A stretch of 64,000 nucleotides of DNA from Terriglobia bacterium. GTDB lineage: Bacteria > Acidobacteriota > Terriglobia > Terriglobales > Acidobacteriaceae. Below are positions 1-64,000 of this stretch, in pieces; positions within the stretch are counted from its first letter, which is position 1; each line of letters begins with the position of its first letter. The stretch is taken from contig JAIQGE010000008.1 of assembly GCA_020072815.1 (NCBI GenBank), positions 62,001-126,000 on the forward strand, in the 5' to 3' direction. Position numbers and translations under genes: made by a program. The notes beneath the pieces are model-generated. The model worked only from the letters and a program-made list of their open reading frames with translations. It had not been told where the DNA came from and searched no databases.

Positions 1-418
1 CTATTACGTTCCCACCATTTATGTGGGCGAGTATGTGGCGCAGGGCCGCGCCGACGCCGGAGCCAAGGTCTGGCTGGAGATGATCAAGGTCCATGCTGAC
101 ACCTTTACTCGCGCGCTTCATGCCGGCGTGAAGATTGCCTTCGGAACAGACGTAGGCGGTTTCGATTGGGGCATCAATCCGGCGGTGGAGTTCCCGTACA
201 TGGTCAAGTACGGCATGACTCCGGCCCAGGCCATCCGCTCAGCGACGATGACAGCCGCGGAGCTGCTGGACATGCAGAATGACGTGGGCAGCATCGCGCC
301 CGGCAAGTTCGCCGACCTGGTGGCCGTGAAGGGCGACCCCCTGGCGGACATTACTCTGCTGCAGAAAGTGGACTTCGTCATGAAAGGCGGCGAGGTTTAC
401 AAGTCTTTCATGCATTAA
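1..418 (+). CDS. Amidohydrolase, C-terminal part (5' end outside window)
   Basis: This is the 3' end of a metal-dependent amidohydrolase; the reading frame is open from base 2, so the start lies upstream of the window. The visible 138 residues carry the last metal-ligand motif (FGTDVGG, with the conserved Asp), the helix MTPAQAIRSATMTAAELL and the closing beta-sandwich signature GSIAPGKFADLVAVKGDPL. That order is typical of imidazolonepropionase-like hydrolases, which hydrolyse cyclic amides or dipeptides, often as secreted enzymes in acidobacteria. The substrate cannot be told from this part. A second enzyme with the same C-terminal signature enters the window at its other end. Confidence 0.9.
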   Translation, partial: YYVPTIYVGEYVAQGRADAGAKVWLEMIKVHADTFTRALHAGVKIAFGTDVGGFDWGINPAVEFPYMVKYGMTPAQAIRSATMTAAELLDMQNDVGSIAPGKFADLVAVKGDPLADITLLQKVDFVMKGGEVYKSFMH

Positions 419-524
419 GGCTCGGGCATTGAGTCTTGGGCGCGTTGAGCTTGTGCGCATTGAAGCAAAAATTTAACCGGCAAAAGGCGCAACTTCTTGA
501 CCATGGCGCGAATCTATTACGTGA

Positions 525-707
525 ATGCTGCTGCTATGGACCATTGTCGCGCTGGGCTGGCTGGCGATTGCGTTATTGGCAGCCGCGCTGTTTCGCCTGG
601 CATCTTACGCTGATAAGAAAGTGCGCCGTGACCGGGCCAAGGGCAGCGTTCAGCGCATCGTCATCACAAACAGGGGCGCGGAGTCTCGCCACAGACCGGC
701 CGCATAA
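525..707 (+). CDS. Small single-span membrane protein
   Basis: A 60-residue protein of unknown function. Residues 3-26 form one hydrophobic helix (LLWTIVALGWLAIALLAAAL). A basic juxtamembrane stretch (KKVRRDRAK) and a short polar tail follow, which suggests an N-out or signal-anchor membrane peptide with a cytoplasmic tail. No strong Shine-Dalgarno is visible. A competing frame from 436 to 714 covers the same bases but reads as a low-quality Trp/Arg-rich product. The hydrophobic pattern is the only support. Confidence 0.4.
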   Translation: MLLLWTIVALGWLAIALLAAALFRLASYADKKVRRDRAKGSVQRIVITNRGAESRHRPAA

Positions 708-984
708 ATACTGAAAACCAAGCATCTTCTTTACCGCGCATTTCTTGCGCGGCGCATTTCAATTTCTCGTTCATATCCGTTCAAGGAAAACCGCTGGCGA
801 CGCTGGGCGCTTTCTTGCCGCCCAGCGTCACCAGAAATTATTTCCTCTCAAGCAGCGGCACGGGACAAAAGCAAATCCTGGATAAAACAAACACGATAAT
901 CGGGATCAATGTATGTTGGCGCATTTCGTCGTCTGCTCAAGGTTGAGGGTTGTTGTTTGCGCCCGGCACTTGGCGCGCTGGCAA

Positions 985-1584
985 TCAGAAGCGCAACACC
1001 ACGCCTCCGCCGGCGAACAGGTTGTGGCGAACTTTGATTCCGATGGTGTTCAGGTTAGGGACGCCGGTGTAGAAGTCGCGTACTTCCACGCGAAAGGCCA
1101 CCGGCAGCAGCGGAGGATGAAAGTCCGCTCCGGCGCCGCCCTGCACGGCGCTCTTGGTGGAGCCCTTCACCGTGGTAGTCGCCCCGCCCACTGTGGTGCT
1201 GCTGGGATTGAAGTGGACCAGGCCTCCGCCCGCGGAGATCCATGGACTGAAGACGGACTTGGACGCAATCTTCAGCCGCAGCGCCGGAGTGAAGAAGATG
1301 GAACTGTAGCTCTTCACCGCGGTCAGGTTGCTGGTGGTGAGATCGGTGGACGGAGTCGCCACCAGGGGAAATTCCAGGTGCAACGCCGCTGCGGAAACGT
1401 CCGCCAGTTCCGTGGCGTAGTTGGCTTCAAAGGCGAAGGTCTTGGAGAACGTGGTTTGGTTGGTGGTGGCCCCAACGGAAGGCGTGATTTTTCCTCCCGC
1501 TGAAAACGCCAGTTCGTTTTTCTGCGCAAGACTGCTGGCGCACAGGGCCAGCAGAAAGGTAGACAAGCAAAGGATTTTCCTCAT
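985..1584 (-). CDS. Secreted outer-membrane beta-barrel protein
   Basis: A 199-residue protein with a signal peptide (MRKILCLSTFLLALCASSLAQ) followed by alternating hydrophobic/polar beta strands rich in Gly, Ser and Thr. It ends in aromatic Phe (GGGVVLRF), the usual outer-membrane insertion signal, so it should be a small porin-like or OmpA/OprF-type barrel. No ligand can be inferred. The frame stays open further upstream, but the start at 1584 is preferred because it begins the signal peptide and has GAGGGAG 8-10 bases ahead. The neighbour to its left in transcription is a beta-propeller lipoprotein on the same strand. Confidence 0.75.
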   Translation of the reverse strand: MRKILCLSTFLLALCASSLAQKNELAFSAGGKITPSVGATTNQTTFSKTFAFEANYATELADVSAAALHLEFPLVATPSTDLTTSNLTAVKSYSSIFFTPALRLKIASKSVFSPWISAGGGLVHFNPSSTTVGGATTTVKGSTKSAVQGGAGADFHPPLLPVAFRVEVRDFYTGVPNLNTIGIKVRHNLFAGGGVVLRF

Positions 1585-1719
1585 TGACACACTCCCTCTT
1601 GTCCGGCTTAGACGCAGCCGGCATTTCTGAGGATGTTTCAAACTGTTGACTCGAAAGGACATGTCCGGACCAAGCGCGGCTGTTGCCCCTCCAGGACTTG
1701 CCTGTGAGGAATGGAATGG

Positions 1720-1782
1720 CCCATCCAAACTCGCAAGCGGTTTGGAGCGAAGGGACAGCTAAGGGAAGAGTCTCTTGGTCGT
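1720..1782. repeat. Dispersed repeat, first tail copy (CCCATCCAAACTCGC type)
   Basis: About 63 bases that recur at 1872-1932 with a few substitutions. Both begin CCCATCCAAACTCGC and contain GGTTTGGAGCGAAG followed by GACA and CTAAGG. Together with the core at 1816-1841 they make up most of the 337-base gap 1585-1921. No gene is seen in the gap. Confidence 0.7.
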
Positions 1783-1815
1783 CGTCGATACAACCATGCA
1801 GCCAATCTTCGCGAC

Positions 1816-1841
1816 GGCGAGGCCGGCTTGCGCGCCGAGCC
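1816..1841. repeat. Dispersed repeat core (GGCGAGGCCGGCTTGCGC), copy 1
   Basis: A 26-base core that recurs at 17126-17151 with one mismatch, also upstream of a tail containing GGAGCG-AGCGACA. The two loci are about 15 kb apart and both intergenic, which marks a dispersed non-coding repeat family. Confidence 0.65.
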
Positions 1842-1871
1842 GAGCCGCGTCAGATGCTTGAGAATGTCTGC

Positions 1872-1932
1872 CCCATCCAAACTCGCAAGCGGTTTGGAGC
1901 GAAGCGACAACTAAGGAAGATTCACTTGGTCG
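1872..1932. repeat. Dispersed repeat, second tail copy
   Basis: Second copy of the 1720-1782 repeat. Its right end overlaps the last codons and stop of the beta-propeller gene (stop at 1922-1924), so the C-terminus of that protein borders or lies within repeat sequence. Confidence 0.65.
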
Positions 1933-3046
1933 TAAGAATCCAAGACGGAGAAACCACTTCAGCAAAAGGAGAGTTGGTGATGGCGGTCAGCGTGCCGTCC
2001 GTGCCGTTGATGGTAAAAACAGCCACGCTCCTGGCGTTCACGTTGGAGACGAAGAGGAACGTGTTGGTGAAATCCACGGTCAGGAACCCTGGCTGGGCGG
2101 AATTGGTGATACCGGCGGCCTTGGTGCTGAACGGAGATCCCACATCTTCCGTGAGCACGCCGGCCTTGATGGTGTAGGCGGAAACATTGTCAGAGTCGCG
2201 ATTGGACGCGTAGAGGAATTGTCCACTGGGGTCCACCGTCACCGCTACGGGAGTTGTGCCGGTGGCCACCGGCGAACCAACGGGAGAGAGAACGCCGGTG
2301 TTAGCGGCAACCGAAAAGCTCACCACTTTGTTGTTCACCGCATCAACCGCAAAAAGAAATTGCCCTTTGGGGTCCATGGCTATTCCCATCACGTTGGCCC
2401 CTGCGCCCGCCGAGACTGGCGCGCCTATGGAAGTAAGGGCGCCGCCGGCCCCAATGGTAAAGCCGGAAACCGTGGACAATGTGCCGTTGGCCACATACAG
2501 CGCGGGCGAAGTCGGAGACACCACCAGAAATTGCGGATTCGCCAGTGTGGGAAACGGCGAACCGGCAATTTGCGTGAGCAGACCGCGCGCGGGGTCAATG
2601 CTGAAAACGGAAATGCTGGCCGCCACCGTGGCCGACCCCTGATTGAGCACGAAGAGGAATTGTCCGGTGGAGTCTATTCCCACGCCAATGGGAGCCGTGC
2701 CCACCGGCGAAGGCGCCACGGCTGTACCCACCGGCGTAAGCACCCCGGTCGTGCGGTCAAGGTTGAACCCGGAGACCGTGTTGGAGGTCAGGTTGGCTAC
2801 ATAGATAAAGTCCTTGGTGGGATGAAGCACCATGGCTACCGGACGCGGGTTGGTGGCGAAGTTGGAAAGCGGGAGCGCCGAAAGTTCTCCGTCGCCAAGC
2901 ATATTGAGACCAATAATGTTGTTCGACCCCTGGCCCACCATGTAGAGCAGCCCGATTTTGGCCGGCCCGCTGGAGCCGCCGCAACCTACCACCGCAACCG
3001 CGGCCATCACCAGCAATAAGAAAAGAATAAGTGCCTTCGTTTTCAT
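1922..3046 (-). CDS. Lactonase-family seven-bladed beta-propeller lipoprotein
   Basis: A 374-residue exported lipoprotein. Residues 1-23 are a lipoprotein signal peptide with lipobox VVGC, then a GGSSG linker. The rest repeats a blade pattern about every 45-50 residues (GQFLFVLNQGS, GQFLFAVDAVNN, GQFLYASNRDSDN), the hallmark of YncE/6-phosphogluconolactonase-like (YkgB-type) propellers. In acidobacteria these are mostly surface or periplasmic proteins of unknown ligand, and true lactonase activity is not implied. The start at 3046 was chosen because AAGAGG lies 6 bases ahead and it begins the signal peptide; the frame continues upstream without a better start. Confidence 0.85.
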   Translation of the reverse strand: MKTKALILFLLLVMAAVAVVGCGGSSGPAKIGLLYMVGQGSNNIIGLNMLGDGELSALPLSNFATNPRPVAMVLHPTKDFIYVANLTSNTVSGFNLDRTTGVLTPVGTAVAPSPVGTAPIGVGIDSTGQFLFVLNQGSATVAASISVFSIDPARGLLTQIAGSPFPTLANPQFLVVSPTSPALYVANGTLSTVSGFTIGAGGALTSIGAPVSAGAGANVMGIAMDPKGQFLFAVDAVNNKVVSFSVAANTGVLSPVGSPVATGTTPVAVTVDPSGQFLYASNRDSDNVSAYTIKAGVLTEDVGSPFSTKAAGITNSAQPGFLTVDFTNTFLFVSNVNARSVAVFTINGTDGTLTAITNSPFAEVVSPSWILTTK

Positions 3047-3201
3047 GATGCCTCTTCTTGAGTAAGAGAACTTGCAGCACGCCACATCCCTGGAACGCTC
3101 GCGGACCCTGGGACTTGCCTGGAAATGCATGATTAGCTGCAGAACAGTCTAGCCGTTTACCCGCATTCTGGCCAAATGGGAAGGCCGGGACTGCTTGCGC
3201 G

Positions 3202-3972
3202 TTACATGCGGAAAGCGACCAGGATGGCGCCCTCCACCTCCACCGGATCGCCGTTCAGCAGAAATGGTTTGTACTTCCACTCTTTGACAGCGTCCATAGC
3301 CGCTTGCGCCAGGATAGGATGGCCCGAAACCAGCCTTAGGTTGTGCACATTGCCCTCTTTATCTATAGTGACGAGCATCCGCACGTCCCCCTGAATGTGC
3401 GCAACCCGGGCCATCGGCGGATACTTGGGCTCCACCTTCTGGAGGATCATGCCTTCCAGGACTCCCGGGGCAATGCGCAGCCGTTTGACCTGCGGCGCTG
3501 CCGCGCCTGGTTCGTTCGAAGGCAATGGCGTTTCTGACGGCTGCGGCGCCAGCTGCGAAGATACAAGTTTGAATCTGACCACCACCCGGGTTTCTACTTC
3601 AACGGCCTCGCCATTGAGGAGATACGGTCGGTATTCCCACTGCTTCACCGCCTTGATGGCGGCTGCGCGCAGGCGCGGGTCTTCGGTTACGGCTGGGTCA
3701 GGCGGCAGACCTTCGCGCGACACGGGCGCGACCTCAACCACCTTGCCTTGCTTATCCACGATGACGCGCAGAACTATGTCGCCCGCCACATGCTCGGCGC
3801 GCGCCCCTTCCGGATACTCCGGCTCAGCGCGATGCGTCAGCAGTCCCTCGGAAACTCCCAGCGAGACACGCAGACGCTGCGGCTTTGGGGCTTCGCTCTG
3901 TTGTTGCAGCGCGCTCAGATGCCAAGGCGACAATAAGGCGGTAGCGATGGCCAATAAACACAGGATTTTCAT
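3202..3972 (-). CDS. Secreted protein with two TonB C-terminal domains
   Basis: A 256-residue protein: signal peptide (MKILCLLAIATALLSPWHLSA), then two homologous TonB_C domains at about 45-130 and 165-256. Each has the pattern EPEYP..AR..H..GD...V.ID..G.V, then AA..AVK.W.Y.P.LLNG.PVEVE. TonB_C domains contact TonB boxes of outer-membrane receptors. Here there is no long Pro-rich periplasmic spacer and no clear membrane anchor beyond the signal peptide, so it may be a periplasmic TonB-like partner and not an energy transducer. It is divergent from the AsmA-like gene, with 80 bases between the starts. Confidence 0.8.
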   Translation of the reverse strand: MKILCLLAIATALLSPWHLSALQQQSEAPKPQRLRVSLGVSEGLLTHRAEPEYPEGARAEHVAGDIVLRVIVDKQGKVVEVAPVSREGLPPDPAVTEDPRLRAAAIKAVKQWEYRPYLLNGEAVEVETRVVVRFKLVSSQLAPQPSETPLPSNEPGAAAPQVKRLRIAPGVLEGMILQKVEPKYPPMARVAHIQGDVRMLVTIDKEGNVHNLRLVSGHPILAQAAMDAVKEWKYKPFLLNGDPVEVEGAILVAFRM

Positions 3973-4052
3973 AGCGTCCAAAAGCTTGCAGCAAAGCCTT
4001 CTAGGTGTCAATTGCGCCCCCGGGCCGGGGGCTTTCTGGTAGCATTTTGGGC

Positions 4053-5711
4053 ATGAAACGCCTACTGATCATCGCTGGTATTGTGGTGGGAGTGCTGTTG
4101 CTGGCAGCCTTGTTGGTGCCGCTCTTCGTGAACGTGGATACCTTCCGTCCGCAGCTGGAACAAACGCTTTCCGCGGGGCTGAACCGCCCGGTGCACATCG
4201 GGAAGCTGGAGGCTTCCATCTTCAGCGGTGGAGCCGCGGCCAACGACATTTCGATCAGCGACGATCCTGCGTTCAGCAAGTCGCCATTCCTGCAGGCGTC
4301 CTCCGTCAAGATCGGGCTGCATCTGATGCCGCTGATCTTCTCCAAAAAGCTGGAAGTGACGTCCGTATCGGTGGTGAAGCCGGAGATCGTCCTGCTCAAG
4401 AACGCCGCCGGCAAGTGGAACTACTCCACAGTAGGAAGTTCCAAGCCCAGCGCACAGCCCACGCCGACAACCTCTGCTTCCATGGATATCTCGGTGGAGA
4501 AATTTGAAATCGTGGACGGCAAAATGCGCGTGGGCCACGCAGGAGGACAAGCCAAGGAAAGCGTGTACGAGAACGTGAACCTGGTAGCCAAGAGCATCTC
4601 GCTCTCGAGCGCCATGCCATTCACCTTTAGCGCCAACACGCCCGGCGGAGGCGCGCTCAAGCTGGAAGGCCAGGCCGGCCCGGTGAACCAAAGCGACGCA
4701 AGCCGCACGCCGCTGGACGCGCAGATCAAGCTGGAACACGCGGACCTGGCAGCCACCGGATTCATTGATCCCAGCTCCGGCCTGGGCGGGATTTTGGATT
4801 TTGAAACCAAGCTGAAGTCCGACGGCCGCAAGCTGCATTCTGAAGGCAAGGCCAAGGCCGAGAAACTCAAAGTGGTACCGGGCAGCTCTCCCGCACAGGG
4901 CGCCGTGAGTCTGGACTACAGTTCCGATTTCGGGCTGGATTCAGAAACCGGGACGCTCAACGCCAACGTTCACAGCGGCAACAGCACCGCCAACGCCAGC
5001 GGCAGCCTGGACGCGCACGGCGCCGATACCCTGGCCCATTTGAAGATCCACGGCAAAGACATGGCGGTGAATGATCTGGTCGGGCTGCTGCCGGCCTTCG
5101 GCGTGGTGCTGCCCTCCGGCTCTTCGCTGAAAGGCGGGGTCCTCAACATGGACTTTAACGCGGAAGGGCCGCTGGACCGGCTGGTGATTACCGGCCCCTT
5201 GCGCATTACCGGAACCACCCTGACCGGCTACAACCTGAGCCAGAAATTGGGCGCGATCGCCTCCTTTACCGGCATCAAGTCCAGCAACGAGACTCTGATC
5301 CAGACGTTCAGCTCCGGGCTTCGCGTAGCTCCGGAAGGCATTCGCTCCGACAACCTGCTGCTGGATGTGCCTTCCATCGGAACGCTCACTGGCGACGGGA
5401 CGATTGGCGCCAACAAGTCGCTGAATTTCAAGATGCGGCTCAAAGTATCCACCAGCGCCGGGGGCGTTATGGGGGCTGTGGGCGGACTTACTTCCGTGGC
5501 GTCGGCTAACGGTATCCCGTTCACCGTTTCAGGCGACACCACCAATCCGGTCTTCAAGCCTGCGCTGGGCGATGAACTCAAAGGCCTCAAGGGCAACCTG
5601 TTGGGCGGCGGCGCCAAGGGCGTGAAAGAGCAGCAACAGCAGGTGAAGGACGTGTTTGGCGGGTTCCTGGGTAAGAAGAAGCCGGATGCGTCACCCACAC
5701 CCAAGAAATAA
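4053..5711 (+). CDS. AsmA-family envelope protein
   Basis: A 552-residue protein. Residues 5-26 form an N-terminal membrane anchor, followed at once by the AsmA signature (FRPQLEQTLSAGLNRPVHIGKLEAS). The long body is beta-rich and repetitive, typical of the AsmA/TamB repeating beta-groove superfamily that handles lipid transport or outer-membrane biogenesis. The tail is Gly- and Lys-rich (KKKPDASPTPKK). The start at 4053 begins the anchor helix. The next gene downstream is a SurA-like chaperone, so this is an outer-membrane assembly neighbourhood. Confidence 0.85.
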   Translation: MKRLLIIAGIVVGVLLLAALLVPLFVNVDTFRPQLEQTLSAGLNRPVHIGKLEASIFSGGAAANDISISDDPAFSKSPFLQASSVKIGLHLMPLIFSKKLEVTSVSVVKPEIVLLKNAAGKWNYSTVGSSKPSAQPTPTTSASMDISVEKFEIVDGKMRVGHAGGQAKESVYENVNLVAKSISLSSAMPFTFSANTPGGGALKLEGQAGPVNQSDASRTPLDAQIKLEHADLAATGFIDPSSGLGGILDFETKLKSDGRKLHSEGKAKAEKLKVVPGSSPAQGAVSLDYSSDFGLDSETGTLNANVHSGNSTANASGSLDAHGADTLAHLKIHGKDMAVNDLVGLLPAFGVVLPSGSSLKGGVLNMDFNAEGPLDRLVITGPLRITGTTLTGYNLSQKLGAIASFTGIKSSNETLIQTFSSGLRVAPEGIRSDNLLLDVPSIGTLTGDGTIGANKSLNFKMRLKVSTSAGGVMGAVGGLTSVASANGIPFTVSGDTTNPVFKPALGDELKGLKGNLLGGGAKGVKEQQQQVKDVFGGFLGKKKPDASPTPKK

Positions 5712-5746
5712 GGACATTAAGGAATCCCGTGCGGGGGACGCTGCGC

Positions 5747-5755
5747 TGCTACAAT
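5747..5755 (+). promoter_or_regulatory. Extended -10 promoter element for the SurA-like gene
   Basis: TGC directly followed by TACAAT matches an extended -10 (TGn-TATAAT). It lies 48 bases before the start codon, leaving a leader of about 40 bases that holds the ribosome-binding site. No convincing -35 is seen, which is tolerable for an extended -10. Confidence 0.45.
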
Positions 5756-5802
5756 AAAGTGCATAAATCCACTTTTCCAGCGTTCGTCAGGAAGTTGCCA
5801 TC

Positions 5803-6948
5803 ATGAAGAAGTTGACTCTTAGTTTGGGAGTTTTAGCGCTGTTCGCCGTGGTCCTGCGGGCGGACAACATCGTGGACGAGATCATCGCCCGCGTGAATGA
5901 CTCCATCATCACCCAGGCCGACTACAAAAAAGCCCAGAGCCAGTCCATGGAAGAGCTGAAACAGCAGTTCCCCGGCGACTGGCAAACCCGCTGGAGCCAG
6001 CAGCAGAAAGACCTGTTGCGCGAGCTGATTGACCGGCAGGTCCTGCTGGAACGCGGCAAAGAGATGGGCGTGACCGGCGAAACCGAAGTGGTCAAGCGGC
6101 TGAACGCCATGCGCCAGCAGATGAACCTGCCGGACATGGATTCCCTGGAGAGAGAAGCCCGCAAACAAGGCGTCTCCTTTGAGGATTTGAAGGAAGACAT
6201 CCGCACCCGCGTGGTGACCGAACAAGTGATCGGCCAGGAAGTGGGCTCTCACCTTTCCATTACCAAGCAAGACATCCAGGACTTCTACGACAAACACCAG
6301 AAAGAGCTGCAGGGCGAGGAAGAAGTCAGCTTGAGTGAAATCCTGGTGGCCACCCAGGTCACTAAGCCTGAAGGCGGAGAGCAGAAAGACGCCCAGGGCA
6401 AACCTGTGCCGGACAAGCCTCTGCCGGAAGACCCGGCGCTGGTGGCCCAGGCGGAAGCCAAAGCCAACCAGATCCTGCAAATGCTCCGTGGCGGAGCGAA
6501 ATTTGAGGACCTGGCCAAGCAATACTCGAATGGCACCACCGCGGCGCAGGGTGGTCCGCTGGGCAACTTCAAGCGCGGCGAACTGGCCAAAGATTTTGAA
6601 GACAAGACCTTCTCCCTCAAGCCCGGTGAATTTACTGATCTGGTCCGGACCAAGCAAGGCTTCCTCATCATGAAGGTCAACAGCCATCGTTCCGCCGGCG
6701 TGCCGCCGTTGAAGGAAATTGAAGAGAGAATCCGCCAGGCCATCTACTCGCAGAAACTGGAGCCTGCGGCGCGCACGTACCTGACCAAGCTGCGGGAGAA
6801 GTACTACATTGACGTGAAGACCGGATACGTTGACACCGGCGCCACCGCCAATCCCAACCGGCCCATCATGATGGCCGCGGCCGGCGATCCCGCCACGCGC
6901 CAGGGCAAATCAGGGCTGAAAAAAAAGAAGAAGTTCCTGCTGTTCTAG
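5803..6948 (+). CDS. SurA-type periplasmic peptidyl-prolyl isomerase/chaperone
   Basis: A 381-residue protein with signal peptide (MKKLTLSLGVLALFAVVLRA). A SurA N-terminal chaperone domain covers about 22-160 (DEIIARVNDSIITQADY) and a parvulin rotamase domain about 170-310 (FEDLAKQYSNG, GPLGNFKRGELAKDFEDKTFSLKPGEF, VRTKQGFLIMKV). The C-terminal helix is followed by a Lys-rich tail. Its expected role is to escort unfolded outer-membrane proteins and isomerise prolyl bonds in the periplasm. AGGAAG sits 9 bases before the start. It follows the AsmA-like gene by about 90 bases but has its own promoter element. Confidence 0.88.
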   Translation: MKKLTLSLGVLALFAVVLRADNIVDEIIARVNDSIITQADYKKAQSQSMEELKQQFPGDWQTRWSQQQKDLLRELIDRQVLLERGKEMGVTGETEVVKRLNAMRQQMNLPDMDSLEREARKQGVSFEDLKEDIRTRVVTEQVIGQEVGSHLSITKQDIQDFYDKHQKELQGEEEVSLSEILVATQVTKPEGGEQKDAQGKPVPDKPLPEDPALVAQAEAKANQILQMLRGGAKFEDLAKQYSNGTTAAQGGPLGNFKRGELAKDFEDKTFSLKPGEFTDLVRTKQGFLIMKVNSHRSAGVPPLKEIEERIRQAIYSQKLEPAARTYLTKLREKYYIDVKTGYVDTGATANPNRPIMMAAAGDPATRQGKSGLKKKKKFLLF

Positions 6949-7066
6949 GAAAACAAACTCCTCTCGTCTCAGCGAATGCGATGATTGTCGCCGGACATCG
7001 CTCGCTTGGCTTCTGTGCCACGACAGGCTCTCGCAGATGCCGGACTGATGTACGTCCCTTTCGCGC

Positions 7067-7094
7067 TTGCATTCGCTGCTGGTGCATCTACAAT
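7067..7094 (+). promoter_or_regulatory. Sigma-70-like promoter of the first cupin gene (near-leaderless)
   Basis: TTGCAT (7067-7072) and TACAAT (7089-7094) are separated by 16 bases. Transcription should start about 7 bases after the -10, at or within a few bases of the ATG at 7104, so there is no room for a Shine-Dalgarno. Confidence 0.5.
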
Positions 7095-7103
7095 ATTCTG
7101 CCT

Positions 7104-7883
7104 ATGAAACGAGCCTTGATCGCAGTGTTCCTGCTTCTGTCTCTTTGCGCCCTGGCGCAGCAACCTTCGGCGACGGTGGAGATCACCGCTGAGCCCCACC
7201 ACCATCTGGTTATCGAAAACCTGTTTGTGCACGCCTACGCCGTGAATGTTGCTCCCAAGGAGACGTCCCTGATGCACCATCACGGGCGCGACTACCTTTC
7301 CATCTCGCTGGGCGACGCTGAGATCATCAACGCCAAAGAAGGCGCCGCGCCGGTGAACGCCAAATTCAAAGATGGCGACGTGCGTTTCACGCCGGCAGGC
7401 CTGGTCCATGCCGTCACCAATACCGCCGACCAGCCGTTTCGCAACGCCACCATTGAACTGATGCAGCCCACCACCAACCAGCATGCCTGCACCGAGGGGT
7501 GCTCGGTCCCGGTCCCGTGTGACGCGGCAGACAAAACCAAGTGCACCATGGTGACCAAGGCTTTCCAGTCAGACCAGTGGTCGGTCACCATCGTGACCAT
7601 GCCGGCAGGGGCCAGTTACGCCCAGCACACGCACCTGGCAAATTATCTGGTGTTCTCCCTGAGCGACGGCGACGTGAAGGTCCGCGTCCAGGACGGTCCG
7701 GAAACCGCGGTCCACTACAAGCGTGGCGACCTCATCTGGAACAATCCGACGGTCCACAGCTTGAGCAACACGGGCGCCAGTACAGTGCGAGCGGCAGTGT
7801 TGGAGTTCCGCGGTCGACCCGCCGGTGAAGGCTCCGAGTCCATGGGGCCGGACACCAAGCCCAAGCCGCACGACCACCACTAG
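7104..7883 (+). CDS. Secreted bicupin-like protein, copy 1
   Basis: A 259-residue exported protein: signal peptide (MKRALIAVFLLLSLCALAQ) and two cupin folds at about 30-130 and 155-245. The first has the metal-binding type motif HHHGRDYLSISLGDAE and a later PAGLVHAV; the second has HTHLANYLVFSLSDGDV and NPTVHSL. A Cys-containing linker (ACTEGCSVPVPCDAADKTKC) lies between them and the tail is His-rich (KPHDHH). Its closest relative is the next gene, a tandem duplicate. The function is unknown; a metal-binding periplasmic sensor or enzyme would fit. The start at 7104 begins the signal peptide. Confidence 0.75.
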   Translation: MKRALIAVFLLLSLCALAQQPSATVEITAEPHHHLVIENLFVHAYAVNVAPKETSLMHHHGRDYLSISLGDAEIINAKEGAAPVNAKFKDGDVRFTPAGLVHAVTNTADQPFRNATIELMQPTTNQHACTEGCSVPVPCDAADKTKCTMVTKAFQSDQWSVTIVTMPAGASYAQHTHLANYLVFSLSDGDVKVRVQDGPETAVHYKRGDLIWNNPTVHSLSNTGASTVRAAVLEFRGRPAGEGSESMGPDTKPKPHDHH

Positions 7884-8015
7884 AACAGGCCGCAGCGCTC
7901 TGGCTGCTCCACATAATCGCCAATGACGGCGGATTCGAGCTAAATCGATCCGCCGGATTCGGCCTTTATGTCTTTTCAAGCGTGCTTTTGCTTTTAGGCT
8001 TGCTCTTCTTCAGGC

Positions 8016-8045
8016 TTGCCGGGCATAGCATTTTGTTTCTACAAT
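8016..8045 (+). promoter_or_regulatory. Sigma-70-like promoter of the second cupin gene (near-leaderless)
   Basis: TTGCCG (8016-8021), an 18-base spacer and TACAAT (8040-8045). The -10 ends 9 bases before the ATG at 8055. The arrangement repeats that of the preceding paralogue. Confidence 0.45.
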
Positions 8046-8054
8046 ATTTCATAT

Positions 8055-8780
8055 ATGCGAAAAACAGGGATCACGGTGCTGCTGGTATCGGCCCTTGCCG
8101 TCTGCGCGCAGCAGCCGCCAGTCGAGGTGGAGATCACCTCTGAACCCAGCCATCACCAGGTCTTGCAGAACGAATATGTTCGTGTTTTTGACGTGACTGT
8201 CTCGCCCAAAGCGACCACGCTGGTGCATATCCATCACAGCGACTACCTGTTCGTCACCCTGGGAGACGCCGACCTAATCAACGCCCGCACCGGCGCGAGC
8301 CCAGCGCCGTTGAAGCTTAAGGATGGTGAAACGCGTTTCACACCCGGTAACTTTTCTCACGCGGCCATCAACCTGAGCGAACGTCCTTTTCACAACCTGA
8401 CCATTGAATTGCTGAAGCCGTCCACGGGCGTCAAGAATTGCACGGAAGCGTGCGCCATGCCTGTCGCGTGGTGCGCCGCAGCACCGGGCAAAGTCTGCCC
8501 CACCATCGAGCGGCGAATCTCGTCCGACCAATGGACGGTCATGTTCGTGACCATGCCGCCCGCCGCCGCCTTCGATAAGCACACCCACACCAAGCCTCAC
8601 CTGGTGATCGCGGTATCTGATCTGGACTTGACGCAGCAGGTTGGAGAGGAAACCAGGCACACCAAAGTCCCAGCGGGCGGCTACGCCTGGGTCCCCGCCG
8701 GACTGACGCATACTTTGGTCAACAGCAGCACGACGACCGCGCGGTACGTCGCCATAGATTTCAACCCGGAGCAGAAATGA
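8055..8780 (+). CDS. Secreted bicupin-like protein, copy 2
   Basis: A 241-residue paralogue of the preceding gene, readable side by side (VEITSEP, DYLFVTLGDADLINA, TIELLKPSTG, SSDQWTVMFVTMP). It has an N-terminal signal peptide (MRKTGITVLLVSALAVCAQ), two cupin domains and the same Cys-rich linker, but lacks the His-rich tail. The first cupin metal motif is HIHHSDYLFV and the second HTHTKPHLV. Its stop overlaps the start of the downstream M48 protease by four bases, so the two are probably translated from one message. The cellular role is not known. Confidence 0.75.
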   Translation: MRKTGITVLLVSALAVCAQQPPVEVEITSEPSHHQVLQNEYVRVFDVTVSPKATTLVHIHHSDYLFVTLGDADLINARTGASPAPLKLKDGETRFTPGNFSHAAINLSERPFHNLTIELLKPSTGVKNCTEACAMPVAWCAAAPGKVCPTIERRISSDQWTVMFVTMPPAAAFDKHTHTKPHLVIAVSDLDLTQQVGEETRHTKVPAGGYAWVPAGLTHTLVNSSTTTARYVAIDFNPEQK

Positions 8781-9931
8781 CGGCGCCTGAAACCACTCTG
8801 CTGCCGGACTCTCCCCAGGCGCAGGCCTACAACCACACCAAGCGCTGGCTGGAAATCGGCGATCTCGCGCTGAGCTTTGGCTTTCTCATCGTGCTGCTGG
8901 CCACCGGATGGACCAACTCGCTGCGCGACGCGGCTTCCCGCCTGGGTGGTGAGTATTACGTGGTACGCCTGTTCTTTTATGTTCTGCTGCTCAGCATCCT
9001 GAGCAAGCTGCTGGGCCTGGCGCTGGATTTTTACAGCTTCCGCCTGGAGCATCGCTTCAACTTGTCAAACCAGGGCTTTGCTTCCTGGGTGCGCGACCAG
9101 ATCAAGGGCTGGATTCTGGGCTTGGTGATCACCACCATGCTGGCGGAAATCGTGTACGCGCTGATTCGCGTCTCTCCGGAGAATTGGTGGTTCCTGGCCT
9201 GGCTGATTTTCATGGCCTTGTTCATCTTCTTTTACCAGGTGGCGCCGGTCCTGCTGTTCCCGCTGTTTTACAAGTTCGTTCCCCTGCAGAACGAAGAGCT
9301 CAAGGCCCGCCTGACGCGCCTGGGGGAACGCGCCGGAACGCGCGTCCGCGGCGTGTACGAGTGGAAACTCTCGGAGAAGAGCAAGAAAGCCAACGCGCTG
9401 ATCGCCGGCCTGGGCAACACCCGCCGCATCATGCTGGCTGACACCCTGCTGCAGGATTACGACAACGATGAAATCGAAGCTGTGCTGGCGCATGAACTTG
9501 GCCACCAGGTCCACTCGCATATTTTGAAAGGCATCATCGTAGAAGCTCTGGTGACCCTGGCCGGGTTCTGGGCGGCAAGCGTGGTCCTGGAATATGCCAT
9601 AGACCGCCAGCACATGTTCCTTTTCTTGACCGACTTTGCCAACCTGCCGCTCATGGTGCTGGTGTCCAGCCTGCTTTCGCTGATTCTGATGCCGGCGCTG
9701 AACGCCTACTCGCGTTTCACTGAGCGCCAGGCTGACATTTACTGCTGGAAGTCAGTCCCCAGCATTACCCCCTACATTACCGCCATGGAGAAGCTGAACA
9801 AACAGAACCTGAGTGAGAGCCATCCATCGCGACTGGTGGAGATACTCTTTCATTCCCATCCACCCATCGCCAAGCGGATCGCGGCGGCCCAGGAGTGGGC
9901 CAGGAAACACCGGCCCAGTCTAGCCACGTAG
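8777..9931 (+). CDS. M48-family CAAX-type zinc endopeptidase (Ste24-like)
   Basis: A 384-residue integral membrane metalloprotease. Several hydrophobic spans precede the zinc motif HELGH at residues 239-243 (EAVLAHELGHQVHSH), and a downstream ERQAD motif supplies the third ligand Glu. The N-terminal part matches the CAAX prenyl protease N-terminal domain (FYSFRLEHRFNLSNQGF). In eukaryotes the family processes prenylated proteins; in bacteria it serves membrane-protein quality control. It overlaps the second cupin gene by ATGA, so translation is probably coupled. Confidence 0.9.
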   Translation: MTAPETTLLPDSPQAQAYNHTKRWLEIGDLALSFGFLIVLLATGWTNSLRDAASRLGGEYYVVRLFFYVLLLSILSKLLGLALDFYSFRLEHRFNLSNQGFASWVRDQIKGWILGLVITTMLAEIVYALIRVSPENWWFLAWLIFMALFIFFYQVAPVLLFPLFYKFVPLQNEELKARLTRLGERAGTRVRGVYEWKLSEKSKKANALIAGLGNTRRIMLADTLLQDYDNDEIEAVLAHELGHQVHSHILKGIIVEALVTLAGFWAASVVLEYAIDRQHMFLFLTDFANLPLMVLVSSLLSLILMPALNAYSRFTERQADIYCWKSVPSITPYITAMEKLNKQNLSESHPSRLVEILFHSHPPIAKRIAAAQEWARKHRPSLAT

Positions 9932-10051
9932 CCGCTTCTTCGTTTCAATAAACAACTTCAAAAACCCACACCGCCAACGTTGCCCCAGGGCGCGACTTGC
10001 GGTGTCTAAAGCAAGTAACATTGAGGGACTAGGGAAGTTGAAGGCCCGGCT

Positions 10052-11497
10052 GTGATCGAACAAATTCGCAAATACGTGAGCGAAAAGCGGCTGCTCCAGC
10101 CCGGAGACCGGGTGGCCGTGGCGGTGTCCGGCGGGGCCGATTCCGTCGCCCTTCTGCGCGCGCTGCTGGAGTTGCAGCATGAGTTGGGCCTGGTGCTCTC
10201 CGTCGCGCACTTTCACCACGGGATTCGCGGCGCGGAAGCCGATGCCGACCAGCAATTTGTGAGCGCGCTGGCCGACAAGTTCGGACTGGCCTTGCACGCG
10301 GGCTCGGGTGACGCTCCAGCCTTTGCGCGCGAACAAAAAGTCAGCCTGGAGACCGCCGCGCGCGAACTTCGCCACCAATGGTTCGCTCAACTGGTGCGCG
10401 CAGGCCACGCGGACAAGATCGCCACCGCGCACACGCTGGACGATCAGGCGGAGACCGTCCTGATGCGGATTGTGCGTGGCGCCGGCCCACGCGGGCTGGC
10501 GGGGATCGCGCCGTGGCAGCAGGAAAAGCACCTGGTCCGGCCGTTGCTCGAAATCAGCCGCCGCGAAGTTGAGGCCTATTTGAAGGCGATTGGCCAGCCG
10601 TGGCGCGAAGACGCAACCAACGCGGACCTGGCGCATACTCGCAATCGCGTGCGCCGGCTGCTGCTGCCCATGCTGGAGAAGGAATTCAATCCGGCCATCC
10701 GCCAAACGCTGGCCGATCTGGCGGAGCTGGCCCGCGGTGAGGCCGGCTATTGGGACGGTTTGTTACCAGGGTTATTGCCTCGGCTGGTTCATGAAGGCAA
10801 GCCCAGCCGCAGTGGCCGGTCATCGAGCGGAACGGCGGCCCAGACTTTAGCGGTGGACTTGGCCGCGCTCCAGCAATTGCCCGTGGCTGTGCAGCGGCAG
10901 GTGCTGCAGAGGACCGCGGAAAAACTCGGCGGGACAGTTGAATTCAAGCATGTCGAAGAGCTGATCGCCATGGTGCGCGACCAGCGTCGAGGCAAGCCCG
11001 TGGCCTTGCCCGGAGGGCTGGAAGCGGTATGCACCTTCCGCGAACTTCAGATCGGCCGCAGGCGCGATACGGGAAGCGGCGGTTACCAGTACGCTCTGGA
11101 AGTCCCTGGCCAAGTGAGCGTCCCGGAGCTGGGTTCAACGTTGCGCGCGCGGGTAATAACCCACGGGAGCCCTGCAAATTCGGGATATAATCCAGACTTG
11201 TTGCTGGATCGTGCCTTGCTCGCACCAGGATTGACTGTCAGAAACTGGCAAGCTGGAGACCGTTTTTTCCCGGCACATACCGGCTCCCCCAAGAAAGTAA
11301 AAGAATTGCTGCAAAGCGGACGGCTGGGCCAAACGCTGACCCAGGCTGAACGCAAGACGTGGCCGGTGGTTGAGAGCGCCGGACAGATCGTCTGGATGAA
11401 AGGGTTCGCCGTGCCGGAGGCCTTTGCCCATCATGCGGGAGAGGCCGTCCTGATCGAAGAAATCCATATGAACGCTGGGACAAACGATGAGCCATAG
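10052..11497 (+). CDS. tilS: tRNA(Ile)-lysidine synthase
   Basis: A 481-residue cytoplasmic enzyme that adds lysine to C34 of tRNA-Ile(CAU), switching it to AUA decoding. The PP-loop ATPase motif SGGADS is near residues 26-31, followed by family motifs (HFHHGIRGAEAD, HTLDDQAETVLMRI, GLAGIAPW). The TilS C-terminal domain ends the protein (LTVRNWQAGDRFFPAHTG..KKVKELL). The start is a GTG at 10052. It overlaps the downstream hpt-like gene by 11 bases and begins the tilS-hpt-ftsH order well known from Gram-positive bacteria. Confidence 0.93.
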   Translation: MIEQIRKYVSEKRLLQPGDRVAVAVSGGADSVALLRALLELQHELGLVLSVAHFHHGIRGAEADADQQFVSALADKFGLALHAGSGDAPAFAREQKVSLETAARELRHQWFAQLVRAGHADKIATAHTLDDQAETVLMRIVRGAGPRGLAGIAPWQQEKHLVRPLLEISRREVEAYLKAIGQPWREDATNADLAHTRNRVRRLLLPMLEKEFNPAIRQTLADLAELARGEAGYWDGLLPGLLPRLVHEGKPSRSGRSSSGTAAQTLAVDLAALQQLPVAVQRQVLQRTAEKLGGTVEFKHVEELIAMVRDQRRGKPVALPGGLEAVCTFRELQIGRRRDTGSGGYQYALEVPGQVSVPELGSTLRARVITHGSPANSGYNPDLLLDRALLAPGLTVRNWQAGDRFFPAHTGSPKKVKELLQSGRLGQTLTQAERKTWPVVESAGQIVWMKGFAVPEAFAHHAGEAVLIEEIHMNAGTNDEP

Positions 11498-12023
11498 CCT
11501 CGCACAGCAGTACCCACGCGTAATTTTGTCAGCCGAGCAGATTCAGAAACGCGTACAGGAGATGGCCCGCCAGATCGCCCGGGACTTTGAGGGAAAAACC
11601 ATCCACATGGTGGCGGTCATGGAAAACGGCTTCATCTTCATGGCTGACCTGGTGCGCGAACTTGACCTCCCTGTGGTTTGTCAGTTTGTGACCGGCCAAT
11701 TCAAGGAATCCGGGCCGTCCGCCGCGGAGATCTTCTACAGCCCGGAGGTGGACGTTCACGGCCAGCACGTGCTCCTGGTGGAAGGGGTGATCCAGTCGGG
11801 TCATACCAGTGACTTTCTCATGCGCAACCTCGCGGCCCGCGGCGCCAGCAGCGTGAAGCTGGCTGTCCTGTTGGACAAGCAGGCCGCCCGCCGGATTTCC
11901 CTGCAGCCTGATTACTTTGGTTTTCTTATGAATGAGAGTTTTGTCGTAGGCTATGGGCTGGGTGCACCTGAAGTGGGCAGGAATCTGCCTTACATAGCGG
12001 CCAGGCCGGCAGGCTCCCCGTAA
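11487..12023 (+). CDS. hpt: Hypoxanthine phosphoribosyltransferase-like protein with altered active site
   Basis: 178 residues aligning along the whole bacterial HPRT fold (ILSAEQIQKRVQEMARQI, FVVGYGLGAPEVGRNLPYI). The usual role is purine salvage: hypoxanthine or guanine plus PRPP to IMP or GMP. Key residues are changed. The PRPP motif normally reading VEDIIDSG-T is VEGVIQSGHT (residues 98-107), losing one metal/ribose Asp and the catalytic Asp (Gln103). The LKG pyrophosphate loop is MENG. The Asp of GYGLDY is Gly. It may be inactive, altered in substrate or regulatory. The gene overlaps tilS and precedes ftsH. Confidence 0.8.
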   Translation: MSHSLAQQYPRVILSAEQIQKRVQEMARQIARDFEGKTIHMVAVMENGFIFMADLVRELDLPVVCQFVTGQFKESGPSAAEIFYSPEVDVHGQHVLLVEGVIQSGHTSDFLMRNLAARGASSVKLAVLLDKQAARRISLQPDYFGFLMNESFVVGYGLGAPEVGRNLPYIAARPAGSP

Positions 12024-12269
12024 GCAAGACGGCTAGATTGGTTTGAGTCGGCGGGCCGGGCGCAAACGGGTATAGAATTGTAAATACGCGAGCTTTTGGA
12101 ACGTAGACCGCGCCTCGAGCATCTAAAGAGAAGCCGGGCCTGTCCTAAACCTGGAAGAATCGCGGCTTTAGCGACGGACAATTTTTTCGCATCCCGGACG
12201 TCTTTATATCAAGTATGGACGGCGTGGCTCTTGATCGCGATCAGGACCAGGGAAATTCAGGAGTATTGA

Positions 12270-14195
12270 GTGAACTCGACATTCAAAACGGTGATCTTGT
12301 GGGTGGTGCTGCTGGTGGTGGCCTTCTTCCTGTGGAGGGTGATCCAGAGCGGCACATCCGGCGCCAAAGAAGCGGACATCTCCTATTCGGAATTCACGGC
12401 AGCGCTCAACCAGAACAACGTGAAAAAGGTGGAGATTGACGGCAATGTGGCGCGCGGCGAATACAACAACGCGGTTGACGGCAAGACCAATTTCCGCGCC
12501 ACCGTACCCGCCAGCAACCCTGAGCTGCTAAAGGCCCTGGACAAGATCAGCAATGACAAGACCGGCAGAGTGACTTTCAAAGACGGCCAGGGATCCAACT
12601 GGCCCATGATGCTGATTCAATTCTCTCCGCTGCTGCTGATCGGCGTGCTGTGGTTCATCATGATCCGCCAGATGCAGACCGGCGGCAACAAGGCCCTGAG
12701 TTTCGGCAAGAGCCGCGCCCGCTTGCTCTCCATGCAGCAGAAGAAGATCACGTTCAAAGACGTGGCCGGCGTGGATGAAGCCAAAGAAGAGCTGCGCGAG
12801 ATCATTGAATTCCTGCGCGAAGCGCAGAAATTCCAGAAGCTGGGCGGACGCATCCCCAAGGGCGTGCTGCTGGTGGGCCACCCGGGCACCGGCAAAACGC
12901 TGCTGGCCCGCGCCGTAGCCGGTGAAGCCAACGTTCCCTTCTTCAGCATCTCCGGTTCCGACTTCGTAGAAATGTTTGTGGGCGTGGGCGCAAGCCGCGT
13001 TCGCGACCTGTTTGAGCAAGGCAAGAAGAACGCGCCCTGCATCGTCTTCATTGACGAAATTGACGCCGTGGGCCGCCATCGCGGCGCAGGCCTGGGCGGC
13101 GGACACGACGAGCGCGAACAGACCTTGAACCAGCTTCTCGTCGAGATGGACGGCTTTGAGTCCAACGAAGGCGTGATCCTGATCGCCGCCACCAACCGTC
13201 CGGATGTTCTCGATCCCGCGCTGCTGCGTCCAGGACGCTTTGACCGCCGCGTGGTGGTGCCGCTACCCGATGTCCGCGGCCGCGAAGAGATTCTCCGGGT
13301 CCATACCCGCAAGATTCCCCTGGCGGACGACGTGGACCTCTCCATCCTGGCGCGCGGATCACCGGGCTTCTCCGGCGCGGAAATCTCTAACATGGTGAAT
13401 GAGGCCGCTCTCAACGCCGCCCGCTGCAACCGCAAGTCAGTTCTGATGTATGACTTTGAACTGGCCAAGGACAAAGTGCTGATGGGCGCCGAGCGCAAGA
13501 GCATGCTGCTGACCGACGAAGAGAAAAAGGTCACGGCGTATCACGAAGCGGGGCACGCGATTGTCGCCGCGCTGATGCCGCATTCCGATCCGCTGCACAA
13601 GGTCACTATCATCCCCCGAGGCATGGCCCTGGGCGTGACCATGCAGCTTCCGGAAACCGACAAGCACAACTACACGCTGGAGTATCTCTCCACGCGCATC
13701 GCCGTCTCCATGGGCGGACGCATCGCCGAGGAGATCTTCCTCAGCCAGATGTCCACCGGCGCCGGCAGTGACATTGAAACCGCCACGGAAATGGCCCGCA
13801 AAATGGTCTGCGAGTGGGGCATGAGCAAGCTTGGGCCCCTGACCTACGGCAAGAAAGACGAACAGATCTTCCTGGGACGCGAAATCGCCCAGCATCGCGA
13901 CTTCAGTGAAGAGACGGCCCGCGAGATTGACGCCGAGGTCCGCCGCTTCATCAATACCGGCTATGACAGCGCCAAGAGGATCATTACCGAGCACCGGGAG
14001 ACCGTGGTCCGCATCGCCGAGGCGCTGCTGGAACGCGAGGTCCTGGATTCGAGCGAGTTGAAACTGATCGTGGATAACAAGCCGCTGCCCGCGCGCGTAA
14101 TCCCCTCCAAGGGCGAGGGCGACGTGCAGCAGGTCCTGCGGCCGGAACCAGGACGGACCCCGGGGATCGCTCCAGGAAAGCCTTCTCCCGCCTAA
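12270..14195 (+). CDS. ftsH: ATP-dependent zinc metalloprotease FtsH
   Basis: A 641-residue membrane AAA+ protease that extracts and degrades unneeded membrane and regulatory proteins. Two transmembrane helices (about 5-22 and 115-132) flank the periplasmic domain. The AAA module has Walker A GHPGTGKT near residues 203-210 (most homologues read GPPGTGKT), Walker [12 protein letters not shown], and the second region of homology [21 protein letters not shown]. The zinc site HEAGH is near 428. The start is GTG with AGGAG 8 bases ahead. A strong terminator follows the gene. Confidence 0.97.
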
Positions 14196-14218
14196 ATCCC
14201 GGGAACACAAGTAACCTC

Positions 14219-14244
14219 AGGGCAGCTTCGGCTGCCCTGTTTTC
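14219..14244 (+). terminator. Rho-independent terminator after ftsH
   Basis: A perfect 8-base stem (AGGGCAGC with GCTGCCCT) around a stable TTCG tetraloop, followed by GTTTTCTT. It starts 23 bases after the ftsH stop. Confidence 0.9.
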
Positions 14245-14433
14245 TTGTGCCTGAACAGCAAGTCCAAGCGCGCCTACGGCCTCTCGTAACCTCGTTGCGG
14301 CGGGTTTTCCCTTGATGCCGCCTGCGTTCCGGCTTACAGTTTCATTCACTCCCCTTAGTTATTTCGGCCACCTCGTTCGCCACCGCGGGTTGCTCGGCCG
14401 CAGGTCTTTTTAGGACTTCGGAGGTCTTCCGCC

Positions 14434-15060
14434 ATGGCTTCGACCAGCCTTGACACCGTGCGTTCAGGAACGGATGCAAGCCCAGCCATTTTCCAGCAGG
14501 ACACCTTCGTCGCCCGCCAGAAGATGGTTTCCATGGCCCCCGCCTACTACCTTCGCGACCAAGTGGGCGCGCCTCTGGCCTTCCTGTGCCAGAAAGTCTT
14601 CAGCCTGAAAGACGACATACGCGTGTTCACCGACGAAACCCAAAGCCAGGAGCTGCTGCGCATTCGCGGACGCAAGATTTTGGACTTCGGCGCGGCCTTT
14701 GACGTGACGGACTCCGTGCGTGAGCAAAAAGTGGGCGTGCTCAAGCGCCAGGGCTGGAAGTCATTCGTGCGCTCAGAGTGGAGCATCCTGGATGCCGAGG
14801 AACGCGAAATCGGCAAGATTCGCGAAGACTCGCTGTTCCGCGCCATGGTGCGCCGCGTGCTGGGCAACGTGATCCTGAAGGGCTACTCGTTCGAACTTGA
14901 CGGCGAAACCGCGGGCACAGCCAAGCGCGTGTGGAACTTCTTTGTGCCTACCATGAAAGTGGACTTCAGCAACGATCCGCAAAAACGGCTCGACCGCCGC
15001 CTTCTGGTGGCTGCCGTGATCCTGCTGATGACGGTGGAGCGGAACGAAGAGAGTAACTAG
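14434..15060 (+). CDS. LURP-one-related / phospholipid scramblase-like (Tubby-type fold) protein
   Basis: A 208-residue cytoplasmic protein. The core (about 30-170) reads as a LURP-one-related beta-barrel: KVFSLKDDIRVFTDETQSQELLRIRGRKILDFGAAFDVTD, followed by EEREIGKIREDSLFRAMVRRV. This matches the family's habit of pairing 'native state' and 'conformation' strands, and a C-terminal hydrophobic helix (LLVAAVILLMTVE) closes the fold. Family members in bacteria have no settled function; membrane or lipid association is a guess. It is convergent with selD. Confidence 0.65.
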   Translation: MASTSLDTVRSGTDASPAIFQQDTFVARQKMVSMAPAYYLRDQVGAPLAFLCQKVFSLKDDIRVFTDETQSQELLRIRGRKILDFGAAFDVTDSVREQKVGVLKRQGWKSFVRSEWSILDAEEREIGKIREDSLFRAMVRRVLGNVILKGYSFELDGETAGTAKRVWNFFVPTMKVDFSNDPQKRLDRRLLVAAVILLMTVERNEESN

Positions 15061-15126
15061 GTTGTAGGCGCCTTGATCCCTGCTACATTCCAGCATTTTG
15101 CGGACTACGATTCTCGGGTCCGAAAG

Positions 15127-15150
15127 GGATCCCTCGCTTACGCTCGGGAT
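15127..15150. repeat. GGGATCCCTCGC-type palindromic repeat, copy 1
   Basis: GGGATCCCTCGC followed, after a few bases, by GCTCGGGAT; an almost identical copy is at 16463-16487, so the pair brackets the selD gene. It lies in the 93-base gap between the convergent LURP-one-like gene and selD, and ends just before the selD stop. Confidence 0.6.
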
Positions 15151-15153
15151 GTT

Positions 15154-16203
15154 TCAAACAACCCGAATCAGCGGCTTGCCCTGCGGCAACACTTCGCCAA
15201 TTTCAACTGCTGTAACGCCTGCACCTTGCAACGCGCTGATCAATGCTGCTGCGTCGTCGCCGGCGACTGATATCAGCAACCCTCCAGCGGTCTGCGGATC
15301 AAACAAAATCGTGCGCAATTCGTCCGGGACGCTACCGTCGTATCCCACCAGGCACTCGGCGAAATCGCGATTGTTGTTCAGACCTCCGGGAATGTGTCCG
15401 GCGCGAACGCAATCCAGCGCGCCCGCGAGCAGCGGGACTTTTACAGAAGAAATACGCAGGCTCACGCCGCTGCCGTCGGCCATTTCGCGCGCGTGGCCGA
15501 TTAGGCCAAAGCCGGTGATGTCGGTGGCGGCATGGACGCGCAGATTGCTTTGGACGGCCACGTCCGCGGCCTTGGCGTTGAGTGTGGTCATGGACTTGGT
15601 GGCGGTGTCAATCCATTCCTGCCTGGCTTCGCCCTTCTTGATGGCCGTGGAGATCACGCCGGTGCCGAGGGCCTTGGTGAGGATCAGGCGGTCGCCGGGC
15701 TGGGCGCCGGAGTTGGTCCACACACGGTCCGGGTGGATGGTCCCGGTCACGGCGTAACCGAATTTGATCTCGGGATCGCGGACGCTGTGCCCGCCAATCA
15801 CCACGCAGCCGGCTTCCATCATCTTGGACAGCCCGCCGGCCAGGATTTGCCCCAGGACTTCCAGGTCGCCTTTGTCAGGAAAACAAACGATGGCCAGCGC
15901 GCTCAGCGGACGCCCGCCCATGGCGTAAACGTCACTCAAGGCGTTGGTGGCGGCAATCTGGCCGAAGGTGTACGGGTCGTCCACGATGGGTGTGAAGAAG
16001 TCCACGGTCTGCACCAGCGCCTGCTGGGCGGAAATTTTGTACACTCCGGCGTCGTCGGCTTTGTCAAAGCCAACCAGCACGTTCGGATCATTTTGCCGGG
16101 CTAATTTCCCAAGCACCGCGTCCAGCGCCGCCGGACTCAGCTTGCTTGCTCAACCCGCGGCTTTCACCTGCTCGGTAAGCCGGATGGACTTCACTTCAGA
16201 CAT
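15154..16203 (-). CDS. selD: Selenide, water dikinase (selenophosphate synthetase), selenocysteine-containing
   Basis: Makes selenophosphate from selenide and ATP for selenocysteine and selenouridine synthesis. Reading through an in-frame TGA (complement of 16150-16152) joins the open frame to an upstream ATG at 16203. The N-terminus becomes MSEVKSIRLTEQVKAAG-Sec-ASKLSP, exactly where SelD has its catalytic Cys/Sec. The product is 349 residues with Sec18, close to the usual length. Later motifs are typical: VQTVDFFTPIVDDPYTFGQI, NALSDVYAMGG, GGHSV, FDPQTAGG. Without read-through, a GTG at 16116 would give a product lacking the active-site loop. A hairpin suited to a bSECIS follows the TGA. 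Confidence 0.95.
16120..16136 (-). promoter_or_regulatory. Candidate bSECIS hairpin for selD Sec18
   Basis: On the selD message a 7-base-pair stem (GTCCGGC with GCTGGAC, one G-U pair) encloses a GGC loop. The stem starts 13 bases after the UGA and the loop is about 21 bases downstream, within the distance SelB-dependent bacterial elements use. The loop holds guanines, as expected. Folding was judged by eye. Confidence 0.6.
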
Positions 16204-16312
16204 ATGGACATTCTACCTGTTGATTGCTCGGTGATTTACCGCAACGGACGCTTCTTCATGAAACCCCGAGCGGAGCGAGGGGGCCCTATGAGGACGAGGA
16301 ATTGAGGGTTTT

Positions 16313-16335
16313 GAGACGTAGCGGTGCTACGTCTC
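16313..16335. repeat. GACGTAGC palindrome, copy 1
   Basis: Ten-base arms GAGACGTAGC and GCTACGTCTC around a GGT loop. Related copies sit at 45299-45320 (imperfect) and 53676-53698. It lies within the 313-base gap between selD and the DUF2393-like gene, which otherwise holds only the repeat at 16463-16487 and no visible gene. Confidence 0.7.
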
Positions 16336-16462
16336 TACGCTGCGAGCATCGCAGGTGTGGCGAACGTAGTATGGGCAAATCAGCCGTGAATGCACGCAAA
16401 TCTTATGCTCGTAGTTCGCGTTCATCCGCGAGATCCGCGCCTCGATGTTCATTGCGATGATA

Positions 16463-16487
16463 GGGATCCCTCGCTGGCGCTCGGGAT
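16463..16487. repeat. GGGATCCCTCGC-type palindromic repeat, copy 2
   Basis: GGGATCCCTCGC, then GCTCGGGAT; matches 15127-15150 apart from the centre. A related but longer-loop version lies within the element at 38436-38651, near 38578. Confidence 0.6.
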
Positions 16488-16516
16488 TTCAGAAAAAGCG
16501 TCCTTTGCGGTTAAGC

Positions 16517-17047
16517 TCAGTAGCCGACGCTCACCACTTTGACCGTAGGCACCTGGCCGTCCCAGTCGGTGGTGACGTATTCCAAAGTGAGGCGGAAGTC
16601 GCGCAGCTGGCCGGGTGCGAGTGGAGCGCGGTCCAGCGAGCCGTAGTCCTGGTAAGGAATGTTGGGCAGCAGAACGGTGACGGGAACAACTTCTTTCTGC
16701 GAGACTTCGCCAATGGAATTCCTGAAGATGATCTGGACGCGCGCGCTGGTGACCTTCTTGTCGCCGGTGTTGGCGATGCGGCCCAGGATGTAGGTGACCG
16801 ATCCACCGGCAAAATTTTCCGCCGTGGCCATGTGCAGGCCGCCGATCTCAAGCTTTGTAAGGTAGGCATCCGGGGCCGCCGGCTTGGTCTGGCCCATCCG
16901 GGCAATCACTGTAACGGCCAGCAGCACTACCACCACCAGGCCGGAGCCAATGGCCATAGGCAGCCAACTGCGGTCTTTTTCTTCGGCTTCTTTTTCCGCT
17001 GCTGGGGAGGCTGGAGAAGCAGGTTGCGGGTTTTCAGGTTCGGCCAT
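16517..17047 (-). CDS. Membrane-anchored DUF2393-like protein
   Basis: A 176-residue protein with a charged, Pro/Glu-rich cytoplasmic N-terminus, one transmembrane helix (about 32-49, IGSGLVVVVLLAVTVIA) and a C-terminal extracytoplasmic beta-sandwich (about 60-176). The sandwich includes GRIANTGDKKVTSARVQIIFRN and LAPGQLRDFRLTLEYV. This layout (anchor plus an Ig-like domain comparing 'intrinsic' and 'added' terms) resembles DUF2393/FxLYD-type acidobacterial proteins. No catalytic motif is seen. It is followed downstream by the selD gene on the same strand after about 310 bases. Confidence 0.6.
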   Translation of the reverse strand: MAEPENPQPASPASPAAEKEAEEKDRSWLPMAIGSGLVVVVLLAVTVIARMGQTKPAAPDAYLTKLEIGGLHMATAENFAGGSVTYILGRIANTGDKKVTSARVQIIFRNSIGEVSQKEVVPVTVLLPNIPYQDYGSLDRAPLAPGQLRDFRLTLEYVTTDWDGQVPTVKVVSVGY

Positions 17048-17106
17048 GGAAGGTGATTCTACTACGACAGCGTGAATAGGAGAGCGTATGAGCGGCCCTA
17101 ATCAGG

Positions 17107-17151
17107 CCTTGATGAGAACATCAAGGGCGAGGCCGACTTGCGCGCCGAGCC
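17107..17151. repeat. Hairpin plus dispersed repeat core, copy 2
   Basis: An 8-base perfect stem (CCTTGATG, loop AGAA, CATCAAGG; 17107-17126) runs directly into the core at 17126-17151, which matches 1816-1841 with one difference. A tail with GGAGCGCAGCGACA occurs twice near 17205-17245, just before the end of pmbA. The 200-base gap has no gene. Confidence 0.6.
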
Positions 17152-17247
17152 CGCTGCATCGGGCGCCGCTTCAGACTCTGAGCTGGCTGGACTCGGCGGC
17201 GGTGTGGAGCGCAGCGACAGGAATGAAGCGGAGCGCAGCGACAAAAA

Positions 17248-18630
17248 CTAAGCCCCTGCGATGGTCATCCCTTCCAAACGCAGCGTGGGGCAGGCAGTGG
17301 AGCCGCGGAAGACCAGGTCATTGCCGATCTCAGAGATGTTGTTCAGCATGTCCTTGAGATTGCCGGCGACGGTGACTTCTTCCACCGGGTACGTCAGCTC
17401 GCCGTTTTCAATCCACAGGCCGCTGGCGCCGCGGGAAAAGTCGCCGGTGACCAGGTTCACGCCAAAGCCCAGGAACTCCGTCACGTAAAATCCGCGCTTC
17501 ACGTCGCCGATGATCTGCTGCGGCGTACGCGCTCCCGGCTGGAGAAAGAAGTTGCCGCAACCGATGCCCGGGCTCCCGGCGAGTCCGCGCGAAGCGTTGC
17601 CCGTGGACTTCAAGCCAAGCTTGCGCGCTGTGTAGGTATTCAGCAGGTAAGACTTGAGTTCGCCGTTTTCAATGACCACGGTGCGGCGCGTGGGGACGCC
17701 TTCAGCGTCAAAGGGCTCAGTGCCGAAGCCGCCGGGCATGGTGCCGTCGTCAACCACCGTGATGTTGCCGCCGGCAATCTTTTCGCCCAGCTTGCCTGCC
17801 AGGAATGACGACTGGCGGTAAACCGCGTCGCCGGTGGCGGCCTCAAAGATGTTGCCCAAAATGGAAACCGCCACCATGGGGTCGAGCACGATGGGCGCCT
17901 GCGTGGAAGAAATCTTGCGCGCGCCGAGGCGGCGCAGCGTTCGCCGCGCAGCTTCACGGCCTACCGATTCCGGCGACTCCAGCTTGGCCAGCGTGCGGGC
18001 CACGGAGAACCAGTAGTCGCGTTGCATGGAGCCGTCTTCACCCTGGGCGATGGGCACGGCGCTCACGGAACACAGCGACCGGCGATACTCGCCGGAAAAA
18101 CCCAGTGAATTGACCAGAACTTTGTGTCCGGTGCTGGCATCAAAGCTGCCGCCGTCAGAATTCTTGAAACGCGGGTCAACCTCCAGAGCGGCGCGTTCTG
18201 CGCGGCGCGCGTAATCAATGCGCTCCTCCGGAGGCAGCGAATACACGTCTTCAAAGTACAGCTGGAGATCGCCGGGCAGCGCGCCCAATTCATTCGCTTC
18301 AGGAAGCCCGGAGAACGGGTCTTCCGAGGTGACGCGGGCCAGTTCCAGCGCGCCGTTGATCAGGCGGTCCACGCCGTCGGCGGTAAAGTCACTGGAGTAG
18401 GTGCTGGCGGAGCGCTGGCCGCGGAAGACGCGCAGCCCCATGGCGCGCGCTCCGGATTCTTTCAGGGTCTCAACCGAGCCCATGCGCACCACCACGGAGA
18501 ACTCCGTACCTTCGCGCACAACGGCTTCCGCGGCGGAAGCTCCGCCCTTCATGGCGCGGGCGACAACGTCCGTGGCTAATTCGCGCAGATCAGTCTCCGC
18601 TGCGGGAAGAACTTCAGTGTTGGTGGCCAT
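17248..18630 (-). CDS. pmbA: TldD/PmbA-family metallopeptidase component PmbA (TldE)
   Basis: A 460-residue partner of TldD. The heterodimer is a cytoplasmic protease implicated in peptide maturation and toxin/antitoxin degradation. The N-terminal domain (about 10-130) has the PmbA pattern VVRMGSVETLKESGARAMGLRVFRGQR. The C-terminal half has the closing strands GIGCGNFFLQPGARTPQQII and GFYVTEFLGFGVNLVTGDFSRGASGLWIENGEL. It lacks the zinc HExxxH motif, as expected for this subunit. It starts 17 bases after the tldD stop, so it is co-transcribed. Confidence 0.93.
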   Translation of the reverse strand: MATNTEVLPAAETDLRELATDVVARAMKGGASAAEAVVREGTEFSVVVRMGSVETLKESGARAMGLRVFRGQRSASTYSSDFTADGVDRLINGALELARVTSEDPFSGLPEANELGALPGDLQLYFEDVYSLPPEERIDYARRAERAALEVDPRFKNSDGGSFDASTGHKVLVNSLGFSGEYRRSLCSVSAVPIAQGEDGSMQRDYWFSVARTLAKLESPESVGREAARRTLRRLGARKISSTQAPIVLDPMVAVSILGNIFEAATGDAVYRQSSFLAGKLGEKIAGGNITVVDDGTMPGGFGTEPFDAEGVPTRRTVVIENGELKSYLLNTYTARKLGLKSTGNASRGLAGSPGIGCGNFFLQPGARTPQQIIGDVKRGFYVTEFLGFGVNLVTGDFSRGASGLWIENGELTYPVEEVTVAGNLKDMLNNISEIGNDLVFRGSTACPTLRLEGMTIAGA

Positions 18631-18647
18631 GCAAATCCTTGTCTCGC

Positions 18648-20078
18648 TTATCTCGCGGTGCCGCCCACGGTCATACTGTCCAGCTTGATGGTGGGGATGC
18701 CGACGCCCACGGGGACCGACTGGCCGTCTTTGCCGCAGGTACCCACGCCCTCGTCGAGCTGGAGATCATTGCCGACCATGGAAACCTTGGTGAGCGCGTC
18801 CGGCCCGTTGCCGATCAGCGTGCAGTTCTTGAGCGGGGCGGTAACGTGGCCGTCTTCAATCAGGTAGGCTTCAGACGTAGAGAACACAAACTTGCCGTTG
18901 GTAATGTCCACCTGTCCGCCGCCAAAATTCACGGCGTAAACGCCGCGCTTGACCGAGCGAATGATGTCTTCCGGAGAATCTTCGCCGGCCAGCATGTAAG
19001 TGTTGGTCATACGCGGCATGGGAATGTGTTCATAGCTTTCACGGCGGCCGTTGCCGGTGTCCGGCATACCCATCAGCTTGGATGAAAGCTTGTCGCTCAG
19101 GTAACCCTTCAAAATCCCTTTTTCAATCAGGACGGTGTTTTGCGTGGGTGAACCTTCATCGTCCACATTGATGGAGCCGCGGCGCGAAGGCAGAGTTCCG
19201 TTGTCCACTACGGTGCATTTGTCCGACGCCACGCGCTTGCCCAGCATGCCGGCAAAGGCCGAAGTGCCTTTGCGGTTGAAGTCCGCTTCCAGCCCGTGGC
19301 CAATGGCTTCATGCAGCAGGATTCCCGGCCATCCTGGACCAAGCACCACTTCCATCTCGCCGGCCGGAGCCTCGCGCGCGTCCAGCTGGATGATGGCCTG
19401 GCGGGCGGCTTCGTGGGCGTAGTACTCGGGAGTCTTGTCAGTCTGGAAGAAATCCAGGCTCACGCGCCCGCCGCCGCCGGAGGCGCCGCGGGCAGAATTC
19501 TCGCCGGACTTGGCGATGCACGTGAGGCTGAAGCGCGCCAGGGGCTGAACGTCAGTGGCGTAGGTCCCATCGGAGCCGATGACCAGGATCTGGCGGAGTT
19601 CGTCCACGTAGCCGCCACGGACCTGGACAATGCGGGGATCGAAGGCGCGCGCAGCTTTGTCGGCGCGCATGACCAGGTCAAGCTTGGCGGCGATGTCAGC
19701 GTCAGCGGATGGCGATGAAATCTGATAGAGCTGATGCGCCGGGGTTTCTTTCAAGCTCTGTACCGGCTGTTGCGCAGGACCGCGGGCAATCAAGGCGGCG
19801 GTGCGCGCCGCGCGCAGGATCTTTTCCGGAGCCAGATCGTCGGTGTAGGCGTACCCGGTACGCTCGCCTGACAGGACACGTACCCCGCACCCTGCGGAGA
19901 TTCCCTGCGAAGCCGACTTTACAATGGACTCCTCCACGTTGATGGAGGTGGACGTCAGATACTCAAAGTACAGGTCGGCGTATTCGCCTCCGGCGGACAG
20001 AGCTTCGCCCAGATAGTGCTGCAGATCGTTCGCGGTAATCCCGAATTTCTGAAAGAAGAGCGATTGGGTATGTGTCAT
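18648..20078 (-). CDS. tldD: Metalloprotease TldD
   Basis: A 476-residue catalytic subunit of the TldD/TldE protease. The zinc motif is HEAIGHGLEAD, with His256, Glu257 and His261, and a downstream zinc-binding Cys is expected near the C-terminus (GVGTCGKDGQS). The N-terminal part carries family motifs (ADLYFEYLTSTSINVEESIVKSASQGISAGCGVRVL, read in two stretches). The start at 20078 has AGGA a few bases ahead. It is the first gene of a two-gene operon with pmbA. Confidence 0.95.
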   Translation of the reverse strand: MTHTQSLFFQKFGITANDLQHYLGEALSAGGEYADLYFEYLTSTSINVEESIVKSASQGISAGCGVRVLSGERTGYAYTDDLAPEKILRAARTAALIARGPAQQPVQSLKETPAHQLYQISSPSADADIAAKLDLVMRADKAARAFDPRIVQVRGGYVDELRQILVIGSDGTYATDVQPLARFSLTCIAKSGENSARGASGGGGRVSLDFFQTDKTPEYYAHEAARQAIIQLDAREAPAGEMEVVLGPGWPGILLHEAIGHGLEADFNRKGTSAFAGMLGKRVASDKCTVVDNGTLPSRRGSINVDDEGSPTQNTVLIEKGILKGYLSDKLSSKLMGMPDTGNGRRESYEHIPMPRMTNTYMLAGEDSPEDIIRSVKRGVYAVNFGGGQVDITNGKFVFSTSEAYLIEDGHVTAPLKNCTLIGNGPDALTKVSMVGNDLQLDEGVGTCGKDGQSVPVGVGIPTIKLDSMTVGGTAR

Positions 20079-20315
20079 GTTTTCCTGAGCTTATTCGATG
20101 CGACGCGTATTTACGTTATTAGATGCACCAGGGGGCGTAGCAGGCGCAACTTGCATGTCCCCAATTGTCGCACCGTTTTGTGTGCCCGTAAACCGCGGTG
20201 CATGAACCGGAATCCCGCGCACGCCGGGGCCAAGATGGCTCATAGGTAGCCGCTATGCTTGCATTGCTAAAAATGCTGGTCAGCAAACCTATTATGATGA
20301 TCCTACTTTACCAGC

Positions 20316-20321
20316 TATAAT
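20316..20321 (+). promoter_or_regulatory. -10 element upstream of the DUF11 exoprotein
   Basis: A perfect TATAAT in an AT-rich stretch, 58 bases before the start codon; the -35 region is weak. The 300-base gap between tldD and this gene shows no other feature. Confidence 0.45.
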
Positions 20322-20378
20322 CTATCCCCGTAATCTACAGAGTCTCTATTGTCTCGCCTGCAATTCTAAGGAGTAACT

Positions 20379-23300
20379 ATGTGCCCGAGCGGATGGTTTC
20401 CCCTGTTGTCCCAATCTCCTGCTGGGTTTCGGTTGTCTAGCTTGGCCAAGGCCCGTTTCCGCACGCTCGGCACGCGCAAGGCTTCTCATCGCGAACCAGA
20501 TTTGGCTAAGCTGCGGGGCATAGGGAAAACTATGGCGATCGTGTGCGCGATCGCGGGCCTGGCGTTGCTGGGTAGCATGGAAAACGCGCTCGCGCAGACT
20601 CCCGCCGCCGATTCCGCGCCCCTGGTCAGCACGCCGCCGGCGGCTTCGAGACCGACGGCTTCGACACCAGCGGTTGCTCCGGGCGCGCAGGTTGCCCCCG
20701 CCGCGCCGGCTCCGCAAGGCTTGGTGCACATTGTCCCGTTTGGCCGAGGCGGCATCAAGACCACGTCAGCGCCCGTCGGCGCTCAACTGACCTATTGGGG
20801 CGGGCCGGTTATCTCCCAGATTCATGTGGTCGCGGTGTTCTGGGGACCGAACGTCAATACGGCCGTAACCGGGGGCATCGGACAGTTTTTTACCGACATC
20901 ACCAATAGCAGCTTCTATGATTTGCTGACGGAATACAGCACCATCGGAGTCACTGGCGCGGGCGTCCCGGCCATCAGCAGCAACCAGGCGATTGTGCGCG
21001 GCGTGTTTGACACCGCCGTGACCATTACGCCGACTTTGTGTCCGGGGCCCGCTGCGTGCACGCTGTCAGACGCTCAGATCCAGACGGAATTGGCGGCCCA
21101 GATCACGGCAGGCCACGTTCCTCAACCGGTCAACGATGCTACGGGCAACGTTGAGACGTTCTACATGATCTACTTCCCTCCGGGCGTTACCATCAGCCTG
21201 AGTCCCACCATCAAGAGCTGCCAAGCCGGAGGGTTCTGCGCGTACCACTCGAACCTAACATCGAACGTGCCCTATGGAGTTTTGCCGGATTTTGGACCAA
21301 CCAGTGGGTGTGTCAGTCCCCATTGCGGAAGTGGAACAACTTTTCAGAACGTCACCGCCGTCACCAGCCACGAAATGTCGGAAGCCGTGACCGATGTTCT
21401 GGTTTCGTCCGCTATTGATTTCGCGCCTCCTCTGGCCTGGTATGATCCCACACCCAACCATGCTGAAATCGGCGACATCTGCAACGGCCAGGACGCGTTG
21501 GTCAACGTTGGAGCCAACAGCTACGCGGTCCAACTGGAATTCTCGAATGTGCAGAATGACTGCGTAGGTGCGCCGCCGGTTTTCAACCTGTCCGCTCCCG
21601 CAACTGCCTTCTTGACAGTACCCTTCAATTTGACGTTGACGGTGCAAAGCAGCGTGAATCCATCCGCGCTCCCCGGTTACGCGGGCACGGTGCACTTCAC
21701 CAGTTCGGACCCGCAAGCGGTGCTGCCGGCCGATTACACCTTTGTCGCCGCAGACGCCGGCACGCACACTTTTTCCGTTACGCTCCCGACCCTGGGAAAC
21801 CAAACCATCACCGTCCAGGACATCCACGCGGCAGGCTTTCACGGAACCACCACCACGAACGTCAGCAACACTCCGGACCTGACCATCAGCAAGAGTCATA
21901 CCGGCAATTTCACGGTCGGGCAGGTTGGCGCCGTCTATACGATCACTGTTTCCAACGCCGGCGGAGGCCCCACCAGCGGAACGGTCACCGTGACCGACAA
22001 TCTCCCCGCGGGGCTTTCGGCCGCGGCCATCAGCGGCACCGGATGGACGTGCGTGCTGGGCACGCTGACTTGCACACGCTCTGACGCTCTGCCACTGTCA
22101 TCGAGCTATCCCGCCATCTCGCTCATCGTGAACGTGGCCGGCAACGCTCCTGCGCAGGTGACCAACGTGGCCACGGTTTCCGGCGGCGGCGAAGCCAATA
22201 CCGCCAACGACACGGCCAGCGACCTCGCCAACATCAACGCACCGGACCTGATCGTAACCAAGTTCCACGCCGGGGCCATCAACGGCAGCTTCTTCCAGGG
22301 TGAGACCGGTGCGACCTATCTGCTGAACGTCATCAATACCGGCAACGCGTCTACTCTCGCCCCGGTCAGCGTTGTGGACACCCTCCCGACAGGTCTTACC
22401 GCCACGGCCATCAGCGGCACGGGATGGACTTGCACTCTGGCCAACCTGACCTGCACGCGCAGTGACGTGTTGGCAGCCGGAGCAAATTATCCGTTCATCA
22501 CGGTGACGGTGGACGTCGCCCTGAACGCGCCGGCCAACGTGACCAACACGGCCACGGTCTCCGGCGGCGGCGAGACCAATACGACCAACGACCTTGCCCA
22601 GGACCTCACGATTGTTTTGCCTCCGCCGACCACGGATTTGAGCATCTCAGTGTTCAACCCGTTCAACTTCGTGCAGGGCCAGCCGGGTACCTACACCATC
22701 GGTGTTTTCAATGTAGGCACCTTGGATAGTACGGGCACGGTGACAGTCACGGACAGTCTCCCGGCAGGCCTGACGGCGACAAGCATGTCAGGGACGGGCT
22801 GGAACTGCAATTTGCTCTCCGTGACCTGCACTCGCAATGATGTGCTTGCTTTTGGCAGTTCCTATCCATCCATTACGCTGAACGTCAATGTAGCCGCGAA
22901 CGCTGCCGCCGTGGTAACCGATACAGTCACCATCTCCGGCGGCGGTGATGCAAACCCGGCGAACAACACCGCGACCGCCCAAAACCAGGTCGCGCCTCCC
23001 CTGGTGGACCTGGTGATGCAATTTTCCTCGCCGACGGGCTTTTACCAGGGCCAAACCGGCGGCACGATTAACCTGTTCATCAGCAACGCCGGAAACATCC
23101 CGTCGTCCGGTACAGTGACCGTAACCGACGCTCTCCCAACCGGCATGACGGCCACAGCCCTGAGCGGGACCGGATGGAGTTGTACGTTGAGCAGCGTAAC
23201 ATGCACGCGTTCTGATGCCTTGCCCTCAACTGGTCCCGCCTACCCGAATATTGTCTTGACGGTAGACGTAGCCAAGAATGCTCCCGCCCAATTGACGAAC

Positions 23301-23906
23301 ACAGCCACGTTAACCGGGGGTGGTGACGGCAATCCGAACAACAACACCGCCAGCATTCCGTTTCCCATTACGCCAGCCGTTCAGCTAGCGGTTTTGGGGC
23401 CGGCAACAGCCAGCGCTGCCGCCGGACAGTCTTCTACCTTTTCAGTCCAGGTAGCCACAACGGCATCCACCGGAGCGGTCACGTTTGCTTGCAGCGGGCT
23501 TCCCACCGGAGCGGCGTGCAGTTTCAGCCCGTCCAGCATCGCTCCGGTGCCGTCCATCACACCGGTGAACGTGGTGATTTCAACCACGGCCAGAACAGCT
23601 TCAGTTTTTGGCTGGCGCTTCGATCAGACTCCACAGGCCCCGAGCAAACCGGTACTGTTGCTCCTGTTGGGAACAGTAGCTGCAATGGTATTCGTCAAAC
23701 GGAAACGGCCGCTCCTGAGATGGGCGGCGGGCGCGGCTAGTCTGCTGCTTGCGGCTGTGCTGGTGGGATGCGGCGGCGGCAGCAGCACTCCTCAAGTTGT
23801 GCAGAATCCGAACGGTACACCGCCTGGCACATTCGCGATCACTGTTTCAGCCACCGGCGCCACCACCGGTTCCGCAACTCAGGTGTTCACTTTGACCGTA
23901 AGATAA
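20379..23906 (+). CDS. Large secreted protein with metallopeptidase-like head and four DUF11 repeats
   Basis: 1175 residues. An N-terminal extension with a signal-like helix (residues 51-72) leads to a domain at about 100-395 containing HEMSEAVTD (His331, Glu332, Glu335) and WYD....EIGDICNG. This pattern is also seen in the plant EXORDIUM/Phi-1 family and hints at a metal site. Four DUF11-type repeats of about 120 residues follow (about 500-990), each with the elements SGTVTVTD.LPAGL, SGTGW.C and C.R.DAL. An Ig-like domain comes next, then two hydrophobic segments, the second ending in a lipobox-like VLVGCGGGSS near residue 1130. AAGGAG lies 5 bases before the ATG at 20379, which decides this start. 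Its role is unknown, perhaps surface adhesion. Confidence 0.8.
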   Translation: MCPSGWFPLLSQSPAGFRLSSLAKARFRTLGTRKASHREPDLAKLRGIGKTMAIVCAIAGLALLGSMENALAQTPAADSAPLVSTPPAASRPTASTPAVAPGAQVAPAAPAPQGLVHIVPFGRGGIKTTSAPVGAQLTYWGGPVISQIHVVAVFWGPNVNTAVTGGIGQFFTDITNSSFYDLLTEYSTIGVTGAGVPAISSNQAIVRGVFDTAVTITPTLCPGPAACTLSDAQIQTELAAQITAGHVPQPVNDATGNVETFYMIYFPPGVTISLSPTIKSCQAGGFCAYHSNLTSNVPYGVLPDFGPTSGCVSPHCGSGTTFQNVTAVTSHEMSEAVTDVLVSSAIDFAPPLAWYDPTPNHAEIGDICNGQDALVNVGANSYAVQLEFSNVQNDCVGAPPVFNLSAPATAFLTVPFNLTLTVQSSVNPSALPGYAGTVHFTSSDPQAVLPADYTFVAADAGTHTFSVTLPTLGNQTITVQDIHAAGFHGTTTTNVSNTPDLTISKSHTGNFTVGQVGAVYTITVSNAGGGPTSGTVTVTDNLPAGLSAAAISGTGWTCVLGTLTCTRSDALPLSSSYPAISLIVNVAGNAPAQVTNVATVSGGGEANTANDTASDLANINAPDLIVTKFHAGAINGSFFQGETGATYLLNVINTGNASTLAPVSVVDTLPTGLTATAISGTGWTCTLANLTCTRSDVLAAGANYPFITVTVDVALNAPANVTNTATVSGGGETNTTNDLAQDLTIVLPPPTTDLSISVFNPFNFVQGQPGTYTIGVFNVGTLDSTGTVTVTDSLPAGLTATSMSGTGWNCNLLSVTCTRNDVLAFGSSYPSITLNVNVAANAAAVVTDTVTISGGGDANPANNTATAQNQVAPPLVDLVMQFSSPTGFYQGQTGGTINLFISNAGNIPSSGTVTVTDALPTGMTATALSGTGWSCTLSSVTCTRSDALPSTGPAYPNIVLTVDVAKNAPAQLTNTATLTGGGDGNPNNNTASIPFPITPAVQLAVLGPATASAAAGQSSTFSVQVATTASTGAVTFACSGLPTGAACSFSPSSIAPVPSITPVNVVISTTARTASVFGWRFDQTPQAPSKPVLLLLLGTVAAMVFVKRKRPLLRWAAGAASLLLAAVLVGCGGGSSTPQVVQNPNGTPPGTFAITVSATGATTGSATQVFTLTVR

Positions 23907-23959
23907 CGGCTCGTTCGCCTGGCGGATTGAACTCGTAATTCGCCAGGCCGTTCTCTCGC

Positions 23960-25516
23960 ATGACTCCCGAACTACTCGCACGCGCGCTCCAGGAGTTTCT
24001 CGCCGATGCCGGAAGCGGCGTGGTCATCGAAGACGGGCAGATCATCTTCGACCTGGATTCCTCGCAATACTCCGTCTCCGCCGAACGCGGCAAGTGCCTG
24101 CTGCACCTGTGGTCTGAAGAGCGCAACGTGGTACGCAGTGTGGTTGACGCGGAAGCTAAGGACGGCGTGCTCACGCTGAGCGTGCGCCGCTTTGCCCAGG
24201 CCAAGCCGCACAAGCTGGAAATCTGCCGCGACCGCGACCGCCGCACGCCCACCGCCAAGAAAGCTTCGCGCAGCCGCTACGCACGGTTACTGGAGCATGT
24301 ACTCCGCCGCAGCGAACCGGACTGGAACCTGGCCGGCGGCAAGCTTGCCACCGGCATGGACCTGGAGCGCAGTTTTTCTCCGGTGTACGCCCGCGGGCTG
24401 CTGCGCAAAGGCCGCTCCGCCCTGGCTGTGCTGGGAGTGAACCAGCAGGAAACCCAAGGCTCGGTGGATGCCGCGCTTACGTTTGGCTTGCTCTGGCTGG
24501 CGGCCTGTCGCGAACGCGAAGCCGGCCACAGCGTGGTGGAAGGGCTGAGGCTTTACGTTCCGCCGCGCAGTTCCAGCACGCTGCAGATCCGCCTGGCCCA
24601 CCTGAACCAAGATGCCGCCAAGTTTCAACTCTGTGAGCTGGACGAGCGCGACGAATCGCTCAGCGAAGTTGACTTCCACGATACCGGCAACATTCATACA
24701 CGTTTAGTGCACTGTCCGGATAGCGCGCAGACCCGCGCGCGGTTTGAGGGCGCCGTCCGTAAAGTGCTCACCTGCGCGCCGCAGGCGGAGGCGGCTGTGC
24801 TCTCGCCAACCGAGATTGCGTTTCGCGTTCATGGCATGGAAATCGCGCGAGTACGCGCGGTAAACAAGCCGGGAACGTTCAGTGTGGAAGAGGAAACCGT
24901 CTTCGGCGTGCCGGGATTTGAAGCGCGGCTGACGGAAGAAAGTGAATCTGTGTTCGCCGACTATGCGAAAACAGTTGCGATAGCGCGGTCGGTGAGCGGC
25001 GACCGCCGTGATCCGCTGTGGCGCATGTATCCCGAACGCTGGCTGGAGTCGCTGGTGTTCAAGAACGTGGCAGCCATTGATTCCCGCCTGGAGTCTTCCC
25101 ACTCAGACGGCTCACGCGTCTATTCCCAGGTCCCTGCGTTTTCCGCCTCTGACCGCGCCATGATTGACGTGCTCACCTGCACCCACGACGGACGGCTGGC
25201 TGTCTTGGAACTCAAGGCCGATGAAGACATCCACCTGCCGCTGCAAGGCCTGGACTACTGGGCGCGCGTGCTGTGGCATCATCAGCGCGGCGAGTTCCAG
25301 CAGTATGGATATTTTCCCGGCGTCGAGCTATCGTCCAAGCCGCCGCTGCTGCTTCTGGTGGCGCCGTCATTGCGTGTGCATCCCGCGGCGGACACCATCC
25401 TGCGGTATTTCTCGCCGGAGATCGAGTGGACGCTGGTGGGCGTGGATGAGAGATGGCGGGAGGGAGTGAGGGTGGTATTCAGGAAATCTTCTGCGCAATC
25501 TGCCCGCGGGGTTTGA
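23960..25516 (+). CDS. Uncharacterised protein with PD-(D/E)XK-like core
   Basis: 518 residues, no signal peptide, family not recognised. The C-terminal third (about 385-455) reads IDVLTCTHDGRLAVLELKADED, giving an Asp403...Glu417-x-Lys419 set followed by a helix (LQGLDYWARVLWHH). This is the spacing of PD-(D/E)XK nucleases such as NucS-type enzymes. The N-terminal 380 residues are mixed alpha/beta with no obvious motif. It could be a DNA repair nuclease or simply share the fold. It is convergent with the UvrC-like gene, which would suit a DNA-repair context. Its stop falls at the edge of an inverted repeat. Confidence 0.6.
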   Translation: MTPELLARALQEFLADAGSGVVIEDGQIIFDLDSSQYSVSAERGKCLLHLWSEERNVVRSVVDAEAKDGVLTLSVRRFAQAKPHKLEICRDRDRRTPTAKKASRSRYARLLEHVLRRSEPDWNLAGGKLATGMDLERSFSPVYARGLLRKGRSALAVLGVNQQETQGSVDAALTFGLLWLAACREREAGHSVVEGLRLYVPPRSSSTLQIRLAHLNQDAAKFQLCELDERDESLSEVDFHDTGNIHTRLVHCPDSAQTRARFEGAVRKVLTCAPQAEAAVLSPTEIAFRVHGMEIARVRAVNKPGTFSVEEETVFGVPGFEARLTEESESVFADYAKTVAIARSVSGDRRDPLWRMYPERWLESLVFKNVAAIDSRLESSHSDGSRVYSQVPAFSASDRAMIDVLTCTHDGRLAVLELKADEDIHLPLQGLDYWARVLWHHQRGEFQQYGYFPGVELSSKPPLLLLVAPSLRVHPAADTILRYFSPEIEWTLVGVDERWREGVRVVFRKSSAQSARGV

Positions 25517-25595
25517 CCACGAAGGACACGAAGGATCACAAAGGAAGTGTGCTCGGCTGGCCCGGGCCTTCGTGTTCCTTCGTGTCCTTTGTGGT
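25516..25595. repeat. Inverted ACCACGAAGGACACGAAGG repeat between convergent genes
   Basis: Arms of about 29 bases (25516-25544 and 25567-25595) are imperfect reverse complements and contain ACCAC-AAGGACACGAAGG. The left arm begins at the stop of the 518-residue gene; the right arm lies within the last codons of the UvrC-like gene. It could act as a bidirectional terminator. Confidence 0.6.
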
Positions 25596-26813
25596 TTGCG
25601 GTTTTTCGCCTTTCAGAACACGGTTGATGGCGTTGGCGATTCTTCTTACCGGCAGCTCGCCGTCTGCCTTCGCCAGCACAATCTCGCCGACTTTATGCGT
25701 GCGGTAGTACCAGCGCTTGAGGATCGCCAGCTCTTCGGCAAACTGCGCGGCCGTGCGGGCGCCCGCCGGAGCCAGTTGTTCCAGGGCTTCGCGCACCCGC
25801 TGCTCAAGCGACGGGCTGTCAGGCTTGATTGCTGCTTCCGTCTCAAGTGCGGGTTCCGTGGCGGGTTCGACGGCGGGTTCCATAGCGGTTTCCATAGCGG
25901 CTTCCACGACGAAGACATGCGGGCCGGCGATTTCGCCTTTATGGAAGCGGAAGAGCGCAACCGATTTGGGTTGCGAAGCTGACTTGATTTGCGAGGGTGC
26001 GGCCGGCTGGATAATCACTGCGTCAAGTTGGTCCAGGCGGCGGCAGATCTCATCGCAAGTGGAAAGAATGCCTTTGACCTTGACGGTCTTTGAATGTTGC
26101 TGCGCGGCGGCCTCAAATTCCAGGCCGGCAGAGAGGCGGTCGCGTTCGGCTGCAAGCTCCTGCAGCAGGGAGTCGCCGCCGGAATCAAGATAAGCCTGCA
26201 CGCGCGCGACTTCCGCCATGTAAGCTTCGTCGGTGCAGCCCTCGAAGCACGGCGCCAGGCACATCTTCATCTCCGAATACACGCAGCCGGGATACTTGGG
26301 ATCAGGATTCAGATCAAAGGTGCAGCGGCGCATCTTGTAGAGGTCGAGTGAATCGTTGAGAAACTTCTCCGCCACCGCGCGCGAACGAAACGGGCCGTAG
26401 TAAAGCGACTTGCCGGTGAGCCGGCCGAGTTTGTTGGTGACGTAAGCGCGCGGGTACTCGTTTTCCAGATTGAACTTGATCAGCGGCGCAGGATGCAGCC
26501 GCAGGCGCTTCTGATAGCTCTTGGGAAATTCCTGCCGCAAAACCTTGTAGAGGAGAAGTCCCGACTCAAAGTCCGATCCGGTCAGAGCGTATTCGATCTT
26601 GGCAACGCGCTCACGCAGGTTCAGGCGCTTGGATTGCGACTCCGGCGGGGACAGCAAGCGCAGCAGACGTCGGCGAAGATTGGCTGTCTTGCTGACGTAG
26701 GGTTCAGCGGACGCGTCAGCGCCGCGCAGCAGGAAGACGGCGGGCGTGGCGGGGAACTGGGCGAAGAAATCCGGCGGGTGGGCGGGCGAGAACGAGATGG
26801 AATGGGTCAGCAA
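25536..26813 (-). CDS. UvrC N-terminal-like protein (degenerate GIY-YIG plus UvrB-binding region)
   Basis: 425 residues related to the first half of excinuclease subunit UvrC. The N-terminus keeps the outline of a GIY-YIG domain (PAVFLLRGADASAEPYVSKTANLRRRLLRLL in two stretches), with Gly-Ile-Tyr changed to Ala-Val-Phe. The UvrC-type cysteine region (RRCTFDLNPDPKYPGCVYSEMKMCLAPCFEGC) and a UvrBC-type helix (ERDRLSAGLEFEAAA) follow. It lacks the RNase H-like and HhH domains of full UvrC (about 600 residues). The start is a TTG with a weak GGTGAG ahead. The C-terminal residues (TTKDTKEHEGPG) are encoded by the inverted repeat. Confidence 0.7.
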   Translation of the reverse strand: MLTHSISFSPAHPPDFFAQFPATPAVFLLRGADASAEPYVSKTANLRRRLLRLLSPPESQSKRLNLRERVAKIEYALTGSDFESGLLLYKVLRQEFPKSYQKRLRLHPAPLIKFNLENEYPRAYVTNKLGRLTGKSLYYGPFRSRAVAEKFLNDSLDLYKMRRCTFDLNPDPKYPGCVYSEMKMCLAPCFEGCTDEAYMAEVARVQAYLDSGGDSLLQELAAERDRLSAGLEFEAAAQQHSKTVKVKGILSTCDEICRRLDQLDAVIIQPAAPSQIKSASQPKSVALFRFHKGEIAGPHVFVVEAAMETAMEPAVEPATEPALETEAAIKPDSPSLEQRVREALEQLAPAGARTAAQFAEELAILKRWYYRTHKVGEIVLAKADGELPVRRIANAINRVLKGEKPQTTKDTKEHEGPGQPSTLPL

Positions 26814-26912
26814 AAGATCTCACCACTGATTTTCACGGATGAACACTGATAAAAACAAATCTTGATTGCGGATGAGCGTCGTACTTTTCGTCAGCCGTCC
26901 TGAAGATTTTCC

Positions 26913-26971
26913 TTGACAGCGCCGTTTTGTCTATATTAAATATAGATGTCGATATTTACTCGACGAATATC
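26913..26971 (+). promoter_or_regulatory. Promoter and operator-like palindromes of the PIN-toxin module
   Basis: A consensus -35 TTGACA (26913-26918) is followed by an AT-rich -10 region inside a perfect palindrome (CTATATT-A-AATATAG, 26931-26945). Two more inverted repeats come next: GTCGA-7-TCGAC (26948-26964) and GATATT/AATATC (26951-26971). Palindromes over the start site suit autorepression by a toxin-antitoxin complex. Confidence 0.6.
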
Positions 26972-26997
26972 TTAGAAGCCTATATAGGAGTTGTGAA

Positions 26998-27690
26998 ATG
27001 AAAATCAAAGAAGTAGAGCCCGAGTTCGCCCAGAAACTGGGTAACCCGCTCAAAAACATCCTCCACGACCTCAGCTATCACCTTCCCGAACACTACCAAG
27101 TCCGTGTTTCCATGCTGGACTCAAACGGAAGGAAAAAAAAGAGCAATGCCGCAGCGAACAACTGGTCGCCTGAATCAGGGCGGATCGAAATCCGATTTGA
27201 GCCCACGCCGCAAGAAGAAGAACAGTTGAGCCCCGAGATCACTCCGGCAAACTTGGGCACAGCCCAGCCTCAACCTCACGGAGTCCCAGCGAATGCTGCC
27301 GGTACAACCAGCTACATTCACCCGGCTGAAGCTGAATTGCTGCGGGCGCTGGAACGTGCGGAATCCAGGCCGGGGTGGAACTTTGTGCCCTTGAAGAAAT
27401 TCCGAGATGAGATCCTGCCGCAAGAACCGCGGGAACTCTGCCCTTCGCTCCGCACGGATGTAGAGCAGCGCCACATGCTTGAATCTGCCATCGAAAAAAG
27501 ACTAATCCTGACCGGGAAAGTGCCTAATCCAAGGTCTCCACAATTCCCCGTGACCATAATTCGCTTGAACAGGTTGATGCCCGAAGTCAAAGCAGCCCTG
27601 GGACAGAGGGACAATCCGGACTTAGATTTTCGTCCAATCGATATTGGGGGCGAACCGCTATCGACGACAATTCTGCGTGAGAGGCGCTAA
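26998..27690 (+). CDS. Unknown 230-residue partner of a PIN-domain toxin (candidate antitoxin)
   Basis: Family not recognised. It is soluble and charged, with a Lys/Arg patch near residue 45 (GRKKKSN), a Pro/Gln-rich linker (about 75-105) and a helical C-terminal domain (about 108-210). That domain reads LLRALERAESRPGWNFVPLKKF, then ESAIEKRLILTGKVPNP and FPVTIIRLNRLM, which looks like a winged-helix layout. It is much longer than VapB antitoxins (about 70-90). AGGAG lies 8 bases before the start. It is three bases upstream of the PIN gene and shares its promoter and operator-like palindromes. Antitoxin/repressor is inferred from context only. Confidence 0.6.
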   Translation: MKIKEVEPEFAQKLGNPLKNILHDLSYHLPEHYQVRVSMLDSNGRKKKSNAAANNWSPESGRIEIRFEPTPQEEEQLSPEITPANLGTAQPQPHGVPANAAGTTSYIHPAEAELLRALERAESRPGWNFVPLKKFRDEILPQEPRELCPSLRTDVEQRHMLESAIEKRLILTGKVPNPRSPQFPVTIIRLNRLMPEVKAALGQRDNPDLDFRPIDIGGEPLSTTILRERR

Positions 27691-27693
27691 GCA

Positions 27694-28149
27694 TTGGCAC
27701 TCTACTACCTAGAGACCAGCGCTTTGGTCAAACTGTATGTCCGCGAGGCCGGCACCGACCGGGTGCTGGCTCTCGCAGACAGGTCAAGTGAAAACAGGCT
27801 CGCGACCCTAGCACTGTCCAGAATCGAATTCCGTTCAGCCGTGCGCAGACGGGAAAAGAATGGAGAAATTCCCGCCCATATCGCAAGTCATTTACTGGAC
27901 GCCTTTGACCGCCATTTACAAGGCAGGTTTGTAACTCAGATGGTCACCGACTTTGTGCTGGATATTGCGTGTAAGCTCGTCGATCGTTACGCGCTGCGCG
28001 CCTACGATGCGGTTCAACTGGCTGGATACACGGCATTGAAGAGTTCAGCGGGAGCTGACGTGCCGGTCTTTGTTTGCTCCGACCAGACACTCCTCACGGC
28101 GGCAAAGCAGGAGGGTATTCCGACCCTAGACCCCTGCGCCAACCCGTGA
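27694..28149 (+). CDS. PIN-domain ribonuclease, VapC-like toxin
   Basis: 151 residues covering a complete PIN domain. Acidic active-site positions are readable: Glu7 in YLETSALVKLY (Asp in most VapCs), Glu45 in SRIEFRSA, Asp106 in RAYDAVQLA and Asp131 in CSDQTLLTAA. VapC-type enzymes cut tRNA or rRNA and arrest growth until bound by an antitoxin. The start is a TTG three bases after the preceding stop; no methionine codon would keep the first motif intact. Glu for Asp at the first position is a conservative change. Confidence 0.85.
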   Translation: MALYYLETSALVKLYVREAGTDRVLALADRSSENRLATLALSRIEFRSAVRRREKNGEIPAHIASHLLDAFDRHLQGRFVTQMVTDFVLDIACKLVDRYALRAYDAVQLAGYTALKSSAGADVPVFVCSDQTLLTAAKQEGIPTLDPCANP

Positions 28150-28178
28150 GGAGAACAGGCCTGGAAATCCTCTTGTGA

Positions 28179-28979
28179 TTACCGGAAACCGGCGCTCTGC
28201 ACTTTTTGCCGGAAGTCGGCGCCATCGAGCTGGACCACGCGGCACATCTCCAGCAGGCGGGAGCGCATGCGCTCGGTGATGCGGTCGCCCAGAGTTTCAT
28301 TACGGGCCGCGTGACGCGCAGCTTCCGTGGCGGAAAGGCCGCGCGCGCTCTGCATCTCGCCCGGAGGCAAGTTGGGAAAGTTGGTGGTGATGATCGTCGT
28401 CTTTTTCTCGTTGTAGCGGCTGTTGAGGACGTGGCTCACGGTGTCCCAGACCCACTCGGTGGGCTTGACCGCGCCGAGCTCGTCCAGCACCAGGACTTCG
28501 GCGTCAAAGATGGGGCGCAGAATTTCCAACTCGGTGGTCTGGACGCTGGGGTTGTAGGAATTCTGGATCTCCTTCAGCAGCTCACGATAGTCGCAGAACC
28601 GGCACGGCACGCCTTTGCCGCGAATCAACTCCTGCAGGATGCCGACGGCCAGATGCGTCTTGCCGGTGCCAATCGTCCCGATGAACAGCAGCCCGGTCTT
28701 CTCCACCGGATACTCTTCGACGAAACGCCCGGCAGCGAGGCGTGCCTTGGCCAGCGAAGAGTGGGCGCCGGGAAAATCAGTGTCAAACTCCGCCAGCGTG
28801 CAGTGCTCGTAACGAGCGGGGATGCGGGCCGCTTTCAGCAGGCGCGCGGCGCGGGCGTCAATGCGGCAGTCGCAGCGCGTGACCCGGCTCGCTCTGCCGG
28901 GAACTTCCACGGACTTCCAGCCGGTGCCTCCGCAAAATGGGCACTCCGGCGTGGTTTGCGGGTTGGGGACGGACGCCAT
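28179..28979 (-). CDS. DnaC/DnaI-like AAA+ ATPase with N-terminal zinc knuckle
   Basis: 266 residues. Cys13, Cys16, Cys36 and Cys38 (CPFC...CDC) form a likely zinc site. The P-loop is GTIGTGKT (residues 101-108), Walker B is VLVLDELGA, and a sensor-1 type ITTNFPNL and an arginine-finger region (DRITERMRSRLLEMC) follow. This is the layout of replicative helicase loaders and of IstB-like ATPases. No transposase is adjacent, so a chromosomal helicase-loading role is the better reading. It is convergent with the PIN gene, with 29 bases between. Confidence 0.85.
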   Translation of the reverse strand: MASVPNPQTTPECPFCGGTGWKSVEVPGRASRVTRCDCRIDARAARLLKAARIPARYEHCTLAEFDTDFPGAHSSLAKARLAAGRFVEEYPVEKTGLLFIGTIGTGKTHLAVGILQELIRGKGVPCRFCDYRELLKEIQNSYNPSVQTTELEILRPIFDAEVLVLDELGAVKPTEWVWDTVSHVLNSRYNEKKTTIITTNFPNLPPGEMQSARGLSATEAARHAARNETLGDRITERMRSRLLEMCRVVQLDGADFRQKVQSAGFR

Positions 28980-29528
28980 TGAGGTCTGTTAAGAAAATAG
29001 CATTAATCGGTTGCCCGGCGCAGCGGATTTCACCGCGGAGAATCCGGTTGTGCACAGGAAGTTCACAGCGCGTGCACCGTTTTTTGTGTCGCTGCGCTCC
29101 AAACCGCCGGGCAACATCGTGTGCAAGGAGCCTTTTTCAGCACCTGTTGCACAGGGCTCAGCAGCCACTGCGGGCTTCGCACCTCTTTGGAGTTTTCAGG
29201 GGCTGAAGCCCGATTTACTAAACGCACTTACGGGACGGCTGAAGCCATCCCCTGATACCTGCGGGAGCTGAAGCCAGTGTCGCCCCTCCGGGGCTTACTT
29301 CTTATTGTGGACGCCTACCCACCGCTGCGCGGTGGGCTAACCTCTGATCGCGCCTGCGGCGCTCGGATTTTTGTGTCAAATTACTTCTCGGCAGACTTTC
29401 GGCAACGAATCGTTTGGCCGCCTGACTTTCGATCAACACAGATCGTCGAGGTCGCTACCGAATTTACTCGCCAAACCTCGACAAAAGCAGATTCGTTCGA
29501 GTAGCGGCCGAGGTCTTTCCACAGAATT
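28980..29528. other. 549-base gene-free gap with a REP-like hairpin cluster
   Basis: No credible gene. From 29200 to 29362 there is a run of small palindromes: GGGCTGAAGCCC (29200-29211); GGGACGGCT-GA-AGCCATCCC (29232-29251); GCCCC-TCC-GGGGC (29282-29294); CCCACCGC-TGC-GCGGTGGG (29318-29336); GCGCC-TGC-GGCGC (29350-29362). The motif GCTGAAGCC occurs three times. The pattern is that of REP/BIME-type elements. Before 29190 and after 29370 nothing is recognised. Confidence 0.6.
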
Positions 29529-31868
29529 TCACTTCGCAAAAATATCAAACACGTAGTCGTGCGCGGCCAGCGCTGCCTGGCTCAACGTGCCGGCCTGGAC
29601 GCGCTTCACCGCTTCTTCACGCGAGAGATCAAAGATGGCCTCCAGCAATTGCGCGCTTTCTTTCTTGGCGGTCTGGCCCACAACGAACAGCACGCGGGCG
29701 CTGTGCTGGATGTAGCGCGAAGAAAGCAGCTGTTTGTGGAGCAGCTCCATGATCAGGTCGGCCTTGCTGCGGTCAAAACGGCCGGGATCACCGCGGCGGT
29801 CCTGCTCAGCGAAGAAGGCCTGCGTCCACTCGTTGTGATAGGTCCACAGCTTGTCGAACAGCTCGCGGGTGAAGCGGGTCCCGGCCTTGACCTGGTCGGC
29901 GTTGGCGGCGGGCTCCACGCCGTCTTCCGTGAGGGCCGGGCGCTTGAGGTAGCCGTCTTTAGTGATGGCCGCCTGATGATGGAGCAGCGTCCACAGCCAG
30001 GAGACGTCAATGCGGTAGGTGGCCAGGTCATTCATGAAGCGCAGTTTGAGTTCGTAGTCGTCAATGGCGGCGGCGAAGTTGCCGTTGAGGATCTGAAAGC
30101 CGTAGTTTGCGGCCATGTAGAAGGCGTGCTGAATGCGTTCGATGGTGATCTCGCCCTTGGGAACGCCGTAGATCAAATCCCAAAGTTCTTGAGAAAAAAG
30201 TTTCTCCGGCGTGTCCAACGATTCCCGGGTAATGATCTGCGGAGTGATCTTGCCGTGTGTATCCAACAGGCCTCGTGACTCCAGCACGTGGCGCTCCGCT
30301 TCGCTGATGCCGCTGGTGACCGTGGGGACAGGCTGGTCTTTCACCGGCTCGGTCTTCGTCCGGGCATCCAGAATTGCCTGGAGCCGCTCCACGGGCGCTT
30401 GCAGAGGCGTGTTGCCGGCAGCGACGTACGCCGGTTCGGGACTGGCCACCCAGCTTTGCCGGTAGGCATCGTACAGGCGTCCCTTAATCTGCTTGGCCAG
30501 AATCTCTTCGAGCGTCGGTTGCTGGCCTTCTTCCAGGGGTTCGTCGGGCACAAACATCAGGCCGAGCAAACGTTCACGCAGCTTATCCACCACCATGGCG
30601 CGCAACGCGAGCGGGTTGTAGCGCGAACGGCCGTAGGGGTCGCCGAGCTGGTAGATCATCACCGCAGCCATGCCGCCGATAGGAGCGCCATTCTCAAGCT
30701 CGCCGTTTTTCATGCCGGCCATCAGCATCATCAGCGCGTTGTAGCGCTGGTAGGCAATCATGTTGGGCGCAGCCATGTTGATGCTTTGCGGGTCGGGATA
30801 GACGCCTTGCGGATCGTCCTTCCACATCTCCATCAGACTGCCGAGATAATCCCAGCGGCCTACGTTGGTCCCCAGCAGGCGCCGGCGGAGGACCCAGGCG
30901 ATGGCGGGCAGAGTGCGTCCGGCGTTGCCTTCTTCGTACAGGACTTTGATCTTGAAGGTGCCGGCGGGCACGCCGATCATGCCTTCGAGGCGCGCCAAAA
31001 GCTTTTCTTGAATGAGCGCTTCCTCGGGCGTTTGGATTTTGGGAATGTAGAAGTACACGCCGGTACCGGACTTGGTGAGCGAATCGTAATTGTTGAAGAT
31101 CCACAGGACCGTGACTACGACCAGAGCCGGCGCGGGCTGGCCATCCACGGTGACGTGGTCATAGTTGATGTGGATGCCGGGCGGGCGGCCGAAGCGCGTG
31201 GGCCACTTGGCCGGAGGAATGGTGATCCGGTACTCGCGCTTCTTGCCCTTCTTGGAAACTTCATACGCCCGTCCGTTCCACTGGCCGGCAAAGATCTCTT
31301 TCGCGTTCTGCAAGGCGGCAAAAATTCCCACCGGCTGGTTGGCGGGCGTACCATCCGGCTGAAAGTGCGGCGGCGAGGCATCTTCGAAATCCGGCATGTT
31401 CATGGGCGCGGGACTGTTCAATGCGTTGAAGGCCATATCCAACGGATGCCAAGGCCCGGTGAGTTCGAGGCCGGGATTGCGCGTGGGATGCGCGTCGGCG
31501 GGGATGGGGACTTCGTCATTCAGGCGCCAGCGCCACTGGCTCTCGCGGCCTAGGAAGTTATCAATCATGCCCTGGACGATCTGGCGCCAGGTCCAGGACT
31601 GGCCGCTGATGGGGTCTACGTATTTCGCGTCCCACTTGGGCCAGCCGTATTTTTCGCGCACAGGGGCCGGCGACTGCAGCATCTCGCGGCGCGCACTCAG
31701 GGCAGCGGTGATGGACGGACGCAGCTCACGCGTCAGCGCGATGATGGTCTCTTCTACGTTGACGTCACGGCCGTTGACCTTCTTGGCCCCGAACAAATCA
31801 GGAAACTTCTGGAGAATGTCGTTACGGAAGATAGACACTGAGCGGCTCCTCGGCTGGCTTTGGCTCAC
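29529..31868 (-). CDS. Large malate synthase-like enzyme
   Basis: 779 residues that follow the malate synthase fold from end to end: TGPWHPLDMAFNALNSPAP then MPDFEDASPP; RPPGIHI (catalytic Arg); GTGVYFYIPKIQTPEEA; VLYEEGNAG (metal Glu); TNVGRWDYLGS (metal Asp); IGGMAAVMI; and NDLATYRIDVSWLWTLLHH (equivalent to the catalytic-base Asp region). The usual reaction is glyoxylate plus acetyl-CoA to malate. The protein is about 250 residues longer than isoform A, with extra segments near 125-200 and 455-560, so substrate use could differ. No isocitrate lyase is in the window. Confidence 0.7.
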   Translation of the reverse strand: MSQSQPRSRSVSIFRNDILQKFPDLFGAKKVNGRDVNVEETIIALTRELRPSITAALSARREMLQSPAPVREKYGWPKWDAKYVDPISGQSWTWRQIVQGMIDNFLGRESQWRWRLNDEVPIPADAHPTRNPGLELTGPWHPLDMAFNALNSPAPMNMPDFEDASPPHFQPDGTPANQPVGIFAALQNAKEIFAGQWNGRAYEVSKKGKKREYRITIPPAKWPTRFGRPPGIHINYDHVTVDGQPAPALVVVTVLWIFNNYDSLTKSGTGVYFYIPKIQTPEEALIQEKLLARLEGMIGVPAGTFKIKVLYEEGNAGRTLPAIAWVLRRRLLGTNVGRWDYLGSLMEMWKDDPQGVYPDPQSINMAAPNMIAYQRYNALMMLMAGMKNGELENGAPIGGMAAVMIYQLGDPYGRSRYNPLALRAMVVDKLRERLLGLMFVPDEPLEEGQQPTLEEILAKQIKGRLYDAYRQSWVASPEPAYVAAGNTPLQAPVERLQAILDARTKTEPVKDQPVPTVTSGISEAERHVLESRGLLDTHGKITPQIITRESLDTPEKLFSQELWDLIYGVPKGEITIERIQHAFYMAANYGFQILNGNFAAAIDDYELKLRFMNDLATYRIDVSWLWTLLHHQAAITKDGYLKRPALTEDGVEPAANADQVKAGTRFTRELFDKLWTYHNEWTQAFFAEQDRRGDPGRFDRSKADLIMELLHKQLLSSRYIQHSARVLFVVGQTAKKESAQLLEAIFDLSREEAVKRVQAGTLSQAALAAHDYVFDIFAK

Positions 31869-31987
31869 GACTTAAATCATTGATTCTAATCTAACGGCAG
31901 CCAGCGTAAAACGATTACCATGATGGGGCCTTTATTAATTTCGCTCGCACCGGCTAGAGGCGGCAAGCCCCAGAAGAGAGTTTTGCG

Positions 31988-32467
31988 ATGAATGACGGAG
32001 CGGTCGAATACGTGGTGGCCCCGGAAGTTCGGTACGGCGCATCCAGCAGGCTGGCTCTGTGGACGCTGGTTTTTGCCGTGTTGATGCTGGCGTTCATGGC
32101 CACCTTCACCGCGATAGACTGGTTCATCTTCCACAAAGTCCGGGTCGTTGAGAACCTGATCAAATGTCTTTTCCTCAGCGCCGTGATGACAGCAATCTGG
32201 TTTCGTAAGTCTGTACTCATAGTTGGCGGCAATTTCATTGAAGGCAGTTATTCAGTCTTTCGCTCGGAGCGAATCCGGCAGGATGAAGTCACACAGGTGA
32301 AGGAAATTCCGCGCCGGTTTCTGGTGACCGGAGCTGGGCTGTTGGTCTTTGGCAAGCCGCTTTCCTTGCGGCGCCTGCGGGTGGTCCTGGTGCCGGCCAG
32401 CGTCGCCAACTATGAACAGATCAAGGCCCGGCTGATGCAGTGGCCCAACGTGAATCCGGCGCAGTGA
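31988..32467 (+). CDS. Small membrane protein with PH-like cytoplasmic domain
   Basis: 159 residues: two transmembrane helices (about 21-47 and 59-72) and a soluble C-terminal domain of strands (VLIVGGNFIEGSYSVFRSERIRQDEVTQVKEI, in two parts). The pattern resembles bacterial PH-like (bPH2) domains that follow paired membrane helices. A purine-rich AGAAGAGAG precedes the ATG. It is divergent from the malate synthase-like gene and convergent with a lipoprotein gene; no functional link is apparent. Confidence 0.6.
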   Translation: MNDGAVEYVVAPEVRYGASSRLALWTLVFAVLMLAFMATFTAIDWFIFHKVRVVENLIKCLFLSAVMTAIWFRKSVLIVGGNFIEGSYSVFRSERIRQDEVTQVKEIPRRFLVTGAGLLVFGKPLSLRRLRVVLVPASVANYEQIKARLMQWPNVNPAQ

Positions 32468-32488
32468 CCTTCCCGTGGCCGCCGGCGG

Positions 32489-33289
32489 TTACTGCTTGTT
32501 GAAGGTAAACCCGCCGTGGGCGCCGGCACATGGGCCCGTGCCGGAGACGGTGAAACCGCCGCTGAACATCACGGCAGAACCGTCATTGGTTGTTCCCTGG
32601 AAGTCGAGGGTGTCACCGGTGTTGGTGAGCAGGGTCACGCCCGCCGCTTCGCCGCTCTGGTTAGCCGCTTGGACGGTTGCTGAAGTAAATCCACCACAGC
32701 CCGCGGTATTCGTAAAAGCTGAGGTCAGGGTGAGAGGAATGTTGCTGTTGGCCTGAGGCAAGCCCGGAGCGCCAAAAGTGAGAGTCGCGGCGACGGGGGC
32801 GCCGCCGGCGAAAAACGAGCCGGTGAAAGTCCCGCTCAGCAGGTTAAACATGGTGATGCGGCCGTGGTCGCCGTTCAAGCATCCGCCGGTGATGGTGTAG
32901 CTGGCGTTGCTCAGGGCGCCGTTGGAGCCCGCGACGGCGGTAATGGAAATCACTTGCCCGGCAATTGGCGTGCCGGTGATGGTCCAGCCACCACTGGAAT
33001 CCCGCGTACCGGTAAAGGTGGCGCTGGAGCCGACAGGGATGCAGCTGGAGATCCGCGTGTCCGTAGAAGCGCCCAGGGTGGCCGTCATGTGCCCGGCAGG
33101 ATCGGTTTGAATGCCGCCGGCCAGGTAGAGAACATTGGTCAGTGCGATGGCCGAGGTCCCGAAGAGGTCAACCATAGCATTCAATGGGGGAGGAGCATTA
33201 ATGATTTGCGGGGGTTGGCTGCTACCACCGCAGGACACCAAAGAAAAGAGAGTAAGAAGACAGAAGCAGAACAGCGCAGATTTCTTCAT
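32489..33289 (-). CDS. Acidobacterial-type secreted lipoprotein
   Basis: 266 residues with lipoprotein signal peptide (MKKSALFCFCLLTLFSLVSC, lipobox LVSC) followed by GGSS. The mature part is all beta, low in charge, and rich in Gly, Thr and Ser, with internal strand repeats (GSSATFTGTRDSSGGWTITG; SGTFTGSFFAGGAPV). Several Cys may form disulfides (CIPVG, GGCLNGD, NTAGCGG, GPCAG). The function is unknown and no enzyme motif is visible. Confidence 0.7.
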   Translation of the reverse strand: MKKSALFCFCLLTLFSLVSCGGSSQPPQIINAPPPLNAMVDLFGTSAIALTNVLYLAGGIQTDPAGHMTATLGASTDTRISSCIPVGSSATFTGTRDSSGGWTITGTPIAGQVISITAVAGSNGALSNASYTITGGCLNGDHGRITMFNLLSGTFTGSFFAGGAPVAATLTFGAPGLPQANSNIPLTLTSAFTNTAGCGGFTSATVQAANQSGEAAGVTLLTNTGDTLDFQGTTNDGSAVMFSGGFTVSGTGPCAGAHGGFTFNKQ

Positions 33290-33600
33290 TGCGGCTTCCT
33301 TTTTTGTGCGGCTTCACGATTAGTTTAGAAGCACTCAATCAGCATGTCAATCTAGGTTCGGCCCTTAAAAAGTATGGGAAAGTATGCTCTGTTGCTTATT
33401 TGTGTAACAGGGTGAGCTAAAGCCTGGATAGAGCGTCCACATTCTCTGCTTCGGCATGTTTTGCGGCGGGCGCTTTCGCGTGCGAAACAGGGGTCTGAAT
33501 CCTTTTGCCCGGGGACGAATCCAAGAATGCAGGGTGAGAGTAGCCAAATTCCCTCAAATTCGCTAAAATAAAGCTCTTACAAACGAAAGGTCCAGAGGCC
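33290..33600. other. Gap upstream of rpmE with a possible promoter
   Basis: A 311-base gap. TAAAAT at 33564-33569 is a reasonable -10 for rpmE, with TAGCCA 17 bases further up as a weak -35. It leaves a leader of about 25 bases. Nothing else is recognised. Confidence 0.4.
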
Positions 33601-33819
33601 ATGAAGGAAGCGATTCATCCCGCTTACAAAGAAGTCCACGTGCATTGCGCATGCGGCAACACGTTTAACACCCGCTCCACGCACAAAGGCGACATTAGCC
33701 TGGAAATCTGCTCCAACTGCCATCCGTTCTTTACCGGCAAGCAGAAGCTGCTGGACACCGCCGGACGCATCGAGCGCTTCCGCCGCAAATACGAAAAAGC
33801 CGGAGCACCCAAGAAATAA
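33601..33819 (+). CDS. rpmE: 50S ribosomal protein L31 (zinc-binding type)
   Basis: 72 residues, standard for bacterial L31, which bridges the subunits at the central protuberance. MKEAIHPAY begins the protein and four zinc-ligand cysteines are intact (Cys16, Cys18, Cys37, Cys40), so this is the C+ form and not the zinc-free replacement. [20 protein letters not shown] is the family signature. AGAGG precedes the ATG and a clean terminator follows the stop. Confidence 0.96.
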
Positions 33820-33839
33820 GTGCGCCAAAGTTCTTATGG

Positions 33840-33863
33840 GCCTCCGCTGTGGCGGAGGCTTTT
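33840..33863 (+). terminator. Rho-independent terminator after rpmE
   Basis: A perfect 8-base stem (GCCTCCGC with GCGGAGGC), loop TGTG, then TTTT. It lies 20 bases after the rpmE stop and only 8 bases before the next start codon. Confidence 0.9.
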
Positions 33864-33870
33864 ACATTAG

Positions 33871-34296
33871 ATGGAAAATCGCTCTCCATTGTTAACGGCA
33901 CATTACGCAGAGAAAGCGTACGATTTTCTGCAAGGAATGAAGCTCCTGGCAGAGTACGATTTGGCCGTGCATCGGGCGAGCATTGGGCTCTTGGCAACGC
34001 ATAGCGCGATAGCGCTCAACGACGCTATTCTTACGAGTGTTAGAGGTAAGAGCAGCAAGGCGGAGGACCATTCTGAAGCCGCTCGCGAACTGGAGAGAGT
34101 CTGCAGTGAACTGAAGATTGAAAAGAGGCATGGCGTCCGCCATTTGTCATCATTGTTGAAGAAGAAGAACCTTATCGCGTATGGTGACCAGCGGATCGAA
34201 GACAACGACGTGAAGTCAGCGATCGATCAAGCGGAGAGATTCGCGAACTGGGCCTATATTCATTTTAAGGAGGTGCTGGGTGCTAGAGAATCTTAG
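33871..34296 (+). CDS. HEPN-domain-like protein
   Basis: 141 residues, all helical. The region LAVHRASIGLLATHSAIALNDAILTSV followed by EDHSEAARELERV resembles the HEPN pattern of repeated helices ending in a conserved His. KRHGVRH near residue 85 offers a possible R-x4-H ribonuclease motif, but its position is unsure. HEPN proteins are RNases or partners in toxin-antitoxin and abortive-infection systems. The gene overlaps the next by 17 bases and the downstream ribosome-binding site lies within it, so the pair is translationally coupled. G+C is lower than in the neighbouring genes. Confidence 0.55.
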   Translation: MENRSPLLTAHYAEKAYDFLQGMKLLAEYDLAVHRASIGLLATHSAIALNDAILTSVRGKSSKAEDHSEAARELERVCSELKIEKRHGVRHLSSLLKKKNLIAYGDQRIEDNDVKSAIDQAERFANWAYIHFKEVLGARES

Positions 34297-34762
34297 CCCG
34301 TCTCAGCGCGAAGGGCGCCTGAAGAACGCAGCCGCCGACTTCCTGCAGCACCGGCTGATTGTTCCAAAGATCTTTCTAGATGCAGCGTGGCCGAGTCACA
34401 GGCGCATTGATGTTCTCGCCGTTGACAGAGCCGGCGCTGGCGACATCCACGTTGCGGAAGCGAAAGCATCTGTACTTGCGATCTATGACGCGGTAGCAGA
34501 CATGATGTCGCTGCCAGCTCATTACAAGTACGTTGTGATTTTTGCGGGCCCTGAATTGCGGATTGACGAATCACGCTTATACGCCACTGATGGAGTGGGG
34601 CGGGTTGGAGTCATTGCCGTCACCGAGCGTCCCGCAGACAAGAGTCTTCAGACCCATCTGGTGATAGCTCCCGAACGATTTCGTTTGGAAGACAAGTACT
34701 GGAAGGAGGTTGATGCTTTTTTGGCGTCCTCAGCGCCTGATGTCGAAATTCGGGACAGGTAG
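34280..34762 (+). CDS. Small PD-(D/E)XK-like nuclease paired with the HEPN protein
   Basis: 160 residues. RRIDVLAVDRAG followed by DIHVAEAKAS gives Asp44, Glu60 and Lys62 with the spacing of a PD-(D/E)XK active site, and a helix follows (YDAVADMMSLPAHYKYVVIF). The family is not otherwise recognised. The start is a GTG at 34280, supported by AAGGAGG just upstream inside the preceding gene. Its end faces the DUF885 gene on the same strand after about 105 bases. A two-component defence or toxin-antitoxin role is an inference from the pairing. Confidence 0.6.
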   Translation: MLENLSPSQREGRLKNAAADFLQHRLIVPKIFLDAAWPSHRRIDVLAVDRAGAGDIHVAEAKASVLAIYDAVADMMSLPAHYKYVVIFAGPELRIDESRLYATDGVGRVGVIAVTERPADKSLQTHLVIAPERFRLEDKYWKEVDAFLASSAPDVEIRDR

Positions 34763-34867
34763 TCACTCGCGTCGCGTAACTCGGTCTGGTTCAGAAAAGC
34801 CAACCCCCTCACCCACCCGCCTTCCACCACGTCCTTCATGATGTAATAGACCCCTACGGGAGAAAAC

Positions 34868-36688
34868 GTGAAACTTACTAGCATCGGCATTGCCATTCTT
34901 CTGTTGTCCGCGCTGTTTGCCTTCGGCCAGAGCCAGCCTCCGGGGCTGCCGCCCACCAAGCCCATGACCGACACTCCTTTCCCCCAGGGTCCGAAAGACC
35001 CGAAAACCGGGCAGATTGATTACCGCGCGCTGGTAGACCGCTATTTTGACGAGTACTACTTCAAGTTCAATCCCTCGTCGGGGACGCAAGCCGGCTTCCA
35101 CCAGTATGACGCCAAGCTGGAGGACTACTCGCGCGCCGGACTGCAAAAGCAGATTTCCGTACTCAAGCAGTTCAAAGCCGAGTTCGAGGCGGTGGAGGCG
35201 AAGAAACTTCCCGCCGACGTCGCCGTGGACCACCACCTCATCCTGAACGACATCAACAGCCGCCTGCTGGCGCTGGAGAACATACGCTTCTGGGAGAAAA
35301 ATCCTGACGTTTATTCCTCCGGCATCACCGGTTCCGTCTTCACCATCATGTCGCGGACGTTTGCGCCGCCGGAGGAGCGGCTGAAGTCGGTGATCGCCCG
35401 CGAAAAGCAGGTTCCGGCGGTCTTCCGGGCTGCGCGGCAAAACCTGAAGAACCCGCCGCCCATTTACGTTGACGTGGCGGTGGAGCAGATTCCCGGCCTG
35501 ATCAGCTTTTTCCAGAAAGACGTGCCGGAAGCCTTCAAAGACGTGAAGGATGAAGCGCTGCTCAAAGAGTTCTCGGCGACGAACGCGCAGGTGATGGCCG
35601 AACTCAAGAGTTACGGCGAGTGGATGCAAAAAGAGCTGAAGCCGCAGGCCCATGGCGACTTCCGCATCGGCGCCGATAATTTCCGCAGGAAACTACTCTA
35701 TGACGAAATGGTGGACATTCCGCTGCCCCGGCTGCTGGAAATCGGCATGGCCAACCTGCGGCTGAACCAGCAGGCGTTCAAGGACGCGGCCGCCAAGATC
35801 GATCCCAGCAAGACGCCGCAGCAGATTCTGGCCGAGTTGGAAAAAGACCATCCTGATCCTGACAAGCTGCTGCAAGCCTTCCGCGACACGCTGGGTGGGC
35901 TGAAAGATTTCCTGCAACAGCACCACATCGTAAAACTGCCGTCGGAAGTCCTGCCGATCGTGGAAGAGACGCCGCCCTTCGCCCGCGCATTGACCTTCGC
36001 TTCCATGGACACGCCGGGGCCGTTTGAGAAAGTCGCCAAAGAAGCGTTCTTCAACGTCACCCTGCCGGAGAAAACCTGGAACGCCAAGGAAGTGGAAGAA
36101 CACATGGCCGGGTTCAATCGGGGCACCGTGATCTCCACAGCGGTGCATGAAGCCTATCCCGGCCACTACACGCAGTTTCTGTGGGTGCCGTACGCGCCGT
36201 CGAAAGTGCGCAAGCTCCTGGGCTGCAGCTCCAACGCGGAAGGCTGGGCGCACTATTCCGAACAGATGATGCTGGACGAAGGCTATGGCCGCACGCCCGG
36301 CACCGACCAGGACCACGACGTGGCGTTCCTCAAGCTGCGCCTGGGCCAGTTGCAGGACGCGCTGCTGCGCAACGCAAGGTTCATCGTGGGAATCCAAATG
36401 CACACGGGCAAGATGACCTTTGACCAAGGCGTGGAGTTCTTTGAAAAAGAAGGTTACCAATCGCACATGAACGGCCTGCGCGAAACCAAGCGCGGTACCG
36501 CCGACCCGACGTATCTTTATTACACGCTGGGCAAACTGGAGATCATGAAGCTGCGCGACGATTACAAGAAGAAGCTGGGCGACAAGTTCACGCTGGAAGG
36601 CTTCCATAGCGAATTTCTGAAACAAGGCTTCCCGCCGGTGAAGCTGGTGCGGAAGATCATGCTGGGGGATGATAGTCCGGTGCTCTAA
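34868..36688 (+). CDS. Secreted DUF885-family zinc metallopeptidase
   Basis: 606 residues with signal peptide (MKLTSIGIAILLLSALFAFG). The body is the helical DUF885 fold with the zinc motif HEAYPGH (residues 427-433) and a later SNAEGWAHYSEQMMLDEG that supplies further ligand/acid residues. Members are periplasmic or extracellular peptidases related to carboxypeptidase-like gluzincins. The start is a GTG with GGGAG ahead. The length is typical for the family. Confidence 0.88.
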   Translation: MKLTSIGIAILLLSALFAFGQSQPPGLPPTKPMTDTPFPQGPKDPKTGQIDYRALVDRYFDEYYFKFNPSSGTQAGFHQYDAKLEDYSRAGLQKQISVLKQFKAEFEAVEAKKLPADVAVDHHLILNDINSRLLALENIRFWEKNPDVYSSGITGSVFTIMSRTFAPPEERLKSVIAREKQVPAVFRAARQNLKNPPPIYVDVAVEQIPGLISFFQKDVPEAFKDVKDEALLKEFSATNAQVMAELKSYGEWMQKELKPQAHGDFRIGADNFRRKLLYDEMVDIPLPRLLEIGMANLRLNQQAFKDAAAKIDPSKTPQQILAELEKDHPDPDKLLQAFRDTLGGLKDFLQQHHIVKLPSEVLPIVEETPPFARALTFASMDTPGPFEKVAKEAFFNVTLPEKTWNAKEVEEHMAGFNRGTVISTAVHEAYPGHYTQFLWVPYAPSKVRKLLGCSSNAEGWAHYSEQMMLDEGYGRTPGTDQDHDVAFLKLRLGQLQDALLRNARFIVGIQMHTGKMTFDQGVEFFEKEGYQSHMNGLRETKRGTADPTYLYYTLGKLEIMKLRDDYKKKLGDKFTLEGFHSEFLKQGFPPVKLVRKIMLGDDSPVL

Positions 36689-36822
36689 GAAGCAGTCAGC
36701 AGTGGAGAGTGATCACGGTCACCGCATGACACCGCCAAGCAATGGATCATCAAAGAGGTCGGGCCCCAAAAGCGAAGCCTACGGGCTAAGAATCTAACCG
36801 ACACCGGAATTGAGAAATATTT

Positions 36823-37053
36823 ATGGATAACGATTCAGATTTTACCGTGAATACGGACGGCACCGTCCATGTAGACATCCAGCCCACCCAACCCGCTAAA
36901 CCCACGCCGCCGGTGGCTTGCCACAAGGAGGAGCACCAAATACTGGATTTCCCATTTACTGCGACAGTCTGCGACGGCAACGACCAAGATAGCGGACACA
37001 TTGAGGAAGATGAGGATGGAACTGAAAGAGATGCTGAAGTAAATGCGGACTAG
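36823..37053 (+). CDS. Small acidic protein, hypothetical
   Basis: 76 residues, very acidic towards the end (HIEEDEDGTERDAEVNAD) and Pro/Thr-rich in the middle, with two Cys. No family is recognised and the ribosome-binding site is poor (GAG). It may be a genuine small protein or a chance open frame; composition is unlike the surrounding enzymes. Confidence 0.3.
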   Translation: MDNDSDFTVNTDGTVHVDIQPTQPAKPTPPVACHKEEHQILDFPFTATVCDGNDQDSGHIEEDEDGTERDAEVNAD

Positions 37054-37184
37054 ACCTAGTCTCTTACGCTCACTCTCTGACGCATTCTGACCCTGTGCTT
37101 CCCTGCGACAATGCATGAAGAAGCGCACGTGAGGCGATGCCATGCTGGACACGCGTAAACTCACGCCATTGGGCAGTGTAGTTT

Positions 37185-37212
37185 AATGCTGAGTGCTGAA
37201 TGCTGAGTGCTT
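37185..37212. repeat. TGCTGAGTGCTGA repeat, left of galU
   Basis: Two near-identical units of TGCTGAGTGCTGA type. An inverted copy lies at 38158-38178 right after galU and a further direct copy at 38217-38248. Confidence 0.65.
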
Positions 37213-37260
37213 GGTTTAGAATTTCCGCATCTTTACGAGTTCGCGTCGAGGACCCTCCCG

Positions 37261-38154
37261 ATGAAAATGCGCGTTCGCAAGGCCGTGTTTCCCGCTGCCG
37301 GACTGGGCACGCGGTTTCTTCCCGCCACCAAAGCCCAGCCCAAGGAAATGCTGCCGCTGGTGGACAAGCCCATCATCCAGTACGGCGTGGAAGAAGCGCT
37401 GGCCGCGGGCTGCGACCAGATCATCATCATCACCGGCCGCGGTAAGACCGCCATTGAAGACCACTTTGACACCAGTTACGAACTGGAAAAAATGCTGGAA
37501 GAACGCGGCAAAACCGACCTGCTGGCCGTGGTGCGGCAGATTTCTGACATGATCCACGTGGCTTATGTCCGCCAGAGAGAAGCACTGGGGCTGGGACACG
37601 CCGTGCTGATGGCCCGCGAATTGGTGGGCGACGAGCCTTTCGCCGTCCTGCTGGCCGATGACGTGATTGACGCGCAAAAACCTGTCCTCAAGCAGATGAT
37701 GGAAGTGTTTGATGAAACCCAGTCGTCAGTGATTGCCGCGATGGAGGTCAACGGTCCGGCTATTTCTTCTTACGGCGTGCTCGATGCGCAAAGGATTGAC
37801 AGCAAGTTCGGCGGGCGGCTTTACGACGTGAAGCACCTGGTGGAAAAACCCAAGATGGAAGATGCTCCTTCCAATCTGGCGATTATCGGCCGCTACATTC
37901 TCACGCCCAAAATCTTTGAGACCCTGGAACACACTCCGCTGGGGGCGGGCGGCGAACTCCAGCTCACCGACGGCCTGCGCGGCCTGCTGCAAGCCGGCGA
38001 GAAAATCTTTGGCTACGCCTTTGAAGGCAAACGCCACGACACCGGCGACAAACTGGGCTTCCTGAAAGCCACCGTGGAGTTTGCCCTGAAACGCAAAGAC
38101 ATGGGCAAACAGTTTGCGGAGTACTTGAAGACGCTGGATCTGAACGGACGCTGA
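37261..38154 (+). CDS. galU: UTP--glucose-1-phosphate uridylyltransferase
   Basis: 297 residues. Makes UDP-glucose from UTP and glucose-1-phosphate for glycans, trehalose and envelope sugars. The nucleotidyltransferase signature is near the start (AAGLGTRFLPATKAQPKEM), followed by LLADDVID, LVEKPKMEDAPSNLAIIGRY and GKRHDTGDKLGFLKA, all standard for bacterial GalU. The frame is open further upstream, but the ATG at 37261 has GAGG ahead and gives the family's usual N-terminus. The gene is bracketed by inverted TGCTGAGTGC repeats. Confidence 0.95.
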   Translation: MKMRVRKAVFPAAGLGTRFLPATKAQPKEMLPLVDKPIIQYGVEEALAAGCDQIIIITGRGKTAIEDHFDTSYELEKMLEERGKTDLLAVVRQISDMIHVAYVRQREALGLGHAVLMARELVGDEPFAVLLADDVIDAQKPVLKQMMEVFDETQSSVIAAMEVNGPAISSYGVLDAQRIDSKFGGRLYDVKHLVEKPKMEDAPSNLAIIGRYILTPKIFETLEHTPLGAGGELQLTDGLRGLLQAGEKIFGYAFEGKRHDTGDKLGFLKATVEFALKRKDMGKQFAEYLKTLDLNGR

Positions 38155-38157
38155 GCA

Positions 38158-38178
38158 ATCAGCACTCAGCATTCAGCC
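38158..38178. repeat. TGCTGAGTGCTGA repeat, inverted copy after galU
   Basis: Reverse complement of the 37185-37212 repeat, beginning 4 bases after the galU stop. Confidence 0.6.
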
Positions 38179-38216
38179 ATGAGGCGCTCTCGTGCTGCAG
38201 AGGCGGTTGGTCGGGG

Positions 38217-38248
38217 ACTGACTGCTGAGTGCTGAGTGCTGACTGCTA
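38217..38248. repeat. TGCTGAGTGCTGA repeat, third copy
   Basis: CTGCTGAGTGCTGAGTGCTGA with flanking variants. The stop codon of the Trm112-like gene (38246-38248) falls inside it, so the repeat forms that gene's 3' end. Confidence 0.6.
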
Positions 38249-38410
38249 CTTTGTTTCTTCCACCAGCAATATCGGTATCCCGTCGCGCACCGGGTAGACG
38301 CGTCCACATCCGGTGCATTGCAGCGACCTCTCGTCCGCGGCCAGCGTGAGCGGCTTGCGGCATTCCGCCACGGGACAGGCCAGCAGGTCGAGGATGGCTT
38401 TGAGCATCAT
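38246..38410 (-). CDS. Trm112-like zinc-ribbon protein
   Basis: A 54-residue protein, read directly from the complement: it opens MMLKAILDLLACPVAECRK, continues LQCTGCGRVYPVRDGIPILL and ends VEETK. Cys12, Cys17, Cys32 and Cys35 form a zinc ribbon, and the YPVRDGIPILL ending is the hallmark of the Trm112/YcaR family. These proteins partner methyltransferases or sit next to envelope and cofactor genes. The start is one of two adjacent ATGs (38410 or 38407). No clear Shine-Dalgarno is seen, but the family match is strong. Confidence 0.85.
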   Translation of the reverse strand: MMLKAILDLLACPVAECRKPLTLAADERSLQCTGCGRVYPVRDGIPILLVEETK

Positions 38411-38435
38411 GCACTGATTCTAAACCGGCAATGAG

Positions 38436-38651
38436 TTTTACCACAGAGGACACAGAGGAGCACTGAGGTCTCTTTCTGAAATCTCGACCCTGGGCGAAAG
38501 CGAACGGGGAGAGATCCCTATGACCACCAAACAATCTCCCGGTCAACAGCTATCCCTCCGCGATCTTGGCGGACATAGGGATCCCTCACCCGCAAAACCC
38601 GCGGGTTCGGGACTTCGGAAGAAGCGCTCCTCTGTGTCCTCTGTGGTAAAA
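38436..38651. mobile_element. MITE-like element with 26-base perfect inverted ends
   Basis: Perfect 26-base inverted repeats (38436-38461 and 38626-38651; they begin TTTTACCACAGAGGACACAG) bound 164 bases without a gene. The centre holds a GGGATCCCTC motif shared with the repeats around selD. No target-site duplication is obvious. The ends resemble the arms of the 25516-25595 repeat and related fragments near 45742. It lies just upstream of folD. Confidence 0.5.
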
Positions 38652-38703
38652 ATCCGGGTTTGGCGGCGCTTCCAAAGCGGTTTACTATAGGCCTGAATCC
38701 CAT

Positions 38704-39636
38704 ATGAACACCACCACCACGGCCACCATCCTTGACGGCAATAAGATCGCCGCACAGATCAAAGCAGAAGCCACCGAAGCAGTGCAAAAGCTGATCGCCG
38801 CCGGGCGGCGTCCTGGGCTGGCGGTGATTCTGGCGGGACACAATCCGGCTTCTGAGATTTACGTCCGCAACAAGGTCAAGACCTGCCAGCAACTGGGGAT
38901 GCTCAGCGAACATCTCACACCGCCGGACACCGTCACCACCGACGAGCTGCTGCAGATGGTCCACGAGCTCAACCAGCGTGACGAAATTGACGGCATCCTG
39001 GTCCAGCTTCCGCTGCCGCCGCAAGTTGACGCGAAGAAAGTTTTGCTGGCGGTCTCGCCCGAGAAAGACGTGGACGGATTTCATCCCATGAACGTGGGCA
39101 ATCTTTCCACGCAGCGTCCTGGCCTCGTTCCCTGCACACCCGCGGGCGTGATTGAAATACTGCGGCGCAGCAATATCGCCATCGAAGGGCAGAACGCGGT
39201 GGTGATCGGACGCAGTGACATCGTCGGCAAGCCGGTGGCCATGCTGCTGCTCAACGCCAATGCTACGGTTACGGTCTGCCATTCCAAGACCAAAAACCTT
39301 CCCGCAGTCGCGCGCCAGGCGGACATCGTGGTAGCCGCGATTGGCCGCGCCGGATACGTCACCGAAGAGTTCATCAAGCCCGGCGCCACGGTGATTGACG
39401 TGGGCATCAACAAAATTACCGACCGCAAGGAATTCGACAAGTTCTTTTTGGGCGACGCCGCGCGTGAAAAGACCTTCACGGAAAAAGGCTCGGTCCTGGT
39501 GGGCGACGTTGACCCTCATGTCGTCCGCGTGGCGGGAGCGTTTACGCCCGTCCCTGGCGGCGTGGGGCCCATGACCATTGCCATGCTTATGGCCAACACT
39601 GTAAAAGCTTGCCAGATGCGCCGGGGCGCAAAGTAG
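38704..39636 (+). CDS. folD: Bifunctional methylene-THF dehydrogenase / methenyl-THF cyclohydrolase
   Basis: 310 residues. Interconverts 5,10-methylene- and 10-formyl-tetrahydrofolate in one-carbon metabolism using NADP. Family signatures are intact: SEIYVRNKVKTCQQLGM (catalytic Lys), DGILVQLPLP, PEKDVDGFHPMNVG, VVIGRSDIVGKPVAMLL (dinucleotide site) and FTPVPGGVGPMTIAML. It is followed after 4 bases by coaE, which in turn overlaps the HtrA gene, giving a likely three-gene operon. Confidence 0.96.
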   Translation: MNTTTTATILDGNKIAAQIKAEATEAVQKLIAAGRRPGLAVILAGHNPASEIYVRNKVKTCQQLGMLSEHLTPPDTVTTDELLQMVHELNQRDEIDGILVQLPLPPQVDAKKVLLAVSPEKDVDGFHPMNVGNLSTQRPGLVPCTPAGVIEILRRSNIAIEGQNAVVIGRSDIVGKPVAMLLLNANATVTVCHSKTKNLPAVARQADIVVAAIGRAGYVTEEFIKPGATVIDVGINKITDRKEFDKFFLGDAAREKTFTEKGSVLVGDVDPHVVRVAGAFTPVPGGVGPMTIAMLMANTVKACQMRRGAK

Positions 39637-39640
39637 ATTC

Positions 39641-40273
39641 ATGGTGCGCGTCGGCCTCACTGGCGGGATCGCCTGCGGCAAATCCACCGTGGGCAAGATG
39701 TTTTCTGAGATGAGCGCCCACATCATTGAGGCCGATTCCATCGCGCATGAGCTGTATCGTCCGGGCGAGCCGGTGTACCAGGAGCTGGTGGAGAAATTCG
39801 GCAAAGACATCCTGCGGCCGGACGCGGAGATTGACCGCGCGCGCCTGGCCTCGCTGGCGTTTGACGACGGGCGCGTCCAAGAGTTAAACCGGATTGTGCA
39901 CCCCGCGGTGATCAAGCGGCAGGAGCAATGGATGTACCAGGTGGGCAAGAAAGATCCGTACGCCATCACCATGGTGGAAGCCGCGCTGATCATTGAAGCC
40001 GGCGCCAAAGGGCGCTTTGACAAGATCATTGTTGTGACCTGCAAGCCGGAACAAAAAGTTGTGCGTTACGCCCAGCGCGCCGGGATCCCGGAGTCCGCCG
40101 CGCGCGCCGAGGTGGAGCGCCGCAGCAAAGCCCAGTTGACGGACGCTGAAAAAGTCCGCCGCGCCGACTACGTGATTGACAACTCCGGGCCGATCGACCT
40201 GACTCGCCATCAGGTGGAACGCATTTACGCCGAACTGAAAGTCCTGGCCAAGCGCCTGTCTTTTGAACGATGA
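39641..40273 (+). CDS. coaE: Dephospho-CoA kinase
   Basis: 210 residues. Catalyses the last step of coenzyme A synthesis, phosphorylating the 3'-hydroxyl of dephospho-CoA. The P-loop GGIACGKST is at residues 9-17, followed by EADSIAHELYRPGEP, LNRIVHPAV and the CoaE C-terminal pattern RRSKAQLTDAEKVRRADYVIDNSG. It starts 4 bases after folD, and its stop overlaps the next start by 4 bases (ATGA). Confidence 0.96.
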   Translation: MVRVGLTGGIACGKSTVGKMFSEMSAHIIEADSIAHELYRPGEPVYQELVEKFGKDILRPDAEIDRARLASLAFDDGRVQELNRIVHPAVIKRQEQWMYQVGKKDPYAITMVEAALIIEAGAKGRFDKIIVVTCKPEQKVVRYAQRAGIPESAARAEVERRSKAQLTDAEKVRRADYVIDNSGPIDLTRHQVERIYAELKVLAKRLSFER

Positions 40274-41448
40274 CCCAATCGAAAGATGACCCTTTGAAAG
40301 GTGACCCCATGAAGTGGCTGCGTCCTGTTCTTCTCGCCATATTGTTTGTCGCTCTTTTCTACCTGCTCACCACGCGCCGTGACTCGCACCAGCTGCCCTC
40401 TTGGGTCACGCGTCCGGAGCACGTTGAGACCACGGCTTCGGCGGCGGCGCCCACGTTTGACGCCGAAGAGCAGCTCAACATCTCGGTGTACAAGAAAGCG
40501 TTGCCTTCGGTGGTGAACATCACGTCCACCGCCGTGGCGTTTGATTTTTTCTACGGCGCGGTGCCGCAGCAGGGCATGGGGTCCGGCTTTGTGATTGACG
40601 GCGACGGCCACATCCTGACCAACTACCACGTGATCGAAAACGCGCGCCAGGTGGAGGTCACCACCAGCGACAAGAAAAAGTACAAGGCAGAGATCATCGG
40701 CGCCGACCCGCCGCACGATCTGGCCATCATCCAGATTCCCGTGCGCACCGTCCCCCGGGCCGAGCTTGGCGATTCGCGCGACCTGGTGGTGGGGCAGAAA
40801 GTGTTCGCCATCGGCAACCCGTTTGGCCTGAACGGCACCATGACGCGCGGCATCATCAGCTCCATCCGCTCGGTGCGCGGCCAGCGCGGGTTCATTGATG
40901 AAGCCATACAGACTGACGCGGCCATCAACCCCGGCAACTCCGGCGGGCCGCTGCTGAACTCGCAAGGCAAAGTGATTGGCATCAATTCCATGATCCTCAC
41001 CGGAGGCGTCGAGCAGAGCGCGGGCATCGGCTTTGCCATCCCCATCAACACCGCCAAGGCCGTGCTGGACGACTTGGTGCACGTGGGCCACGCGCGCTAT
41101 CCCACGCTGGGCGTACGCACGATTCCGATTGGCCCTGACCTGGCCAGCGAGATGGGCCTGGCCTCGGACTCCGGACTGCTAATCGTGCAAGTGGTTGCGG
41201 GCAGCGCGGCGGAGCGTGGCGGCCTGAAGGGCGGCACGGAAAAAGCCTACCTGGGAAACCAGCCCATCACCCTGGGCGGCGACCTGATCGTGGCCATTGA
41301 CGGCGAGGCCGTCTCCGACCAGCAGGAGCTTTCTCACTTCATGCAAAACCATCACGCCGGCGACCAAGTGACGGTGACCATCTATCGCGGAAAAAAGAAG
41401 ATGGACGTAAAAGTGGTGCTGGCGGAGATGAAGAATGGGGCGGCGTAA
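40270..41448 (+). CDS. HtrA/DegP-type membrane-anchored serine protease
   Basis: 392 residues: an N-terminal membrane anchor (about 15-33), a trypsin-like domain with His120 (NYHVIEN), Asp150 (PPHDLAI) and Ser224 (NPGNSGGPLL), and a single C-terminal PDZ domain (about 290-385, RGGLKGG...GDLIVAIDGEAVSDQQEL). This is the DegS/HhoB-like, single-PDZ layout, consistent with periplasmic stress sensing or quality control. The start overlaps coaE by ATGA; an internal Met at residue 14 is an alternative just before the anchor. Confidence 0.9.
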   Translation: MTQSKDDPLKGDPMKWLRPVLLAILFVALFYLLTTRRDSHQLPSWVTRPEHVETTASAAAPTFDAEEQLNISVYKKALPSVVNITSTAVAFDFFYGAVPQQGMGSGFVIDGDGHILTNYHVIENARQVEVTTSDKKKYKAEIIGADPPHDLAIIQIPVRTVPRAELGDSRDLVVGQKVFAIGNPFGLNGTMTRGIISSIRSVRGQRGFIDEAIQTDAAINPGNSGGPLLNSQGKVIGINSMILTGGVEQSAGIGFAIPINTAKAVLDDLVHVGHARYPTLGVRTIPIGPDLASEMGLASDSGLLIVQVVAGSAAERGGLKGGTEKAYLGNQPITLGGDLIVAIDGEAVSDQQELSHFMQNHHAGDQVTVTIYRGKKKMDVKVVLAEMKNGAA

Positions 41449-41550
41449 TTTCTGTCGCTGCACAAGAAGCGCCGAGGTTACTTAACGTTACCTTTGTACC
41501 CTTCAAGTAACGTTGTGTGTTTCACCCAGCGAGGTTATAAGTGTGGTCAA

Positions 41551-42042
41551 ATGCCGCACAAATACCTCTTGAAAGAATTTGAGGAGTTCGCCAGATCGGC
41601 CACCAAACCCGAGCCGCTGATGGAGTACGTGTCGCGACGAATCCACCTGCACATTCCACGCTACAACTGGGTCGGATTCTACCTGAGCAACAAAGCTGAT
41701 TCTGGCACGCTGGTGCTGGGGCCGCACGTCGGCAGCTTTACTCCCAACCCGAGAATTTCCTTTGATCAAGGCCTGTGTGGCTCGGCCGCTTCCACGCACT
41801 GGGTGGTGGTGGCAGACAATGTTGCCGACGACCCACGCTATCTCCAAGCATCAGACCTGGTGAAATCGCAGATCTCGGTGCCGATCGTGGTCGGCGGCAT
41901 GGCAGTGGCGGTGTTCAACGTAGAAAGCTACTTCTTGGCCGCCTTTAGGCGTCCGGAAGAACGCGGTTTTGTGGAAGCCAGCGCCAAAATCATCGCGAAG
42001 TGCTTTGCCAGGACGGTGGCCAGCGATTTAGTGCAGGTGTGA
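41551..42042 (+). CDS. GAF-domain protein
   Basis: 163 residues forming one GAF domain (WVGFYLSNKADSGTLVLGPHVGSF, GLCGSAASTHWVVVADNVADDPRY, SQISVPIVVGGMAVAVFNVES). The fold is close to free methionine-(R)-sulfoxide reductases, but of their conserved cysteines only the one in GLCG remains; the catalytic position (usually before a CDAASRSE-like motif) is LQAS. A small-molecule sensor is therefore likelier than the reductase. The ATG at 41551 is preferred over a TTG 57 bases upstream that has no ribosome-binding site. Confidence 0.75.
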   Translation: MPHKYLLKEFEEFARSATKPEPLMEYVSRRIHLHIPRYNWVGFYLSNKADSGTLVLGPHVGSFTPNPRISFDQGLCGSAASTHWVVVADNVADDPRYLQASDLVKSQISVPIVVGGMAVAVFNVESYFLAAFRRPEERGFVEASAKIIAKCFARTVASDLVQV

Positions 42043-42092
42043 ATGGGGTATCGCGGAAGGGAAAGATGGTCGGGTTGCGTGTCTTTATGACA

Positions 42093-42118
42093 TATAATCG
42101 TGTTATATTCGCTATACT
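42093..42118 (+). promoter_or_regulatory. Candidate -10 elements upstream of hamA
   Basis: TATAAT (42093-42098) and TATACT (42113-42118) in a short AT-rich stretch, unusual in this high-G+C window. No convincing -35 was found for either. Confidence 0.35.
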
Positions 42119-42175
42119 GTGTTCAGAATTTGGCTACTCTGCGCAGGAGAGCATGATTCTCTACTGTAGGGGCAT

Positions 42176-43063
42176 TTGCAAAACCAGTTTGCAAATACGT
42201 GGGTTTCGGTAGTAGAACTAATTAACTGCTCCGCGGAGCTCACTTTGCCCGATCCTTCACCATCTCCGCCACTCCGGCGCTTGTTGGTTTCTCGCGCCAA
42301 GCTACAGGTTGTGGCAGGTGCATGCCGAATTGTTCAGGTCTCCAGCTTCAGGACACGTCAAGACGGGGTCGTTCTTTCTGACTATGTCGCGAATCGTGCA
42401 CCGTTGTTTTACAGGAGATTGGAACGCGTTATCGAAGACTTAAAAGCTGGTCTTTTCTTGTCAGCGTTCCGCGATACCCTCGCTAAGCTCCCGTCAGCAG
42501 AGTCATTTCAGGAATCGCACTTTGGTGAGATTCTAGCTGGGCTATTTGCCGAGGAAATTGGCGGGCTTAAAAGGATCTACAGCAAGCTATCCTTATTAAC
42601 TGCCCAGAATGCCAACGCATTCAAAATGGACCTTCTGCTGTGCAATTCTGCAACCGTCCCAATTGAATTCGTCTTTGGAGAAGTCAAGTCCAGTGCAAAG
42701 TCTTTGTCTGACGGGCTTCCGGTTGGTCATGACAAATCTTGTTATGCGTCATTGTTTGACTCGTTCAACAAGTATGGAGAGGAGGATCTCGAATTTGATA
42801 TTACCGCAGCTAGAGATAATCTCGAGATCCTCGACCCGGCAGAGGCACAACGAATCAAGACAGCCCTGTTGCCCTATGCAGACCGCCGTGTGAAATACGC
42901 TGGGTTTGTCGTGATTGATCAAGCGACTCACGCTGAAAATGAGGCTAACGTACTCGCGACCCGGCGAAACAAAAAGGAGTTCGATGTGGAACTCATCTGT
43001 ATTGAGTCTTTAAAAAACACCATTGATGATGCTTATGCGAAGTTGAAAACGACTAGGAGCTAG
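42176..43063 (+). CDS. hamA: HamA-like nuclease of a Hachiman defence system (DUF1837)
   Basis: 295 residues. The core ESHFGEILAGLFAEEI, IYSKLSLLTAQNANAFKMDLLL, then EFVFGEVKSSAKS matches the DUF1837/HamA pattern, with PD-(D/E)XK residues Asp152, Glu169 and Lys171. HamA is the nuclease effector that HamB helicase restrains until phage DNA damage is sensed. The gene directly abuts the hamB reading frame (stop, then ATG with no gap). The proposed start is a TTG with AGGGG ahead; a GTG 24 bases later is possible. G+C is visibly lower than in the flanking genes, suggesting transfer. Confidence 0.75.
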   Translation: MQNQFANTWVSVVELINCSAELTLPDPSPSPPLRRLLVSRAKLQVVAGACRIVQVSSFRTRQDGVVLSDYVANRAPLFYRRLERVIEDLKAGLFLSAFRDTLAKLPSAESFQESHFGEILAGLFAEEIGGLKRIYSKLSLLTAQNANAFKMDLLLCNSATVPIEFVFGEVKSSAKSLSDGLPVGHDKSCYASLFDSFNKYGEEDLEFDITAARDNLEILDPAEAQRIKTALLPYADRRVKYAGFVVIDQATHAENEANVLATRRNKKEFDVELICIESLKNTIDDAYAKLKTTRS

Positions 43064-43546
43064 ATGTTTTCAATCGAAGAAATTCGGGGCGTGATGGCGT
43101 CTGCAAGCTTTCGAACTGACCTTGCCCTTGTTCAAGAAAGCCTTAGTAGATACCGGTTGGACGAGCAAGAGCATCTCTTTTCGCATTCTGCATTACCACG
43201 TCTCCGACAATTTGTGGAGTGCGTGCTTGCAAGTGCTCCTGATTGGAATCAGTTGGCACGCGAAGAAGTTTGTAAGGCTGCGGGAGAAGTTGCTGAAGCC
43301 TTGGCATTTCAGGCCGGCCTTGACAACAAAATGCGGTTTCGGGCGATCTTGCTTTATGAGCTAGCGGGACTGCCAGCCATTTCGCAATCAATCGCGTCGA
43401 CCAATAACCTTCCTCGAGAAATCAAACCCTTTTTGTCGCGCACTCGAGGATTTGGCGTGCTATCTTCTGAATCACCACTGGTGCCCGCAGTACCCGGCTG
43501 CCACAGATCTTGCCCGTTTAGCAGAACTGGGTATGAGCTCAGATAG
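43064..43546 (+). pseudogene. hamB: hamB N-terminal part, separated by a frameshift
   Basis: 160 residues, of which about the first 122 are genuine HamB N-terminus (MFSIEEIRGVMASASFRTDL, LYELAGLPAISQSIAS). The frame is lost at a run of five T (43430-43434). Removing one T reads EIKPFCRALEDLACYLLNHH and joins smoothly to the downstream helicase frame. The remaining residues after the shift are out-of-frame. It could be a true disabling mutation, a sequencing error in the homopolymer or, less likely, +1 slippage. The start codon directly follows the hamA stop. Confidence 0.75.
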
Positions 43547-45305
43547 TTATTTCCTTACAGAGTATCTACAGGGTTTATCAAGTGAGTTCACGCCCGAGGC
43601 TTCGAAGGCCGTCTCAGAGGTCGCGAAGTTCTGGGACGTAGGCTACACCGCCACAGAAATGCGTGCCTTGAAGACGGCAATGGAAGGCAGGGCTCGTTCA
43701 TCTACAAGGAAATCTGTCGATCCTGAGCTGTTCAAAGCCCTGCAACAAACCAAGTTCCCAGTTGAGCTTTGGCCAACCCAACTTGCGGCTCTGGAGGGCG
43801 GCATCCTAGATCAGAGTATTGAAAGTTGGGGGCTTGCAGCGCCTACCGGTACAGGAAAAACATTTTTAACTCAGCTGCTGATCATTAATACTCTCCAGAT
43901 TCATCCCGCGAGCAAGGTTCTTTATATTGCGCCGAGTCGGGCCCTAGTCCACGAAGTGACAACTAATTTGGCTAGGTCACTTGAGCCATTCGCATTAGGA
44001 GTCCTCGCGGTCACTCCTCACCTCGTCGAGCTTGACGAGCAGGAAGCTTCTGAGGTTGATGAAGCATCTGTCCTTGTTCTCACGCCTGAAAAGGCGGACA
44101 TGCTGCTCCGGCTTGGGTTGGAAGTATTTCAAGATCTAGCATTGGTAATTGTTGATGAGGCGCATCATCTGGAATCGAGCACCCGCGGAATCTTGTTGGA
44201 GATGTATTTGTGGCGTCTCAAGTCTCTGATAAGACCCGGTAGCCGCTTTGTCTTCTTGTCGGCTGTCACGCCAAATATTGCAGACATAACAAGATGGATC
44301 AGGCCTCGGGCCCAGAGCGTGGAGATCACGCGGCGACCGACGAGGATGCGAGCCGGAATCTACCGAATTGATTCCGGCGGAAAGAGCAAAGTAGGTGTCA
44401 TTGAATATACGGATGGCATCAGGTTACCAGTTGTAGCTTCTCCTGAGACTGGTGTAAGACGACAGTTGATTCAGTTGGCAGCTGCGGTGAGGAAAGCAGG
44501 CCCAGTACTTGTCGTCGCCAAGGGAAAAGGAGAGTGCGAGATTCTCGCGGATGCTGCTTTGAATTGGCTGAAGGAAAACAATATTCTCAAGCAAAATGAG
44601 CCTTCAGAAACTCTCGAACGCCTGGATTCGAGGCTCGAAAGGGAGATGTATCCCGACGTACTGCTTCGGTCGTTGGTGGCCAACCGAATTGCTTATCATC
44701 ACGCGGGCTTGCCACCACGTGTTCGGCTTTCGCTTGAAACCGCGATCAGGGAAAACCTCATCGATTTCGTGTTTGCCACTACAACTCTCGCCGAAGGTGT
44801 TAATTTCCCATTTGCGACAGTTATCGTTCAGTCTCTTGCGCTGCGAGAGGCCCCTCAACGCGGCAGGGCGGGAAGATACCATCCTGTGACCCCGCGCGTA
44901 TTCTGGAATTTAGCGGGGCGCGCGGGGCGTCCAGGGCATGATCGCGAAGGGCAAGTTTTGATGTTCGAACCTAGCATTGGATTCGACAAAATCAAATATG
45001 TCTTGGGCGACTATTTCAATGATGAGCTCACGGTAGCGCAGCCTGTCCGAAGCGCACTCGCCGACAGCATTGAAGAAATTGTCAACGAGGTGCGGACCGG
45101 CGTTCTGAACTTGGAGGAACTTGCGTCTCCTGCATTATCAGAACAGGTATCAAGACGTGTTCAAGGGGCGGTGAACTTGATAAGAGTCAGCCTATTGCAT
45201 GCGCGAGCTTCAAAGCTCATCAATTCCTACGAAGAGATTCTGGATGGCACATTTGCAAGGGCGGCTGCGCTCCACAGTTTTCGTTCGGAAAGCGACAAGA
45301 CGTAG
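43452..45305 (+). CDS. hamB: HamB-like superfamily 2 helicase (main part, after frameshift)
   Basis: 617 residues holding the helicase core: APTGTGKTFL (motif I), APSRALVHEV (Ia), VDEAHHLES (II, DEAH type), LSAVTPNI (III), ATTTLAEGVNFP (V) and NLAGRAGRPGHDREG (VI). It resembles Ski2/Hel308-type helicases, which is how HamB is built. With the 160-residue upstream fragment it would make a protein of about 746 residues. The C-terminal tail (ARAAALHSFRSESDKT) is encoded by repeat sequence, so the original end may be lost. If translated alone it would need the TTG at 43452 or the ATG at 43533. Confidence 0.8.
   Translation: MACYLLNHHWCPQYPAATDLARLAELGMSSDSYFLTEYLQGLSSEFTPEASKAVSEVAKFWDVGYTATEMRALKTAMEGRARSSTRKSVDPELFKALQQTKFPVELWPTQLAALEGGILDQSIESWGLAAPTGTGKTFLTQLLIINTLQIHPASKVLYIAPSRALVHEVTTNLARSLEPFALGVLAVTPHLVELDEQEASEVDEASVLVLTPEKADMLLRLGLEVFQDLALVIVDEAHHLESSTRGILLEMYLWRLKSLIRPGSRFVFLSAVTPNIADITRWIRPRAQSVEITRRPTRMRAGIYRIDSGGKSKVGVIEYTDGIRLPVVASPETGVRRQLIQLAAAVRKAGPVLVVAKGKGECEILADAALNWLKENNILKQNEPSETLERLDSRLEREMYPDVLLRSLVANRIAYHHAGLPPRVRLSLETAIRENLIDFVFATTTLAEGVNFPFATVIVQSLALREAPQRGRAGRYHPVTPRVFWNLAGRAGRPGHDREGQVLMFEPSIGFDKIKYVLGDYFNDELTVAQPVRSALADSIEEIVNEVRTGVLNLEELASPALSEQVSRRVQGAVNLIRVSLLHARASKLINSYEEILDGTFARAAALHSFRSESDKT
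45259..45277. repeat. GGGCGGCTGCG-TCCACAG direct repeat, copy 1
   Basis: A 19-base unit repeated at 45386-45404 with one mismatch. This copy encodes part of the hamB C-terminus. Confidence 0.6.
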
Positions 45306-45320
45306 CAGTGTTGCGTCTCT
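45299..45320. repeat. GACGTAGC palindrome, imperfect copy 2
   Basis: Matches the 16314-16340 element at all but three positions (GACGTAGCAGTG, then TTGCGTCTCTACGC). The hamB stop codon (45303-45305) is inside it. Confidence 0.6.
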
Positions 45321-45385
45321 ACGCCGGGGCTTCTTGAGTTGTCCTGAAAGCAGGCGAAGAGCCCAGGTTCATGCAACGCAGCCGG

Positions 45386-45404
45386 GGGCGGCTGCGGTCC
45401 ACAG
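45386..45404. repeat. GGGCGGCTGCG-TCCACAG direct repeat, copy 2
   Basis: Second copy of the 45259-45277 unit, 18 of 19 bases identical. The two copies flank the palindrome at 45299-45320. Confidence 0.6.
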
Positions 45405-45428
45405 CTGCCAATGGAAAACCACAAGATG

Positions 45429-45464
45429 TGGGGATGGTCTAAGGTGTGCCATCCCCATATTTTG
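45429..45464 (+). terminator. Probable terminator downstream of hamAB
   Basis: A 9-base perfect stem (TGGGGATGG with CCATCCCCA), 11-base loop, then TATTTTG. It lies about 125 bases after the hamB stop, beyond the repeats. Confidence 0.6.
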
Positions 45465-45893
45465 TGTTTACGACGATTTTGGGTTGTTGCCGGGCGCGTT
45501 TTTGATTGCAGTTTTGGCCCTTCTATGGTATTATAAGTCATTTTATTGCAATAGCTTAGAGGTATATGTGTATCCCCGAACGTCGCCGGGGATGGAGGGC
45601 AGGTTTTGAGGGGATATCGCCGGGGATGTTTGGGGTTAAGTCCTTATTTTCCGGGGATGAAGGGTGCCCCCGGAGGGGGCACATCGCCGTAATCGCACGT
45701 GATCGCCGACATCGCGCGTGATCGGAAGAGCGAACCCGAAATTGACCGCAGAGGACGCAGAGGTCGCAAAGGAAGAGGCAGCCGAGGGCGGCGACGGCAC
45801 ACGAGGATCGTGATCGCCGACATCGCGCGTGATCGGGTGATCGGAAGGCAGTTAATGAGCGTAAAGTACGTAAGCAAGAACCAAGGAGCGACC
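45465..45893. other. Repeat-rich gap with two 28-base direct repeats
   Basis: Identical 28-base copies at 45698-45725 and 45809-45836 (CGTGATCGCCGACATCGCGC, then GTGATCGG), 83 bases apart. Upstream, CCGGGGATG recurs near 45586, 45621 and 45652, and GCCCCCGGAGGGGGC forms a hairpin near 45665. A stretch near 45742 (CCGCAGAGGACGCAGAGG) resembles the arms of the MITE-like element. The frame of the next gene is open through part of this gap but is arginine-rich and repeat-encoded, so it is not taken as coding. Confidence 0.6.
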
Positions 45894-46457
45894 ATGAGCC
45901 ACGCACGGCAAATCGTCAGGCAACCGTTCTGGAGGAAGATGCAAAACGGCATCGCACAAGCGTCCATCTTGGCCCTGTTGATGGCAGCCGTCAACGTAGC
46001 GGCGCAGACGCAGGCGCAGACGCAGGCGGCGGACAACAAGGCCTGCAAGCTGCTCACTTCGGCTGAGCTGGAGCCGGTGACGGGCAAGCTGGCGCCGTTC
46101 AAGAGCGCGCTGGCCACGGCGGACTCGCAGATGTGCACAGCCAAGTCGCTCAAGGGCACGGTGATGCTGCGCTGGTCCAAGAGCAAGACCAAGCCGGGCG
46201 AGCCCAGTGCCGCAGCCAAGGGCGTGGAGGCAGCCAGGGACATGGGCGCCACGGTGGAAGTGAAGACCTTTGGGCCCATCACCTGCTCCACCATGGTCCC
46301 TCCGGCGAAAATGAACCAATACGGCTACAACACCACCTGCTCGGTGATCAAGGGCGACGCGGTGGCGGCGGTGGAGGTGGGCGCCCGCTTCCGAAAAGAC
46401 ATGGTGCCGATTGACAAGCTGCGTCCGCTGGCGGAAAAGCTGGCCGCGCGTTTTTGA
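45894..46457 (+). CDS. Secreted protein, unknown
   Basis: 187 residues with a long-n-region signal peptide ending MAAVNVAAQ (cleavage near residue 39), a short QTQAQTQ repeat and a small mature domain. The mature domain has three or four Cys (NKACKLLTSAELEPVTG, SQMCTAKSL, PITCSTMV, TTCSVIKGD) and a C-terminal helix (IDKLRPLAEKLAARF). KACKLLTSAELE resembles the opening of secreted DUF3558-like lipoproteins, but that is a weak hint. AAGGAG lies 5 bases before the ATG at 45894, which decides the start. It is two bases upstream of the acetyltransferase gene. Confidence 0.65.
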   Translation: MSHARQIVRQPFWRKMQNGIAQASILALLMAAVNVAAQTQAQTQAADNKACKLLTSAELEPVTGKLAPFKSALATADSQMCTAKSLKGTVMLRWSKSKTKPGEPSAAAKGVEAARDMGATVEVKTFGPITCSTMVPPAKMNQYGYNTTCSVIKGDAVAAVEVGARFRKDMVPIDKLRPLAEKLAARF

Positions 46458-46459
46458 CG

Positions 46460-47530
46460 ATGAAGTCAACTTTGTTGACGTACGGGCAATCCGGCGCTGA
46501 CTTCCGCCACCTCTCCTCGGCCGACGCGCGGCGCATGGAGGCCGCCGAGGAACATGGCGCGCTGCGCTACGCGCAGGCCGTCGCGCCCCTGCACCCGGAG
46601 TGGGGGACGGCCTGGGAGGAATTTGCAGGCGGGCATCTGGTGTTTGTGCAGCGGATGTCGCCCGTCGGCCGCGCGCACGGGATGGGGTTCTGCGCAGCGA
46701 CAAGCGGCAAAGCCAGGTTAGGTGCCAGAGGCCGAGCGGGCGGAAGGAAGTCGGAAGCGGGCGGCGAAGATAGCACTTACGTCGCGGCCCGAGACGCAGA
46801 GAAAAACGCAGCGCGCCAGCAGGCAACCGAAGCGGTTTGCAAAGTGAAGATTACGCCTGAGGCCATCGCCCACGTTGAAGACTTCTATTTCAGCCGCGAG
46901 GCCGACGCCCAGGTGGACGTTTGTCCGTACGCTGATCCGAGCCTGTTTGCAGCGCTCAACGAGCGCGGGTTCCAGGTGGCGGAGTTCAATCAGACACTGG
47001 CGCGCTGGATTTCGCCGGACGAAGAGCTCGTCCCGGCCAGCGATCTGCTCAAGAATGCTGGAGAACTGTCGAAGCTTGAGGTCCGCTCCATCGAGCCGGG
47101 CGAAGCCCAGGAGTGGTCGGCAATTTCCGCGCGCGTCTTCTTTGGCGACCAATGGCAGCAGTGGCAGGAGCTGTTCAAGCCCTGGGCCGGCGCTCCGGAC
47201 TCCATGAACCTGGCGGCCTTCGCCGACGGCCAGATGGTGGGCATGGCCGGCGGGCTGGTGGTGCGCGAATATAATATGGCGGGTTTTTGGGGCGCGTCGG
47301 TGCTGCCGGAGTTCCGCGGACGCGGCATCCAGCGGGCCTTTCTGCAGGAGCGGCTGCGGCTGGCGCAACAGGCGGGCTGCGATCTGGCGGTCACGCTGAC
47401 CCTGCCCGGCACCGCGTCGCAACGCAATGCCGAGCGTGCCGGCTTCCGTACGGCGTACACCAAGGTGGTGTGCATCAAACGTCATCCGGAGGGCAAGGGG
47501 GTATATGTTGAGGTGGGGTATTCGAAATAA
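46460..47530 (+). CDS. GNAT-family N-acetyltransferase
   Basis: 356 residues. The C-terminal third is a standard GNAT fold: acetyl-CoA loop VLPEFRGRGIQRAFLQERLRLA and the following SQRNAERAGFRTAYTK. The N-terminal half looks like a degenerate second GNAT-type domain. It is interrupted at about residues 78-125 by an Arg/Gly/Ala-rich segment (SGKARLGARGRAGGRKS) that does not look like folded protein and may be inserted repeat DNA. The substrate is unknown. A TTG six bases upstream is a less likely start. Confidence 0.75.
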   Translation: MKSTLLTYGQSGADFRHLSSADARRMEAAEEHGALRYAQAVAPLHPEWGTAWEEFAGGHLVFVQRMSPVGRAHGMGFCAATSGKARLGARGRAGGRKSEAGGEDSTYVAARDAEKNAARQQATEAVCKVKITPEAIAHVEDFYFSREADAQVDVCPYADPSLFAALNERGFQVAEFNQTLARWISPDEELVPASDLLKNAGELSKLEVRSIEPGEAQEWSAISARVFFGDQWQQWQELFKPWAGAPDSMNLAAFADGQMVGMAGGLVVREYNMAGFWGASVLPEFRGRGIQRAFLQERLRLAQQAGCDLAVTLTLPGTASQRNAERAGFRTAYTKVVCIKRHPEGKGVYVEVGYSK

Positions 47531-47769
47531 GGGGCCGGTAGAGCGCAAAAAGGAAATAATCCAGGAAGATTTACCTGGGGGAGGCTTTTCTACCTGAAGA
47601 TTCTCAGGGCACACGCTCAAAGACGGGAGCCACCCTGCGGTCTTCGTCCAGCTTCGTTTTACTTTTGGTACCGCGACATAAGTTTCTTCCCTTCTGGCGA
47701 AAGTAGGACTAAGCTGTACCACGAATATTTGCCCCCCTAAACGAGACTCGGACGAAGGAGACGAAAAAT

Positions 47770-48147
47770 ATGGGTTCTGCGCCAACACCTCAGTCAAGCT
47801 CCGGCATGCAAAACAACCTGGCGGCTGCGCTGTCGTACATCACAATTGTGGGGATCATCTTCTTGTTGATTGAGCCGTACAACAAGATCCGCTTCGTTCG
47901 CTTCCACGCTTTTCAATCTGTTTTCTTTGCGTGTGCCTGGTTTGTGTTTTGGATCGGCTGGTGGATCCTGTCCGCCATCCTCGCCGCCATGACCCACGGG
48001 GCAACGCTTTTCCTGACGTTCCCACTGTCCCTGCTGATTAGCCTTGGGTTCTTTGTCGGCTGGATCGTGTGCGTCGTCAAAGCTTACGGCAACCAGGAAT
48101 TCAAGCTGCCCATCATTGGCGATCTCGCTGCCAAGCAGGCGGGCTAA
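47770..48147 (+). CDS. DUF4870-family small membrane protein
   Basis: 125 residues with three hydrophobic helices (about 18-34, 47-73 and 80-105) after a Ser/Pro-rich N-terminus. The signature AALSYITIVGIIFLLIEPYN followed by VRFHAFQSVFF is typical of DUF4870/TIM21-like membrane proteins. The function is not established. AAGGAG precedes the ATG by about 10 bases. Confidence 0.8.
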   Translation: MGSAPTPQSSSGMQNNLAAALSYITIVGIIFLLIEPYNKIRFVRFHAFQSVFFACAWFVFWIGWWILSAILAAMTHGATLFLTFPLSLLISLGFFVGWIVCVVKAYGNQEFKLPIIGDLAAKQAG

Positions 48148-48490
48148 GAACATCAGGCACGGCTCGGCCCATTGCGAGCTGCCATGCATATCAGGGGTTT
48201 CCTGCGCCTGTGGTCCTGACCATGACGGATTTGACTCGTTTCGTCCTTCAGGGCCATGGGCGGCAAGGGACCCTTTGGTTTCATCTCGATGACCCAGGTA
48301 GCAGCTGGCGATGCCTGGCTGAAATTTAAGTCGTCCGGGCCGGGTTGTTAGAGCTAGCCAGTTTCAGTTCTTGCCCTATCTGCCGATTTGACTGTCCCTT
48401 ACCCGCTGGGCTAGCCTCAATGGTTGGCCTGCTGAATCTGCCTCCGTCAGTTGGCTCACCGCCTTGTTCCCCGGGTTACTTGCAAATCGC
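48148..48490. other. Gene-free gap upstream of ggt
   Basis: 343 bases. No credible gene, terminator or promoter could be supported. Confidence 0.5.
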
Positions 48491-50227
48491 ATGAAAGCTA
48501 TTCGTAAATCATTGATTCTTAAGCTGCTTGTCCTCTGGATAGCGGCTGCATCGGCCGGCTCGGCAGACGGACTGCGGCCCGTCCACGCCAAAAAGGCGAT
48601 CGTCGTCAGCGTGCATGAGGAAGCCAGCAAGGTCGGGGCGGACATCATGCTCCGCGGCGGCAACGCGGTGGATGCGGCCGTCGCTACGGGCTTTGCGCTG
48701 GCCGTGGTCCACCCTGCGGCGGGCAACATCGGCGGCGGGGGCTTCATGCTGGTCCGCATGGCCTCAGGGGAAGTCCACTTCCTGGACTATCGCGAGAAAG
48801 CGCCCCAGGCCGCCACGCGCGACATGTACCTGGACGCGCAAGGCAACGTGATCCCCAACGTCAGCCTGGTGGGATACAAATCCATCGGCGTGCCTGGCTC
48901 GGTTGGTGGACTGGTGTACGCGCAGTCCCGTTGGGGCAAGCTGCCGCTCAAGACCGTGATGGAACCCGCCATCCGCCTGGCGCGCGACGGCGTTCGCCTC
49001 ACCTGGGAAGAGGCGCAGTCCATGCATAACCGCGAGCTGGCGCACTTTGCGGACTCCAAACGCATCTTCCAGCGCGACGGCAACTTCTATGAACCAGGCG
49101 AGCTTTTTCGCCAGCCTGAGTTGGCGCGCACCCTGGAGCGCATCGCCGCCCATCCGGACGACTTCTACAAAGGCGCGCTGGCCCGCGAGCTGGCCGATGA
49201 AGTCCAGCACGGCGGCGGCCTGATCACCGCAAAAGACCTGGCCGACTACGAGGTCAAAGAACGCCGCCCGATCCACGGGACGTATCGCGGTTACGAAATC
49301 TTTAGCGCACCCCCGCCCAGCTCCGGCGGCGTCACGCTGCTGGAGACGCTGAACATCCTGGAAGCCTACGACCTGGGCAAGATGGGCAACCGCTCCGCCG
49401 ACGCGATTCACGTGACAGCAGAAGCTTTTCGCCGGGCGTTTTTCGACCGCGCAGAATTTCTGGGCGACCCTGACTTCGCCCAGATTCCCGTGGCCCAGTT
49501 GATTGACAAGAAATACGCCAACGCCTGGCGCGAGTCGCTGGACATGGCCCACGCAAGCGAGAGCAGCGCGCTACGCCGGCCTGCTATCTTCGGCGAGCTT
49601 GACCGCCAGGCGGCGCAGCATGCTCCTTACGCCGGCGCGGAAAAGCAGAACACCACGCACTACTCCGTGGTTGACCAGCAAGGCAACGCCGTGGCGGTGA
49701 CCACCACGCTGAATGACGGTTTTGGCTCGGCGGTCACCGCCGGCAAACTCGGCTTCCTGCTCAACGACGAAATGGACGACTTCACCTCCAAGCCCGGCGT
49801 GCCCAACGGCTACGGGCTGATTCAGGGCGAAGCCAACGCCATCGCTCCGGGCAAACGCCCGCTCTCCGCCATGGCCCCGACCATCGTCCTCAAGGACGGC
49901 AAACTCTTTCTGGTGCTGGGCTCGCCCGGCGGGCCGCGCATCATCAGCACGGTGGCCAACATCCTGATGGGCGTAGCGGACTTTGGCCTGGACATTCAGC
50001 AGGCGGTGAACGCGCCGCGCTTCCATCATCAGTGGATGCCCGACGCAATCGTGCTGGAGAGAAACGGCATTTCGCCGGACACGCTCAGGATGCTGGAATC
50101 CCGCGGACACAAAATCAAATTGGAAGGCTACTGGAGTGACGGCGAATGCATCGCCGTTGATCCCAAATCCGGCGACCTGCTGGGCGCGCCTGACGGTCGC
50201 AATGGCGGAAAGGCGGTTGGCTTCTGA
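48491..50227 (+). CDS. ggt: Gamma-glutamyltransferase
   Basis: 578 residues. A periplasmic Ntn-hydrolase that cleaves the gamma-glutamyl bond of glutathione and related compounds. It has a signal peptide (MKAIRKSLILKLLVLWIAAA), the early motif GGNAVDAAVATGFALAVVHP, and the autocleavage site before Thr388 in NTTHYSVVDQQGNAVAVTTT. The substrate-loop motifs LNDEMDDF, GKRPLSAMAPTIV and GSPGGPRII follow. The start at 48491 begins the signal peptide; an in-frame TTG 27 bases upstream is unlikely. The stop overlaps the next start by one base. Confidence 0.95.
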   Translation: MKAIRKSLILKLLVLWIAAASAGSADGLRPVHAKKAIVVSVHEEASKVGADIMLRGGNAVDAAVATGFALAVVHPAAGNIGGGGFMLVRMASGEVHFLDYREKAPQAATRDMYLDAQGNVIPNVSLVGYKSIGVPGSVGGLVYAQSRWGKLPLKTVMEPAIRLARDGVRLTWEEAQSMHNRELAHFADSKRIFQRDGNFYEPGELFRQPELARTLERIAAHPDDFYKGALARELADEVQHGGGLITAKDLADYEVKERRPIHGTYRGYEIFSAPPPSSGGVTLLETLNILEAYDLGKMGNRSADAIHVTAEAFRRAFFDRAEFLGDPDFAQIPVAQLIDKKYANAWRESLDMAHASESSALRRPAIFGELDRQAAQHAPYAGAEKQNTTHYSVVDQQGNAVAVTTTLNDGFGSAVTAGKLGFLLNDEMDDFTSKPGVPNGYGLIQGEANAIAPGKRPLSAMAPTIVLKDGKLFLVLGSPGGPRIISTVANILMGVADFGLDIQQAVNAPRFHHQWMPDAIVLERNGISPDTLRMLESRGHKIKLEGYWSDGECIAVDPKSGDLLGAPDGRNGGKAVGF

Positions 50228-51057
50228 TGCTGCGTGCCATGTCGAGTTACGTTTACATCAAGAAGCGGCTGCATCCCGGCCTGCTGGACACGTTCAAGCG
50301 CGGCGGCGCACAAGCGGTGGAGATCTTTGCCGCGCGCGGCCATTTCAACTACCACGAAAAAGAACACATCAAGGAACTGGCGGAATGGTTCAAGACCGAA
50401 GGCGTGGCGCTGAACTCCATGCACTCGCCCATTTACCTCAGCAATGATTTCCGTTCCGGCGCGCCTCCGCTGAACATCGCCGACCTGGAAAAGCCCAACC
50501 GCGTGGAAGCCATGGACGAAATCAAGCGCGCGGTGGAAGTCGCCGAATACCTGCCGTTCAGGTTTTTGGTCCAGCACATCGGCAAGACCGACGAATACGA
50601 CGATCCCCGCAAATTCGAAGCCGCGCTCAGCTCCATTGAGCACTTGCGCGTATTTTGCCGCCAGTTGGGCGTGACGCTGCTGCTGGAAAACACCCCCAAC
50701 GACCTGGCCACGCCGGAAAAGCTGAAAGAGTTGCTGCTGGCGCTGCATTATCCTGACCTGGGAATTTGTTTTGACACCGGGCACGCGCACATGATGTCCA
50801 CGGTGCACCAGGCATGGGACCTGCTGGAAGCTCGCATCCACTCCACGCACGTGCATGACAACAAGCGTGACCGTGACGCCCATCTGTGGCCGGGCGAAGG
50901 CAACATTGACTGGGCCAATACCATGCAGGCGCTGCAGGCCGCGCCGCTGTCTCCGGCATTGGTGATGGAAATTGAAGGCGAAGACGGCGTGGACGTCGCC
51001 AAAAAGATGGCGGAAGCCTACAAGAAGCTGGAAGCAGCCGCAGTAGCCGCAGAATGA
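50227..51057 (+). CDS. TIM-barrel sugar phosphate isomerase/epimerase-like protein
   Basis: 276 residues with the xylose-isomerase-like/AP-endonuclease-2 barrel pattern. Metal and substrate residues are in LENTPND, CFDTGHAHM, HVHDNKRDRDAHLWPGEGNIDW and MEIEG. The family spans sugar isomerases, epimerases and endonuclease IV; here the sugar-type motifs dominate. The start codon overlaps the ggt stop by one base, so translation is coupled, but a biochemical link to glutathione breakdown is not evident. Confidence 0.8.
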   Translation: MLRAMSSYVYIKKRLHPGLLDTFKRGGAQAVEIFAARGHFNYHEKEHIKELAEWFKTEGVALNSMHSPIYLSNDFRSGAPPLNIADLEKPNRVEAMDEIKRAVEVAEYLPFRFLVQHIGKTDEYDDPRKFEAALSSIEHLRVFCRQLGVTLLLENTPNDLATPEKLKELLLALHYPDLGICFDTGHAHMMSTVHQAWDLLEARIHSTHVHDNKRDRDAHLWPGEGNIDWANTMQALQAAPLSPALVMEIEGEDGVDVAKKMAEAYKKLEAAAVAAE

Positions 51058-51129
51058 AGTATTTGGTGAACGTGATCCTGAGTCCCGTAAATGAGGGTGC
51101 GCCGTCGCCAGCACCCGAATAGGGACGAA

Positions 51130-51173
51130 GGACCTTGTGGTTGTTCCACTGCGATCGTGGCAACGCAAGGTCC
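51130..51173. repeat. Inverted repeat GGACCTTG/CAAGGTCC upstream of asnS
   Basis: Eight-base perfect arms separated by 28 bases in the asnS leader region. There is no T-run and no T-box sequence, so its role is unclear; it may be another dispersed palindromic repeat. Confidence 0.4.
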
Positions 51174-51263
51174 CTCCGGCCTGCTCGGACGCTGATGACA
51201 TCGCGCCCTCGCTTCACGGCCGTCGGGATGACGACGCTTACGAATCAAGACCAGAGACGAAAA

Positions 51264-52598
51264 ATGGAAACCACACAAGCACCCGTCACCACCATCGCCG
51301 AACTGGGCAAGCATGACGGCCAGACCGTCACTCTGCGCGGCTGGCTGTACAACAAGCGTGAAAGCGGCAAGCTCATCTTTCCCATCTTCCGTGACGGCAC
51401 CGGAGTGGTCCAGGGCGTGGTCCCCAAGAACCAGGTTGCGCCGGAAGTTTTTGACACGCTGCATGCCCTGACCGACGAATCCAGCGTGATCGTCACCGGC
51501 AAAGTGCGCGCCGATAAGCGCGCCCCCGGCGGCTTCGAGCTTGACGTCATCGGCGTGAAGGTTATCCAGCGCGTTCCGGAAGACGATCCGTTTCCCATCG
51601 CGCGCAAAGAGCACGGTATTGATTTCCTGATGGAAAACCGCCATCTCTGGATTCGGACGCCCCGGCAGGCCGCTATTCTCCGCATTCGCGCGGAAATCAT
51701 ACGCGCCGCGCGCGGGTACTTTGACGACCGCGGTTACACCCTGACTGACCCGCCCATCCTCACGCCGGCCGCGTGTGAAGGCACATCGACGTTATTCCCT
51801 GTGAAGTATTTTGAGGAAGACGCGTTCCTCACCCAATCCGGCCAGCTCTACATTGAAGCCACGGCCATGGCGCTGGGCAAGGTGTACTCGTTTGGTCCGA
51901 CGTTCCGCGCGGAAAAATCCAAGACGCGCCGCCACCTGACCGAGTTCTGGATGGTGGAACCGGAAGTCGCCTACTTCGAACTGCATGACCTGATGGAGCT
52001 GGCGGAAAACTTCATCAGCCATCTGGTGCAGAGCGTGCTCGCCCATCGCCCGGACGATTTGAAGACCGTTGGCCGCGACCCGGCGAAGCTGGAAAACATC
52101 AAGCCGCCTTTCCCCCGCATCACCTATGACGAAGCCGTGAAAATGCTGCAGGAAGGCCACGCCAAAGGCCTGGTGGAGCACAAGTTCGAGTGGGGTGGAG
52201 ATTTCGGCTCGCCTGACGAAACTTACTTGTCTTCGCAATTTGATAAGCCGGTGATGGTGCATCGCTACCCCACACAGGTAAAAGCGTTTTACATGGAGCC
52301 CGATCCGCAGCGTCCTGAGCTTGCGTTGTGCGTGGACGTGCTGGCGCCGGAAGGTTACGGCGAGATCATCGGCGGCTCGCAACGCATTGGCGACTACGAG
52401 CTCTTGCGCAAGCGGATTCAGGAACACAATCTGCCGGAAGAATCCTTCAAGTGGTATCTGGACTTGCGCAAGTACGGCGGCGTGCCGCACTCCGGATTTG
52501 GCATGGGCATTGAGCGCGCCGTCGCATGGATCTGCGGACTGGAGCACGTGCGCGAGACAATTCCTTTCGCCCGTACGCTGACGCGAATTTATCCCTAA
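51264..52598 (+). CDS. asnS: Asparaginyl-tRNA synthetase
   Basis: 444 residues. A class IIb enzyme that charges tRNA-Asn. The N-terminal OB-fold (about 15-120, [26 protein letters not shown]) is followed by the catalytic core with motif 2 ([23 protein letters not shown] in two stretches) and motif 3 ([20 protein letters not shown]). The residues of the motif-2 loop favour AsnRS over AspRS. The frame is open upstream, but the ATG at 51264 gives the normal N-terminus. Confidence 0.93.
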
Positions 52599-52631
52599 AC
52601 ACTTTATCCTTTAGCACGAAGCGACAAATTT

Positions 52632-53612
52632 ATGCCGGAAATGACAACGCCAACCGCCAACAAGACTGAGACCGCCAGGCCCGTGGTCGGGGACAATATT
52701 GCTCCCAAGAAGATCCGCATTTTAGGCGTGCCGCTGGACCTGGGCGCCTCCCGCCGCGGCGTGGACATGGGCCCTTCCGCGGTTCGCGTCGCCGGACTGG
52801 AAGCGCGTCTGGAAGCCCTGGGCCACATTGTTGAAGATGGCGGCAATGTGGCCGTGGCCATCGCCGAGCAGAAGAAAGAAGGCGATCCCCACGCCAAATA
52901 TCTGAAAGAAATCACCGCTACCTGTACCAAACATGCGGACATGGTGGCCAAGACTTTGGAAACGGGGAAATTCCCTCTCAGCCTGGGTGGCGACCACTCC
53001 ATGGCCGCGGGCACGGTGGCCGGCGTGGCGGAGTTTTACCGCCGCCAGAACCAGAAGATCGGCCTGATCTGGATTGACGCCCACGCCGACATCAACACCC
53101 CGGAGACCTCGCCCAGCGGCAACGTCCACGGCATGCCGCTGGCGGCGATTCTCGGGCTGGGCCCCGGCGATTTGAGCAACATCTGCGGGTTCTCTCCCAA
53201 AGTCCAGCCGGAGAATTGCGTGCTGATCGGCGTGCGCGACATTGACGCCCGCGAGAAAGAAAATATCAAGAAGACCGGCGTGGAAGTCTATACCATGCGC
53301 GATATTGACGAACGCGGCATGCGCACCATTACCGAAGAAGCCCTGCGCGTGGCCGGACGCGGCACCGCCGGATATCACGTGTCGCTGGACATGGACTGGA
53401 TTGATCCGGAAGACGCGCCGGGCGTGGGCACTCCGGTGCGCGGCGGCGCCAGTTATCGCGAGGCCCACCTGGCCATGGAGATCATCGCCGACCACGGCCG
53501 CATGGTCAGCTTTGAAATCGTGGAGGTCAACCCGGTGATTGACGAACACAACCGTACCGCTGACCTGGCTGTGGAACTGGCGCTGTCAGCGTTTGGGAAG
53601 AAGATCCTGTAG
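52632..53612 (+). CDS. rocF: Arginase
   Basis: 326 residues. Hydrolyses arginine to ornithine and urea with two manganese ions. Metal-binding motifs are complete: GGDHSMAAG, WIDAHADINTPETSPSGNVHGMPLA (in two stretches) and SLDMDWIDPEDAPGVGTPV. It has a short N-terminal extension (about 25 residues) before the fold begins at IRILGVPLDLGASRRGVDMG. It lies 33 bases after asnS, so co-transcription is possible. Confidence 0.95.
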   Translation: MPEMTTPTANKTETARPVVGDNIAPKKIRILGVPLDLGASRRGVDMGPSAVRVAGLEARLEALGHIVEDGGNVAVAIAEQKKEGDPHAKYLKEITATCTKHADMVAKTLETGKFPLSLGGDHSMAAGTVAGVAEFYRRQNQKIGLIWIDAHADINTPETSPSGNVHGMPLAAILGLGPGDLSNICGFSPKVQPENCVLIGVRDIDAREKENIKKTGVEVYTMRDIDERGMRTITEEALRVAGRGTAGYHVSLDMDWIDPEDAPGVGTPVRGGASYREAHLAMEIIADHGRMVSFEIVEVNPVIDEHNRTADLAVELALSAFGKKIL

Positions 53613-53675
53613 CGGAAGTTTTTACCGCGGATTTACGCGGATGAACGCGGATAGCACGACAAAAACCTGGACGTA

Positions 53676-53698
53676 GAGACGTAGCACCGCTACGTCTC
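53676..53698. repeat. GACGTAGC palindrome, copy 3
   Basis: Ten-base arms GAGACGTAGC and GCTACGTCTC around ACC, which is the reverse complement of the 16313-16335 copy. It lies between rocF and the next gene. Confidence 0.7.
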
Positions 53699-53767
53699 CC
53701 AGCGCCGCAAGAGGCTTGCGCGCCGCCTATGTTAAAGTCTTGATAGTTGAGCCTGGGGAGCAACACG

Positions 53768-54322
53768 ATGCGCAAAACTTTGACCGCCGGTCTCTTGCTT
53801 CTGGTCGCGACCCTGGCTGGCTTTGCCCAAACGCAGGCCCCGCCCACGCGCGGTCCCTCCACCGCGGAAGAGCGCAAACGTTTCGTGGCCATCGCCCACA
53901 AGATGGAAGAGTCGCCATTGGATCCCGCACTGCGCAAAGAGCGCGACTGGGCGTTACGCTGGCTCATCGCCATCCCGGACATCACCGTGGACGCCTGCTA
54001 CACCACTGAAATCCTCAAGGGCTTCGCCAACTCCCAGTACCGCTACATTGCGGAAGTCAACGGGCAGTATTCCTTCTCCATGGCGGTGTTCATGATCGAG
54101 CATCCCGACAAGGCGAAGGACGCAGCAGCCACCAACACCGCCGGGGCCGAAGGCGCGGTCAAGGCGTACCGGGCCATTCTGCGCAGCGACCCGGAGGCCC
54201 AGTCGCGGGTCCTTGAAGACCTCTCCGCCCGGCAGCGCGAAGGCAAGCTGGCCGACTTCGTGAAAGAAGCCACTAAACAACCCTGCAAGAACCCTGATTC
54301 CGGGGACGACAGCTCGTCGTAA
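53768..54322 (+). CDS. Secreted helical protein, unknown
   Basis: 184 residues with signal peptide (MRKTLTAGLLLLVATLAGFAQ) and a helical mature part (KRFVAIAHKMEESPLDPALRKERDWALRWLI) containing two Cys (DACYTTE and QPCKN). A central QYRYIAEVNGQYSFSMAVFMIEHP segment and AYRAILRSDPEAQSRVLEDLSARQREG suggest a repeat-like helical fold. No family name can be given with confidence. GGGGAG precedes the ATG at 53768. Confidence 0.65.
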   Translation: MRKTLTAGLLLLVATLAGFAQTQAPPTRGPSTAEERKRFVAIAHKMEESPLDPALRKERDWALRWLIAIPDITVDACYTTEILKGFANSQYRYIAEVNGQYSFSMAVFMIEHPDKAKDAAATNTAGAEGAVKAYRAILRSDPEAQSRVLEDLSARQREGKLADFVKEATKQPCKNPDSGDDSSS

Positions 54323-54413
54323 CGGCTCTTCCGTTTCACAAATTGAGCTGAAATCACTGCGCCTGCGCTGGTAGAATGCGGCGGTCTTGCACCATACGTC
54401 ACTGAGGTAATCC

Positions 54414-55031
54414 ATGTTCTGCGGGCGATGCGGACAACAGATTCCTGACGCTTCTGAACTTTGCCCGCTTTGCGGTCAGCCCGCGAGCATAAACCTCCCG
54501 CCTCCCAATCCGGACCAGCATGAGGCGATCGCGCCGGTCACGGCTCCGGTGAGCGCGCTGGTGGAGCAGCGGCCCATTGATCCTAAACTGAAGGGCGTTG
54601 GTGGATGGCTCTTGTTCTTCTGCGTAGTCATCACTATTCTGACCCCGCTGGGAGCGGTAAGAGAACTGGCCTTAGACGATTTGTTCTCCACGGAAAATCT
54701 TGTGGTGGTGGTGGTTGCGGTGTTTGGACTCGTCGTGGGACTCATTGTATGGAGCGCACAACGCCTGGCCATACCCCTGCTGAGGGCCTACTTTATCTTC
54801 ATGGCGATCATTGCGGTCCTGGGCGTGGTTGGAGCGGTTGTTGAGATGCAAGGTGTGAAAGCCGAACCCGGCTCAACGGTGGATGGGAATTCTATGGTCG
54901 CGTTCGTCGCAAGTTTTCGGTCGTTGATATTCGTGCTGATCTGGGGCACTTACTTTCACAAGTCGGAGCGCGTGCGCGCCACCTTTGGGCGCAATTTGTG
55001 GGGCCGCACTGTGCCGCGCTTGGATCCATAG
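54414..55031 (+). CDS. Zinc-ribbon plus DUF2569 membrane protein, copy 1
   Basis: 205 residues: an N-terminal zinc ribbon (MFCGRCGQQIPDASELCPLCG, four Cys), a Pro-rich linker (about 25-55) and a DUF2569-like domain with four transmembrane helices starting at GVGGWLLFFCVVITIL and ending YFHKSERVRATFGRN. The function is unknown. It is the first of a tandem pair, 15 bases apart. Confidence 0.78.
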   Translation: MFCGRCGQQIPDASELCPLCGQPASINLPPPNPDQHEAIAPVTAPVSALVEQRPIDPKLKGVGGWLLFFCVVITILTPLGAVRELALDDLFSTENLVVVVVAVFGLVVGLIVWSAQRLAIPLLRAYFIFMAIIAVLGVVGAVVEMQGVKAEPGSTVDGNSMVAFVASFRSLIFVLIWGTYFHKSERVRATFGRNLWGRTVPRLDP

Positions 55032-55046
55032 CTCCACGAGTTAATC

Positions 55047-55628
55047 ATGTTCTGCGCGCGCTGCGGACAACAGATTCCGGACGCTTCTGAACTTTGCCCG
55101 CTTTGCGGACGTGAGGCGGTCCTGCATCTCCCGCCTTCCTCCCCCAGCGATCCGCTCGCAGCTCCGCACGCAAGCCCCCAGGTCCAACCCCGCGCCAGGG
55201 TTGCATTCGGCGGAGGCCCCATCGGCGTTGGCGGCTGGCTGCTGTTCTTCTGCATAACCATCACTATTCTCAGTCCCGTCGCAATCTTTAGCCAATCAGC
55301 CGCATTGATCCGGCGGCGCGGCCTGCAAACCAGCACAGGTACCCTAATTTACGTGGCCCGCGCGGCCTACGGCATCGTGGTGGGAATCTTTCTCTGGATG
55401 GGCCATCCTGTTGCGATGTTCCTGCTCCGCATCTACTTTGCCATTCTGAGCTTCTCAATCCTCATTGCGATTCTGTTTGTTGTGCTAGCGGGTTTACGTG
55501 GAGCAAACCCTGTAGCTATTTCTGAGTCCGCGGCGCCTGTTATGCAGCTGACGGCTTACGTGTTGATATGGGCTTCTTATTTCCTCAAATCCGTACGCGT
55601 GCGGAACACCTACGGCCGAAATCTCTAG
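55047..55628 (+). CDS. Zinc-ribbon plus DUF2569 membrane protein, copy 2
   Basis: 193-residue tandem paralogue of the previous gene with the same zinc ribbon (MFCARCGQQIPDASELCPLCG), linker and four helices (GVGGWLLFFCITITILSPVA ... YFLKSVRVRNTYGRNL). The linker is shorter and the third helix differs most. The near identity of the first 60 bases of the two genes points to recent duplication. Confidence 0.78.
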   Translation: MFCARCGQQIPDASELCPLCGREAVLHLPPSSPSDPLAAPHASPQVQPRARVAFGGGPIGVGGWLLFFCITITILSPVAIFSQSAALIRRRGLQTSTGTLIYVARAAYGIVVGIFLWMGHPVAMFLLRIYFAILSFSILIAILFVVLAGLRGANPVAISESAAPVMQLTAYVLIWASYFLKSVRVRNTYGRNL

Positions 55629-55695
55629 CGCATATCGGGACAGGTTCCTTCGCCCTCTTTGCGTCCTTGGCGGTGAATATTTACATTAGTTCCTG

Positions 55696-56928
55696 ATGAG
55701 CAAAACCAGGGTTGGTGTCCTTTTTGGCGGCCGCAGCGGCGAACATGAGGTTTCGTTGCTGTCTGCGGCCTCCGTTCTCAACGCAATCAATAAAGATAAA
55801 TATGACGTGGTGCCGATCGGCATCACCAAGGAAGGCCGCTGGCTGGCTCCGGCACACGCGGAGCTGCTGTTGCGCGGAGAAACGTTGCGCGGAGAAGCGC
55901 CGCGTGGCGAGAAGCCCGGCGAGCATCCGGAAGCCTACTCACGCCACCTCCGCGCCGGCGACCCGGAAGCCACAACGTCCGCCGCTCTGCTGGCCAGAGG
56001 CGAAGCCGTGATCGTGCCGCCCTCGCCGCAAGCCCACGGGCTGTTTCCCTTCGAAAGCGCAGCCAAGGGCGGTGTCACAAGAGAAGAACAGGGCATCCAG
56101 GTGGATGTGATCTTCCCCGTGATGCACGGCACCTTCGGCGAAGACGGCACCATCCAGGGCCTGCTCGAACTGGCTGACATTCCCTACGTCGGCGCAGGGG
56201 TGCTCGGCTCTGCCGCCGGCATGGACAAGGACGTGATGAAGAAACTCTTCGCCGCCGCCGGACTGGCGATCGTCAAGCACGTCACGGTGCTGCGCGCGCA
56301 GTGGGAGAAAGAGCCGAAGAAAGTCATTAAAGAAATCGAAAAGAAGCTGAAGTATCCCGTGTTCGTCAAACCCGCTAACCTGGGGTCATCGGTGGGCATT
56401 TCCAAAGTACACGACCGCAAGGAGCTTGCGCCGGCCATGGACGAAGCGGCGCGCTACGATCGCAAGATCGTTATTGAAGAAGGCGTGGGCGGCAAGAAGC
56501 ATAAAGCGCGCGAGCTGGAATGCTCAGTCCTGGGCAACGATGAGCCGCAGGCCTCCATCGTCGGTGAGATTGTGCCCGGAGCCGAGTTTTACAGCTATGA
56601 CGCCAAGTATGTAGATGAAGGCTCCAAGCCGCTGATCCCGGCGCCCATCAGCAAGAAGCTCATGAAGCAGACGCAGGAGATGGCCATCCGTGCTTTTCAG
56701 GCAGTGGACTGCTCCGGCCTGGCCCGTGTGGACTTTCTGATGGACCCCAAATCAGGCCGAGTCTATTTGAATGAGATCAACACAATGCCCGGGTTTACCT
56801 CCATCAGCATGTATCCCAAGCTGTGGGCGGCGTCCGGCCTGGAGTACCCGGACCTGATTGACCGCCTGATCCAGCTGGCATTTGAGCGGTTTGAGGAAAA
56901 GAAGAAGAACCGGTACAGCAAGGCTTGA
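55696..56928 (+). CDS. ddl: D-alanine--D-alanine ligase
   Basis: 410 residues. Joins two D-alanines for peptidoglycan. ATP-grasp signatures are complete: [59 protein letters not shown], and [14 protein letters not shown]. It is about 40 residues longer than typical Ddl because of an inserted tandem-repeat stretch ([18 protein letters not shown]) near 56-75 and a following loop. The usual membrane and zinc-ribbon genes upstream show no functional link. Confidence 0.93.
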
Positions 56929-56952
56929 CGTGAATTTCATTCTTATCCGTGG

Positions 56953-57402
56953 CTAGTCCCCAAGCACGGCTGACCAATGCCACTTCCCTGCGGAGTCCTT
57001 CTCAAACATCATCTCCAGCGGAAAAGGAGATTTCGCCGACGCGTGAAACCCAGGACGCCCCATGCAATAGGGTTTCTTGCACGGAGCTGCGTTAGCGACT
57101 GTAGCGTTTACCGCCGACTGCCAGAAATTCGGCCAGCCGATGATGGTGCTGATGTTTTTTAATGCCGTATCGCGGTCAATCAATCCGTCGAGCGCCCATT
57201 GAAATTTCGGGGACATCGTCTGCTTGAGCGCCGCCGGGTCGCGCTGTTTTACGACAGCGCGGAAGTGGGCGTAAAAGGCATCAAAATCGCTCTGGCCCGA
57301 GGGCTTGGTTTGCGGGATTGCTGAAACGGTTGCGATGCAGAGAATAGCCGCCAGACAAGCCGCCCGAGACATGATCCAGAGAGGGACCCTGGTTGTATTC
57401 AA
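56953..57402 (-). CDS. Secreted small protein, SnoaL-like size, unknown
   Basis: 149 residues with a signal peptide (IMSRAACLAAILCIATVSA) and a mature domain of about 110 residues (FDAFYAHFRAVVKQRDPAALKQTMSPKFQWALDG..D). The pattern, helices followed by strands ending in KWHWSAVLGD, recalls NTF2/SnoaL-like folds, without a catalytic clue. A TTG at 57402 is favoured because AGGAG lies 8 bases ahead; ATGs at 57372 and 57447 are the alternatives. It is convergent with ddl. Confidence 0.6.
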   Translation of the reverse strand: MNTTRVPLWIMSRAACLAAILCIATVSAIPQTKPSGQSDFDAFYAHFRAVVKQRDPAALKQTMSPKFQWALDGLIDRDTALKNISTIIGWPNFWQSAVNATVANAAPCKKPYCMGRPGFHASAKSPFPLEMMFEKDSAGKWHWSAVLGD

Positions 57403-57646
57403 GGGAGTTCTCCTGTTGTTGATAAGATGCAGACTTGCCTCATCCATTCCCTTGTCTCTCGGTGGACCCTCATGACTGGGGCATGGTTCAGGGCCAGTTG
57501 CGCTCTTAGCTTTTTACATGAAACTCACCTTTCTTCCTAGCTGTTTTGCCGCTGAGCTTCTGTCAAGCGCATTCTTAGACTGACTTTTTTCCAAGGTCCA
57601 AAACTCCATCTTCAGTCGAAGCCCCACATCTGCTATCCTCCTGCCC

Positions 57647-58060
57647 ATGGCAAACCTTTCGTTGAATGGCCCAGGGAATGGCGCCGGCGGAACGTCCGGG
57701 GGGACCGGCGAATTTATCATCGGCTTCGTCATGGCATGCGTCGGCGGCTACCTGCTGTCCAACCAGGTGAGCATCGTGGGATCCTACTGGAACTTCTGGG
57801 GCACGAACTCTTTCGGCGTCACCCTGATCCCCATGCTGCTGGGCGTGGCCATTCTGTTTTTCAACGGCAAGAGCACCATTGGCTGGATTCTCACCGTGGG
57901 CGGAGCGCTGTTTATCCTGGCCGGCGTGATCGCCAACATGCATATCTACTTTCAGCAGACCAGCCTGTTCAATGTGATGGTGATGCTGATCCTGCTGGTC
58001 GGCGGGCTTGCGCTGATCGCCAAAGGCATCCGCCCGCACGAGAAGGCGCAGAGCGAGTAG
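57647..58060 (+). CDS. Small multi-span membrane protein
   Basis: 137 residues with a Gly-rich N-terminus and four hydrophobic helices (EFIIGFVMACVGGYLL, VTLIPMLLGVAILFF, GWILTVGGALFILAGVIA, NVMVMLILLVGGLALIA), ending in a short basic/acidic tail. No family is recognised. It ends 12 bases before a broken VOC gene on the same strand. Confidence 0.6.
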   Translation: MANLSLNGPGNGAGGTSGGTGEFIIGFVMACVGGYLLSNQVSIVGSYWNFWGTNSFGVTLIPMLLGVAILFFNGKSTIGWILTVGGALFILAGVIANMHIYFQQTSLFNVMVMLILLVGGLALIAKGIRPHEKAQSE

Positions 58061-58072
58061 CCGCCGTCGCAG

Positions 58073-58446
58073 ATGAGCACGTCATGTTCAGTGAAGCGAA
58101 TCAGCCCCATGCTGGCCGTGGCCAACATGGAGGAAACAATCGCCTTTTACCAGATGGTGCTTGGATTCACCATCACCCTGCAGTCGCCGAAGTATTCGAT
58201 CGTGGAACGTGATGGCCAGACCATCCATTTCATGCAAGCCGCGTCAGAAGAAGTCATGCAGTGTGTCCGGGGACACGCGGAGATATACATTGAGTGCGTG
58301 GCATCCATTCTCTCTGGGAGCATGTGAAGACATTCCATGATCGCTACCGCATCAGGGACTTGTTTGACCGGGACTACGGGATGACGGAGTTCCACATTGA
58401 CGATCCCAACCAGTGTCTGGTGTTTGTGGGTGAGAGAACCAGATAA
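58073..58446 (+). pseudogene. Glyoxalase/VOC-domain protein, frameshifted
   Basis: The first 80 residues (ISPMLAVANMEETIAFYQMVLGFTI, AEIYIECVASI) are a normal VOC N-terminal half, but the frame ends early at 58327. The rest of the domain (LWEHVKTFHDRYRIRDLF, GMTEFHIDDPNQCLVFVGE) continues in another frame to a stop at 58444-58446. The break is at a CT-dinucleotide run (58310-58315, three CT units). Removing one unit gives IL-WEHVK and a full-length protein of 123 residues. Slippage mutation or sequencing error. Confidence 0.75.
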
Positions 58447-58473
58447 CGTGCCGGCCCGCTACCACCCCCCGTT

Positions 58474-58503
58474 TTCACTGGATTCGCAAGATTAGGGTAA
58501 AAT
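58474..58503 (+). promoter_or_regulatory. Possible promoter of the efp operon
   Basis: TTCACT (58474-58479), an 18-base spacer and TAAAAT (58498-58503). It would give a leader of about 150 bases before efp. Confidence 0.35.
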
Positions 58504-58658
58504 CTAAGGTTCGCGTCAAAGAGGGCTCGCAGCAGCGGATTACCTTTGCTCAACGGGCCAATGTGAACGTTTTCTGGGCAGCGGGCGCGCTTGCGGCGCA
58601 GGCTTTGCCCGCAACGCTTCACCCTTCACAAAGATAACTTTCAGGAGAAGACTGACTC

Positions 58659-59219
58659 ATGGCGATTCCAGCAACCCAGATGCGCCCGGGGATGATCATC
58701 AAGCACAACAATGACCTGCATTCGGTCTTCACCGTGGAGCATCGTACGCCGGGCAACTTGCGCGCGTTCATCCAGGCCAAGCTGCGCAACATCCGCACCG
58801 GCGCCATGTTTGAGCACCGCTTCCGCTCCGGCGACCCCATTGAAAAGGTCACGGTGGATGAAATCCCCATGGAGTACCTCTACCAGGACAACGACACCTA
58901 CTGCTTCATGAACACCGAAAACTACGAGCAGACCCATTTGAATCGCGACGTTCTGGGCGACGCCGTGGATTACCTCACGCCCAACCTGCAGATCCGCGTG
59001 GAGTTCTATGACGGCAAAGCCGTGGGGATTGAGCTTCCGCAGACCGTGGTCCTCACCGTGGTGGAGACCGAGCCTGGACTCAAGGCGGCCACCGCGTCCA
59101 GCGTGACCAAGCCCGCCAAGACGGAAACCGGACTGATCGTCTATGTGCCGCCGTTCATCAATGAAGGCGAAAAGATCAAAGTGGACACCGCTGAAGGCGC
59201 GTATCTGTCGCGCGCATAG
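58659..59219 (+). CDS. efp: Elongation factor P
   Basis: 186 residues, three OB/KOW-type domains. Relieves ribosome stalling at polyproline stretches. The KOW domain start (QMRPGMIIKHNNDLHSVFTVEHRTPGNLR) is clear, but the modified loop PGKG is PGNLR: Asn33 takes the place of the usual modified Lys34. ETGLIVYVPPFINEGEKIKVDTAEGAYLSR at the end is typical (in two stretches). AGGAGA lies 9 bases before the ATG. Confidence 0.93.
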   Translation: MAIPATQMRPGMIIKHNNDLHSVFTVEHRTPGNLRAFIQAKLRNIRTGAMFEHRFRSGDPIEKVTVDEIPMEYLYQDNDTYCFMNTENYEQTHLNRDVLGDAVDYLTPNLQIRVEFYDGKAVGIELPQTVVLTVVETEPGLKAATASSVTKPAKTETGLIVYVPPFINEGEKIKVDTAEGAYLSRA

Positions 59220-59225
59220 CCTGTG

Positions 59226-59504
59226 ATGATTGCCCGCAGCTACATTGTTCGCGGCCGCGTACAGGGCGTAGGGTTCCGCTGGTTCGTGGACCATGAAGCC
59301 CGCCAGCTCGGCCTGGCCGGGTGGGTCCGCAACAATATTGACGGCACGGTGGAAGTGCTGGCGATGGGCAGCGCGGAGCAGCACGCGGCATTGCTTAGCA
59401 AATTGCAGCGCGGACCGCGGGCTGCGCGCGTGGACGAAGTCCAGCAGCTCCCGGCCGAACCCGTGGCCGGGCTCACAACTTTCCGCATTGAAGGAGCGTG
59501 GTAA
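59226..59504 (+). CDS. acyP: Acylphosphatase
   Basis: 92 residues, the usual length. Hydrolyses carboxyl-phosphate bonds such as acetyl phosphate. The signature [19 protein letters not shown] contains the phosphate-binding Arg and [17 protein letters not shown] contains the catalytic Asn. It begins 6 bases after efp and is followed 2 bases later by apt, so the three genes probably form an operon. A GTG one codon upstream is the alternative start. Confidence 0.92.
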
Positions 59505-59506
59505 CC

Positions 59507-60040
59507 ATGGCCCACAACTGTGAGCATCTCAAGAAACTTATTCGCGAGGTGCCGGACTTCCCCAAAAAGGGAATCCTTTTTTACGACATCACCACCCTGC
59601 TCAAAGACCGGGTCGGCTTTGCCACGCTCATTGACGCGCTCTCAGAGCACTACCTCAACGCCAAGATCGATACCGTCCTGGCCATCGAGGCCCGTGGATT
59701 TATTTTTGGCCCGGCGCTGGCTTATCGCCTGAACGCCGGCTTTGTGCCCATCCGCAAACCGGGCAAGCTGCCGGCGGAAACCGTGAAGTGGAGTTACGCC
59801 CTGGAATACGGCCAGGACACGCTGGAAATCCACAAAGACGCCATCCGGCCCGGACAGAAAGTCATTATCGTGGACGACTTGCTGGCTACCGGCGGCACCG
59901 CCAACGCCTGCGCGCAACTGGCCCGCTCCCTGGGCGCGGAGATCGCCGGCATGGGCTTTGTGGTGGAGCTGGACTTCCTCAACGGCCGCAGAAAGTTCGA
60001 AGGCACGGAAATTTTCTCGTTGCTGCATTATGACAAGTAA
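59507..60040 (+). CDS. apt: Adenine phosphoribosyltransferase
   Basis: 177 residues. Converts adenine and PRPP to AMP in purine salvage. The PRPP motif [14 protein letters not shown] is intact, as are [29 protein letters not shown] (in two parts) and [16 protein letters not shown] at the start. The ATG at 59507 has AAGGAG 10 bases ahead; a GTG at 59498 sits too close to that site. Confidence 0.95.
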
Positions 60041-60066
60041 CTGGGTGTTGGCCCCTCAACACTGAT

Positions 60067-61062
60067 ATGAACAGACGAACCCTTCTCGCTCACCGACATT
60101 GGTTTCTCTTGGCAACGCTCTTTTCCGTGGCCGCCTTCGGGGCTACGCAAGAATTGCCCAGCCCTCAGCAATTGGTCCAGGCGTCGAACAGCGCCACCGA
60201 TCTCGCCGAGACTGGGCCCTATCGCCTGCAAGCCACGGTAGTGGTCTTTGAGTCGGGAAGAAAAGTAGGAACCGGCCACCTTACCCTTGACCGCGACGGC
60301 GACAACGTTCGCGAGGAAATGAGCTTTACCGATTACCAGGAAACCACGGTCATCACGGGCGGCAGGCTTTCTCTGGTGCGCAAGCCGGTGGTGCCTTTGC
60401 GCTTCGTGGAGCGGATACGCAAGCTTGACCGCCTTTGGATCATCACGCTGCCGGCTGCGGCCGTTGCCGGAGCAGCCAAGCAACAAACGGTGCACGACTC
60501 GCCCGCAATTTGCTTTGATCTGAAGCTGGACAAGCAATCGAGCATGCGCTCTTGCTTTGATCCAGCCAGCAAGTTGCTCATCAGCCATGAAACTAAAACC
60601 TTGGCAGACAGCCCTACGGTCCTGTTTTCCGACTACCAGCCGTTCGCCGGCAAGAAATATCCTGCAACAGTTCGCTCTCTCACTCATGCCGGGAAGCCGG
60701 TAGTTGAAGCACACGACATTACTTTGACGGCCATGCAGTTTGAGCCCGATCATTTCAAGCCCTTGCCCGGCGGCCTTGAGTACCGCACATGCCGTGATAT
60801 GCAGCCACCCCGGGTGACCAGCACAGTGGAGCCACATTATCCTCCGTTGGCCCGCCAAGCTCACATCCAGGGTGTTGTCAGCATTCTGGCCATCATCGGG
60901 ACTGACGGCAAACTAACGCCAACTGAGGTGCTGCGTGGGCATCCCATCCTGGCAAAGGCAAGTCTCGAAGCATTGCGGGAATGGAAATACGTCCCTGCCA
61001 TGTGCCCTGACGGTCCGGTAGCAACGGAAACCGAGCTCCGGATCGAATTTCACATGATGTGA
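60067..61062 (+). CDS. Secreted TonB_C-domain protein, copy 1
   Basis: 331 residues: signal-type N-terminus (HWFLLATLFSVAAFGATQ), a beta-rich middle (about 35-240) and a C-terminal TonB_C-like domain (about 248-331; VEPHYPPLARQAHIQGVVSILAIIGTDGK, ASLEALREWKYVPAM). The middle region (AATDLAETGPYRLQATVVVFESG) resembles that of the downstream paralogue. It has no membrane anchor beyond the signal peptide and no Pro-rich spacer, so it is unlikely to span the periplasm as energy transducer. Its partner receptor is unknown. Confidence 0.75.
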   Translation: MNRRTLLAHRHWFLLATLFSVAAFGATQELPSPQQLVQASNSATDLAETGPYRLQATVVVFESGRKVGTGHLTLDRDGDNVREEMSFTDYQETTVITGGRLSLVRKPVVPLRFVERIRKLDRLWIITLPAAAVAGAAKQQTVHDSPAICFDLKLDKQSSMRSCFDPASKLLISHETKTLADSPTVLFSDYQPFAGKKYPATVRSLTHAGKPVVEAHDITLTAMQFEPDHFKPLPGGLEYRTCRDMQPPRVTSTVEPHYPPLARQAHIQGVVSILAIIGTDGKLTPTEVLRGHPILAKASLEALREWKYVPAMCPDGPVATETELRIEFHMM

Positions 61063-61153
61063 CCGCCTGTGCAAAATCTGCTGGCTTGCGTCGCTCTAAA
61101 GATTTACACTCGTGCGCTGCTCCTGCGTATAGGGAAATCAGGGGCCACTGCCT

Positions 61154-62173
61154 ATGAAAACCAAAATCTTCTTGTTCGCGATGGTGAGCGTCATCGTGTG
61201 CCTTTTCTTCGCGTCCATGAGCGCCGCCCAGGACGCCGACGCCCGCCAGTTGCTCCAGTCCGCCCATGATGTCTCCGGACTCGCCCCGCTGCTGCCCTAT
61301 GAACTTCATGCCGTGGTGGTGATCAATCCTGGCGCGCCAAATCAGAAGAAAGGCCAGATCGTCATTTATCGCGACCAGGGCCGCTCGCGCACCGACCTGC
61401 AGGTGGAAGACTATCGCGAACTCAAGATCACCCTCGGCGGCAAGCTTTACGTCGCGCGCTCCACTCCCATGCCCATTCCCGGCCTGGGACACCTGGCGGA
61501 AACCGACCGCGCCTGGGACCGCATGGCCGAAGACGGCGACGCCAAGCTCAGCGACGTCTCCCACAAGAAGGTCCAGAACATCGCGGCCAATTGTTTTGAA
61601 GTGAAAGCCCTGGACAAGCACCGGTTATGTTTTGATCCGGCCCGAAAAGTCCTGCTGCAAAAGCTTGACCAGCACTTTGCCTGGGAGTTCTCTGACTACT
61701 CTGCGGTGAGCGGCAGCCAAAATTTGTTCCCGCACAAGATCACCGTACTGGTGGAGCTGGAGAAGTCTGAAAAACCGGTCGTGATCGTGCAGGAAATTGA
61801 AGTCCGTCATGTGCGATATCCCGACAACGCCTTTGCCGTGCCCGAGCACTCCCTGGAATTTGAGACCTGCGAAAACCTGCAACCCGCCAAGCCGCTGCAA
61901 TCGCCGCACCCGGATTTTGGTCAGAGCGTGATCCGCAGAAATTTTGCCGCCGGTCAGGTGAATGTGTACGGCATTGTTGACAAGGAAGGAAAAGTCCAGA
62001 AGGTACAAGTGCTCTCTTCCGATGCGGACGTGCAGCAGGCCGTGCGCGAGGCCCTGAAGCAATGGCGCTACTCGCCCGCCATGTGCGGTCCAACTCCGGT
62101 GGCTACGGAACGCGAGATTCAGATTCCGTTCTTCGAGTTCGAAGGCCAGGCCAGCGGCCGACGTTCGCGATAA
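61154..62173 (+). CDS. Secreted TonB_C-domain protein, copy 2
   Basis: 339-residue paralogue of the preceding gene: signal peptide (MKTKIFLFAMVSVIVCLFFASMSAAQ), the same middle domain (LLPYELHAVVVINPGA, DYRELKITLGGKLYVAR, CFEVKALDKHRLCFDPA) and TonB_C end (QVNVYGIVDKEGKVQKVQVL, VREALKQWRYSPAMCGPTPV). A Cys pair (NCFEV ... RLCFD) is shared by both copies. The two genes lie in tandem and are probably a duplicated envelope unit of unknown role. Confidence 0.75.
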   Translation: MKTKIFLFAMVSVIVCLFFASMSAAQDADARQLLQSAHDVSGLAPLLPYELHAVVVINPGAPNQKKGQIVIYRDQGRSRTDLQVEDYRELKITLGGKLYVARSTPMPIPGLGHLAETDRAWDRMAEDGDAKLSDVSHKKVQNIAANCFEVKALDKHRLCFDPARKVLLQKLDQHFAWEFSDYSAVSGSQNLFPHKITVLVELEKSEKPVVIVQEIEVRHVRYPDNAFAVPEHSLEFETCENLQPAKPLQSPHPDFGQSVIRRNFAAGQVNVYGIVDKEGKVQKVQVLSSDADVQQAVREALKQWRYSPAMCGPTPVATEREIQIPFFEFEGQASGRRSR

Positions 62174-62234
62174 AGACCCGCCCATCGGCGGACAGAGTTC
62201 TTTCGGCGCATTGAAATCTGAGACGGCCCTCGGC

Positions 62235-64000
62235 CTAGAGCGGCTTCACTCCCAGAGCCCGGTCCAGATCGGCCACCTGGTACACTACGCCGTCTTTCAC
62301 CACGGTTTTCACTTTGTAAATATCGCTGACGTGGGCTGCCGGATCGCCGTCCACCAGAATCACGTCGGCCAGTTTGCCGGGCGCGATGCTGCCCAGCTCT
62401 TTGTCGAGCTTCATGACCCGCGCCGCGCCCAGCGTGGCCAGTTGCAGGACTTTGGGAGCGGGAATGCCCGCCGCTTCGTACAGCACCAGTTCGCGATGCA
62501 ACGAAAACCCGGCGAGCGAATCCGTGCCGGCGACAATGGGAATTCCGGCATCGTAAAACGCCTTGGCCATCTTCAGCATCTGCTGGAAGGAATCTTTGTA
62601 GCGCTGGTCCTGGCCCTCAGGAGCAGCTAGGCCGCCGTACAGGAATCCGCGGCGAATCTGCGCCGGCATGCGGTCCGCCACCGTGGCATAACTTGCGGAT
62701 ATAACACCCGGCCGGCTCGTGAGCATGTTTTCGAAAACCATCAGCGTGGGATCCACCACCGTCTTGTGTTCCTGCAGCAGGCGAATGAAAGCCTTGACCT
62801 GCGCGGACGCCGGATCAATCTCCGCGCCGTGCGCCGCCACCTCCGTAAAGCGCGCGGGCGTGCGCGTATCTTTCACCTGCGGCATAAAGTTGAGGAAGAC
62901 AAAATTCATGTGCTGCATTTCGTCAGCGCCGGCGCGGACGAACTGCTCCGCAATCATGCCCGAAGGAACATGGCCGCTGAGCTGCATCCCATGGTCGTGC
63001 GCCATCTGGGCGATCTTCGGCACCAACTCCGGCTTGAGCGAGCTATAGACCTTGATCTGCACGTAGCCCAGGCGCGCGTAGTTGTCCACGGCCTTTTTGG
63101 CTTCTTCTTCGTTGTCGGCAAAAACTTTGGTGGGGCCCTGGTACGGGCCGCGGCCGTCAATAAAACCGGCCATCACCACGCGCGGACCAATCTCCGTGCC
63201 CTGGCTGAAGCGTTCGCGCAGCTTGAGCGGCGCATCAGTGTCATTGGCCAGATCGCGGACGGAGGTGACTCCGGCGGCCATGTGCAGCAGCCCGTCATTG
63301 GGCTGGATGTGCACGTGCATGTCCCACAGCCCCGGCATCAGGGTCTTGCCGGCGGCGTCAATCACTTCAGCATTTTTCGGGATGGCCACTTTGCCGTCAG
63401 CGCCCGCGGCGGCGATCCTGTTGCCGGTAATCACCACCGTGCTGTTGAGGCGTGACTGCGCGGTTTCCGAGTCAAAGAGCCTGGCGTGCGTGAAGACCAG
63501 CGCTCCCTCAGGTTTGTGCGACAGAGTGCGGGCCAGCTCTCCGGAGCGGTCTTCCTGCAGCTTGTCCTGGGCTTTGAGCAGCGGCTCCACCACAGACTCA
63601 AAACCTTCCGGAACAAGTGACGACCAGGAGGCGATGCTGGCGTAGAGCTTGCCGTCATCAATCAGCCAGAAGGGATAGGGCGTAAAATCCAGGCCGCTGA
63701 TTTCGTACAGCGTGAAGGTGTGCGGCTTGCCGCCGGCTTCCAGCTTCATCTCGCTGCGCTTCTGCAGTGTTGCCTGGCCCGAAGGCAGCAGTGGCAGCGA
63801 CTGTCCCGGAGCGCGCAGCAGGGCACGCACCATCTGCGCGCCGTCCTCCGGCGTGCCGGAGAGCGAAACATAGTAGGCCCCGCCGGCGGCCTGCTTCTCA
63901 CCCTGCTCTGAGCGGTTCTTCCACGCGGCTTTGCCCTGGGCCACAGAAAAATGCTCTTCCACCTGGGCCTTCATGTAGTCGTTGCCGGTATTGTCCATGG
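62235..64000 (-). CDS. Secreted-type amidohydrolase, 5' end outside window
   Basis: About 588 residues visible; the frame stays open to the right edge of the window, and MDNTGNDYMKAQ does not look like a start, so the N-terminus is probably missing. An N-terminal domain of about 190 residues (VSLSGTPEDGAQMVRALLRA, HTFTLYEISGLDFTPYPFWLI) precedes the catalytic barrel with HxH in LWDMHVHIQP, later metal/catalytic residues in GTDSLAG, and the same GSIAPGKLADVILVDGDP end as the first gene in the window. It is an imidazolonepropionase-like hydrolase of unknown substrate. Confidence 0.9.
   Translation of the reverse strand, partial: MDNTGNDYMKAQVEEHFSVAQGKAAWKNRSEQGEKQAAGGAYYVSLSGTPEDGAQMVRALLRAPGQSLPLLPSGQATLQKRSEMKLEAGGKPHTFTLYEISGLDFTPYPFWLIDDGKLYASIASWSSLVPEGFESVVEPLLKAQDKLQEDRSGELARTLSHKPEGALVFTHARLFDSETAQSRLNSTVVITGNRIAAAGADGKVAIPKNAEVIDAAGKTLMPGLWDMHVHIQPNDGLLHMAAGVTSVRDLANDTDAPLKLRERFSQGTEIGPRVVMAGFIDGRGPYQGPTKVFADNEEEAKKAVDNYARLGYVQIKVYSSLKPELVPKIAQMAHDHGMQLSGHVPSGMIAEQFVRAGADEMQHMNFVFLNFMPQVKDTRTPARFTEVAAHGAEIDPASAQVKAFIRLLQEHKTVVDPTLMVFENMLTSRPGVISASYATVADRMPAQIRRGFLYGGLAAPEGQDQRYKDSFQQMLKMAKAFYDAGIPIVAGTDSLAGFSLHRELVLYEAAGIPAPKVLQLATLGAARVMKLDKELGSIAPGKLADVILVDGDPAAHVSDIYKVKTVVKDGVVYQVADLDRALGVKPL

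Follow-up and report, generated by a model that had tools for sequence, protein, structure and literature searches.

The selD gene and its in-frame TGA

The window, by which we mean the whole stretch of DNA that was analysed (64 kb of a soil acidobacterium's genome assembly, which spans 5.29 Mb in 32 contigs and has a completeness rating of 100%), carries on its minus strand a selD reading frame that runs from an ATG at 16203 to a stop ending at 15154 and whose sole internal stop is a TGA. With that TGA read as selenocysteine (Sec), the product has 349 residues. The gene and the features around its TGA are as follows:

15154..16203, minus strand: selD coding sequence, 349 residues with Sec18, terminal stop TGA at 15156-15154 (TIGR00476, NF002098, AIRS N- and C-domains)
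16150..16152, minus strand: in-frame TGA as Sec18, at the catalytic position (alignment with C17 of 3u0o; the codon is TGA in 35 of the 41 close acidobacterial SelD genes compared)
16120..16136, minus strand: upper hairpin of a bacterial SECIS, 7 bp, loop GGC, 20 nt from UGA to loop (fold and comparison)
16093..16158, minus strand: extended nucleotide-constrained element, codons -2 to +19 (third-position identity)
16150..16156, minus strand: predicted 5′ arm of a lower stem, GGGTTGA, which would hold the UGA (fold and pair counts)
16098..16104, minus strand: predicted 3′ arm of the lower stem, TTAGCCC, which holds a rare TTA Leu codon

The product passes the curated SelD model TIGR00476 with 388.7 bits (cut-off 125) and scores 339.9 bits with NF002098 (cut-off 299), and the AIR-synthase-like N and C domains (PF00586 and PF02769) are both present. 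We aligned it with the solved SelD structures 3u0o and 2yye, which we take to be the E. coli and Aquifex proteins, and residue 18, in the motif KAAG-U-ASKL, falls opposite Cys17 of 3u0o, presumably the catalytic residue of the E. coli enzyme, and opposite a Cys of 2yye as well. At the protein level, the stretch that precedes the TGA is conserved among SelD relatives. Under translation table 11 the ORF starts at a GTG at 16116 and encodes 320 amino acids, so that the TGA-bearing catalytic segment, which lies upstream of this apparent start, is lost; the gene model is corrected here to restore it.

An earlier note on this DNA had described an unbroken minus-strand frame up to the ATG at 16203 except for one TGA (the complement of 16150-16152), with the GTG at 16116 as the apparent ORF start and the TGA at the Cys/Sec position of SelD within AAG-U-ASKL. 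All of these coordinates agree with ours, the GTG is the start of the table-11 ORF of 320 amino acids, and the alignment places the TGA on C17 of E. coli SelD and not away from it, which confirms the observation of a selD gene with an in-frame TGA at the Sec/Cys site. As a separate observation, a short repeat, AGCGAGGGATCCCT, lies on both sides of selD, at 15125-15138 (minus), 16274-16287 (plus) and 16462-16475 (minus); it has 4 matches in the window at up to 2 mismatches against 0.41 expected, and 0 of 100 shuffles had 4.

Selenocysteine machinery and other TGA-bearing genes

Profile searches of the same assembly found selA at 551 bits (cut-off 268), selB at 389 bits (cut-off 242) and a tRNA-Sec at 73.9 bits (gathering threshold 47), to which ARAGORN assigns the anticodon UCA. 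All three genes that the earlier note had expected elsewhere in the genome (selA, selB and selC) are therefore present. As controls we used 14 well-known genomes, of which 1 exceeded the curated cut-off with the selA model, 2 with the selB model and 5 with the tRNA-Sec model. Because 5 of the 14 pass, a match to the tRNA-Sec model alone is unspecific, and the call therefore also draws on its score and on the ARAGORN result. Another match to this model (47.8 bits) was rejected, being a tRNA-Ser according to ARAGORN and a better fit to Rfam's general tRNA family. Selenouridine synthase gave zero matches in the genome; Sec is independent of that enzyme.

Further TGA-containing genes, for which the earlier note had suggested looking, are present: with the formate dehydrogenase (FDH) alpha model we found two FDH-like alpha genes whose Sec site is encoded by an in-frame TGA, one at C1:60371-62275 (602.8 bits, NRT-U-HAPS) and one at C5:177236-178012 (170.4 bits, ARV-U-HGPT). 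Both scores are below the TIGR01591 cut-off of 666.25, so the two genes owe the FDH name to their Pfam molybdopterin domains and to the U-H motif, which we take to mark the Sec site of formate dehydrogenase alpha. A hairpin is predicted after each of the two TGAs, with a G within the first two loop positions as judged by eye. SelD and the two FDH proteins make up a minimum list of at least three selenoproteins.

In the C1 locus the alpha subunit is split, with its Fe4S4 domain (PF04879) apart from the molybdopterin domains (PF00384 and PF01568). This Sec-bearing locus (L139:4372-9140, or G000:C1 about 60371-65140) is permuted, the Sec catalytic part being followed by a NuoE/NuoF-like fusion and then by a ferredoxin-rich protein with a terminal Fe4S4 domain. 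Three other loci (L144, L145 and L146) repeat the catalytic part with its TGA and a separate later protein that ends in an Fe4S4 domain, and the middle gene was seen, by motif, only in L144 among the three. The second Sec FDH-like gene (L140:2099-5362, on G000:C5) encodes 1088 residues with what looks by eye like a Tat leader, and ORFs that we named by eye as cytochrome-b-like and FdhE-like come after it. Another FDH-model match, at G210:C10:5090-6055, has one internal TAA and may be a pseudogene or an assembly error.

Sec and Cys forms of SelD among relatives

We next consider the SelD codon in 41 close acidobacterial genes, which is TGA in 35 and Cys (TGC or TGT) in 6. The set comprises the window's own gene (L001), one from the same family (L042) and 39 loci (L051-L088 and L090), Acidobacteriota by title, that were drawn from the best 80 of 561 relatives. 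The remaining 41 of those 80 were excluded as belonging to other phyla or being more distant, as having no N-terminus (L114 and L124) or as having no motif; the motif is present in 9 of these excluded loci, each time with TGA, and the SelD tree includes 6 of the 9. Over 130 loci the motif was found in 63 (51 TGA and 12 Cys), and the 67 loci without it include L002-L021, which were fetched as weaker selD-model, selB, selA or tRNA matches. Across the phylum SelD is found at E <= 1e-30 in 197 of 297 genomes, and by hand count 111 of the 150 SelD matches listed (matches, not genomes) have one internal TGA, its location unchecked, and 39 have none. The available part of PMC4561486 gives Sec in 19% of the SelD genes of a prokaryote reference set.

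SelD occurs in 7 genomes of the window's own family, including its own, and is absent from at least 20. In each of the 6 other SelD-positive genomes of the family, selA is accompanied by a match to the FDH model that contains a single internal TGA (location unchecked), and neither selA nor a TGA-bearing FDH-model match was found in any of the 5 SelD-negative genomes tested (of at least 20). At E <= 1e-60, selB was not found in 6 of 33 TGA-SelD genomes; because all 6 have a selA match, which is above the cut-off in 5, missing contigs are a likely explanation.

The SelD tree, which was built without the residues that overlap the SECIS and has a midpoint root, with 18 of its 44 inner branches drawn open, requires three Sec/Cys changes: in L083, in L081+L082, and in L067, L068+L071. 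Sec genes surround the Cys genes in this tree, so that, under the midpoint root, a change from Sec to Cys would be the simpler direction. All six Cys-SelD genomes have selA and selB, and in five of them (G313, G314, G327, G328 and G329) the FDH model gives a match that contains a single internal TGA; in the sixth, G317, no FDH match was found. The available part of PMC1794560 describes both the change from Sec to Cys in SelD and SECIS-like remnants that follow Cys codons.

A hairpin conserved with the TGA

The hairpin in the window, GTCCGGC-GGC-GCTGGAC, starts 13 bases past the TGA and has 7 bp, one of which is G-U. For segments of 53, 45, 71 and 29 nt the fold z-scores are -2.24, -2.32, -1.84 and -1.54, and 5, 4, 11 and 12 of 200 shuffles, respectively, fold equally well. 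Taken alone, folding energy is only modest evidence for the hairpin.

The comparative evidence puts the predicted hairpin beyond chance. The outer six pairs are intact in all 35 TGA genes, and the seventh as well in 33 of these; of the 6 Cys genes, only L083 has the outer six. Paired cells amount to 98.9%, whereas controls with the partner slid by 1-3 columns give 18.3-48.0%, and two-sided change is seen in 12 cells, where shuffling gives a mean of 3.6. When pairs rather than cells are counted, 2 have two-sided change, which is not above the controls (shuffled mean 1.8; slides of -2 or -3 also give 2), and the hairpin columns are also constrained by the protein. In the TGA genes pair 19-25 is G-C in 28 and A-U in 7, and a synonymous change of the leucine codon from CTG to TTG tracks the change of its partner from G to A. 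This leucine switch follows lineage, however, and is seen in the Cys genes too, with G-C in 5 and A-U in 1; because the Cys genes pair here as well, shared descent accounts for part of this pattern. The claim of the earlier note that a 7-bp hairpin with a G-containing loop follows 13 bases after the TGA holds in coordinates and fold, and the hairpin is conserved in relatives.

We judged the geometry against the limits for the bacterial SECIS (bSECIS) restated in the available part of PMC13188914. The loop GGC has 3 nt with G first and fits; the stem of 7 bp compares with a range of 4-16, the spacing of 20 nt with a range of 16-37, and the energy is below the limit of -7.5 kcal/mol. The window hairpin has both the bSECIS geometry and the conservation, and the element exceeds the consensus in having predicted middle and UGA-containing lower stems and a strongly conserved sequence. 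Among the Cys genes, L083 (codon TGC) still has a hairpin that is a remnant of its former SECIS, and its genome, G329, has both selA and selB as well as an FDH match that bears a TGA.

An extended constrained element with a predicted lower stem

Constraint at the nucleotide level reaches about 60 nt beyond the TGA. In 28 of the TGA genes the mean third-position identity over codons -2 to +19 is 0.95, against 0.64 over the 93 codons outside, and over all 35 TGA genes it is 0.86 inside against 0.62 outside. The lowest values inside the element, for the 28 genes, are at codon 1 (0.57) and codon 11 (0.79), and 6 of the 93 outside codons likewise reach 0.9. The 28 genes were picked for the block TTAGCCCGG, and the invariance of codons 16-18 among them is thus built in; codons -2 to 15, which are independent of this selection, have a mean of 0.94.

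TTA serves as the Leu codon 46-48 nt past the TGA in 28 of the 35 TGA genes, whereas only 1 of the 262 other Leu codons in the selD fragments is TTA. In 5 of 5 folded genes from the 28-gene set, TTAGCCC is predicted to fold against GGGTTGA with the UGA paired. The lower stem is missing in the other 7 TGA genes, 3 of which were folded and fold otherwise, and the 71-nt segment that contains it in the window has an unremarkable energy (z -1.84, with 11 of 200 shuffles as good). Because the stem is nearly invariant and there is hardly any variation within the 28 genes, covariation cannot prove it. A UGA-bearing lower helix is known from the SECIS of E. coli fdhF. The bacterial mechanism described in the available part of PMC13188914 names a lower helical region.

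Alternative readings of the TGA and of the extended structure

If the TGA were a true stop, the protein would start from the GTG at 16116 and would be a SelD without its catalytic segment, by way of a pseudogene, a point mutation or a sequencing error, and table 11 does yield the 320-residue ORF from there. We consider this extremely improbable, as 35 of the 41 close acidobacterial SelD genes compared have a TGA at the identical codon and, with location unchecked, one internal TGA is found in 111 of 150 SelD matches listed, the protein is conserved upstream of the TGA, and selA, selB and selC are present in the genome. A general decoding of TGA as some other residue (e.g., Trp in code 4) would also explain why an in-frame TGA is tolerated, but the terminal stop of selD is itself a TGA, a tRNA-Sec with UCA exists, and the three in-frame TGAs examined sit where SelD and FDH have their Sec/Cys residue (for FDH, the site that we take the U-H motif to mark), and we give it almost no credence.

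The extended structure raises a separate question, in that it might mainly be a regulatory switch, with low selenium leading to termination at the UGA and loss of the product and with the conserved lower stem tuning the response. The third-position conservation past the 7-bp hairpin, the near confinement of TTA to one codon and the predicted pairing of the UGA in all 5 genes that were folded from the 28-gene set are consistent with such a role. However, there is little variation in the lower stem among the 28 genes and it is absent from the other 7 TGA genes, the 3 folded among these all fold otherwise, the 71-nt fold is unremarkable, and no extra role is required because the described bacterial mechanism already names a lower helical region (PMC13188914, available part); a mainly regulatory role is unlikely. 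Similarly doubtful is the wider proposal that a SECIS domain of about 65 nt hides the UGA in its lower stem, with a strict TTA, as a selenium-responsive switch on selenophosphate supply, and that three lineages went from Sec to Cys in SelD while Sec decoding was kept.

SelD as a selenoprotein

The selD gene is almost certainly functional, with a product that is a selenoprotein carrying Sec at residue 18, and the earlier note's assignment of Sec18 is supported by the aligned TGA, by selA, selB and tRNA-Sec and by the conserved hairpin. SelB carrying Sec-tRNA-Sec would bind the hairpin just 3′ of the UGA, and selenocysteine would thereby enter selenophosphate synthetase at residue 18. SelD would convert selenide and ATP to selenophosphate, which SelA would use for making Sec-tRNA-Sec. 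The users of this Sec-tRNA-Sec would be SelD and at least two formate dehydrogenases with Sec.

We see no essential difference between the window gene and the Sec-SelD (selenide, water dikinase) of TIGR00476, as it belongs to the same family, has Sec at the single known position, and carries a hairpin of bSECIS geometry right after the UGA, alongside selA, selB and selC; the constrained RNA exceeds the minimal model in 28 of the 35 TGA genes. A selD gene with Sec is an ordinary, well-known kind of selenoprotein gene that simple gene finders clip. According to the available part of PMC1794560, no bacterial selenoproteins are more widespread than SelD and FdhA, both of which undergo Sec-to-Cys change, and because this is already known, nothing long open is settled here. 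Among the literature matches listed on selenocysteine or selenoproteins in Acidobacteria or Terriglobia, none concerns the SelD of this lineage, and we do not claim that its selenoproteins are unpublished. The genome shows that this acidobacterial lineage has the genes needed for decoding selenocysteine, and its relatives amount to a natural experiment in which the hairpin is kept with the TGA and lost in 5 of 6 Cys genes.
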